Of a stretch of 39,619 bases of DNA, positions 1-39,619 are shown in pieces; position 1 is the stretch's first letter, and each line of letters begins with the position of its first letter. Source of the DNA: Pseudanabaena biceps PCC 7429. Lineage in GTDB: Bacteria; Cyanobacteriota; Cyanobacteriia; Pseudanabaenales; Pseudanabaenaceae. The stretch spans positions 1 to 39,619 of the forward strand of contig NZ_ALWB01000015.1 of NCBI RefSeq assembly GCF_000332215.1, in the 5' to 3' direction. Below the pieces are notes generated by a model, which did no database searches, had not been told where the DNA came from, and saw only the letters and a list, made by a program, of their open reading frames with translations. A program made the position numbers and the translations under genes.

Positions 1-130
1 CAAGGTTTTCAGAATCCAGCCTATTTGCAATAAGTTTCACTTAATGACAATACGCAACGCTAGAATAAGGCTTGTGGCGGTAGGAATATTGACGGTTACG
101 CTGGAATAAAAAGATAACGGGAAAAGTAAG

Positions 131-147
131 ATTTCTTAACTTGGTAT
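131..147. repeat. Remnant of family B palindrome
   Basis: The stretch matches the outer end of family B elements, where a half-hairpin ending in TTCTTAACTTGGTAT is seen (compare 37903-37918). Only one arm is present, so this looks like a decayed or truncated copy just past the stop codon of the minus-strand reductase. The rest of positions 1-156 holds nothing I can identify. Confidence 0.45.
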
Positions 148-156
148 AAGAGATAG

Positions 157-1284
157 CTAGATTGGCTGTGGCTTGCCGCGCGTCGCCCCAATCAGCCAAT
201 TTCCAAGATTGGGCAGCATTTGACAGAGATTCACTCCCGTATGGGCGAGGGATGGTCGCACAAAACAATGGTGCATGATACGTCCCAGTTGCAAGCGAGT
301 TTGGAATTCCTTTTCCCATGCTTTTTCATAGGAATGTTTAAAGGCGATCGCCGTGAGTTGATGCTCTAAAAACCTTGCGACTAAGGGAACAGCAATCTCG
401 GCTGACCTTAGAGCCATTGCCATACCATCGCCACAGAGAGGGGTAATCATTCCCGCCGTATCGCCAATCATACAGATATCGCGATAAAAGTTCTCTTTAA
501 TCGCAAAACTAATTTGGCTCAATCCCTGTAGCGAGGGCGAAACTCGCTCCATTTGACGGAAGCGATCAGCTAAAACAGGGTTTTGGGCTAAGGAAGTGGG
601 AATTCCTAAGTCTTGGTGTGTTGGTTCTTTCATCACCCGCTCATGGGCGATCCAACAGACATTAATTTCCCCAGTTTCAATTTGAGACAATCCACAATAT
701 CCATTGGGAAAGCTATGCAGTTCGATCGCATCCTTAATATCCACACCCGTGAAATGTCCCTTATAGGCAATCCAAGGCGATCGCTTTTGGCTAAATGGGC
801 GATCGAGAATGCGATCGAGGGAAGAGCGCTTACCAAAGGCTCCCAATACCAAACGTCCAGAAAAATTCCCTTTGTTAGTATGTACCTGAAATCCTGCCTC
901 CAAATTACCCGTAACGTTAGTAACTTTGGTATTGTCAAGACAAGTCACATTCAAGTCTTGCGCCCGCTGAAATAGGATTAAATCCAGTTGATAGCGACTC
1001 AATCCGAGGGCAGTACTAGGCAGACTGCTCCGAAATGATGCGCCGCCTGAAGTTGTCAAGTAAGCCCGATGAATCGGATGTGCGCCGACTTTGAGAACTC
1101 GTTCCCATATGCCCAAGTTCTCAAAGGCTGCGGTTACCTCAATGGATAAAAACTCACCGCAGAGTTTATGCATAGGATAATTGCCTTGCTCTAGCAGCAG
1201 TACGCGATAACCAAGTTTTGCTAGTTGAATGGCAGCACTACAGCCCGATAGCCCTGCACCAATTGCGATCGCATCGTAATTCAT
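157..1284 (-). CDS. FAD-dependent geranylgeranyl-reductase-family oxidoreductase
   Basis: This 375-residue protein opens with a Rossmann dinucleotide-binding motif, GAGLSGCSAAIQLA, near residue 9, followed by an acidic residue at the end of the second strand (LLEQ), as in FAD-binding monooxygenases and reductases. A second FAD motif, MIGDTAGMITPLCGDGMA, lies near residue 273 and is typical of the geranylgeranyl reductase/halogenase-like superfamily. Length fits the family. The family reduces isoprenoid double bonds or hydroxylates aromatic substrates; the substrate here cannot be read from sequence, and it is not clearly ChlP. It stands alone on the minus strand, divergent from the kinase at 1567, with a twin palindrome in the shared upstream gap. 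The ATG start directly precedes the Rossmann fold. Confidence 0.8.
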   Translation of the reverse strand: MNYDAIAIGAGLSGCSAAIQLAKLGYRVLLLEQGNYPMHKLCGEFLSIEVTAAFENLGIWERVLKVGAHPIHRAYLTTSGGASFRSSLPSTALGLSRYQLDLILFQRAQDLNVTCLDNTKVTNVTGNLEAGFQVHTNKGNFSGRLVLGAFGKRSSLDRILDRPFSQKRSPWIAYKGHFTGVDIKDAIELHSFPNGYCGLSQIETGEINVCWIAHERVMKEPTHQDLGIPTSLAQNPVLADRFRQMERVSPSLQGLSQISFAIKENFYRDICMIGDTAGMITPLCGDGMAMALRSAEIAVPLVARFLEHQLTAIAFKHSYEKAWEKEFQTRLQLGRIMHHCFVRPSLAHTGVNLCQMLPNLGNWLIGATRGKPQPI

Positions 1285-1408
1285 ATTGATCTCTAGCCTG
1301 TAGGTTATCCTATCTACTTTAGGGGGTGTTTTTGGATTTATGCCGAACTACTTACCGCAACCTCTAAAATTAACCTTTCATTGTAAATTTTACTTTCAAG
1401 CATCTTTC

Positions 1409-1500
1409 GATCATGATGAAGCATTGCGATAGTTTCTATCGCAATGCTTCATCATGATCAAAAGATGAGTGGCGGCGCTTTGCGCCGCCACTCATCTTTT
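1409..1500. repeat. Twin perfect palindromes in divergent intergenic region
   Basis: Two back-to-back hairpins lie between the divergent reductase and kinase. The first has perfect 24-bp arms (1409-1432 and 1436-1459) around a 3-nt centre. The second has perfect 19-bp arms (1460-1478 and 1482-1500) around TTT, with core GGCGGCGCTTTGCGCCGCC. The second shares its purine-rich 5' arm and GCGC-TTT-GCGC core with many other hairpins in the window. The remainder of 1285-1566 shows no gene. Confidence 0.9.
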
Positions 1501-1566
1501 GGGGTTTATGTTCTAAGCAAACCTTGCGTTGTTATATAATAATCTTCTGATTATACTTACAAGATA

Positions 1567-3171
1567 ATGAGTGACTTTATCACGATTATTTTAATTACTC
1601 TTGGGGGGATCGTGATGTTTCTTTCTATTAAAGAAACAAAACGAATTTTAATTTTACTCAAGGATAGTAGGTATAAGAAAGTTTGGCGAATCTTGCGATC
1701 GCTGATGGTCTTTTTTCTTTTAGGTTATTTGGGAGTATTAATCCTATTTCCGCTAGGGATCCAATGGTTAATTCTGATTTTGACAGGAGTAATTTTTTTC
1801 TTCGGAGCTCTATTTGTTTATATGGTGGTGAGAATTGGATTTCTAACGATCCAAGATTTATTGCAAACTAATATCTTAAGATTAGAGCTACAACAGGAAA
1901 AAGAAACTGCGACGGAAATTGCCCGTATAAAATCTGAGTTTTTAGCCACCATGAGTCATGAAATCCGTACGCCGATGAATGCGGTTATTGGGATGACTAA
2001 TCTATTGTTAGATACCAAATTAGATAGAGAACAACGGGACTATGTTGAAACTATTAACACCAACGGAGCATCTCTCATGATGCTGATTAATGATATTCTC
2101 GATTTCTCTAAAATTGAATCTGGCAAGATGGACTTAGAGATATCTCCTTTCCCATTAGATAACTGTATCGAGATTGTTCTCAGCTTTTTTACAGCCACAG
2201 CTCAAAAAAAAGGCTTAGAACTGAACTACTCCATTGATCCCCAAGTTGCTAAAGTCGTTGAAGGAGATAGAACTCGTTTGCAACAGATTTTAGTTAACTT
2301 GATCGGAAATGCGATTAAATTTACATCGATTGGGAAAGTCTCGGTGATGATTCAAAGGTATCAAGATGCTCAACTCCTTTTTGCAGTAGAAGATACGGGA
2401 ATAGGTATTCCCTCCGACAAACTAGAAAAACTCTTTAAGCCATTCTCACAGGTTGATTCATCGGCAACGCGTAAGTTTGGTGGTACTGGTTTAGGCTTGG
2501 CAATTTGCCATAAACTTATCAAGTTAATGGGTGGGAATATCTGGGTTGAGAGTTCTGTTTGTAAAGGTTCAACTTTTTTATTTGCGATCCCCTATCATCC
2601 CGTTGAAGATAAAATGATTCCCACCTTGGATATATTAGACAATTTAGATAATGTACTGGATGTAGTTCTCGATCGCCCAGTCGATATTACTAAGCCCAAG
2701 ATTACTAAGCCCAAGCCCCTAGATAGCAATATTTCCAAGTTGGCGGAGAGACTTCCTCTTAACATATTGATAGCCGAAGATAACCCTGTCAATCAAAAAT
2801 TAGTAAGCCGCATTTTTGAGAAGATGGGGTACTGCATTGATATTGCTAATAACGGAATTGAAGTTCTCGAAGCCCTCGATCAAAAATTCTACAATTTGAT
2901 CTTTATGGATGTGCAAATGCCTGAAATGGACGGGTTAGAAACAACTCGCCAGATCCGTTTAAAGGAGCAATCTCCGCTCCTGATATCGCTGCCCAACCAA
3001 GGTGCAAATCAACTCAGTCAACCTATTCCGATCATTGCCATGACCGCTAATGCGATGGAAGGCGATCGCGAAAAATGTCTGGCATCAGGAATGAATGATT
3101 TTGTGGCTAAACCATTTAAGGTTGCTCAAATTGAGCTAGCGATCGAAAAATGGGGAAAACCCAGCTTATGA
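1567..3171 (+). CDS. Membrane-anchored hybrid sensor histidine kinase (HisKA-HATPase-REC)
   Basis: This 534-residue protein has hydrophobic segments at about residues 3-20, 46-62 and 66-90, then a short coiled linker with no recognisable input domain. HisKA follows, with phospho-acceptor His131 in [15 protein letters not shown]. HATPase_c shows an N box around NLIGNAIKF (244-252), G1 DTGIG (276-280) and G2 GGTGLGLAI (305-313). A C-terminal receiver carries the acidic pair in AEDN, phospho-acceptor Asp448 in [11 protein letters not shown] and Lys515 in VAKPF. It should autophosphorylate on His and pass the phosphate to its own receiver. With no Hpt domain or neighbouring regulator, the output partner is unknown. 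The signal may be sensed by the membrane segments themselves. Confidence 0.93.
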
Positions 3172-3175
3172 TGCC

Positions 3176-3202
3176 GATAGGCGGCGCTTTGCGCCGCCCA
3201 TC
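3176..3202. terminator. GC-rich hairpin between convergent genes
   Basis: The hairpin GGCGGCGC-TTT-GCGCCGCC (3180-3198) lies only a few bases after the kinase stop codon and just before the stop codon of the convergent lipoprotein gene. There is no strong T tract, so termination in both directions is inferred from position. The core is the same as in other hairpins of this window, for example 1471-1489. Confidence 0.6.
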
Positions 3203-3211
3203 TTTGGCTTT

Positions 3212-4060
3212 TTAGGGAATGAGGGAGAAACTATTGGCAAACTGATCGAATACTTTAGCGTTATCGGGGCTGTCCTTGGCTTCAGGTTGATAGTAGCAAA
3301 CTCTATATACAAATTTATCGGTTTCTAGGGTTAATACTTTTACTTTCCATTGGGTTGAAGTAGGTTGCTTATTTGAGCTATTCGAGATCGCCTTCGTGAA
3401 TTCCTTTCTAGAGCCAGACTTTGCTCCTTTTACCTTGGCATCAAAGGGAATTGTCACGAGATCTTTTGCTGTTTCCTCTCCATCGGTGGCGATCGCTTTG
3501 CCATTCAGTGCTTGCCGAGACACAATCGTATAGACCTGCTGGTCTAACTTTAGTTTATTAACTAATTCGGTTTTATCTCTAGATCCTTCCCCCATGGCGA
3601 TCTCCCGACTGGGTGTAAAAATGACAGTACTTGCCCCTGATGGTTCTAAACCCAGATCGATCGCTTTCCATTCGGCAGGATAGCGCAGGATATAGCCTGC
3701 ACCCGTATATTTACCTGTGGTTTCGGGTTTAGCATCCTCAGAGCGACAAACTTCAATTTTGCTCGCATCTCGATTAGTTTGGAGAATGTAGCGCATATTC
3801 TCGGCAATGAGAGTTATTTCTAAGCCATCTTGGGTTGGGGCGACGGTTTGACATACGTCGCTGATATTCACTGATTGGGACTTTTGCGACTCCACTGTGA
3901 TCGCCATACTGGATGGCAAATTAAGCTGCGATCGTAAATAGTTAATTGCTTTTTCGGTATTAGGATTGCTTGTGCTTGTAGGCGATTGGGGCAGATTTGG
4001 CTGACAGCTAATTAGCAGTCCCGTAGCGACAATTCCTATATAAAGCTGAAACTTTGGCAT
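3212..4060 (-). CDS. Predicted lipoprotein of unknown function
   Basis: I place the start at the ATG at 4060. The product begins MPKFQLYIG and runs into a hydrophobic segment ending in the lipobox LISC, with the lipidated Cys at residue 19. It has 282 residues. The open frame continues upstream to 4162, but those extra codons are a translated family B hairpin and cannot be a signal sequence. After a Ser/Pro/Thr/Asn-rich linker the protein has mixed alpha/beta character, with a segment ILRYPAEWKAIDL resembling PsbP/DcrB-type folds. That similarity is only an impression. It is convergent with the kinase upstream in the window. I do not recognise a specific function; location would be a membrane facing the periplasm or thylakoid lumen. 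Confidence 0.75.
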   Translation of the reverse strand: MPKFQLYIGIVATGLLISCQPNLPQSPTSTSNPNTEKAINYLRSQLNLPSSMAITVESQKSQSVNISDVCQTVAPTQDGLEITLIAENMRYILQTNRDASKIEVCRSEDAKPETTGKYTGAGYILRYPAEWKAIDLGLEPSGASTVIFTPSREIAMGEGSRDKTELVNKLKLDQQVYTIVSRQALNGKAIATDGEETAKDLVTIPFDAKVKGAKSGSRKEFTKAISNSSNKQPTSTQWKVKVLTLETDKFVYRVCYYQPEAKDSPDNAKVFDQFANSFSLIP

Positions 4061-4101
4061 AACATAAAACCACATATAGCAATCATCATAATCCTTATAC
4101 C

Positions 4102-4135
4102 AATTCACAAAAGTGTGACAACACTTTTGTGAATT
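4102..4135. repeat. Family B hairpin (half element)
   Basis: This is the AATTCACAAAAGTGT-type hairpin, perfect 15-bp arms around GACA, that forms one half of family B elements. It is followed by the linker start AAAAACTAAAAC. The second hairpin of family B is absent; a family C element begins instead at 4148. This looks like one element joined to, or inserted into, another. Confidence 0.8.
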
Positions 4136-4147
4136 AAAAACTAAAAC

Positions 4148-4241
4148 TAAGTAGCTGGGCATAATTAAAACCCAGAATCAAAACCTGTAGCGCACGCGCC
4201 GCGTGCGCTACAGGTTTTTGGGTTTTGCACCTAGCTACTTA
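4148..4241. repeat. Family C palindromic element
   Basis: The element is bounded by TAAGTAGCTGGGCATAATTA on the left and the inverse CTAGCTACTTA on the right. The centre is a perfect hairpin at 4184-4214 with 15-bp arms (CCTGTAGCGCACGCG) and a single-base centre. Other C copies keep these ends but carry different central hairpins. Confidence 0.85.
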
Positions 4242-4327
4242 GTATTACCCTAGAATTGCCTGTTTACTTTATGGGATGCTTGGCACGCAGTGCCGATTAC
4301 CTCTAGATCGTTACCATAATGGATATT

Positions 4328-4422
4328 ACTCCCTTCCTAGTGAAAAATTAGACGTTGCGGCGCGAAGCGCCGCAACGCTAATTCTTGGTTTTGTATGTCT
4401 ATTTCTTGGGTGGGAAGGGAGT
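4328..4422. repeat. Family E palindromic element with ACTCCCTTCC ends
   Basis: Perfect 10-bp terminal inverted repeats (ACTCCCTTCC / GGAAGGGAGT) bound 95 bp that contain a central hairpin with GCGGCGC-GAA-GCGCCGC core. The internal 3' part (ATTCTTGGTTTTGTATGTCT) is repeated at 12272-12291 in a second copy that lacks the left end. The left flank AATGGATATT matches the repeat unit that follows the right end, so an insertion with local duplication at the MAPEG start codon is likely. Confidence 0.85.
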
Positions 4423-4464
4423 AATCAATGGATATTAATCAATGGATATTAATCAATGGATATT
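4423..4464 (+). repeat. Three tandem 14-bp units carrying the MAPEG start codon
   Basis: The unit AATCAATGGATATT occurs three times in a row (4423-4436, 4437-4450, 4451-4464). Each contains an ATG, but because 14 is not a multiple of three only the last ATG (4456) is in frame with the downstream gene. The two earlier ATGs open short or out-of-frame reads. Confidence 0.95.
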
Positions 4465-4860
4465 AAAACGCTCGTACTTCCTGCAATCGTTACGCTAGTT
4501 GCTCTGCTTGTTTACTTTGGTCTAGGTATTGGTGTCGGTGTGGCTCGCGTTAAATATAAAATTATGCCACCACAAACTACTGGTAATGAAGACTTTGAGC
4601 GCGTCTATCGAGTTCACCAAAACACCCTAGAGCAAATGATCATCTTCTTGCCTTGTCTGTGGCTATTCAGTATTTTTGTAAATCCGAACTGGGGTACAAT
4701 TTTAGGATCAGTATGGATCGTGGGGCGGATTGGCTATGCTTGGGGATACTATATAGAGGCTAGCAAACGCGCCGCAGGAAATGCGATCGCTTCTTTAGCT
4801 TTGCTAGCTTTAATGTTTGGTACGCTCTTTAACCTTGTGCGAGGATTATTTTATGTCTAG
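4456..4860 (+). CDS. MAPEG-family membrane protein
   Basis: This 134-residue protein has four hydrophobic segments and the MAPEG signature ERVYRVHQNTLEQ at about residues 48-60, followed by the WIVGRIGYAWGYYI region. MAPEG proteins are integral membrane glutathione transferases or peroxidases and eicosanoid-type enzymes. In cyanobacteria they are thought to act in glutathione-dependent detoxification; the substrate is not predictable here. The start is the third copy of a tandemly triplicated ATG-containing unit. No clear Shine-Dalgarno is seen, since the upstream DNA is repeat. The stop overlaps the start of the DUF1499 gene by 8 bp, implying coupled expression. Confidence 0.88.
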   Translation: MDIKTLVLPAIVTLVALLVYFGLGIGVGVARVKYKIMPPQTTGNEDFERVYRVHQNTLEQMIIFLPCLWLFSIFVNPNWGTILGSVWIVGRIGYAWGYYIEASKRAAGNAIASLALLALMFGTLFNLVRGLFYV

Positions 4861-5374
4861 AATTGTCGTGATCGCCGCAAGCCTATATTTTGTTGCCCTT
4901 GCTTATGTTGGATTTGTACCAGCGGCTTCTGCACACACAATTACAAACTCTCTAAATTCTGCGATCGCAACACCTATGGCACTTTTTTCCTTTTCTGGTA
5001 AGCGCCCATCCAATCTTGGCGTAAATGACGGCAAACTACTTGCTTGTCCCACCTCTCCTAACTGTGTCTCTAGCCAAAGTGATGACCTAGAGCATAAAAT
5101 AGCGCCCTTGACCTATAAGGGGGAACCCGCTAAAGCTCTTGAGGATCTCAAGGCAGTGATTTTGAGTATGCCCCGCACCAAAATTATTACGGCTGAGGGT
5201 AACTATATCTATGCTGAGTTTACGAGCGCGCTGATGGGCTATGTCGATGATGTAGAGTTTTACCTCAATGCCGAGCAAGGTATCATTGAGGTGCGTTCGG
5301 CTTCTCGTCTAGGCGAGTCCGATCTTGGCGTTAACCGCAAGCGCGTTGAAGCTATTCGCGATCAGTTTACTTAA
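4853..5374 (+). CDS. DUF1499 protein with signal peptide
   Basis: I choose the ATG at 4853, which overlaps the MAPEG gene by 8 bp and has GAGG at 4841-4844 as ribosome binding site. The 173-residue product starts MSRIVVIAAS with a hydrophobic core and an AASA-H-type cleavage site near residue 29, so it is likely exported. The DUF1499 region includes CPTSPNCVSS, the EFTSALMGYVDDVEF stretch and the C-terminal SRLGESDLGVNRKRVEAI motif. The family has no firm biochemical role. Pairing with a MAPEG enzyme suggests a joint membrane or stress function, which is inference only. An upstream in-frame start at 4817 is less likely because it lies within the MAPEG gene without a good ribosome site. Confidence 0.85.
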   Translation: MSRIVVIAASLYFVALAYVGFVPAASAHTITNSLNSAIATPMALFSFSGKRPSNLGVNDGKLLACPTSPNCVSSQSDDLEHKIAPLTYKGEPAKALEDLKAVILSMPRTKIITAEGNYIYAEFTSALMGYVDDVEFYLNAEQGIIEVRSASRLGESDLGVNRKRVEAIRDQFT

Positions 5375-5391
5375 ATTTTCACTCTAGAACT

Positions 5392-5450
5392 TAGAAGAGT
5401 GCCCCGCTTGCTTAGCGGGTGGTACGCTCTTCTAGGTCTTAGCTACTTAG
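5392..5450. repeat. Family C-like hairpin with right end
   Basis: A hairpin with arms starting AGAAGAG and ending CTCTTCT (5392-5432) surrounds a GCTTAGC centre and is followed by the C-family end AGCTACTTAG. The left arm is about 4 nt shorter than the right. It lies directly after the DUF1499 stop codon and may end that transcript. Confidence 0.75.
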
Positions 5451-5462
5451 CTGGTTTGGCAA

Positions 5463-5507
5463 CCCCAAAGAGAATGACGGCGCTTAGCGCCGTCATTCTC
5501 TTTGGGG
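5463..5507. repeat. Perfect 21-bp palindrome
   Basis: Arms 5463-5483 and 5487-5507 are perfectly complementary around TTA, with core GGCGC-TTA-GCGCC. It is the second module in the 5375-5800 array. Confidence 0.9.
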
Positions 5508-5510
5508 GCT

Positions 5511-5629
5511 TGTAATTCAACGTTAGTTCGGGATAATTTGAAACGGGCTTCGAGAAAGGTTTTGCTTAGCAAAACCTTTCTCGAAGCCCAAAAATTTGCC
5601 AGCTTAACCCGAACTGACGTTGAATTACA
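5511..5629. repeat. Family A palindromic element (one internal hairpin)
   Basis: Ends are AACGTTAGTTCGGGATAA on the left and the inverse of AACGTCAGTTCGGGTTAA on the right, extended by a further inverted TGTAATTC. The interior is a perfect 21-bp-arm hairpin (5547-5591) with GC-TTA-GC centre. Short ORFs on both strands here are products of the symmetry, not genes. Confidence 0.9.
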
Positions 5630-5731
5630 GCAATTATCGATCAAACGAACCACAGAGAAATTTTTGAAAGCTTTGATTTGCAAAGCTTTCAAAAATTTCT
5701 CTGGTTTGGGTTTGAGTGCAAAGCGCTGTAA
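5625..5731. repeat. Family D palindromic element
   Basis: Bounded by TTACAGC and GCGCTGTAA, with a long central hairpin AGAGAAATTTTTGAAAGC...GCTTTCAAAAATTTCTCT. It shares TTACA with the right edge of the preceding A element. A near-identical copy in the opposite orientation is at 31980-32086, and a degenerate one at about 8398-8487. Confidence 0.88.
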
Positions 5732-5800
5732 AAAACAAACCCAATAAGGTTTTGAGATTCCAAAAATGGCAACGCCATTTTTGGAATCGGTATTAATTCA
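5732..5800. repeat. Family B fragment
   Basis: Linker AACAAACCCAATAAGGTTTT followed by the hairpin GATTCCAAAAATGGC...GCCATTTTTGGAATC and the GGTATTAATTC edge. This is the last module of the array; 5801-5946 then holds only an AT-rich leader for the ccmK-like gene, with no palindrome. Confidence 0.8.
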
Positions 5801-5946
5801 GCTTGCGGCAAAGAAATTTGTATTAGTTATGGTGCAAATAAACTATGCATATCATTCAATCGATACCATTGAGATTTATGATTGTGATTGAGAAGAACAC
5901 CTATTTGATTAGTTAACTAGCTTATTTACTGGCTCAAGGAGATTTT

Positions 5947-6273
5947 ATGGGAATGGCAGTTGGTTTGGTTGAGGTGCTGGGACATCCCCCCGCACTTTCC
6001 GTTGCTGACACGATGGTTAAAGCCGCTAAAGTGACGTTTGTCGGCTACGAAAAAGTTAGCGGCGCTCGCCTCACCATTATTGTGCGCGGTCCCGTTGGAG
6101 ATGTCAAAAGGGCTGTAGAAGCTGGTGTCGAAGCAGCCAAGCAGATTGAAGTTTTAAGTTCTAAGGATAAGGCTCTATTTCTCTCTGCCACGGTCATCCC
6201 CCGTCCCCATGAAAACCTTGAAGCAATTACCAAGACTATGCGCTTTAGCTCGGCAATCGAACAATTCCGTTAA
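5947..6273 (+). CDS. ccmK: Carboxysome shell protein, single BMC domain (CcmK type)
   Basis: This 108-residue protein matches the BMC fold of CcmK hexamer proteins: AVGLVEVLG at the N terminus, ADTMVKAAKVTFVGYEKV, the IVRG strand after the pore loop, and the C-terminal IPRPHENLEAI stretch. CcmK hexamers tile the facets of the beta-carboxysome, and their central pore is thought to pass bicarbonate and RuBP. The residues in the usual pore loop position read VSGAR rather than the IGSGR of CcmK1/K2, and about five residues are extra before the HEN region. It stands alone here, without ccmL, ccmM or ccmN, as satellite ccmK genes often do. Which paralog (K3, K4, K5 or K6) cannot be fixed. AGGAG at 5937-5941 supports the start. 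Confidence 0.85.
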   Translation: MGMAVGLVEVLGHPPALSVADTMVKAAKVTFVGYEKVSGARLTIIVRGPVGDVKRAVEAGVEAAKQIEVLSSKDKALFLSATVIPRPHENLEAITKTMRFSSAIEQFR

Positions 6274-6284
6274 GCAAGAGCCGT

Positions 6285-6360
6285 TAAGAAACACGTTAAG
6301 AAATAAATTAAGAAATATAAGTCAACAAAGCAAGTAAACAAGATAAGTAAACAAGATAAT
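6285..6360 (+). repeat. Degenerate tandem repeats between ccmK and aroQ
   Basis: TTAAGAAA recurs three times in the first half. A 13-bp unit AAGTAAACAAGAT is then directly repeated twice (about 6331-6356). No hairpin or gene is seen. It resembles the other short tandem expansions at gene edges in this window. Confidence 0.7.
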
Positions 6361-6387
6361 TAAAATAGGAAGATTGACAACTAAAAT

Positions 6388-6822
6388 ATGAAAATTTTAG
6401 TTTTGCATGGACCAAATCTCAATATGCTGGGGTTGCGGGAGCCAGAAGTCTATGGCAGTAAGACTTTATTGCAAATTAACGATCTCTTAACTCAAGATGC
6501 TATGGAGTTAGGTGCGGATTTAACCTTTTTGCAATCCAATCATGAAGGTGTATTGATCGATGCCATTCATGCTGCTTTTCAGATCCAACAAGGCATCTTG
6601 ATCAATCCTGGAGGGCTTACCCATACCAGTGTTGCTCTTAGAGATGCGATCGCTTCAGTAAATATCCCCACTGTAGAAGTGCATCTCAGTAATATCCATA
6701 AACGCGAAGAATTTCGCCATCATTCTTTTATTGCCCCGATCGCGATCGGTCAGATTAGTGGCTTTGGTGCTGAGAGCTATCATCTGGGGCTGCGCGCGCT
6801 AATTACACATTTAAAATCATAA
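6388..6822 (+). CDS. aroQ: Type II 3-dehydroquinate dehydratase
   Basis: This 144-residue protein is full length for the type II family. It begins [19 protein letters not shown], the family's N-terminal signature. LREPEVYG carries the catalytic Arg and Tyr, [16 protein letters not shown] the active-site Asn and substrate-binding residues, and [18 protein letters not shown] the catalytic His region. It dehydrates 3-dehydroquinate to 3-dehydroshikimate in the shikimate pathway, in the cytoplasm, as a dodecamer in known members. It stands alone, 114 bp after ccmK, with no other shikimate gene nearby. A weak AGGAAG lies upstream of the ATG. Confidence 0.95.
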
Positions 6823-6836
6823 TTAATTTACACTCT

Positions 6837-6922
6837 GCATAATTAAAATCCACAGCTAAAACCTAGAAGAGAGTGCCGCCTGCGTAGCAGGCGGTGCTCT
6901 CTTCTAGGTTTTAGCTACTTAT
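6837..6922. repeat. Family C palindromic element after aroQ
   Basis: Left end TGCATAATTAAAAT, right end TTAGCTACTTAT. The centre is a 30-bp-arm hairpin (6854-6883 and 6887-6916) around GTA. Its only two mispairs, in the GTGCC/GGTGC part, would both be G-U pairs in plus-strand RNA. A role in ending or protecting the aroQ mRNA is inferred. Confidence 0.85.
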
Positions 6923-6975
6923 CAACACATAATATAGGGACATTACTTTAAATTGGTTTTGTAACCTTGAATGTT

Positions 6976-8316
6976 ATGACAGCAAACTCACTACCTGCCC
7001 ATTACTGGATAGTTAATGCTCGGATTCCTAACTGTTTTATCGATCGCTCGATTCGCGAACAAAATTTAGATCTGCCGCTCACCCCTACCTTAGAACGCGA
7101 TCAGTTGTTTCCTTGTCATCTGGAAATTCAGCATGGAAAAATAACGGGGATTTTACCTAGCGTTCGGATTTCGGAAATTCCCACAGAAAGTTTACCGATT
7201 ATTGATGGCAAGCAGGGGATGATTACTCCCTGCTTTGCCGATTTGCATACCCATCTTGATAAAGGACATACTTGGGAAAGAAATCCTAACTTAGATGGTA
7301 CATTTCAAGGTGCGCTCAAGGGGATTTATCGAGACTGTACGGAGCAGGGTAACTGGAGCTATGACGATCTCTATCGCCGTATGGAATTCGGGCTAAAGTG
7401 CAGTTACGCCCATGGGACAAAAGCGATTCGCACCCATCTCGATTGTCCTCCCCACCAGTTTCAAACCACCTTTCAAGTTTTTCGGGAACTACGCGAAAAA
7501 TGGAAGGAGAAAATTACGCTTCAGGCGGTATCGCTGGTACAGCTTTCTTATTTTGACACCAAGGAGGGTGAACAGTTTGCTGATGCGATCGCCGATCTCG
7601 GTGGAATTATGGGTGGTATCGCCCATATGATTCCTGAATTAGATCATTATTTAGATCGGATTCTGACCTTGGCGACAGAACGTCACCTCAATCTTGATTT
7701 TCATGCTGATGAGAATAACGATCCTTCCTCACGGACATTACACCGCATTGCCGAAGCGAGCCTGCGTCATAACTTCGCTGCGCAAATTGTCTGCGGTCAC
7801 TGCTGTAGTTTGGCAGTGCAGGATCAGGAAACTGCCCTTGAAACGATCGCGCTCGTTAAAGATGCTCGGGTCGGGATTGTGAGTTTGCCGATGTGTAACC
7901 TGTATCTACAAGATCGGGTTGCCGAGCGGACTCCGCGCTGGCGTGGCGTAACTCTAGTGCGAGAATTGGATGCGGCGGGGGTCAGCGTGGCGCTATCTAG
8001 TGATAATTGCCGCGATCCTTTCTATGGCTTTGGCGATCACGACCTGTTGCAAGTCTTTAGTATGGGTACAAAAATCTCGCATTTAGATACGCCCTACGAC
8101 AACTGGATCGAGTCGGTAACTTCTCGTCCTGCGGCTTTGATGGGCTTAGATGAAGTTGGTTTGGGCATTGGTCAACCTGCCGATCTCGTACTATTTAAAG
8201 CAAGGTGTTACAGCGAACTGCTATCGCGTCCCCAAAACGATCGCCTTGTATTAAGAAATGGCATAGCGATCGATACTACTTTGCCAGACTATGCTGAACT
8301 TGATGATTTGCTCTAA
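6976..8316 (+). CDS. Cytosine-deaminase-family amidohydrolase
   Basis: The ATG at 6976 gives 446 residues; a TTG at 6967 is the alternative start. Metal-binding features of the amidohydrolase superfamily are visible: HTHLDKGH (paired His) about 30% into the protein, FHADEN (His), GHCCSL (His) and SSDNCRDPFYGFG (Asp), in the order seen in bacterial CodA. CodA-type enzymes deaminate cytosine to uracil. Relatives act on isoguanine, creatinine or triazines, so the exact substrate is not fixed, and no permease or pyrimidine gene is adjacent. The stop codon TAA forms the first three bases of a family C end. Confidence 0.82.
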   Translation: MTANSLPAHYWIVNARIPNCFIDRSIREQNLDLPLTPTLERDQLFPCHLEIQHGKITGILPSVRISEIPTESLPIIDGKQGMITPCFADLHTHLDKGHTWERNPNLDGTFQGALKGIYRDCTEQGNWSYDDLYRRMEFGLKCSYAHGTKAIRTHLDCPPHQFQTTFQVFRELREKWKEKITLQAVSLVQLSYFDTKEGEQFADAIADLGGIMGGIAHMIPELDHYLDRILTLATERHLNLDFHADENNDPSSRTLHRIAEASLRHNFAAQIVCGHCCSLAVQDQETALETIALVKDARVGIVSLPMCNLYLQDRVAERTPRWRGVTLVRELDAAGVSVALSSDNCRDPFYGFGDHDLLQVFSMGTKISHLDTPYDNWIESVTSRPAALMGLDEVGLGIGQPADLVLFKARCYSELLSRPQNDRLVLRNGIAIDTTLPDYAELDDLL

Positions 8317-8389
8317 GTAGCCATGTAGCGCTCGCGTAGCGAGCGCTACATGTTTTAGGATTTTATCTTTAATTACGCCTAGCCACTTA
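8314..8389. repeat. Family C element starting at a stop codon
   Basis: The left end TAAGTAGC includes the TAA stop of the deaminase gene; the right end is GCCTAGCCACTTA. A perfect hairpin CATGTAGCGCTCGC-GTA-GCGAGCGCTACATG sits next to the left end. The insertion appears to have supplied or exactly preserved the stop codon. Confidence 0.85.
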
Positions 8390-8397
8390 AATAACTG

Positions 8398-8487
8398 ATC
8401 GTAATTACAAAGTTTTGCACTCAAAGCCAAACCAAGAAATCTTTGACAAGGGTTGCTTTGCAACCCTTGTATAGCAACGTAAAGTTG
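8398..8487. repeat. Degenerate family D element
   Basis: The segments GCACTCAAAGCCAAACCAAG and ACAAGGGTTGC-TTT-GCAACCCTTGT (8446-8470) match the layout of family D copies at 5625-5731 and 31980-32086, but the ends have decayed. Confidence 0.6.
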
Positions 8488-8550
8488 ATTAGAAAACCAA
8501 AAGGTGAGTGGTAGCGCTTCGCGCTACCACTCACCTTTTGGTTTTCTAAT
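8488..8550. terminator. Perfect 30-bp palindrome containing a kinase stop codon
   Basis: Arms 8488-8517 and 8521-8550 are perfectly complementary around TTC. The right arm contains the TAG stop codon (8546-8548) of the minus-strand hybrid kinase. Position between convergent genes suggests a bidirectional terminator or mRNA-end hairpin. The CCAAAAGG...CCTTTTGG outer arm recalls the CCCAAAAG arms elsewhere. Confidence 0.85.
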
Positions 8551-11500
8551 TAACCTTAGATTGGAAAACTTGAGAGACTTGGAGATATTCCGATTCTATA
8601 CTTTGAAGTAAGGATTCTATCTGTGCGAGATCCTTGTTGGTATAGTCTTGGAGCTTAATGATTTCATTACATATAGATTGTAATCTTTGACAAAGAAATA
8701 GTAACTGCTTCGCTCCAAAGGTGGCACTGCCACCCTTGAGAGAGTGATTCTCTGCTTCTAACATGACAAAGTCTCGCTCAAGAAAGAATTCCTTCATATT
8801 AGCGATCGCTTGGGCAGAATGTTCTAGGTAGGTCGATAGCAATTCAGACAAATTTTGTTTGCCAATGGAATCAGACAAGGTATCCAGTATATCGAAGTCG
8901 ATGGTCTGCTCACTAGTATGGAGATTAAGGTGTTGGGGAATCCTTTGTAAAGCTGCAATTAAACTGGCAGTTTGCAGTGGTTTCGTCAAGTAGTCATCCA
9001 TCCCAGAGGCTAAAGCTAAGTCGTAGGATTCGACAAATGCATTTGCCGATAAACCAATAATCCAAGGCTGATGAATTGACATTAGCCGAATATTTTTACT
9101 CGCGGTCAATCCATCCATGATCGGCATTTGGATATCCATAAAGATCAGATCGTAGGCATTGTTGGCGATCGCATTGAGTGCCTTTTGCCCATTCTCAACC
9201 GAAGCCACATTATAGCCAAGGGTTTCTAGCATTAACCATAGAATTTTTTGATTGATCGGATTATCTTCGGCAATCAGGATTTTGAGAGGATAACGCTTGG
9301 CAAAATTAGCATCTAATATGGGGGCGCTAAAATTATTGCCCGATAGCTTAAAGTTCTGAGTAGAAAAAATATTTACAAAAGCTTGATAGAGTTTTGAAGC
9401 GGAAAGTGGTTTGATGATGTAGTCTGCAAATTTAATAGGGATAGAATTTGTATTGTTAATGGAACTGAATAGAACTAATTTGAGATTGGGAAAAACTGCC
9501 TGAATGTTTTGGGCTAGTTCTAAGCCAAAGCCTTCTGGACTATCGGCTTCTGCTAATTGCCGCTCGATCAGAACCGCATCAAAACTTTCGTTGGTTAAAA
9601 ATTGCAAAGCTTCGATCGCTGAATAGGCAAATTTAATATCGATCTCCCATTTGTCGGTATATAAAGAGATGGCTGTTTGGAATCTGGGACTATGATGGAC
9701 GCTCAAAATCCGCTTGCCTTTAATCTCAGGGGCGATCGCCATTAATTCTGAATGACGATCAAATGCGATCGCCTGCGCCATAATTGAAAAACTAAAGGTT
9801 GACCCTTCGCCCACTTGACTTTGAACGCCGATTTTACCCCCCATTAATTCACAAAGCTGCTTGCAAATTGCTAGCCCCAAACCCGTACCACCATATTGAC
9901 GGTTAATGGAACTATCAGCTTGACTAAAGGCTTGAAAAAGCCGACCGATTGCCTCAGGCAAAATCCCAATCCCCGTGTCACTTACCTCAAAAAGTAATTC
10001 GTATCGATGGGAATCTCGATCAACTAACTGTGAATTGATCGTAATGATAATCTCACCACTTGCGGTGAATTTAATGGCATTACTGACTAGATTTACTAAA
10101 ATCTGCCGTAAACGACTGTAATCGCCAATAATCTGTTGAGGGATATTCGGATCGATCAGCGCAAATAATTCTAAGGATTTTTCCGCCATACGTGATGTCA
10201 TTAGCTCGAACACTTCATCGACACATTTTTGTAGATAGAAAGGTTGTTCTTCTAGCTCGAATTTGCCCGACTCAATGCGCGAAAAATCGAGAATATTATT
10301 AATTACCGATAGTAAAACTTCGCCACCCTGACGGATTGTGTTTACATACTGCCTTTGCTGAGGAGACAATGGCGTATCTTGTAAAATATCGGTCATGCCG
10401 ATGACCGCATTCATCGGGGTACGAATTTCATGACTCATCACCGCTAGAAATTGGCTCTTAGCTTGGTTAGCAGCCTCGGCAAACTTGGCTGCTTCTAGCT
10501 TTGCCTCCGTTCTCTTGCGTTCGGTAATATCTTCCACTTCCGCAACAAATTGAATTGGTTTGCCCTGTTCATCTCTCACCAATCCAAATCGACTGATCGC
10601 ATCGATCGCATAGCCCATTCGATGAATGTATTGTTTTTCAATCTTGACGCTAGTTGTTTGATTCTCTTGCAATTGTCTAAGGGCTGCTAGGGTTGCCTCA
10701 ATCGAATTGGCATGAGTGATTTGTTGCTCTGTCATATTCAACAACTCTTCAGCCCTATAGCCAAATATCTGACAAAAAGATTGATTGATATTCAGGAATT
10801 TTGTGTGTAAGTCAAAAGTGGCAATTCCTACGGGTGCATTATCAATGGTTAACTTGAGTAGATTTTGGCTCTGGCGTAATTGCTCTTCTGCATCCTTGAG
10901 ATCGCTAATATCAAAAGCTGCACCGCGTAAAATCTGAGTCTTGCCGTCAGTAGCAAATCCGATCTGAATATTGTTACGAATCCAGATGATTTTGCCGTCA
11001 TTATTAACGATGCGATATTCGTGGCAAAAAGGTTTTCCCGTCTCGATGGTGTGACAAATTTCTTGTCGAACATACTCCCGATCTTCAGGATGAATATACT
11101 TGATCCAAGTATTGAAATGACCAATACCCCATTCTGAGTGGGGCAAACCAACTAGGGCTTGTAGCTGCGGGCTAATATAAGAAAAATCTGCATTTGAACT
11201 ATTGTCGATCAGTAAGATGAAGGACATATTGGGAATTTGCTCGATCAAATAACGATACTGTTCCATCCATCGATACAAAGTTTCGTAGGCATGTTCAGCT
11301 TCCCTTACCTGTTGCTTCAAGCTATTCGTAACGATTGGTCGCTGTAGGGCGATCTCGATCTGCATGGCTATTTGCTGGAGCATCAGCACATCATCTTCAT
11401 CCCATGAGTATGGAATACCCGTACATTGATTAATGATCAAAAATCCCCATAGTGGGCAATCTTGGTGTTGTTCGGGTAACAAGATGGGGACGAGTAAGTA

Positions 11501-11959
11501 GGGCTTTCCTAGGAATATCTCAGTTAGGTTAACCCTACATCTAGTCTGCTCTGCGATGTATAAGTCGGTTATTTGCTGAGTTATATCCTGTCCCCATTGA
11601 TATTCTGTTTGTAAAATATCTTCAATCTGTTTCTGGGAAAATTTATCACAACCAGAGGCGATCGCCTTAGCGACGATCTTGCCGCCGACTTGATATTTAT
11701 GGGATTTAGAAGAAGTGTGTTCTAACTGATAAATCGAGACATGTGCTACATCAAGTAAATTTAGTAACTTTGAGGCGATCCCCTGCAAAATTTTTCCCAA
11801 ATTGTCCGATTGACGAACGCTTTGCAAAATATCTGTACAAAGGGTCATCCTCGCTATTGCTTTTTCCATCACTAAACTCAAATGATTTTGCGAAATCCCA
11901 ATTTTTGCCATCTCTTCTATGACGTTGCTATGATTTAATTTACGGGACAAGTTACTCAT
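8546..11959 (-). CDS. Multidomain hybrid histidine kinase (GAF-PAS-PAS-HisKA-HATPase-pseudoREC-REC-Hpt)
   Basis: The protein has 1137 residues and no membrane segment, so it should be soluble. A GAF-type domain covers about 45-210 (DNLGKILQGIASKLLNLLDV). PAS 1 lies at about 235-355 (YISPQLQALVGLP, HPEDREYV) and PAS 2 at about 365-485, ending EDITERKR. HisKA His510 is in [15 protein letters not shown], followed by HATPase_c (about 620-735) with [14 protein letters not shown] receiver-like domain at about 750-870 has lost its acidic pocket (LSVHHSP; LIERQL in place of the phospho-Asp strand). A canonical receiver at about 893-1010 has AEDNPINQ and FMDIQMPIMDG. The C-terminal Hpt domain has AENHSLKGGSATFG. 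All elements of a phosphorelay are in one chain; the signal and final regulator are unknown. A chromophore-binding Cys in the GAF domain is not evident. Confidence 0.93.
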   Translation of the reverse strand: MSNLSRKLNHSNVIEEMAKIGISQNHLSLVMEKAIARMTLCTDILQSVRQSDNLGKILQGIASKLLNLLDVAHVSIYQLEHTSSKSHKYQVGGKIVAKAIASGCDKFSQKQIEDILQTEYQWGQDITQQITDLYIAEQTRCRVNLTEIFLGKPYLLVPILLPEQHQDCPLWGFLIINQCTGIPYSWDEDDVLMLQQIAMQIEIALQRPIVTNSLKQQVREAEHAYETLYRWMEQYRYLIEQIPNMSFILLIDNSSNADFSYISPQLQALVGLPHSEWGIGHFNTWIKYIHPEDREYVRQEICHTIETGKPFCHEYRIVNNDGKIIWIRNNIQIGFATDGKTQILRGAAFDISDLKDAEEQLRQSQNLLKLTIDNAPVGIATFDLHTKFLNINQSFCQIFGYRAEELLNMTEQQITHANSIEATLAALRQLQENQTTSVKIEKQYIHRMGYAIDAISRFGLVRDEQGKPIQFVAEVEDITERKRTEAKLEAAKFAEAANQAKSQFLAVMSHEIRTPMNAVIGMTDILQDTPLSPQQRQYVNTIRQGGEVLLSVINNILDFSRIESGKFELEEQPFYLQKCVDEVFELMTSRMAEKSLELFALIDPNIPQQIIGDYSRLRQILVNLVSNAIKFTASGEIIITINSQLVDRDSHRYELLFEVSDTGIGILPEAIGRLFQAFSQADSSINRQYGGTGLGLAICKQLCELMGGKIGVQSQVGEGSTFSFSIMAQAIAFDRHSELMAIAPEIKGKRILSVHHSPRFQTAISLYTDKWEIDIKFAYSAIEALQFLTNESFDAVLIERQLAEADSPEGFGLELAQNIQAVFPNLKLVLFSSINNTNSIPIKFADYIIKPLSASKLYQAFVNIFSTQNFKLSGNNFSAPILDANFAKRYPLKILIAEDNPINQKILWLMLETLGYNVASVENGQKALNAIANNAYDLIFMDIQMPIMDGLTASKNIRLMSIHQPWIIGLSANAFVESYDLALASGMDDYLTKPLQTASLIAALQRIPQHLNLHTSEQTIDFDILDTLSDSIGKQNLSELLSTYLEHSAQAIANMKEFFLERDFVMLEAENHSLKGGSATFGAKQLLFLCQRLQSICNEIIKLQDYTNKDLAQIESLLQSIESEYLQVSQVFQSKVN

Positions 11960-12437
11960 AGCCTTAATTTGTTGATATTTTGCAAGGTTTATGCCCGCAC
12001 CAAAACTCGCTAAATATCCAAATTAAAACTCTAACTAGCTTAGAAGCCTAAAACCGTGGAAAACTTAGTTTTTTACCTAAAATTAAAGGTGACTCAATTA
12101 CCTATTCCTCATTTTACTTTAACCTCCTGAGTACTTAACGCGCTTTGCGATAGTAGTCAAAAGTTCTGTTGTACTCTTAGCTTATTGCGGGTTTCATTTT
12201 GCCTACGGCAAAATGAAAACTCAAAACCCTTATTAAAATTAGACGTTGCGGCGCTTTGCGCCGCAACGTCTAATTCTTGGTTTTGTATGTCTATTTCTTT
12301 GGTGGGAAGGGAGTAGGATGATTTTTTGTTTGCAAATGAGTACGCAATCATTTGCAAACCGCAATATTTAGACATTGACGGAGTTGCTGGTTGATTTTGT
12401 TACACTTGCAATAGTAATTCAATCGTAGCGAACCATC
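11960..12437. other. Intergenic region with several hairpins
   Basis: This gap separates the divergent hybrid kinase and tldD genes. It holds three palindromes: TTTCATTTTGCC-TAC-GGCAAAATGAAA (12192-12218), a family E remnant (12233-12314), and GTTTGCAAATGA...TCATTTGCAAAC (12328-12359). An open frame at 12157-12375 (minus) is read through these repeats and is not a gene. No clear promoter can be assigned. Confidence 0.7.
12233..12314. repeat. Family E element, left end missing
   Basis: A perfect 18-bp-arm hairpin AATTAGACGTTGCGGCGC-TTT (12237-12275) is followed by the same internal sequence and right end GGAAGGGAGT as the complete copy at 4328-4422. The left terminal repeat is not present, so the copy is truncated. 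Its central hairpin is a symmetric version of the other copy's imperfect one. Confidence 0.85.
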
Positions 12438-13907
12438 ATGCTTAGTAACCTGCTTCAGACCAAAGAGCTACCCAACCTTCAATATTCTCCCGTTAGCGAT
12501 CGCTTTGATGAAACATGGGAGGCTCCGCTCGCGATCCTGTTGGGACTTGGTCGAGCCGCAGGAGCTAATTTTGTAGAATTTTTTTTAGAGCGTAACAATT
12601 ATATTAGCTGTCTGGCGGAAGATGATCGGATTACCAGTATTTCACCACGTCTTTCTACAGGAGCAGGGATTCGTGTTTTTAAGGGGAAGTCTGATTGCTA
12701 TGTAAGTACCAATGATTTGACTTTTCTGGGGCTAAAAGCCGCTCTTGAACGGGCGCTTTCAATTTTAGGTTTACAACTTCCCTCTCAAAATTCGATCATT
12801 CCTTCTATTCATCTCGAACTATTCCGCGACTACGCGGCGAAAAAGGATAAAGAAGCTTGGCTCGCTCGATGCAGCCCTATGCGTGAGATGGGGGACATTC
12901 TGCTAGAGGCTAATCAAATGCTTGCCCAAAAAGGCAAACATATCCAATCAAGGCGATCGGGATATTTCCGTGATTGGCAAGAAATTCTAGTTGCGGCGAG
13001 CGATGGAACTTTTGCCAGAGATATTCGCCTGACCCAGTCCGTAGGGGCTAACTTACTTTGTGCTGATGGTGCAAATCGGTCGGCGATCAGTCAGAGGGTT
13101 GGTGGCACTAGCGATCCTAGCTATTTACGCAATTGGAACTATGAGCCTGTGGTAGAAGAAATCGTCGAGGCCGCAGGAAAAATGCTCTACGCTGATTATG
13201 TGGAATCGGGTTCCTATCCAGTAATTATGGCAAATCAGTTTGGTGGCGTGATTTTCCACGAAGCCTGTGGACATCTGCTCGAAACTACGGGGATTGAAGC
13301 CAAAACGACCCCCTTTGCCGAGATGAAAGGGCAAAAGATCGCCCATGAAAATCTGACCGCTTGGGACGAAGGACGTTCGGAAGCAGCTTTTGGGACTATT
13401 GACATGGATGATGAAGGAATGCCCACTCAGCGTACGCTTTTAATTGAGAAGGGCATTCTGAAAAACTTTATTAGCGATCGCGCAGGTGAATTGCGGACAG
13501 GGCATCCGCGCACGGGTAGCGGTCGTCGTCAAAGCTATGCCTATCCCGCTGCGAGTCGGATGCGCAATACCTATATTGGCGCAGGGGATTTTAGCCTAGA
13601 CGAGCTTTTTGCCTCCATTGATAAAGGTATTTATTGTAAAAAAATGGGTGGTGGTAGTGTTTTACCCACAGGTCAATTTAATTTTGCAGTTGATGAAGCT
13701 TACTTAATCGAACAGGGTAAGATCACCAAACCCCTTAAGGGGGCAACCCTTATCGGTGATGCTAAAGAAATCATGCAAGAAATTTCTATGAGTTCTCGCG
13801 ATCTCGATCTTGCGGCAGGATTCTGCGGCTCCGTTAGTGGCAGTATTTACGTCACTGTCGGACAGCCCCATATTAAAGTTGATGCGATTACCGTTGGTGG
13901 TCGTTAA
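12438..13907 (+). CDS. tldD: TldD/PmbA-family metalloprotease
   Basis: This 489-residue protein is full length for TldD. The zinc-binding motif HEACGH is at residues 274-279 in [15 protein letters not shown]. The flanking [12 protein letters not shown] and the later [15 protein letters not shown] and [14 protein letters not shown] stretches are typical of TldD. TldD forms a heterodimer with TldE (PmbA) that degrades unfolded peptides and matures some modified peptides. The tldE partner is not in this window. It is not operonic here. Start: the ATG at 12438, with only weak GAAC upstream; no better in-frame start is seen. Confidence 0.9.
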
Positions 13908-13937
13908 TTTGATGGCGATCTAGCGCGATCTAACTAA

Positions 13938-14034
13938 TACCAAAGCTCAAAATGGCTACGCTATTTTGAGCTTTGAAAACCCTTACTGGGTTTAGTTTTT
14001 AATTCACGAAAGTGTGACAACAATTTCGTGAATT
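13938..14034. repeat. Family B element after tldD
   Basis: Two hairpins, AAGCTCAAAATGGC...GCTATTTTGAGCTT and AATTCACGAAAGTGT...ACAATTTCGTGAATT, are joined by the conserved linker AAAACCCTTACTGGGTTTAG. In the first hairpin the single mispair is G-U in sense RNA; the second has one G-A mismatch. The rest of 13908-14259 holds no gene. Confidence 0.85.
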
Positions 14035-14259
14035 AATATTTAGATTTCGCTAGATTGGCGATCGCGAATTGATTGCAAACCCATTGGTTTTCCTAGCTTT
14101 GGTGATCCGAAATCAGTTTTTATCGCCAGCATGATGAATCTGGAATAGTTGTAGTTGTTCTTTAGCTTTTCTTGAGCTATGCTCATTGGCAAAAGCAACG
14201 AAATTCCCAATTAAAAGAAAAGTCGTACAAAATTCAAGCTCTCGAAAGGTGATCAAGCT

Positions 14260-16755
14260 GTGCAAGCAAATACGATCAATGCAACTCAATCAACAATACT
14301 TGTGGTTGATGATGATCCCAATATTCGCCATGGGCTAGCATTGGCTTTAAAGGAGCTTGGCTATATTGTCAAAACGGCTAAAGATGGCAGTGATGCATTG
14401 ATGTACGTGCAGTCTCATCCGCCCGACTTGATCCTATTAGATAATTTCATGCCGCAAATTAGCGGTTACGAGATTTGTCGGATTCTCAAAGCCGATACGT
14501 TTACTGAGGATATCCCGATCATATTTATGAGTAGTAGCGATAGCATCCAAGAAAAGATGCTCGCCTTTGAGAGTGGGGGAGTGGACTATGTGGTGGTTAA
14601 ACCACCGCAAATGACCGAATTATTTGCGCGGATAAACTTACATTTGAAATTGCGAAGTCTGCAAACCCACCTCGCTCAAAAAAACCAAGAATTATCGCAA
14701 GCCGTTTTTGATCGAGTGGGAATGCTCAAAGAGCTGCAACGGACAAACCTGCTGCTCCATGCCCAAAAGGAAGCCGCCCTTGATGGAATTTTTGCCGTTG
14801 ACGAACAGGGACGGATTGCTAGTTTTAACCGTCGTTTTTGCGAAATGTGGGAGATATCCCAAGATATATTTGCAAGCGATCGCAAGGAGTCCACAGCACC
14901 TAATGGTGACCCATTAGGTGCTCTCTTGATTAAATCCGATCTACCCGTCGTATTGATTAATTTGTTAGAGAATACCTACGACGAGCCTGATGTGATCAGG
15001 CGTGGCGAAGTGAACTATCGCGATCGCGTATTTGATTATTACACTAGTCCCGTCTATTCCGAGCAAAACAAGTTTTGCGGCTTAATTTGGTGCTTTCGCG
15101 ATATTACCGCCAAAAAACAGGCGGATCTTCTGCAACTACAATTAATGGAAGATCTGCGTAAAGCTAAAGAGGAAGCTGAAGCAGCCGTACAGACTAAGGC
15201 AGCTTTTCTCGCCATGATGAGCCATGAAATCCGTACACCGATCAATGGTGTCATCGGTATGACCCAACTTTTAGCGGGAACTAAACTCAATGCCGAACAG
15301 GATAAGTTCGTGCGGACAATCCAAGTAAGCGGTGAAATGTTGCTGTCGGTTGTCAATGATATTTTGGATTTCTCCAAAATTGAATCTGGTAAATTGGAAT
15401 TAGAGAATAGGGCTCTGGATGTGAGAGCTTTAGTGCGTGACATCTATGACGTGCAATTGTCTAAAGCGAAGGAAAAAGCCCTTAAGTTTGAATTTAACGT
15501 CCAGTCCCAAGTACCACCATTTATTATGGGTGATGTCACCAGACTCAGACAAATTTTACTAAATCTTGTTTCCAATGCTCTGAAGTTTACGGAGACTGGC
15601 GGAGTAAGTATGGGTGTTCGCTTAGCCGCCGAGGAGATTCCCACGGCTGATCGCCCTTTTCAATTGCTATTTTCGGTTACTGATACGGGGATTGGCATCA
15701 CCGACGATCAAATGCAGCGTCTGTTTCAGCCCTTTTCTCAAGCAACGGCTGCGACCTCCCGCAAGTATGGTGGTACGGGGCTGGGATTAGTAATTTGCAA
15801 AAATTTGGTTGAGAATATGGGAGGGGAAATTCAAGTTGAAAGTAAGAACGACCGAGGTTCTACTTTTTCTTTTACAATGACAACACAAATTGCTAAAAGT
15901 CAGCCCAGTTATACGCTGCAAGATGCGGTGAATAAAGCTCCCAGTGGCAATAATACTAATCTTGGTAGTCGGTTAGGCGATCGCGTGCCCTTAAAGATTT
16001 TGATTGCTGAAGACAACTTGATCAACCAAGAGCTAGCCATGGCAATGCTGATTAAAATGGGCTATCAACCCGATGTGGTCGATAACGGGCTCGCCGTGTT
16101 AGAAGCGGTACAGGTTAGCCATTATGACTTGCTTTTGCTAGATGTACAGATGCCTGAAATGGATGGTTTAGAAACTGCCGCCTATCTAGTTAATCATTGG
16201 CATGAATTACATATCAGTTACGAACGTCCCACGATTATTGCGATGACGGCAAGTGCGATGCAGGGCGATCGCGAAATGTGCCTACGAGCAGGCATGGATG
16301 ACTACATCAGTAAGCCCATCATGATGGATTCACTCCAACGGACTATTGAAAAATGGACGTTAGGAGGACATAGTAGTGAAGCGATCGACCTAGATAAAGA
16401 TATGCAATCAAATCCCCCCTCCGTTATCGATCGAGCTGCTATCAAAAATCTCGAACAAATTAATCCTAAACTCATCGGACGGATGATTAACTTATTCACG
16501 ACTGAGGAAGCTCCTATATTATTGTACAATCTGCGGCAAGCAATCTCTAACAACGATCTTAAGGAAGTGAGTTATGGTGCTCACACCTTAAAAGGAAGTA
16601 GCAATATTTTGGGTGCAAAAGCATTGGGGAAATTGTGCCTTGAAGTCGAACTAAAGGGAAAGCAAGGAGACAAAGAAGGATTAACTGAGTTATTAGTGGA
16701 AATTGAAAAGCAATATCAAATTGCCTGTGAAGAGTTGGCGAAATTATCTAGCTAG
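14260..16755 (+). CDS. Hybrid histidine kinase with N-terminal receiver (REC-PAS-HisKA-HATPase-REC-Hpt)
   Basis: GTG start at 14260, preceded by GAAAGGTGA as ribosome site; 831 residues, no membrane segment. Receiver 1 (about 12-130) has VVDDDP and phospho-Asp61 in LLDNFMP. A coiled linker leads into a PAS domain (about 170-285), ending FRDITAKKQ. HisKA His322 is in [15 protein letters not shown]. HATPase_c follows, with DTGIG and GGTGLGLVI. Receiver 2 has AEDNLINQ and [11 protein letters not shown]. The C-terminal Hpt domain has AHTLKGSSNILG. The N-terminal receiver suggests that it is itself switched by an upstream kinase, so it may sit in the middle of a phosphorelay. Partners are not adjacent. 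Confidence 0.93.
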   Translation: MQANTINATQSTILVVDDDPNIRHGLALALKELGYIVKTAKDGSDALMYVQSHPPDLILLDNFMPQISGYEICRILKADTFTEDIPIIFMSSSDSIQEKMLAFESGGVDYVVVKPPQMTELFARINLHLKLRSLQTHLAQKNQELSQAVFDRVGMLKELQRTNLLLHAQKEAALDGIFAVDEQGRIASFNRRFCEMWEISQDIFASDRKESTAPNGDPLGALLIKSDLPVVLINLLENTYDEPDVIRRGEVNYRDRVFDYYTSPVYSEQNKFCGLIWCFRDITAKKQADLLQLQLMEDLRKAKEEAEAAVQTKAAFLAMMSHEIRTPINGVIGMTQLLAGTKLNAEQDKFVRTIQVSGEMLLSVVNDILDFSKIESGKLELENRALDVRALVRDIYDVQLSKAKEKALKFEFNVQSQVPPFIMGDVTRLRQILLNLVSNALKFTETGGVSMGVRLAAEEIPTADRPFQLLFSVTDTGIGITDDQMQRLFQPFSQATAATSRKYGGTGLGLVICKNLVENMGGEIQVESKNDRGSTFSFTMTTQIAKSQPSYTLQDAVNKAPSGNNTNLGSRLGDRVPLKILIAEDNLINQELAMAMLIKMGYQPDVVDNGLAVLEAVQVSHYDLLLLDVQMPEMDGLETAAYLVNHWHELHISYERPTIIAMTASAMQGDREMCLRAGMDDYISKPIMMDSLQRTIEKWTLGGHSSEAIDLDKDMQSNPPSVIDRAAIKNLEQINPKLIGRMINLFTTEEAPILLYNLRQAISNNDLKEVSYGAHTLKGSSNILGAKALGKLCLEVELKGKQGDKEGLTELLVEIEKQYQIACEELAKLSS

Positions 16756-16797
16756 ATATATTGCTTTGCACTGTATAGCTTTTGCCAGTCAAAATTA

Positions 16798-16848
16798 AAC
16801 CGCAAAAGAGGGATGCCGCGCGGAGCGAGGCATCTCTCTTTTGCGGTT
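16798..16848. terminator. Hairpin downstream of hybrid kinase
   Basis: Arms AACCGCAAAAGAGGGATGCC (16798-16817) and its inverse (16829-16848) pair with one G-U in plus-strand RNA, around an 11-nt GC-rich centre. It lies 43 bp after the kinase stop codon. A terminator or mRNA 3' protective role is inferred. Confidence 0.6.
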
Positions 16849-16849
16849 A

Positions 16850-16946
16850 TACCAAGTTAAGAAATGGCGTAGCCATTTCTTAACTTGAAAACCCTTACTA
16901 GGTTTAGTTTTTAATTCACGAAAGTGTGGTCACACTTTCGTGAATT
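16850..16946. repeat. Family B element
   Basis: Hairpin AAGTTAAGAAATGGC-GTA plus linker GAAAACCCTTACTAGGTTTA plus hairpin AATTCACGAAAGTGT, all well preserved. It is directly followed by a C element at 16949, an adjacency also seen at 4102-4241 and, in reverse order, at 37726-37918. Confidence 0.9.
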
Positions 16947-16948
16947 GG

Positions 16949-17051
16949 TAAGTAGCTAAGCATAAGTAAACTTAAAATCTAGAAGAGCGTACCGCCCGCT
17001 ACGCGGGCGGTACGCTCTCTGGTTTTGGTTTTTAATTATGCCCAGATGCTT
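16949..17051. repeat. Family C element
   Basis: Left end TAAGTAGCTAAGCATAAGTA, right end TTTTTAATTATGCCCAGATG. The central hairpin AGAGCGTACCGCCCGC-TAC-GCGGGCGGTACGCTCT is perfect. It lies upstream of the ABC transporter gene. Confidence 0.88.
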
Positions 17052-17125
17052 ATTCTGTCCTGATACAGTTGACGGCAGTTATAGAATAGAAAAGCGCAAC
17101 TTTCCTATTCCAATTTGCCAAATTT

Positions 17126-17758
17126 ATGCTCTCTATCCGTAATCTTTGCTATCACCCATCCGCTACTCCTGAGGCAATCCTTAACAATATATCCTTTGAA
17201 CTACAGGATCGGCAATTGGGGTTGATGGTGGGACCTAGTGGTTCTGGCAAAAGTACATTACTCGAAATTTTGGCAGGATTTGTGGAGTGGAATAGTGGCA
17301 GTATTTATTGGAAATCGCAAGAACTAATGCCCGATCACTTGCAGCAAATATGTGGTTTAGTATTTCAGTTTCCCGAACGTCATTTTTGTGGGAGTACTAT
17401 TCTAGAAGAACTCAGATTGGGACATATCGATCTAGATGGCGATCGCATTCAAGGTGCTTTAAGCTCAGTTGGGCTCAGTCATCTCAATCCTAGCAATTCA
17501 CCGCAATCCCTTAGCGGTGGGCAGCAGAGGCGATTAGCCCTTGCCGTACAATTAATTCGCCAGCCCAGCATGCTGTTACTAGACGAACCAACCGCAGGTT
17601 TAGATTGGTCAATGCGCAAACAAATTCTGGGTATTTTGCAAGAGCTTAAAAAAAATTGGACAATTCTAGTTGTTACCCACGATCCTGAAGAACTTGATGA
17701 AATGGCAGATCAGACTTGGTCGATTGATCATGGCAAGATAGGAACAATTCATAAATGA
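17126..17758 (+). CDS. ABC transporter ATP-binding protein (ECF/CbiO-like)
   Basis: This 210-residue stand-alone ATPase has Walker A GPSGSGKST (36-44), a Q-loop at Gln81 in VFQFPERHFCG, signature LSGGQQRR (129-136), Walker B LLLDEP (150-155) and switch His185. The QFPE run after the Q-loop is typical of energy-coupling-factor and CbiO-type ATPases, so I favour an ECF-type role in cofactor or metal uptake. No membrane partner is encoded nearby. Its TGA overlaps the gvpK ATG (ATGA), implying translational coupling with a gas-vesicle gene, which is unexpected. The upstream region is a family B plus C repeat block. Confidence 0.85.
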   Translation: MLSIRNLCYHPSATPEAILNNISFELQDRQLGLMVGPSGSGKSTLLEILAGFVEWNSGSIYWKSQELMPDHLQQICGLVFQFPERHFCGSTILEELRLGHIDLDGDRIQGALSSVGLSHLNPSNSPQSLSGGQQRRLALAVQLIRQPSMLLLDEPTAGLDWSMRKQILGILQELKKNWTILVVTHDPEELDEMADQTWSIDHGKIGTIHK

Positions 17759-18222
17759 GTGATATGACCGATAACAATGCTAATCCTGATAGTTTAATCG
17801 TCAAGCCTAAAAAATCGGGACTAGCCCCCCTAATTCTTACTTTAGTAGAACTATTGCGCCAGCTAATGGAAGCTCAAGTAATTCGGCGCATGGATGCTGA
17901 AAAACTGACAGAATCAGAAATTGAAAGAGCTGCCGATAGTTTACAGGCTTTAGAGCAGCAGATTCTCAATCTTTGCGATGTTCTCGATATTGATCCTGCG
18001 GATCTCAACCTCGATTTAGGAGAATTTGGCAAACTTCTTCCTAAATCTGGCTCCTACTATCCCGATAAATCTTCTAGTGAATCTTCGATTTTAGAATTGC
18101 TCGATCGCTTAATCAGTACTGGTATTGTCCTCGAAGGTGATGTGCAAATTGGCTTAGCGAATATTAATTTAATCGATCTCAAGTTGAAATTATTGCTGAC
18201 TTCTGGTGATCGCACTTCGTAA
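17755..18222 (+). CDS. gvpK: Gas vesicle protein GvpK with C-terminal GvpA/J/S-like segment
   Basis: This 155-residue protein starts at the ATG overlapping the ABC gene stop by 4 bp. Residues 21-95 match GvpK: SGLAPLILTLVELLRQLMEA, then IERAADSLQALEQQI and DLNLDLGEFGKLL. After a Ser-rich linker, residues 111-149 (ILELLDRLISTGIVLEGDVQ and onward) look like the LLDR-ILDKGVV core shared by GvpA, GvpJ and GvpS. The extension may be normal in cyanobacterial GvpK; I could not check. GvpK is an assembly or accessory protein for gas vesicles. No other gvp gene is within reach, so it is an orphan here or a part of a dispersed set. Confidence 0.85.
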   Translation: MSDMTDNNANPDSLIVKPKKSGLAPLILTLVELLRQLMEAQVIRRMDAEKLTESEIERAADSLQALEQQILNLCDVLDIDPADLNLDLGEFGKLLPKSGSYYPDKSSSESSILELLDRLISTGIVLEGDVQIGLANINLIDLKLKLLLTSGDRTS

Positions 18223-18335
18223 TGCCAATTCCCAAAATGGCGTTGCCATTTTGGGAATCTCAAAACCTTACTGGGTTTGTTTTTTAACGTCAGTTCGGGT
18301 TAAGCTGGCAAATTTTAAAAGCCCAAAAGTAAAAG
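18223..18335. repeat. Family B fragment joined to family A half
   Basis: Just after the gvpK stop comes the hairpin ATTCCCAAAATGGC-GTT with the linker CTCAAAACCTTACTGGGTTT. Family A then starts at 18285 (TAACGTCAGTTCGGGTTAAG) and runs to the AAAAGTAAAAG of its second hairpin. There it is cut off by the IS at 18336. The missing half is not found on the far side of the IS. Confidence 0.88.
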
Positions 18336-19509
18336 GGGAGCATCTCAATTAGGCACTGAGTAAATATACTTAGGCAAGATTGAGGTTGAGATAAGCGCAA
18401 CGATGTTTAAGAACTTGGGGAAGATTATCGCGCTTCCACTGAGCACCAGATATTTTGATTCTACGCCCAATTTGCTTGATAGTAGATTCAACAGCACCAG
18501 AGCCAATGGTAATTCCTTGTGTTTGAAAAGCTTGGTAGTCAGGGATACGGAGGCGGTGTCTTTCGAGATAGGCTATAAAGTTCGTAACTTGAGGATTGTC
18601 CCAATCGGCAAAGGCAGCAATGGCTGAGTCGATATTACCCCGCCAGAGGCTAGTTTCAACATCCTGCAACCGTTTGTTAGAACCACCAACCTTATGCAGA
18701 TTTTCCTTGAGATGATACCAATCAAGAATTTCACGTCGTTGCGATGTAGTAGCAATATCTGCCATTAAATTCCACACTCCCGGATGTCCATCTCCTAAAC
18801 AAGTAACTGGGTCAGCCAAAAGCTGTGCATTTTACTGAAGCTAGCAGTTTGTCATTCTCGTTGGAAGAACGCTGCACAAGTTTTGTTTGTTGAGAGTTAC
18901 AGCCTTGTAGTCACGCCATTCACTGGCTTGTCCTTTCTCTGTGCGTAATCTTGCCTTACCACCATCAATACTAAGTTCTGTAATCGTTTCCCCTACTTCT
19001 AATTCTGCAAATTCTTGACGGTGGACTAGCCTCTGCTGGGTACTGTGGTCAACGTATATTCCCGTTAGCTTGTGCAAGTCCCGAGCCGCATTTCGTAAGA
19101 AACGTTGGCACTCAGCAATAGACAATTTGCTTCTAGCTGCGGACTCAATCGACTGCGTTTTTTCAAACCTAATTGTGCAACTTGTTTGACTCTAATTTGC
19201 CATGTTCCTAGACTGGTCTGGATCTTTCTGCTTCTTCCTGTTCTTGTTTTGCTGCTGCTGCTTAAAAAATTTCCGATCTCTGGTGCTACTTCTTTGAGCA
19301 AGTGGTCTCTGACTGCTAATTCTATGCTGTTAAAGCTTTTTAGCTCTTCTTTTGGGGTATTATTCAATAGAATTGCCGCCGCAGCTTTTAGATGTTCTTT
19401 CAGAACTTTGCTTTCTTCGGGTGTCATCTTTTTTTAACCTCATTTTTTATTCATTTTCTCATATGTCATCTATAAGTAGAAATACTCATTGCATTAGTGA
19501 GATGCTCCC
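18336..19509 (-). mobile_element. Insertion sequence, ISKra4-like, 1174 bp
   Basis: Perfect 12-bp terminal inverted repeats GGGAGCATCTCA (18336-18347) and TGAGATGCTCCC (19498-19509) bound a minus-strand transposase split over several frames. The C-terminal part (GDGHPGVWNLMADI, DWYHLKENL, TIGSGAVESTIKQIG) resembles ISKra4-family transposases. No target duplication is evident. The element sits inside a family A copy, whose other half is missing, so a deletion or rearrangement probably followed insertion. Confidence 0.82.
18370..19427 (-). pseudogene. Frameshifted ISKra4-like transposase
   Basis: Three minus-strand frames together make one transposase. The N-terminal part is at 19427 down to about 19090 (begins MTPEESKVLKEHLKAAAAIL, reaches LLLSANVSYE). 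The middle part runs from about 19100 to 18860 (NAARDLHKLTGIYVDHSTQQ through WRDYKAVTL). The catalytic C-terminal part runs from about 18830 to 18370 (LADPVTCLGDGHPGVWNL to the stop). Joins near 19090 and 18850 need frameshifts, and the second lies in a damaged stretch. Some relatives use programmed frameshifting, but a stop codon and more than one shift favour inactivation. Confidence 0.78.
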
Positions 19510-19565
19510 GCTATTAGTTTGCCCGTTCCTTCTTCTTTTGTCGAGGAGTGGCAAGCAGTTAATAA

Positions 19566-19617
19566 CTTATAGCCATAAAAAAAGAAGGCTTACGCCTTCT
19601 TTTTTTATGGCTATAAG
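19566..19617. terminator. Perfect 24-bp hairpin with A/T tracts
   Basis: Arms 19566-19589 and 19594-19617 are fully complementary, with A7/T7 runs inside the arms (AAAAAAAGAAGGC). The arrangement resembles a bidirectional intrinsic terminator for the GOGAT transcript and for readthrough from the IS side. Confidence 0.65.
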
Positions 19618-19646
19618 AGAGAGGTGGCGCTTTGCGCCACCTCTCT
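19618..19646. terminator. Hairpin at the GOGAT 3' end
   Basis: Arms AGAGAGGTGGCGC and GCGCCACCTCTCT are perfect around TTT, 8 bp past the glutamate synthase stop codon at 19655. It belongs to the purine-arm, GCGC-TTT-GCGC class seen at several other gene ends. It directly abuts the 24-bp hairpin at 19566-19617. Confidence 0.7.
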
Positions 19647-19654
19647 TTAGGGGT

Positions 19655-22600
19655 TTAAACTGTTGCAACTACAGGCAATTCATCCGTAGCTTCAGGGCTA
19701 TTCTGCTCTGAAGGAGGAACGACTTGCCAGAACTTCGGCAGATAAATCGACCAGTTATCGAGAACTTCCTTCGCCCTAGAACTACCAGTATTTTCATAGC
19801 TAGATTGAATCAATTCCTTCAACTGATTCTCGCCCGCAACTGTGCTAACTCTTTGCACCTTGAGAGACTCTTGGCTGAGACGCTCTTTGAACTTGCCATC
19901 GATGTCGAGGAAGTACGCAATACCTCCTGTCATGCCCGCACCAACATTGCGACCAGTCGTTCCCAATACCACGATCGCACCGCCTGTCATGTACTCGCAG
20001 CAGTGATCGCCAGTACCTTCCACAACGGCTTTTGCACCAGAGTTACGGACTCCAAACCGTTCACCAGCGCGACCATGCACGAAAAGATAGCCACCCGTTG
20101 CGCCATAGAGGCAGGTATTACCAACGATCGCATTATCGGCAGGATTGAAGTTACAGTCAGGCTTGGGCTTGATGCTGATACTACCGCCATTCATCCCTTT
20201 ACCGATATAGTCGTTGGCTTCACCAGCTAGGGAGAGGTGCAAACCATTGATATTGAATGCACCAAAGCTCTGACCCGCAGCACCAACAAACTGAAGATGT
20301 AAACTGCTGGCGAGCCCAGAGTTGCCGTACTGCTTGGCGATCGCTCCTGAAACTCGCGTAGGAACTGAGCGATCGGTGTTAACGATCGCATAGGTTTTGG
20401 AGAGGTCAGTTTGATTGGCGATCGCAGCTTGAACTTCGAGATCGGCCAAAATCTCATCATCGAGCACTGCACCATTGCTATGGGAAACTGGGGAATGTTC
20501 TAACCAACCGCGATCGCTTTTAGTATCGGGTAAATTGATCAGGCAGCCCATATCGACTTGATTGATATCGAGTTTCGCTAGCTTTAAGTCCTGACGTTGA
20601 ATCAACAGATCGGAACGTCCGATGATGTCTTTCAGGGACTTATAACCCAGCTTGGCAAGGATTTGACGCACTTCTTCCGCAACGAAATAGAGGAAGTTAA
20701 CCACATGTTCGGGCGTGCCAAGGAAACGTTTGCGGAACTGCTCTAGCTGCGAAGTTACGCCCACGGGACATTTGTTAGTGTGGCAGACTCGCGCCATGAT
20801 ACAGCCTTCCGCAATCATGGCAGCAGTTCCAAAGCCAAATTCCTCGCCGCCAAGTAGCGCGGCAATCGCCACATCCCAGCCAGTTTTAAAACCACCATCC
20901 ACACGTAACAATACGCGATCGCGCAGTTTATTGCCCATCAGTACCGTATGTACTTCCGCGAGCCCCAGTTCCCAAGGCGAACCAGCGTGCTTAATCGAAC
21001 TTAAGGGAGATGCACCCGTACCACCGTCATAGCCTGAGATTTGGATGATATCTGCATTTGCTTTCGCCACACCCGCAGCGATCGTGCCAATCCCGATTTC
21101 TGAGACCAGTTTTACCGATACTTTTGCCGTGGGATTGATTTGATGCAAATCGAAGATCAACTGTGCGAGATCCTCAATGGAATAAATATCATGGTGTGGA
21201 GGAGGCGAAATCAGTGATACCCCCGGTTTGGAATTTCGCAGCATCGCAATGTAGCTACTCACTTTCGGTCCTGGCAACTGTCCGCCTTCGCCTGGTTTCG
21301 CTCCTTGAGCAACCTTAATTTCTAATTGATTAGAACTTACCAGATAGGAAGGTGTCACCCCAAAGCGTCCCGATGCAATTTGTTTGATAGCGGAATTCGC
21401 CGTGTCGCCATTTTTCAAACCCTTGAGGTGAGGGAAAGTAGCTGAGATACCATTCGCATCGACATCATTAATGGGTAAGTAGCGAATAGGATCTTCCCCA
21501 CCTTCGCCGCAGTTGGACTTACCACCTACACGATTCATCGCGATCGCGAGGACTTCGTGAGCTTCACGACTCAAAGCACCAAGGGACATCGCCCCCGTAC
21601 AAAAGCGTTTCAGAATTTCTGAGACATCCTCTACTTCCTCTACAGGAATGCTAGGGCGATCGCTCTTAAATTCCAATAGATCCCGTAAAGCCGTTGGGGT
21701 ACGATTTTGCAATTGCGTCCGATAGACTTCGTAATGGTCGTAACCATCACCTGCCACCGCCTTATGCAAAGCTTTCGCCATTTCGGGGCTGTTCATATGG
21801 TATTCACCCGTAGGGCGATACTGGACAAAGCCATAATTTTCCAGTTTCTTGAGTAGCAATTCGGGGAAAGCTTGCGCATGGAAAGTCAACAATTCCGAAG
21901 CAATATCGGCAAAGTTTACACCGCCTACGCGAGACACTGTTCCCTTAAAGCAATGCTCGATCACTTCAGTCCCAATGCCAATCGCCTCAAAAATTTGCGC
22001 GCCGCTATAGCTTGAGAGGAGGGAGATGCCCATTTTGGAGAGAATTTTTAACAAGCCACCTTCCACAGCCTTGCGATAGCTATCTTGAACTTGAGCGATC
22101 GTCAAAGCCTTGATTTTGCCCTGCTGCATCTGCATTTGCGTCTTGGCTTTACCCCACCACTGACGAGTGGTTTCAAAGGCGAGATAGGGACAAATCGCAC
22201 TGGCTCCATAGCCAATCAAGCAAGCAAAATGGTGCGTACTCCAACATTGGGCTGTGTCAACCACAATTGAAGCCTTCATCCTTAGCCCTTCAGCACAGAG
22301 ACGGTGATGCACTGCACCAACTGCTAACAGGGGTGGGATATAGGCGTTCTCAGCATTCAAGTCCCGATCGCTTAAAATCAGTAATTTCGCACCGTCGCGA
22401 ACTGCGGCTACGGCAGCATCGCTTAGCTTGGCGATCGCATCTTTTAGCCCCGTCGCCCCTGAAGCGATCGGGAACAGGATATCTAATTTCTTGGTCGCAA
22501 AGCCCAAGGATTGAAGTTCCTCCAGTTCTACTTCATTAATCACAGGACTCTTGATTTTAATCTGGTTGGCAGCTTCAGGCGTGGCAATGAGTAGATTTGC

Positions 22601-24292
22601 CCTCTCTCCCAAAAACATCGATAACGACATGACCGTTCCTTCACGGAGCGGATCGATGGGTGGATTGGTCACCTGAGCGAAGCGCTGTTTGAAGTAGTCG
22701 TAGAGCAGGTGAGGGCGCTGGGATAGAAAAGCAAGCGGCGCATCATCTCCCATACAGAATACTGGCTCCTTGCCATCTTGAGCCATGGCTTCGATCACCA
22801 TTTCGACATCTTCGAGGGTGTAGCCAAAGGCTGTTTGGTAGGTGAGAGCTTGCGATTCGCCTAGGGTAGTTTTATTGTGAAATGGCTGACTTTCGAGATG
22901 CTTGCGATATTGCTTCGTCCATTCACCGTAGGGATGGGCTTTAGCAACCCGTTCCTTGATTTCCCAGTTATGCAAGATCTCATGGGTTTGCAAATCAACG
23001 GCAATCATTTGTCCTGGACCGAGGCGACCCTTTTCGATAATTTCTGACTCGGGAATATCTACGGTTCCAGCCTCGGAACTGACGATAACCATGCCATCCT
23101 TGGCGATCATGTAGCGGGCCGGACGTAAGCCATTGCGATCAAGAGCGGCTCCGACGATCTTGCCATCGCTAAAGGCTAACAAGGCGGGACCATCCCATGC
23201 TTCTTGCAAACCGCTGTAATATTCGTAGAAATCGGTAATTTCGGGGCGATCGCTTAAATCTGGCTGATTTTCATAGGCTTCGGGCACGAGGATCATCATT
23301 GCCTCAAGGGGGCTATGCCCCGTCTCAATCAATAATTCAAAAACGTGATCTAAAGTTGCCGAATCGCTTTCATTGGGCTTGAGAATTGGCAAAAGATCCT
23401 TAAGGCGATCGCCTTTAGCATCAACCCAATTAGGATGGGCGAGATCGCCTTGGCGAGCGAGAAACCAATTTGTATTTCCTTGTAAGGTATTAATTTCACC
23501 ATTGTGACCGAGGAAACGCATCGGCTGGGCAAGCGGCCATTTCGGCAAAGTATTGGTACTGAAGCGGCGATGATAGATGGCGTAGGGTGAGACATAATCA
23601 GGATTTTGGAGATCCTCATAAAACCGATCAAGGATCGCCGATCGCACCATGCCCTTGTAAATCACTGTCGCATTAGAAAGGGATGGAACGTAAAAATCGC
23701 TACTTTGATCGGGCGTAAGCTGCCTGATCTCTAACTTAATGCGGCGACGGGTGATATAAATCGCTCTTTCGAGTTGGTCAAGATTTTGGTGATCGGCATC
23801 AGCAACAAAAATCGCCTGCTCGATCTGAGGTTGATTTGCCCTAGCCTGAATACCTAAAACCTCTGGTCGGACAGGTACAACCCGCCATCGCAACAACTTT
23901 AGCCCCTCTTCAGCCGCAATTCTGGTGGTGATTTCGCGACATTTTGCCGCGCGATCGCTTTCCTGTGGCAGGAAAAACATCCCCAAAGCCGAATGTTCGG
24001 GATCGATCGTGAGATCGGTAAATTCTTTTTGGAGCAGCGCCCAAGGAATTGCGGTCATAAGTCCAGCCCCATCCCCAGAGTCCTGATCGGCGCTACAACC
24101 GCCACGGTGCTCCATACAAGTCAAAGCTTTCAGCGCATTGCTGATGATTTTATAACTAGCTCGACCTTCTTTATCGGCAATAAAACCTACCCCACAAGCA
24201 TCACGCTCTTCTACTAGCCAATAGGGCCCTTGGATCGAATTCGTATTTCCAGACTGATTAGACTGACTTGTATTCACGCGGCTCACTTCCAT
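19655..24292 (-). CDS. glsF: Ferredoxin-dependent glutamate synthase
   Basis: The protein has 1545 residues from the ATG at 24292; an in-frame TTG at 24313 would add seven. The glutamine amidotransferase domain begins at Cys33 in [12 protein letters not shown], the nucleophile exposed by propeptide removal in this family. The central domain, FMN-binding synthase barrel ([39 protein letters not shown]) and C-terminal GXGXG beta-helix repeats follow. The 3Fe-4S cluster Cys are 1164, 1170 and 1175 in [15 protein letters not shown]. It converts glutamine plus 2-oxoglutarate to two glutamates with electrons from ferredoxin, in the GS/GOGAT cycle. Its length fits the ferredoxin rather than the NADPH type, and no small subunit gene is adjacent. 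No GTA-N8-TAC NtcA box was found by eye upstream. Confidence 0.96.
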
Positions 24293-24862
24293 CGGATTAA
24301 TTGTTGCTATCAAAAAAATAGGTTGAAATTATGAGATTTTTAAGTTTAGTTACGAAGCAACCATCGCCTCATCACAACTTCTCCACATTGTTAATTCTAA
24401 ATTAAGCTTTTTATTAACAGCAGCAAAACTGCTAATATCTGGCTTACGTAAATTCGCTTTAAACAATTTGTTTTAAACTAACTGAGATTGTTTGAAATCA
24501 TTGCAAATTTTTGGTTATATCATAGCTAGGGCTTTAGAGCTAGGGCTTTGGAGCTAAGCTAGGCTTATTGCTAAACCTAAACCTGCTACTCAGACTAGGC
24601 TTGAGACTAACCCTGAGCTTAGCCCTGTATTCTAAGGATTTACAAGAAGGCAGATCTCTAAGCATAACTCTTTACTTAACCCTCTGTATAGGGACTAAAT
24701 AGATATTTATAGGTATTTACAGGTATCTATAGATATTTTTAATATGAATTTTTTAAGTAGGTCACCCTTGATTATAGGTGACAAATATTTTTCTAGTGTT
24801 CTTTCTACTACCGTTTACGGTAGCCCTTATTATTTGAATATTATTTGAATATTATTTGAATA
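24293..24862. other. Low-complexity intergenic region between GOGAT and P450
   Basis: About 570 bp without a credible gene. It contains degenerate direct repeats such as GAGCTAGGGCTTT (about 24525-24570), AT-rich repeats around GATATTTATAGGTATTTACA (about 24700-24745), and a small palindrome CTACCGT-TT-ACGGTAG (24809-24824). It should hold the GOGAT promoter on the minus strand, which I could not pick out. Confidence 0.6.
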
Positions 24863-24874
24863 TTATTTGAAAGT
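24833..24874. repeat. 12-bp tandem repeats reaching the P450 stop codon
   Basis: The unit TTTGAATATTAT is repeated about three and a half times. The last unit contains the TAA stop codon (24863-24865) of the minus-strand P450, so the expansion starts exactly at the gene's 3' end. Confidence 0.9.
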
Positions 24875-26242
24875 CATTTTAATCCCACCCGCAGGAGCAA
24901 GGGTAACTCCTCGACGTTGTGGTTTTACGGGGTGGCGATCGGCTAACTCCAGTTCGTAATGACGCAAAATCGTAGCTAAGACTATTTTCATCTCAAATTG
25001 CGCCAAAGCCTCACCCACGCAGCGACGGACACCACCACCAAAGGGCATAAATTCATAGGGAGAAAATTGCCGCTCCAGAAACCGTTCGGGCTTAAACTGA
25101 TCGGCCTTCGGATACAAATCCTCGCGATGGTGGAGGAGATAGATGCAACCAATCACGATGGTTTGGGGTTCCAAATTGTATCCTAGCAATTCCACTGATT
25201 CTTGTTCGACAGCTCTGGGGAAGGTCAGCATGGCAACAGGATGAATGCGCAGCGTTTCGTTACAGACAGCAGTGAGATAGGGTAACCGAAAAATACTCAT
25301 CCAATCCGTTGGATCAACAATGCTTTTTTGCTCCTGCAATAGTTTCTCTTTGACCTCTGGTAAACGATGGATCCAATACAAAGCCCAAGACATTGCCGTG
25401 GCTGTAGTTTCATGTCCCGCTAGTAATAGGGCTAGTAGTTCATCCCGTAACTCTAAATCGGTCATGCCTTTTCCTTCTTCATCCCGCGCCAATAACAGCA
25501 TCGTTAGAATGTCAGTTCGACTGGGATCGAGATTGGCTCGACGTTCGGCAATTTCTAAATAAACCAATTTGTCGATCGCCTCTCTTTGGCGCACAAAATT
25601 ACCCCAAGGGCTCCAAGCTCCTAGATCCTTTTGTAGAGAGGGGAAAAATAAAAATGCGGAGGTTAATGGAGAAATGAAAAGTTCGGTCATTTGGGTCAGC
25701 AATTTTTTTATTTGCTGACAGCGATCGCCTTCATACAGACCGAACACTGCTTGGAGAATGATTTGCAGTGAAATATCCTGCATGGCATCACGGACTAGAA
25801 AAATCCTGTTAGAGGGATTTGCCTTTTGATTGTGGGCTAAAGGATTGGTAGCTAACTTTTGAAAGACTTTATTGGTTAAGTCAAAAATCAACTGTCCGTA
25901 GTCTTGCATTCGCGATCCGTGAAAGGCTGGCATGACCAACTGTCGGCGTTTCCTATGACTATCGCCATCCAAACTAAATATGGAAGAATCTCCCACGACT
26001 GGGCGCAAAATACCATTCAATTCCCCAGGAGCGCTAAATTGTTTGCGATCGTTCGTTAAAATTTGCTGAATGGCTTGGGGGTCATTCACAAATATGATTG
26101 AGTTACCAAAACCAATGATTTTTGCCGCAAAAATATCTGGATATTTTTTTACTGCTGTTTCCATATAGCCAATGGGGTCGGCAATCCACTGAATTTGCTG
26201 CCATAAAGGCATAGTTTCAATGGAGTTGACCGATTTGAGCAT
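24863..26242 (-). CDS. Cytochrome P450 (CYP110-like)
   Basis: I use the ATG at 26242 (MLKSVNSIETMPLWQQ), giving 459 residues. The open frame extends to 26386, but the extra codons are tandem-repeat DNA. P450 features: C-helix GDSHRKRRQLVMPAFHG, I-helix LLLAGHETTATAMSWAL with the oxygen-activating Thr, the ETLR of the ExxR motif, and the heme loop FMPFGGGVRRCVGEALAQFE with its thiolate Cys. The start context QWIADPIGYMETAVKKYPDI resembles cyanobacterial CYP110 enzymes, some of which hydroxylate alkanes, fatty acids or terpenes. The substrate is unknown. It probably uses ferredoxin and ferredoxin reductase encoded elsewhere. It is divergent from the universal stress gene. Confidence 0.9.
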   Translation of the reverse strand: MLKSVNSIETMPLWQQIQWIADPIGYMETAVKKYPDIFAAKIIGFGNSIIFVNDPQAIQQILTNDRKQFSAPGELNGILRPVVGDSSIFSLDGDSHRKRRQLVMPAFHGSRMQDYGQLIFDLTNKVFQKLATNPLAHNQKANPSNRIFLVRDAMQDISLQIILQAVFGLYEGDRCQQIKKLLTQMTELFISPLTSAFLFFPSLQKDLGAWSPWGNFVRQREAIDKLVYLEIAERRANLDPSRTDILTMLLLARDEEGKGMTDLELRDELLALLLAGHETTATAMSWALYWIHRLPEVKEKLLQEQKSIVDPTDWMSIFRLPYLTAVCNETLRIHPVAMLTFPRAVEQESVELLGYNLEPQTIVIGCIYLLHHREDLYPKADQFKPERFLERQFSPYEFMPFGGGVRRCVGEALAQFEMKIVLATILRHYELELADRHPVKPQRRGVTLAPAGGIKMTFK

Positions 26243-26261
26243 ACTTTTAGTTTTGGACATA

Positions 26262-26316
26262 TAGGACATATATTTGGGACATATTTGGGACATATTTGGG
26301 ACATATTTGGGGTATA
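26262..26316. repeat. 11-bp iterons in the P450/USP divergent region
   Basis: The unit GGGACATATTT is repeated three times in a row at 11-bp spacing with degenerate flanking copies (about 26262-26316). It lies just upstream of the chosen P450 start. Eleven base pairs is close to one helical turn, so the repeats would present the same face of the DNA. Regulation of P450 or of the divergent stress gene is inference. Confidence 0.9.
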
Positions 26317-26481
26317 TGTGCAGATGGAGGTGAATGGGTTTCGGATAGGGGATTCTTTGAGAGATTGCGAGCAGCTCTATCTCCAAAATTTTAAGAATCT
26401 CAACGTTTTGCGGCGATCGCCCAGTAATTGAGCTTTACTCAAGATATAGAGACTATAGGTTTAAAAACTAGGTTTAAAACA

Positions 26482-27315
26482 ATGTTTCAACAAATTTTAT
26501 TAGCTGTTGATGGATCGGGGCGATCGCGCGAAATGATGAATATGCTGCTAGCCTTACCTAGTATGCAAAACTTGCAAATCAATGTCCTCCATGTTATCCC
26601 CAACTCCATTAACTCGGATGCAATTACTGAATATCGCTTAGCAGGGGAAAAAATTGTCGAAAGAGAAGTTAAAAATTTGCGCTTAGCTTCTGGCAATAGT
26701 ACTGTTTCCCTGCTGAAGGAGGGCGAACCCAAAGATGTCGTATGTAAAGTAGCCGAAGAGTTAAAGCCTGACCTATTGATTATGGGCTCCCGTGGGATGG
26801 GTCGCCTACAAGCAATTTTGGCGAACTCGGTCAGTCAATACGTTTTCCAATTGTCCGACTCACCCATGTTACTCATCAAGGATGATGTGTACATCAAAAC
26901 CATTCGCAATGTGATGGTGTCCGTCGATGGTTCGGCATCGTCCAATAATTGTCTTGATTTGGCAATTAAACTGGTAAGCGGTGCGAAGGATGTGGAAATT
27001 TTCTTAGTCAGGGTAGTAAAACGTAAGGAAGATGCTAATACTAGCACTGACCCAGTTCTCGTCGAAGCGAGTGCTAAACTCAAGCGATTGAATATTCCAT
27101 CGCGCTCTTTCATCAGTTCAGGTGACATTGGCAAAGAAATTTGTAAGCTTGCGGATGAGGCAAATGCTAGCTTGTTGATGATTGGTTCTCCCGATCGCCG
27201 TCCTTCGATCGCCCGTAGTTTACCCGATCTCGATCGCTTACTAGGTTCGTCGGTATCTGACTACGTGCGTGTCAATGCGACCGTCCCCGTACTACTAACC
27301 CGCACCATCGAATAG
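26482..27315 (+). CDS. Tandem universal stress protein (two UspA domains)
   Basis: The ATG at 26482 gives 277 residues; an in-frame TTG at 26428 would add 18 unlikely residues. Domain 1 (2-135) begins FQQILLAVDGS and has GSRGMGRLQAILANSVSQYV near its end. Domain 2 (about 142-277) begins IRNVMVSVDGS and ends with GSSVSDYVRVNATVPVLLT. The ATP-binding G-2x-G-9x-G(S/T) motif is imperfect in domain 1, and in domain 2 it is stretched by an insertion around RRPSIARSLPDLDR. Nucleotide binding may therefore be altered. USPs bind ATP or act as stress scaffolds in the cytoplasm. It is divergent from the P450. Confidence 0.9.
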   Translation: MFQQILLAVDGSGRSREMMNMLLALPSMQNLQINVLHVIPNSINSDAITEYRLAGEKIVEREVKNLRLASGNSTVSLLKEGEPKDVVCKVAEELKPDLLIMGSRGMGRLQAILANSVSQYVFQLSDSPMLLIKDDVYIKTIRNVMVSVDGSASSNNCLDLAIKLVSGAKDVEIFLVRVVKRKEDANTSTDPVLVEASAKLKRLNIPSRSFISSGDIGKEICKLADEANASLLMIGSPDRRPSIARSLPDLDRLLGSSVSDYVRVNATVPVLLTRTIE

Positions 27316-27335
27316 CTATACCAAGTAAGCAGCTA

Positions 27336-27548
27336 TACCAAGTTAAGAAATGGCTACGCCATTTCTTAACTTGAAAACCATTAGGGACTTGCGATTTAAT
27401 AAAGTACCAAATATAAAACCAGAATCGGTGGCGCGGCTCCGCCGCGCCACCGATTCTGGTAAATCTGGATTGGTATCTTATTTTCTCGCAAGTCCCTTAC
27501 TAGGTTTAGTTTTTAATTCACAAAAGTGTTGTCACACTTTCGTGAATT
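27336..27548. repeat. Family B element split by a MITE
   Basis: Hairpin AAGTTAAGAAATGGC-TAC (27340-27372) and hairpin AATTCACAAAAGTGT...ACACTTTCGTGAATT are normally joined by GAAAACCCTTACTAGG. Here the linker is broken after AAAACCA and resumes as TTACTAGGTTTAG 113 bp later. The copy is otherwise close to the intact one at 16850-16946. Confidence 0.9.
27384..27496. mobile_element. 113-bp MITE with TTA target duplication
   Basis: Terminal inverted repeats begin GGGACTTGCGA on both sides; over 25 bp about 20 positions match. The element is flanked by TTA on each side (27381-27383 and 27497-27499), a 3-bp target duplication. It carries no coding capacity. Inside is a perfect 19-bp-arm hairpin (27418-27436 / 27442-27460) of the same GC-rich style as other hairpins here. 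The TNA target fits IS5-superfamily groups such as ISL2/IS1031; that assignment is inference. Confidence 0.85.
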
Positions 27549-27583
27549 AGCGTGAATTAGTATTAAGCGCAAATAAAGAAGAA

Positions 27584-27618
27584 TAAGAAGAGACGACACG
27601 AAGCGTCGTCTCTTCTTA
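27584..27618. repeat. Hairpin downstream of the USP repeat block
   Basis: Perfect 14-bp arms TAAGAAGAGACGAC and GTCGTCTCTTCTTA surround ACGAAGC. It has the same purine-rich 5' arm as other gene-end hairpins, but it is about 270 bp from the stress gene stop. Confidence 0.8.
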
Positions 27619-27682
27619 ATATCAAAGCTATATCAAAGATTAATGCTTGGGGTGGCGATCGCTTTATGTTGCCTTTCTTGTT

Positions 27683-27750
27683 TAAGTGCATAATTAAATT
27701 TGAGGGAATAATTGGAAACCACGCCCTCAAATTCTGCGTCCTAGCTACCT
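27683..27750. repeat. Decayed family C element before the PBP start codon
   Basis: AAGTGCATAATTAAA on the left and CCTAGCTACCT on the right match C-family ends. Between them is an imperfect TTTGAGGG...CCCTCAAA hairpin. The right end touches the ATG of the FHA-PBP gene at 27751, so the gene's leader is repeat-derived. Confidence 0.65.
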
Positions 27751-30021
27751 ATGAAATCGCCACAATCCCCCCAGCCACCCCAGCCATCATCAAAGCCAAA
27801 GCCACCTCAATCCAAGTTGATGACCCAAATCCATCAACTCACTCAGGTAGTTAATGGCGTATTAAAAATCAATCCGAAAGAGCATGTCCCCAAGCTGGAA
27901 GTGCGCCGATCGCAAAAAGATAAACCTGAAATTTATGACTTAGTGGGCGATCGCTATATTCTAGGACGCAGCACGGGTAAATGCGATATTGTTGTGCAAA
28001 CGCCTCTGGTCAGCCAAGTTCACGCCCAGCTAGTCCGCGATCGCACCCAAAAAAAATCCCAATTTATCCTCCAAGATCGCGACTCGACCAATGGCATTTA
28101 TCGCAATAAGCAGCGATTAAAATCAGTCCCATTGCGCCACAAAATGACAATCACCCTCGGTCCTCCCGAACTCGTCGAGGCGGCGACTATTCGCTATCTC
28201 GATCCTCCTCCTTGGTATATTCGGACGCTGCAATATACGGGAATTGGCATCGGGGCGATCGCGGGGACGATCGTATTAGCGATCGCTTTTGAAGTTAATC
28301 GAGTACCCGATCTCAAGCCGTTACCCGTTACCCAACAAGGTCCCGTGGAGGTTTTGGCGGGGGATGGGCTAAAACGTCTCGATCCTACTGATATTGCCAA
28401 CCATACCGAATATGCGAACCTCGGAGAGTTTGGACAGTTTATCCCGAAAGCGGTAATTGCTTCGGAAGATACTTCTTTTTATTGGAACATCGGGGTCGAT
28501 CCCATAGGGGTAGCAAGAGCGATCGTGACTAATGTCCGTAGTCGCGGAGAGCGTTTAGAAGGGGCAAGCACGATCACTCAGCAGTTATCCCGCAATTTAC
28601 TCGGCAAGACCTATGTAGGAACCGACGATTCCGCAGGGAGGAAATGGCGCGAGGCGGCGGCGGCGATTAAACTTACCTTTACCTATCACAAGGACGAAAT
28701 TCTCCGTCTTTATCTGAATCGAGCCTATACGGGGAACGGTGTATATGGGTTTAAGGATGCGGCAAAACTATATTTTGGGAAAGAAGCGTCAGAGCTAACC
28801 CTCTCGGAAGCGGCGACCCTTGTCGGGCTGCTCCCCTCCCCTGAAACGATCAATCCTTTTAAAAATAAGAACCTAGCGATCGAATATCGCGATCGCATTC
28901 TCAATCGGATGGCAGAATTGGGGATGATTACCGATAAGGATGCCGAACGGGCAAGGCGATCGGTGCTGATCCTTAATGAATCTGCCAAAACTAAGTTGCA
29001 AGGCTCGGTTGCCCCCTACTACTACAGCTATGTCTTTGAAGAGTTGCAGGATATTCTCGGCGATAACTTTGCGAGGGAAGGCAATCTGATCGTCGAGACC
29101 AATCTCGATATTGATATGCAAAAGGCCTCGGATGACTCCCTCCGCAATGCGGTAGCGCGTGATGGTTCGAGCTATGGGTTTAGTCAGGGGGCGATCGTCA
29201 CCTTAAATGCTAGCAATGGGTCGCTCCTTGCGATGACGGGGGGTGTCGATTACAAAGCCAGCCAATTTAATCGTGCGGCTCAAGCATTACGGCAACCAGG
29301 CTCCACTTTTAAGTTATTTACCTATGCCGCCGCCGTGGATCGCGGCATTTCTCCCAGCAGTACCTATTCCTGCAATGCCCTCGCGGGCGTTGCAGGCTGT
29401 CACAATGGCGGTAGTGGGGCGATCGATATGTATCGGGGCTTCGCCCTCTCGGAAAACGTGGTAGCTGTCAGAATTGCCGACGCAACGGGGTTTGATAACG
29501 TCGTGAAAATGGCAAGAACTTTAGGAATTACCGCCAAGCTGGATGCCACGAGTAATATGGTTTTAGGCGGGAATGAGGTGAAAATCTTGGAGATGGCAGG
29601 AGCCTATGCCACCGTAGTCAATGAGGGCAAATACAACAAACCCCATGCCATTAAACGCATCCTCGATAGCGCTGACTGCCAAAACCCGAAGGATCGCCAA
29701 ACCTGCCGCGTTATTTTCGATGCCAGTACATTTTTAAAACCAAGACAAGCGATCGATGCTGGGGTGGCAAGTACCATGGTCGATATGATGCGTGGAGTCG
29801 TGCAGTATGGTACTGGGCGATCGGCCGCCATTCCCCAAGGTACGGTGGTTGGCAAAACAGGAACTACCGACGAGGGGCGTGATCTCTGGTTTATCGGCGC
29901 AGTACCGCGACGAAATCTCGTGGCTGCCATCTGGCTTGGCAATGATGAAGGAGTCACGAATGGTTCAAGTGCAGTTGCTGCGCAGGTTTGGGGTGATTAT
30001 ATGCGTCTCGCAGTTCGCTAA
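27751..30021 (+). CDS. Class A penicillin-binding protein with N-terminal FHA domain
   Basis: The protein has 756 residues. After a Pro/Ser/Lys-rich head (1-23), an FHA domain (about 48-150) shows GRS (72-74), SQVH (88-91) and DSTNG (111-115), the phosphothreonine-binding loops. One membrane segment (about 161-180, YTGIGIGAIAGTIVLAIAF) follows. Glycosyltransferase family 51 has Glu239 in ASEDTSFYWNIGVDP, then STITQQLSRNLL. The transpeptidase has Ser518 and Lys521 in PGSTFKLF, SEN (567-569) and KTG (702-704). It polymerises and crosslinks peptidoglycan; the cytoplasmic FHA domain implies recruitment to, or control by, Thr-phosphorylated partners. A C-family remnant abuts the ATG, leaving no clear ribosome site. 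Confidence 0.93.
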   Translation: MKSPQSPQPPQPSSKPKPPQSKLMTQIHQLTQVVNGVLKINPKEHVPKLEVRRSQKDKPEIYDLVGDRYILGRSTGKCDIVVQTPLVSQVHAQLVRDRTQKKSQFILQDRDSTNGIYRNKQRLKSVPLRHKMTITLGPPELVEAATIRYLDPPPWYIRTLQYTGIGIGAIAGTIVLAIAFEVNRVPDLKPLPVTQQGPVEVLAGDGLKRLDPTDIANHTEYANLGEFGQFIPKAVIASEDTSFYWNIGVDPIGVARAIVTNVRSRGERLEGASTITQQLSRNLLGKTYVGTDDSAGRKWREAAAAIKLTFTYHKDEILRLYLNRAYTGNGVYGFKDAAKLYFGKEASELTLSEAATLVGLLPSPETINPFKNKNLAIEYRDRILNRMAELGMITDKDAERARRSVLILNESAKTKLQGSVAPYYYSYVFEELQDILGDNFAREGNLIVETNLDIDMQKASDDSLRNAVARDGSSYGFSQGAIVTLNASNGSLLAMTGGVDYKASQFNRAAQALRQPGSTFKLFTYAAAVDRGISPSSTYSCNALAGVAGCHNGGSGAIDMYRGFALSENVVAVRIADATGFDNVVKMARTLGITAKLDATSNMVLGGNEVKILEMAGAYATVVNEGKYNKPHAIKRILDSADCQNPKDRQTCRVIFDASTFLKPRQAIDAGVASTMVDMMRGVVQYGTGRSAAIPQGTVVGKTGTTDEGRDLWFIGAVPRRNLVAAIWLGNDEGVTNGSSAVAAQVWGDYMRLAVR

Positions 30022-30094
30022 TTAGAAAGTATACCGTCCGTTAAGCGGACGGTATGCTTTCTAATTTTGGATTTTACTTGTGTTTGGCTACTTA
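30021..30094. terminator. Family C-like element abutting the PBP stop codon
   Basis: Hairpin arms 30021-30040 and 30045-30064 (ATTAGAAAGTATACCGTCCG and inverse) pair except for one U-G in plus-strand RNA, around TTAA. The first base is the last base of the PBP TAA. The C-family right end GGCTACTTA follows. Termination is inferred from position. Confidence 0.65.
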
Positions 30095-30095
30095 T

Positions 30096-30138
30096 ATAAC
30101 AAAGCTCAAAATGGCGTAGCCATTTTGAGCTTTGTTAT
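30096..30138. repeat. Perfect family B-type hairpin
   Basis: Arms ATAACAAAGCTCAAAATGGC and inverse, 20 bp each, surround GTA. The linker and second hairpin of family B are absent, and an A element starts at its edge. Confidence 0.85.
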
Positions 30139-30286
30139 AACGTGAATTCGGGATAATTTGAAACGGGCTTTGGGAAAGGGTTTGCGTTGCCAACCCTTTC
30201 CCAAAGCCCAAAAGTAAAAGCCTTGCTACGCAAGGCTTTTACTTTTGGGCTTTTAAAGTTTGCCAGCTTAACCCGAACTGACGTTA
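30138..30286. repeat. Complete family A element (two internal hairpins)
   Basis: This 149-bp copy has both ends (TAACGTGAATTCGGGATAA and the inverse of TAACGTCAGTTCGGGTTAA). It carries hairpin 1 (GGGCTTTGGGAAAGGG...) and hairpin 2 (AAAAGTAAAAGCCTTGC-TAC). It is the best reference copy of family A in the window. Confidence 0.9.
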
Positions 30287-30342
30287 TGCTTAGCCGATGG
30301 GATGGAATATAAAAATTTTTGCGAAAGTTTTGTCAAAAGCGC

Positions 30343-30370
30343 TTGACGACTGCCATAGGTGCTGTAGTAT
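30343..30370 (+). promoter_or_regulatory. Possible HU promoter
   Basis: TTGACG (30343-30348) and TAGTAT (30365-30370) are separated by 16 bp and lie about 95 bp upstream of the HU start codon. They resemble sigma-70-type -35 and -10 boxes. No transcription start data exist, so this is a sequence-only guess. Confidence 0.4.
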
Positions 30371-30464
30371 TGATTCCGACTTGTTGATTGAAGCGACGCT
30401 TTGCACCGCTCTAATCTTATAAAAAAATTACGTCTTAATCTCAAGCGACATAGGAGCTACATCT

Positions 30465-30740
30465 GTGAATAAAGGTGAACTAGTAGATGCGATCGCCGAA
30501 AAGGTATCCGTATCCAAGAAAAATATCGAAGTGATCGTTACTGCTGCCCTCGAATCAATTGTTGATGCCGTGGCTGACGGAGATCGCGTAACTCTAGTGG
30601 GATTCGGTTCCTTCGAGCCACGGGAACGTCAAGAACGCGAAGGTCGCAACCCTCGCACTGGCGAAAAAATGGTAATCGCGGCGACTCGTGTTCCTGCCTT
30701 CTCTGCTGGCAAACAGTTTAAAGAAAAAGTAGTTGAGTAA
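30465..30740 (+). CDS. hup: DNA-binding protein HU
   Basis: GTG start at 30465 with AGGAG 8 bp upstream (30452-30456). The 91-residue product opens MNKGELVDAIAEKVSVSKKN and has the HU signature GFGSFEPRERQEREGRNPRTG, whose Pro (in RNPRTG) intercalates into DNA. The C terminus VPAFSAGKQFKEKV is typical. HU is a small dimeric nucleoid protein that bends DNA and helps replication, repair and recombination. Length is normal for the family. It is monocistronic, followed by a long stem-loop. A full A element and a B-type hairpin lie just upstream. Confidence 0.96.
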   Translation: MNKGELVDAIAEKVSVSKKNIEVIVTAALESIVDAVADGDRVTLVGFGSFEPRERQEREGRNPRTGEKMVIAATRVPAFSAGKQFKEKVVE

Positions 30741-30768
30741 TTCATTCTCATTTACTCTTCTTTTTTAA

Positions 30769-30837
30769 TCATCAAACTGTAATCACCTCCCAATGGGGGC
30801 ATGAAGCTTACCCATTGGGAGATTATAATTTGATGAT
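30769..30837. terminator. Two-part stem-loop after HU
   Basis: Inner arms CTCCCAATGGG (30787-30797) and CCCATTGGGAG (30811-30821) are perfect. Outer arms ATCATCAAA and TTTGATGAT extend the structure. It follows the HU stop by about 30 bp, with a T-rich run (CTTCTTTTTTAA) before rather than after it. It could be an HU terminator or a leader structure for the glycosyltransferase gene, whose ribosome site begins about 8 bp later. Confidence 0.6.
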
Positions 30838-30857
30838 GCTTGCGTAGGAGAAACTCT

Positions 30858-31787
30858 GTGTCAGAAATGTTGTGGTCGATCGTAGTACCCACCTATAACC
30901 GTTTGCCCATTTTGCAAAAATGCTTGGCAGCATTAGAGAGACAGACCATAACTGAACCCTACGAAATTATCGTCATTGACGATGGCTCCTCCGATGGCAC
31001 AGTGGAGTTTTTGACTAGTAATCGCGATCGCTATCCCCATCTGCGGCTGTTAACCCAAGACCATGCCGCCGCCGCTACGGCTCGTAACTATGGCATTGAA
31101 TCGGCTCTCGGTAAATATATTGCCTTTGTTGATAGTGATATCACGGTCAATCCTGAGTATCTTCAGGCCCATACCGCAACCCTCGCTCAAGGGGAAAAAG
31201 TTTATAGTTACGGGCGCATCGTCGATACTTGCAATCTTGAAGCTCCTGATTCGGAGATTGTGCCTGCTTTGCCTATGTTTACGGCAGCCATATTTGACAC
31301 TTGCAATTTAGCGATCGCCCGTAAATGGTTGATTGAGGCGGGCAAATTTGATACGGGCTTTTTCCAATATGGGTGGGAAGATTTCGAGCTGGGAATGCGC
31401 GTTAAAAAGCTGGGTTTAAAACGTTTAACCTGTGCTGGGGCGATCGCTTTCCACTATCATGCTAAATTTTCGATCGATAAAATTCCGCGCCTGCTCGATC
31501 TGGAAGAACAACGCGGTCGAATGAGCATTATCTTTTATCACAAACATCCCACTTGGGAAGTTAGGTTAATGATCCAAAAAACTTGGCTGCATCTGGCAAT
31601 CTGGGGCATACTCACCCTTGGCGGTGCACTCAATGATCGTACTTTAAAACCTTTCTTAGGATGGCTGTGCGATCGCGGTAAAGCGGAAGTGGCGATGGAA
31701 ATTTTCCGAATTTATATGAATTGGTATACCGTAATTTGGATGTACCGCAATTGGGATAAAGAAAGCAAATTACTGTTTAACGCATAA
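30858..31787 (+). CDS. Family 2 glycosyltransferase
   Basis: GTG start at 30858, chosen because AGGAG (30846-30850) is 7 bp upstream; 310 codons including stop. The N-terminal GT-A fold has IVVPTYNR, VIDDGSSDGT, AAATARNYGIESA and the DSD metal/nucleotide motif (FVDSDITV). A Trp-Glu-Asp motif in YGWEDFELGMRVKKLG near the middle matches the acceptor-site ED of GT2 enzymes with a C-terminal Glyco_tranf_2_C-type region. It transfers a sugar from a nucleotide donor; donor and acceptor are unknown. Likely cytoplasmic or peripherally membrane-bound. Its stop TAA is the first three bases of a family C end. Confidence 0.88.
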   Translation: MSEMLWSIVVPTYNRLPILQKCLAALERQTITEPYEIIVIDDGSSDGTVEFLTSNRDRYPHLRLLTQDHAAAATARNYGIESALGKYIAFVDSDITVNPEYLQAHTATLAQGEKVYSYGRIVDTCNLEAPDSEIVPALPMFTAAIFDTCNLAIARKWLIEAGKFDTGFFQYGWEDFELGMRVKKLGLKRLTCAGAIAFHYHAKFSIDKIPRLLDLEEQRGRMSIIFYHKHPTWEVRLMIQKTWLHLAIWGILTLGGALNDRTLKPFLGWLCDRGKAEVAMEIFRIYMNWYTVIWMYRNWDKESKLLFNA

Positions 31788-32320
31788 GTAGCTAAGACCT
31801 AAGGTCAGTTCGGGTTAAGCTAGCAAAATTTAAAATCCCAGAAGTAAAAGCCTTGCTACGCAAGGCTTTTACTTCTGGGATTTGAGAAAGGGTTGGCGTA
31901 GCAAACCCTTTCTCAAATCCCACTCAAAGCCCAAAATCTTAACTGCACATGGTTCCGCCATTCTTATAGCTATATTCACTTACAGCGCTTTGCGCCCAAA
32001 CCCAAACCAAGGAAATTTTTGAAAGCGTTGCAAAGCAACGCTTTCAAAAATTTCCTTGTAGTTCGTTTGATTGGTAATTGCTGTAATACCAATTTCCAAA
32101 AGTGTGGCTACACTTTTGGAAATTGAAAAACAAACCCAGTAAGGGTTTTCAAATCACAAAATGGCGTAGCCATTTTGTGATTTGGTATAACTTCAGTTCT
32201 GGTTAAGCTGGCAAATTTCAAAAGCCCAAAAGCAAAAGCCTTGCCTAGCAAGGCTTTTGCTTTTGGGCTTTGAGAAAAGGTTTGCTTAGCAACCCCTTTC
32301 TCAAAGCTCGTTGCCTAAGC
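31785..32320. repeat. Array of five palindromic elements (C end-A-D-B-A)
   Basis: Order along the plus strand: C-family end TAAGTAGCTAAG at 31785 (includes the glycosyltransferase stop); A, about 31803-31945, with both hairpins; D at 31980-32086; B at 32087-32187; a second A at 32188 to about 32320, degenerate at its right edge. About 35 bp at 31946-31979 (TTAACTGCACATGGTTCCGC) separate the first A from D. The array fills the gap between convergent glycosyltransferase and TonB-like genes. Confidence 0.88.
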
Positions 32321-32324
32321 GATA

Positions 32325-33491
32325 TTAGGGGAATTCATACTTAGCAGTAACAAGTCGAAATTTGCCACTTTGCGGATCTTCAAGGGGTTTAAATTTATAT
32401 TCCTTAGCTGTCTCCTTGGCAATATCATCTAACTCTTTAAATCCACTGGACTTTAAATAGAGTTTTTTAACCTTACCGCTAGGATCAACCAGCCACATAA
32501 ATATTACCGAACCACTTTTTCCCGCCACACTAGATACCTTGGGAGCGATCCATTCCACTCCTTTTTCTCTTTCGGGACCAGTTGCTGATATTAATTTCCC
32601 CTCAGGAACAATCCTTGTATTTATAACCGCTTGTTTTGATAATAAATCGATAAATTGTTGGTCATTGGTGGGATAAGGCGATGAAATGTTGACGATCTCC
32701 GCTTCATTGCGATCGCCATTATTAGAATTCGAGGCAACTAATCCTTGTGAGTTATTGGGAGTTTTGGTTGGTTTAGGATTGGGATTGTTTTGAGGAGGTG
32801 ACGTAGGCGAAGTTGGTTGATTTTTGATGCCCCCATTTTGAAATTCAGGCTTCAGATTACTATTATTGGTCGGTTTAGTTGGGGGATTGCTGTTATCGAT
32901 TTGTCCCGATGCGGTAAAGCGAGATGGAGGATTTGTGGGTGGAGTCGATACGCGAGGTTGGGGTTTTACCGATTGGTCGGGCTCTCTGGTGTATTTAGAG
33001 AGGGGCGAAGTTGACATGCCCGAAAAATCGGAGGATAACGGGGGAAAATCTTCTAAATTATCTGGGGAATTTAGATCCAACGAAGTTAAAGGTGAATTAA
33101 GCGATGTATTGGGAAATGAATTGAGGGGTGTACCAATTTTATTGGGAATAGGTTTGACAAATAGGTTGCCGAAGAGAGATTTGTTTGGTGCGGTAATAGG
33201 TGATTTGGGTGGTAATTTGACAACAGGGAGAGTTGAGACTACTAATGGTTCTGGGGGTGTCTCGGTCTTTTTAAGTGGATTGGGGGTAATGAATGCAAAA
33301 GCAGCATGAATTCCAAGAGAGCTAGCTACAAGTACCCAAAAGGGATATTTGACAGCGAGGTTACCTGCCTTATGCGTAAATTTAAGGATGGAACTATGCA
33401 GTGTAGATATCTGCGTGCGCTTCATCTCAGGTTGATTGGTTTGACTTACAGTTAGGTCGCTTAGGTCACTCTTCGGTTCGGTTGGCAACAT
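32325..33491 (-). CDS. TonB-like energy transducer
   Basis: The ATG at 33491 gives 388 residues; a TTG at 33545 would add 18. After a hydrophilic head of about 48 residues, one membrane segment lies at about 50-69 (FWVLVASSLGIHAAFAFIT). A long Pro/Asn/Ser/Thr-rich periplasm-spanning region follows, to about residue 290, then a C-terminal domain with SGSVIFMWLVDPSGKVKKLY and YKFKPL, like TonB C-terminal domains. TonB couples the ion gradient to outer-membrane transporters. An ExbD-like gene lies upstream on the same strand, supporting the assignment. Iteron-like repeats occupy its upstream region. The 48-residue head before the membrane segment is longer than usual. Confidence 0.8.
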   Translation of the reverse strand: MLPTEPKSDLSDLTVSQTNQPEMKRTQISTLHSSILKFTHKAGNLAVKYPFWVLVASSLGIHAAFAFITPNPLKKTETPPEPLVVSTLPVVKLPPKSPITAPNKSLFGNLFVKPIPNKIGTPLNSFPNTSLNSPLTSLDLNSPDNLEDFPPLSSDFSGMSTSPLSKYTREPDQSVKPQPRVSTPPTNPPSRFTASGQIDNSNPPTKPTNNSNLKPEFQNGGIKNQPTSPTSPPQNNPNPKPTKTPNNSQGLVASNSNNGDRNEAEIVNISSPYPTNDQQFIDLLSKQAVINTRIVPEGKLISATGPEREKGVEWIAPKVSSVAGKSGSVIFMWLVDPSGKVKKLYLKSSGFKELDDIAKETAKEYKFKPLEDPQSGKFRLVTAKYEFP

Positions 33492-33827
33492 GGATTTTTG
33501 TAAGTAGGTGAACTTAAGGAAATGTAAACTCTGAAAAAGCCGCAATATGATTTCTACAGATAGGGATGCTTTTTGATTTTTCTGGTATTTATATAATATT
33601 TATCTGGTATTTAATTTCTGGTATTTAATTTCTGGTATTTAATTTCTGGCATTTAAAATTTCTTGGATAGCGATAGCCACTTAAAGTTAATACATAAAAA
33701 CCAAGCATAGCGTCGCGGTGCAAAGCACCATCCATATATGCATTTTGGAATTGTCTTAACATAACTGACTACCGCTATACTTACTTGCCTTTTTGTTGGA
33801 AACCGAGCTAGAAATGACGAAAAATGA
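33492..33827. other. Gap between exbD-like and tonB-like genes
   Basis: It contains the direct-repeat cluster at 33582-33660 and otherwise AT-rich DNA. Open frames here (for example 33653-33868 minus) lack family signals and overlap the ExbD gene end, so I do not call them. Confidence 0.6.
33582..33660. repeat. 14-bp direct repeats upstream of tonB-like gene
   Basis: CTGGTATTTA starts at 33582, 33604, 33618, 33632 and (as CTGGCATTTA) 33646, so the last four are spaced by exactly 14 bp (unit TTTCTGGTATTTAA). They sit 90-170 bp upstream of the TonB start on the minus strand. They could bind a regulator or be slippage-generated noise. Confidence 0.9.
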
Positions 33828-34262
33828 CTAAGATCGCGATGTGGCGATCGCCACCCGATTTCCCGCAATTGCTCTTAATTCTGATAGACGACTAATCACA
33901 ATTTGATAGGAGACATTGGAGTCATCGGCACTAAGTACAACCATCCCCTTGCTAGAGATTGCTAAGAATCTACTAATATCTTGGGCTAATTGGGAGGAAG
34001 AAATAAATTTTCCATCCTTTAGCATTTGTCCCGCAGGATCGAGGGTGATTACAAAAACATCTTCTGGCTTTAGCCCTTCTGAGTTCGATTCGCCCTTAGT
34101 ATTGCGATCGCTAATGGGTAAATCAACACCAATGCGACTGGGCACGGTAAGGGCAGCGGATAACAGAATGAAAAACGCCAGAATTGAAAATACTACATCT
34201 AGCAATGCAGTCAGATTAATTTCAGCGTTGGCAGATGTTGGGTATTTTTTGCGAAGTTTCAT
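33828..34262 (-). CDS. exbD: ExbD/TolR-family protein
   Basis: This 144-residue protein has one N-terminal membrane segment (about 16-38). The conserved Asp22 in NLTALLDVVFSILAFF is the ion-path residue of ExbD/TolR proteins. The C-terminal periplasmic domain ends with VVLSADDSNVSYQIVISRLSELRA, typical of ExbD. With ExbB and TonB it uses the proton gradient to drive outer-membrane transport. No exbB gene is adjacent: queF lies 38 bp upstream on the same strand and a TonB-like gene is downstream. ATG start; no strong ribosome site was noted. Confidence 0.87.
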   Translation of the reverse strand: MKLRKKYPTSANAEINLTALLDVVFSILAFFILLSAALTVPSRIGVDLPISDRNTKGESNSEGLKPEDVFVITLDPAGQMLKDGKFISSSQLAQDISRFLAISSKGMVVLSADDSNVSYQIVISRLSELRAIAGNRVAIATSRS

Positions 34263-34300
34263 AAATCAACGATGCTCATATCCATGGGACGTATTTATGG

Positions 34301-34687
34301 CTAGATTGTTTCTTGAGGTTTGGTGTAATTTACTTCGACAAGGGTATGTACATTGCCACGAGGACTGAAATCACCTTTGACATTAATTCTAAGAGGATCG
34401 CTAGCTTTTACAAAATCATCCAAAATCTGATTTACGGCTTCTTCGTGGGAGATGAAGCGATCGCGATAGCTATTGATATATAGCTTAATTGCTTTCAGCT
34501 CGACCAATAATAGATTTGGGGTATAGGTAATATGAATGGTGGCAAAGTCAGGATAGCCTGAAAATGGGCACTTACAAGTATATTCGGGAAGAGTAAGTTG
34601 GATGTTATAGTCTCTGCCAATTCTAGGATTTGGGAAAGTAGTGAGCGTTGCTTCTGCGATCGCTTGTTCGCCGTACTTAACAGTCAT
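34301..34687 (-). CDS. queF: NADPH-dependent 7-cyano-7-deazaguanine reductase
   Basis: This 128-residue protein is the short, unimodular QueF. Catalytic Cys40 lies in TCKCPFSGYPDFATI with Asp47 nearby, and the NADPH-binding QueF motif ELKAIKLY is at 63-70. The C-terminal FSPRGNVHTLVEVNY also fits. It reduces the nitrile preQ0 to the amine preQ1 in queuosine biosynthesis. Other queuosine genes are not in this window. No preQ1 riboswitch was recognised in the leader. It is 38 bp from exbD on the same strand, possibly cotranscribed, though the functions are unrelated. Confidence 0.94.
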   Translation of the reverse strand: MTVKYGEQAIAEATLTTFPNPRIGRDYNIQLTLPEYTCKCPFSGYPDFATIHITYTPNLLLVELKAIKLYINSYRDRFISHEEAVNQILDDFVKASDPLRINVKGDFSPRGNVHTLVEVNYTKPQETI

Positions 34688-34773
34688 ATCTGCTCTGAAA
34701 TAAAAATAAAATTGCGTAGGATGAAATAGCGAAGGATTCGCTTTCTTCTTCTAGCGTAGCAAATTTAATCAGC

Positions 34774-34806
34774 AAAAAAGAGTGGCGCGTTGCGCCACTC
34801 TTTTTT
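34774..34806 (-). terminator. Hairpin with A/T tracts downstream of lrtA
   Basis: Perfect arms AAAAAAGAGTGGCGC and GCGCCACTCTTTTTT surround GTT. On either strand the stem ends in a run of T, as in intrinsic terminators. It lies about 285 bp past the lrtA stop and just upstream of queF. Confidence 0.65.
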
Positions 34807-34875
34807 TGAGGGATTTTTACTTTTCCTAGGGATTCCTTCTACTCAAATAAAATGAAGTAGTACCAAAACTAAACA

Positions 34876-35055
34876 AACGTGAGTTCGAGATAATTTGAAA
34901 CGGGCTTTGAGAAAGGGTTTGCTTAGCAAACCCTTTCTCAAAGCCCAAAAGTAAAAGCCTTGCGCAGCAAGGCTTTTACTTTTGTTTGCAAACCCTTATT
35001 AGGTTAGGTTTTTAATTCACCGCAGTGTTTACACATTTCAGTAAATTGTGATACC
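34876..35055. repeat. Family A element running into a family B half
   Basis: The left end AACGTGAGTTCGAGATAA, hairpin 1 (GGGCTTTGAGAAAGGG...) and hairpin 2 (AAAAGTAAAAGCCTTGC-GCA) are intact. Instead of the right A end, the sequence changes at about 34985 into the B linker (GCAAACCCTTATTAGGTTAG) and a decayed AATTCAC hairpin. This is a composite joined inside the A element. Confidence 0.85.
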
Positions 35056-35090
35056 GCGCCGTAAGTGTCTGGGCAGCTTCATTTTTATTT

Positions 35091-35666
35091 TTAATGTTTT
35101 TTGACATCATGGGGTTGAATTACCCCATAACCACCATGATTTCGTTCATAGACAACGTTGATTTCCCCTGTATCAGCATTGCGGAAAACATAGAAATCAT
35201 GGTCGATTAACTCTAGACGCTCTAGAGCCTCATCAACGGATAGGGCGGGCATGGCAAAATACTTATTTCGCACAACTTGAGAAGGTAATTCAACCACCCG
35301 ATTGTCGTTTGGCAATGGTAAAGGAGGTTGTTCGAGTACCGCAACACTAGTTTTTGCCGCCGCTCGCTCGGTCTTGCGCTCCTTAAATTTACGCAACTTG
35401 CGTGAGATTTTGTCAGCTACTAGATCGATGCTGGCATACAAATTCTCACTCTTCTCCTCAGCGCGGATCACCGATCCATTGGCGTACACTGTTACTTCTG
35501 CCGATTGACTAGAAGCAATGCGAGGGTTACGAGCCACTGAGAGATGGACATCCACCTCGGTCGTTAATGCTTGGAAATGGCTCACCGCTTTGTCGATCTT
35601 TTGCTCGACATATTCGCGGATGGCTTCCGTGACTTCAATATTCTTGCCTTGAATTACAAGTTTCAT
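35091..35666 (-). CDS. lrtA: Light-repressed protein A / long ribosome hibernation factor
   Basis: The ATG at 35666 gives 191 residues, with GAGG about 8 bp upstream; a TTG at 35702 is unlikely. The N-terminal ribosome-binding domain (about 1-100) begins [20 protein letters not shown] and contains [22 protein letters not shown] variable linker follows, then a C-terminal dimerisation domain (about 135-185) with [20 protein letters not shown] and [10 protein letters not shown]. The long form dimerises ribosomes into inactive 100S particles. In cyanobacteria the gene is known as a transcript that accumulates in the dark. It is divergent from pgi. Confidence 0.95.
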
Positions 35667-36030
35667 CTTTATAACCTCGCTTCTGAGTTCCAAATCAGCC
35701 AAAATAAAGTTGTGGCGCGTAATCTTGTTTTAATTACCCCATTACGCCGAATAGCTGATTTGGCTATGCGATCACCATAACACTTTGCTAGGGTCAGTAA
35801 GCCAACTTTGATGTACTTCTTAACGTAGATTTAATAACCAAATTCGATGTTTTTCAAGCTACAGCCGCGAAAAACGCTAAATCTAAAAATCAGAGATCAA
35901 CTTGACCAGCCAAATCTGTACAAATAACTTCAAACAAGGTTGCTACTTATCACTTACGATTGGCATTGTGTATCGCCTGTTTTAAGCTATTCACATCTAA
36001 GCTATTTAGAAAAAGCAAAGTGAGGTTCGT
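35667..36030. other. Divergent regulatory gap between lrtA and pgi
   Basis: About 364 bp without a palindromic element, unlike most gaps of this size here. It should hold the lrtA promoter and leader on the minus strand and the pgi promoter on the plus strand. I could not assign either with confidence. Confidence 0.5.
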
Positions 36031-37623
36031 ATGAGTTCGGCTGTGGAACTGTGGCAACGTTATCAAGACTGGCTGTACTATCACGTAGATTTGGGTATCT
36101 ATGTGGATATCAGTCGGATTGGATTTACGCCAGACTTTATAACACAGATACAACCTAAGTTTGTCAAGGCTTTTGCAGATATGAAAGCCCTAGAGTCGGG
36201 CGCGATCGCCAATCCTGATGAGCACCGTATGGTTGGACATTACTGGTTGCGATCGCCTGAACTCGCCCCTACAGAAGAATTACGTCGAGATATTACGGAA
36301 ACTATTGATCGCATTGAAGATTTCACCCAAAAAGTCCATGCCGGGGATATTCATCCACCGACCGCCGACCGCTTTACCGACATTCTGTCCATTGGCATTG
36401 GTGGATCGGCTCTAGGTCCCCAATTTGTTGCCCAATGCTTTGCTAAGGCGGATGTGCCCCTCAAAATTAGCTTTCTGGACAACTCCGATCCCGATGGGAT
36501 CGATTTAGTGCTCGATCTATTAGGCGATCGCCTTAGCACCACCTTGGTTTTGGTTATCTCTAAATCTGGGGGCACGCCTGAAGCCGCTAATGCGATGAAA
36601 GAAGTTGAATTTGCTTTTAAAAAAGCAGGGTTAGACTTTGCCAAGCAAGCCATTGCGATCACAGGGGTCGGTAGTGCCTTGGAGAAATATGCGATCGGCA
36701 ATAATTGGCTCGATCAATTCCCCATGTACGACTGGATTGGTGGTAGAACCTCAGAACTATCGGCTGTTGGTCTGCTGCCTGCCGCTTTGCAAGGTATTAA
36801 TATTCGTGACATGTTGCGCGGCGCAAATTTAATGGATGCGGCTACTCGCAACGAGGATATGCGCCAAAATCCCGCCGCGTTGCTTGCTATGGCATGGTAC
36901 TTTGCGGGGAATGGCAAAGGCGAAAAAGACATGGTAGTCCTCCCCTATAAGGATCGACTTCTACTTTTTAGCCGTTATTTGCAACAACTAGTAATGGAAT
37001 CTCTTGGGAAAGAAAAAGATCTTGATGGCAATACCGTATATCAGGGGATTGCCGTCTATGGCAATAAAGGTTCTACCGACCAACATGCCTACGTACAACA
37101 ATTGCGTGAAGGCGTTCCTAACTTTTTTGCAACTTTCATCGAAGTTCTGCAAGATTCCGCCAAGACTCATCCTGAAGTTGAAGAAGGTGTGGTTACAGGT
37201 GATTACTTGTTAGGGTTTCTCCAAGGAACTCGCAGCGCCCTCTATGACAATGGTAGAGATTCAATTACAGTGACGATCCCCGTGGTATCCGAACTGACGG
37301 TCGGTGCGTTAATTGCCCTATACGAGCGGGCGGTGAGCTTCTATGCTTCCCTAGTCAATATCAATGCTTACCATCAGCCTGGAGTCGAGGCAGGTAAGAA
37401 AGCTGGCGCAAAAGTCCTTGCTTTGCAAAAGAAACTCGTTGACACCTTGCGATCGTCAACCGTATCTCTTTCATTACAAGAGATTGCTGTCAAAATAGAC
37501 GCTCTAGATGAAATTGAATCTCTGTATCATATTGCTCGGCATCTTCACGCCAATTGCAAAATTCTATTTGAAGGTGATTTATCTAAGCCCATGACTCTAA
37601 AATTGATGTTGATCCCTCAATAG
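36031..37623 (+). CDS. pgi: Glucose-6-phosphate isomerase
   Basis: This 530-residue protein starts at the ATG at 36031 with TGAGG 8 bp upstream. Sugar isomerase signatures include [16 protein letters not shown] (N-terminal SIS domain), [16 protein letters not shown] (phosphate-binding), [16 protein letters not shown] and the C-terminal [17 protein letters not shown] with catalytic His and Lys. It interconverts glucose-6-phosphate and fructose-6-phosphate, linking glycolysis, the oxidative pentose phosphate route and glycogen metabolism. Length and motifs match cyanobacterial and plant-type Pgi. It is monocistronic and followed by a strong hairpin. Confidence 0.97.
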
Positions 37624-37664
37624 ATTGAGCTTTAGTCTTCCTTAACGTAAGTTTTGCTTAGGAC

Positions 37665-37723
37665 ATAAAACCCAAAAGACAAGTGGTGGAGCTTTGCTCC
37701 GCCACTTGTCTTTTGGGTTTTAT
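37665..37723 (+). terminator. Hairpin downstream of pgi
   Basis: 28-bp arms (37665-37692 and 37696-37723) surround TTT; the one mispair is U-G in plus-strand RNA. The loop-proximal part is GTGGTGGAGC-TTT-GCTCCGCCAC. It starts 42 bp after the pgi stop and ends in a TTTTAT run. Confidence 0.7.
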
Positions 37724-37725
37724 AT

Positions 37726-37815
37726 AAATAGCTGGGCATAATCAAAACCTATAGCGCACGCTGCGCGTGCGCTATAGGTTTTTGGGTTTTATATTTAATT
37801 GTGCTTAGCTATTTA
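37726..37815. repeat. Family C element
   Basis: Ends AATAGCTGGGCATAATCA and the inverse GTGCTTAGCTATTTA. The perfect central hairpin CCTATAGCGCACGC-TGC (37748-37778) differs by a few paired changes from the C copy at 4184-4214. Confidence 0.87.
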
Positions 37816-37817
37816 AC

Positions 37818-37918
37818 ACCAATTCACGAAAATGTGACAACACTTTTGTAGATTAAAAACTAAATCTAGTAAGGGTTTTCAAGTTAAGAAATGGCGTAGC
37901 CATTTCTTAACTTGGTAT
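37818..37918. repeat. Family B element
   Basis: A decayed AATTCACGAAAATGT hairpin, the linker AAATCTAGTAAGGGTTTTC and a perfect AAGTTAAGAAATGGC-GTA hairpin. Its edge GGTAT meets the stop codon (37918-37920) of the minus-strand reductase. Confidence 0.87.
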
Positions 37919-38724
37919 TATTTAGATGATAAGTTCAATTGATAGCGCAAAAATAGTTCCGAATCGTGGTGATAAAGCGATCGCAATTTGAGTTTTGGTA
38001 AATCACTCCCACCGAGCCCGAAGCCTGTGCCACCTAAAACCGTCATATTATCCACACCGCCCACTAGGTGAGGCGATAAGGTCAAAAATAGCTCGTCAGC
38101 TAAGCCCTGTGAGACTAGCGAATAATTTAAACTGGGACCACCTTCCACTAAGAGCCGCTTTACCCCAAGTTGCTCGAACAGCCGTGATAAGCCCAGCTTG
38201 AGATCGATCTGGCGATCGCGGGTTGGAAATCGAAAAATTTGCGCCTTCTCCGTCAGCCAATCCGCAATCTTGGTATCCTCACCCGTTAAGACAACTCGTA
38301 GGTCTTTACCCGCATCCCAAAAACGATGATCGCTCGGCAAATCACCTGAAGTGCTAATCACTATGCCGAGGGGTTGAGGTTGGGGGAAATTCTTTTGACG
38401 TTCCTCAGCTAATTCGGGAGGGATGGTAGGAATGAAGGCATCATGGCGCAATGTCGTTCCACCCGCTAACACAGCATCAAATTGCGATCGCAATCTTTTC
38501 ATTAGTAGGCGATCGGGGCGCGATCCTAAACCTGTTAGTTGACCAGCATAGGTTGTGGCTTTCCCATCGACGCTAGACACCATATTAAAGACGATATAGG
38601 GACGCTTTAAAAACTGCTGGCGATCGCCTAAATTCTCACAATCAAAAGCTATGCCTGTGGTAGGAAATCCCAATTCTTCAAAGTTATAGATGCGATCGTG
38701 AGAGGAAAATAGGCAGTTGTACAT
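37918..38724 (-). CDS. RibD C-terminal-domain (pyrimidine reductase-like) protein
   Basis: This 268-residue protein has the RibD-C/dihydrofolate-reductase-like fold: RPYIVFNMVSSVDGKATT, the nucleotide-binding FDAVLAGGTTLRHD, LLVEGGPSLNYSLVSQGLADE and LFLTLSPHLVGG. RibD reductases convert diamino-ribosylamino-uracil phosphate to the ribityl form in riboflavin synthesis. This protein lacks an attached deaminase domain, so it is either a stand-alone pyrimidine reductase or a related NADPH reductase. No rib genes are adjacent. The ATG at 38724 is followed upstream by a 12-bp repeat expansion rather than a clear ribosome site. Confidence 0.87.
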   Translation of the reverse strand: MYNCLFSSHDRIYNFEELGFPTTGIAFDCENLGDRQQFLKRPYIVFNMVSSVDGKATTYAGQLTGLGSRPDRLLMKRLRSQFDAVLAGGTTLRHDAFIPTIPPELAEERQKNFPQPQPLGIVISTSGDLPSDHRFWDAGKDLRVVLTGEDTKIADWLTEKAQIFRFPTRDRQIDLKLGLSRLFEQLGVKRLLVEGGPSLNYSLVSQGLADELFLTLSPHLVGGVDNMTVLGGTGFGLGGSDLPKLKLRSLYHHDSELFLRYQLNLSSK

Positions 38725-38730
38725 AATCTC

Positions 38731-38802
38731 CTAATAAAGCTTCTGATAAAGCTCATAATAAAGCTCCCAATAAGCCTCCCAATAAGCCTCCACTAAGGCA
38801 AG
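38731..38802. repeat. Six 12-bp degenerate repeats upstream of RibD-C gene
   Basis: Consecutive 12-bp units: CTAATAAAGCTT, CTGATAAAGCTC, ATAATAAAGCTC, CCAATAAGCCTC (twice) and CACTAAGGCAAG. They begin 6 bp upstream of the start codon on the minus strand, so they form the leader. Two neighbouring units are identical, pointing to recent expansion. Confidence 0.92.
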
Positions 38803-38851
38803 TAAAATCAGCGAGCGATTTTGCTTGCCTAAAAACGAGGAGCTTAAAAAA

Positions 38852-39427
38852 TTATTGCTTCACCAATTTTACTGGCTGACCATCCGCCTGTAGTTCTTTG
38901 CCATCGGCAGAGAGCGTATAAGGAACCTTGGGAGCGGCTTGAGGTGGCTTTTCTCCATTCACTGATTCCACTTGAGAAAAAGCTTTGCCATCTTCGATCG
39001 TAAATTTACCAACGGTCTTGATTTCTTGTACTTCGTCCTTAGTAGAAACTGCCTTGAGATTGGCTTCAAAAGAACCTTCAGGCTTGATCGTCCATTTACC
39101 TGTTACAGACTTAACGCCTTCTTTTTCAGCTTCAGCCAAAACTTTAGGATCTAAAACTACGTTATATTCCCCAGCAATTTTATCAAGGCTAGCAGGAGTT
39201 TTATTTGATGATGATTCGGTAGGTTTTGCGGAGGGAGATGCCGATGCGGAGGGAGATGCTGATGCAGAAGGAGATGCCGATGCGGAGGCAGTAGGCTTAG
39301 CGGTGGCTTTAGTTTCGGTTGCGGTTGGTGCAGGTGGTTGCTGGCAGGATGACACGACCGCAACACAACTAACAGCGATCGCGGCAAGGATACTTTGCTT
39401 TAAGGAATAATTGAGTGATTTTTTCAC
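38852..39427 (-). CDS. Low-complexity-linker lipoprotein of unknown function
   Basis: GTG start at 39427; no in-frame ATG gives a signal peptide. The 191-residue product starts MKKSLNYSLKQSILAAIAV and reaches lipobox VSSC with the lipidated Cys at residue 28. An Ala/Ser/Pro/Thr linker follows, with repeated SASASP units (about 45-70), then a globular part of about 110 residues with alternating short strands (SVTGKWTIKPEGSFEAN, VGKFTIEDGKAFSQVE). I do not recognise the domain. It probably is anchored in a membrane and exposed to the periplasm. The linker codons are themselves short DNA repeats, so length variation among strains is likely. Confidence 0.8.
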   Translation of the reverse strand: MKKSLNYSLKQSILAAIAVSCVAVVSSCQQPPAPTATETKATAKPTASASASPSASASPSASASPSAKPTESSSNKTPASLDKIAGEYNVVLDPKVLAEAEKEGVKSVTGKWTIKPEGSFEANLKAVSTKDEVQEIKTVGKFTIEDGKAFSQVESVNGEKPPQAAPKVPYTLSADGKELQADGQPVKLVKQ

Positions 39428-39564
39428 GATTAATTTGGAGGTGTAATTGACGGTAAGTGACTTGAGTTACTCGATATTATGCAAGATACTCTACGCATTA
39501 TTTTTTTAGCAAATCTTTTGCATCATAACCTATCGTCAGATCGCGATCGACTTCTATCCATAAG

Positions 39565-39619
39565 TAACGTCAGTTCGGGTTAAGCTGGCAAATTTTAAAA
39601 GCCCAAAAGTAAAAGCCTT
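39565..39619. repeat. Family A element, cut by window end
   Basis: The left end TAACGTCAGTTCGGGTTAAG and the first half of hairpin 2 (AAAAGTAAAAGCCTT) are visible. The sequence is identical, over the shared part, to the A half at 18285-18335, which suggests recent or homogenised copies. Confidence 0.9.

Follow-up and report, generated by a model that had tools for sequence, protein, structure and literature searches.

A gvpK gene set apart from other gas vesicle genes in Pseudanabaena biceps PCC 7429 encodes a GvpK protein with a C-terminal domain resembling GvpS/GvpM

Why does a gvpK gene of the cyanobacterium Pseudanabaena biceps PCC 7429 stand alone beside an ABC ATPase gene, and what is the shell protein-like segment at the end of its product? 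The gene lies in a stretch of 39,619 nucleotides (the window; contig NZ_ALWB01000015.1 of assembly GCF_000332215.1), which is contig C15 of a 5.47-Mb genome in 464 contigs; G, C and L numbers here are our handles for genomes, contigs and loci. A reading made from the sequence alone had described an orphan gvpK with a GvpA/J/S-like tail, coupled to an "ECF-like" ABC ATPase gene, and had proposed that the organism's gvp genes are dispersed or that this GvpK has been recruited elsewhere. In our judgment the explanation that fits best, and is quite likely correct, is that GvpK is here fused to a GvpS/GvpM-type domain, that its isolation comes from dispersal of the gvp genes, and that the ABC neighbor is incidental. 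The features concerned are as follows.

17126..17758, forward strand: ABC ATPase, 210 aa, adjacent to gvpK and most likely outside the gas vesicle system (PF00005, 103.9 bits, cut-off 25).
17755..18222, forward strand: gvpK, 155 aa (152 aa if it starts at the second ATG, 17764), with PF05121 and PF00741.
17809..18039, forward strand: GvpK core domain (PF05121, 107.3 bits in the genome profile search).
18085..18201, forward strand: GvpA-family domain at the C terminus, of GvpS/GvpM type by our assignment (PF00741, 50.5 bits in the genome profile search).

The 155-aa protein is a GvpK whose N-terminal two thirds form the helical GvpK core and whose C-terminal 45 residues form a GvpA-family domain, both matches lying above the Pfam cut-offs. 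PF05121 (GvpK) matches residues 19–95 with 106.6 bits (E 7e-31, cut-off 25), covering profile positions 9–85 of 85, and PF00741 (Gas_vesicle) matches residues 111–149 of the whole protein with 47.4 bits (E 2.1e-12, cut-off 25) over all 39 profile positions. The last 48 residues alone give 51.5 bits with PF00741 (E 1.1e-13), and among the sequences of solved structures the tail matches the gas vesicle shell proteins 8gbs (E 3e-4) and 7r1c (E 6e-3). The sequence-only reading was thus right about the gene and about the likeness of its tail to GvpA/J/S. In GvpA the α1-β1-β2 segment is a helix followed by two strands; an AF2 model of the whole window protein, of moderate confidence (pLDDT 72.8), has a predicted helix at residues 112–121 and predicted strands at 124–134 and 140–150, and the tail modeled alone (pLDDT 62.9, low) takes an arrangement unlike that one. 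With the whole-protein model the best Foldseek match was no better than E 0.99, and the 50 VIA-align matches listed (Z 5.9 or lower) include no gas vesicle protein. These predicted folds carry no weight in our conclusions.

The tail of the window protein is the normal cyanobacterial one, and the gene is already known in kind. All 29 intact gvpK genes in a sample of 38 genomes of the same family carry it. In a phylum sample of 386 genomes, 30 PF05121 matches were read as loci, and in every one the alignment with the window protein reaches at least residue 150; the others, judged by open-frame length only, lie in frames of at least 155 aa, except in G050 (110 aa) and in a stop-riddled extra copy in G320. 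Both PF05121 and PF00741 are found on all 30 proteins of an alignment of the window GvpK with 29 named relatives, among them Nostoc, Planktothrix, Leptolyngbya and Scytonema; these come from a search that used tail peptides among its patterns and kept the best 80 of 175 relatives, which biases them toward tail-bearing genes, and the PF05121-based family and phylum samples are free of that bias. In plasmid records, GvpK matches the window query only to residue 95 in 13 of 14 cases, the fourteenth being from Nostoc; the tail-less proteins come from Streptomyces, Kitasatospora, Nonomuraea, Spartinivicinus, Octadecabacter, Methylocella and haloarchaea. The gvpK gene of Anabaena flos-aquae was reportedly treated by Kinsman and Hayes in 1997. 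Since a 2024 review already states a GvpA-like domain for A. flos-aquae GvpK (PMC10903477), which thus has the same make-up as the window protein and the other cyanobacterial ones, the tail is a known feature.

Which paralog does the tail represent? Gas vesicle producers outside the cyanobacteria have GvpA-family proteins of three kinds, namely A, J and a third called S or M. Serratia is reported to need each of its three GvpA variants, the S and J homologs among them (PMC4982088). Our reference set comes from plasmid records (66 match rows, many of them repeats of one record, from which 20 regions were taken) and comprises 19 non-cyanobacterial loci, each with a J-type and an S/M-type domain by labels that we set from synteny and sequence; 5 of the 19 references labeled S/M are annotated "GvpJ", as is one Streptomyces protein labeled A. 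Profiles were built from 15 A, 19 J and 19 S/M domains, all non-cyanobacterial. With the all-reference profiles, all 69 unique cyanobacterial tails score best as S/M (median 44.6 bits, against 28.2 for J and 15.4 for A), two tails having been moved by hand out of the J bin before scoring. The median S/M lead is 17.1 bits with these profiles and 13.9 bits with bacterial ones, again for 69 of 69. The controls show no misassignment: all 24 cyanobacterial GvpA proteins are placed in A and all 39 GvpJ proteins in J, and leave-one-out recovers 53 of 53. Nearest identity likewise assigns every tail to S/M, with medians of 0.50 for S/M, 0.39 for J and 0.34 for A.

The distribution of the three types agrees with this assignment. 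Standalone domains in the cyanobacterial-phylum loci that we read are of type A (57) or J (82), and S/M-type domains sit on GvpK (174); because the loci overlap (most flanks 1.5–6 kb), these 314 classified domains do not count as independent, and there are 69 unique tails. The sole S/M-type domain off GvpK belongs to G050, a genome of another class, in which an unfused 106-aa GvpK, a gvpF/L-looking gene and the S/M gene are arranged K-L-M as in haloarchaea. Across the 28 family genomes that have gvpA/J genes, non-tail PF00741 matches all score at least 60.8 bits, as A and J domains do, above both the tails (46.9–53.9) and the fused S-type domains of Methylocella and Methylosinus described below (43.5 and 51 bits), and so none of these genomes appears to hold a stray S-type gene.

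The phylogeny of the domains is less decisive. A tree of 47 columns, in which long branches meet, separates A and J from S and the tails at 95/78 (not starred) and gathers the tails into a long-branched group of their own (99/98); it was built, with identical rows dropped, from 17 of the 19 J and 17 of the 19 S/M references, 20 of the 69 tails, 6 of the 24 cyanobacterial A and 10 of the 39 cyanobacterial J sequences. Such a tree is too short to prove the descent of the tail, and AU tests on it accept both a placement with J (p 0.546) and one with A (p 0.613). The tail might then be a domain of GvpJ or GvpA type joined to GvpK, or a separate early branch, with the cyanobacteria doing without GvpS/M. 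Archaeal-only profiles go some way with this alternative, sending 19 of the 69 tails to A (17) or J (2) and the other 50 to S/M, and the 2024 review leaves the type open as "GvpJMS" (PMC10903477). Nevertheless we consider it unlikely: the all-reference and bacterial profiles and the nearest identities uniformly favor S/M, cyanobacterial clusters already have a separate GvpJ, and the unfused GvpK of G050 is paired with a separate S/M-type gene. We infer from the sequences that the S/M identity of the tail probably reflects descent and not mere resemblance.

Comparison with better known systems is informative here. In Bacillus and Streptomyces, GvpS is a small GvpA paralog encoded beside GvpK; an overlap of gvpS with gvpK is described for B. 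megaterium (PMC11445434), and in Streptomyces fungicidicus (where the GvpS name is ours) the two overlap by 4 bp. There S and K are two proteins, S being encoded ahead of K in Streptomyces, whereas the cyanobacteria have one protein with the S-like part after K. In Halobacterium salinarum the order is J-K-L-M and all four are separate; GvpJ, GvpK and GvpM of haloarchaea all bind GvpL (PMC7688916), and the cyanobacterial tail is a poorer fit to archaeal M profiles. Two methylotrophs have, like the window genome, PF00741 and PF05121 in one protein:

L193:5590-6225 and L212:4542-5201: reverse-order fusions of Methylocella tundrae and Methylosinus sp. C49.

In these proteins, which are annotated "GvpJ", the order is opposite to that of the cyanobacteria, with the GvpA-family (S/M-like) domain first, and the fusion looks independent of the cyanobacterial one. 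It is reasonably probable that the cyanobacteria fused GvpK with GvpS/GvpM, fixing a 1:1 stoichiometry, and lost the separate S/M gene, and that methylotrophic alphaproteobacteria joined the same two parts independently in the other order. Among the passages of open-access literature that we saw, no paper names the tail as GvpS/GvpM type or describes a reverse-order fusion, and the GvpS/GvpM character of the tail together with the opposite-order fusion elsewhere is the refinement worth keeping.

What such a fusion would do can be considered in light of work on other gas vesicles. GvpK is described as essential in all four gas vesicle systems studied, with a job that is little known; in B. megaterium the shell protein does not come together with GvpL unless GvpS, GvpK and GvpJ are all present, and a seeding role has been proposed for these three (PMC11445434). 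By analogy, the fused chain would most likely carry the jobs of GvpK and of GvpS (Bacillus) or GvpM (haloarchaea) in gas vesicle nucleation on a single polypeptide. Together with GvpJ and a GvpF/L protein it may form part of an early complex for nucleation that would let GvpA enter the first conical shell; the shell-like tail could then touch GvpA or the tip of the cone, and the GvpK core could bind the other accessory proteins. Gas vesicles have been made in human cells from A. flos-aquae gvpA and gvpNJKFGWV, a set listed without a separate S or M (PMC10344784), and a fused S/M-type domain would account for this. Insertion of the tail into the shell is not established, since earlier work, as summarized in PMC7688916 and PMC11445434, found GvpK missing from purified gas vesicles of other organisms. 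If the two fusions are what they seem, they would be "Rosetta stone" cases and would mean that GvpK and GvpS/M work as a single unit in the gas vesicle seed. The cyanobacterial fusion would then point to the partner of GvpK and its tail would offer a simple experimental handle; for annotation it serves as a warning that one cyanobacterial GvpK gene may cover two functions.

Turning to the isolation of the gene, profiles PF05121, PF00741, PF06386, TIGR02640 and PF05120 match the window contig at gvpK only, and there is no contiguous gvp cluster around it, as had been noted from the sequence. Searches of the same genome, which covered gvpK, gvpA, gvpJ, gvpN, gvpF/L and gvpG (gvpV and gvpW lay outside their scope), found gvpA, gvpN and gvpJ together on C68, two gvpF/L genes, one on C8 and the other on C29, and gvpG on C27. 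A 332-aa gene between gvpA and gvpN on C68 has no Pfam match and is taken for gvpC by its position. The gvp genes found are thus scattered over five contigs including that of gvpK, and this is why gvpK looks orphaned. A PF05121 profile search of the contigs found no second gvpK; neither of the outcomes that would have undone the sequence-only reading, a tail failing GvpA-family models or a full cluster elsewhere with its own gvpK, was seen. Dispersal cannot be put down to assembly fragmentation alone, because relatives show it on single contigs: gvpK (at 0.79 Mb) and gvpA (at 3.42 Mb) are 2.6 Mb apart in the single-contig genome G346, and in G177 they are 0.37 Mb apart on one contig. An assembly artifact is ruled out as its cause by these two genomes. 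That gvp genes can be dispersed has been noted in general terms before (PMC10344784). In G340 and on plasmid p4 of Nostoc sphaeroides, on the other hand, gvpK lies beside gvpJ and gvpA, whereas the window gvpK stands apart. The isolated gvpK on this Pseudanabaena contig is a matter of gene dispersal, not of recruitment, and is no sign of a new function; of the two possibilities first proposed, dispersal holds, with gvp genes on four other contigs, and recruitment is not supported, gvpK being lost together with gvpA (below).

Gene order in relatives hints at where gvpK came from. G391 has a DUF1997 gene, a gvpF/L gene and gvpK in that order; the window genome has, together on C29, DUF1997, gvpF/L and a gene that we take, from its sequence, to be amidohydrolase-like, and a copy of this last gene, 71% identical, comes after gvpK in G386. 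The simplest reading is that gvpK left a gvpF/L locus. In G346 it lies between a DUF2808 gene with what is presumably guaA and two pieces of what is presumably larC. A gene of one sequence cluster (DUF2808 in L079:5343-5945) is directly upstream of gvpK in 11 of 27 loci compared, and is also found upstream of the gvpK remnants of G397 and G398. We also note that G255 (L191:7897-12398) carries three tandem copies of gvpK, repeated every 2.02 kb and 0.77 Mb from the nearest gvpA listed, and that the gvpK frames of L101 and L102 (G177 and G332) stay open upstream for some 285–296 further codons, giving 448 and 432 aa in total, which is either another fusion or a missed internal start.

A scattered gene set might also be a decaying relic, with the window gvpK on its way out, and besides the dispersal itself the decay seen in the relatives G397, G398 and G410 and an apparent broken transposase just downstream of gvpK could be read in this way. 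We regard this as improbable. The window gvpK frame is intact and 55–68% identical to GvpK of cyanobacteria outside the family, and gvpA, gvpN, gvpJ, gvpF/L and gvpG in the same genome are all open without stops; the window gene is an ordinary and probably functional cyanobacterial gvpK. Across the family gvpK and the shell genes come and go together, as their co-occurrence and co-loss indicate. Genomes with an intact gvpK number 29, and 28 of them also have separate gvpA/J-type genes, the exception being G416, a genome only 77% complete. Nine family genomes have no intact gvpK, and five of these (G387, G388, G389, G392 and G404) also have no gvpA-family match; G397 and G398 have a gvpK remnant with a stop and no gvpA, G410 has truncated remains of gvpK and gvpA alike, and in G417 (83% complete) two gvpA-family (gvpA/J-type) genes were found and gvpK was not. 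In the family, gvpK decays where gvpA/J-type genes are lost. In the phylum sample the same 56 of 386 genomes carry PF05121 and PF00741, an overlap that the tail partly guarantees, but 55 of the 56 have at least three PF00741 matches.

The ABC ATPase gene behaves independently of gvpK. The best NCBIfam match of its product is TIGR04521, an energy-coupling-factor (ECF) transporter ATPase, at 146.7 bits and below the cut-off of 330, so that "ECF-like" calls for some qualification. The gene is found in 36 of the 38 family genomes, including six that have neither a gvpA-family match nor an intact gvpK (G387, G388, G389, G397, G398 and G404), and adjoins gvpK in only 11, all of one genus. In G346, G405 and G398 a block of the genes that we take to be tldD, a kinase gene and the ABC gene has no gvpK in the stretch read. 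We propose that the ABC gene is a widespread cyanobacterial gene brought beside gvpK by rearrangement, and most likely there by chance.

The 4-bp overlap (ATGA) itself is real, as had been observed, the two open reading frames being 17126–17758 and 17755–18222, but it occurs in the window genome only and in none of the other ten genomes with adjacent genes. In nine of those ten pairs the ABC protein stops after 205 aa, leaving 59–293 bp before the gvpK match, and these nine spacers contain apparent palindromes. In the window genome and in its closest relative, G399, the spacer is gone and the ABC frame is five codons longer, presumably by deletion, and the overlap looks like a small deletion scar. 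In G399 the homolog of the first gvpK ATG reads ATA; gvpK must therefore start later there, and for this reason the second ATG, at 17764, may be the true start of the window gvpK as well. It is thus highly improbable, despite the 11 adjacencies and an overlap suggestive of translational coupling, that GvpK now works with the ABC protein or its transporter and has left the gas vesicle system. We reject this reading because of where the ABC gene occurs and because gvpK decays with gvpA and not with the ABC gene; the "coupling" of the two genes is not supported as a functional link.

The DNA around the two genes has some further features of its own. Just downstream of gvpK, at 18370-19427 on the reverse strand, three frames read like one broken transposase; the first matches UPF0236 weakly, at 19.1 bits and under its cut-off of 24.3, and the third does not match it. 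A dispersed repeat is present in the window in eight copies at three or fewer mismatches (for example 13978-14002, 16890-16914 and 18263-18287), where shuffled sequences lead one to expect none, and palindromes occur near it (for example 16853-16887, 16913-16946 and 18228-18258). Genome-wide the repeat pattern has 41 exact matches, against none for the control; one lies next to gvpG on C27. These repeats are possibly MITE-like elements that favor local deletions and rearrangements.
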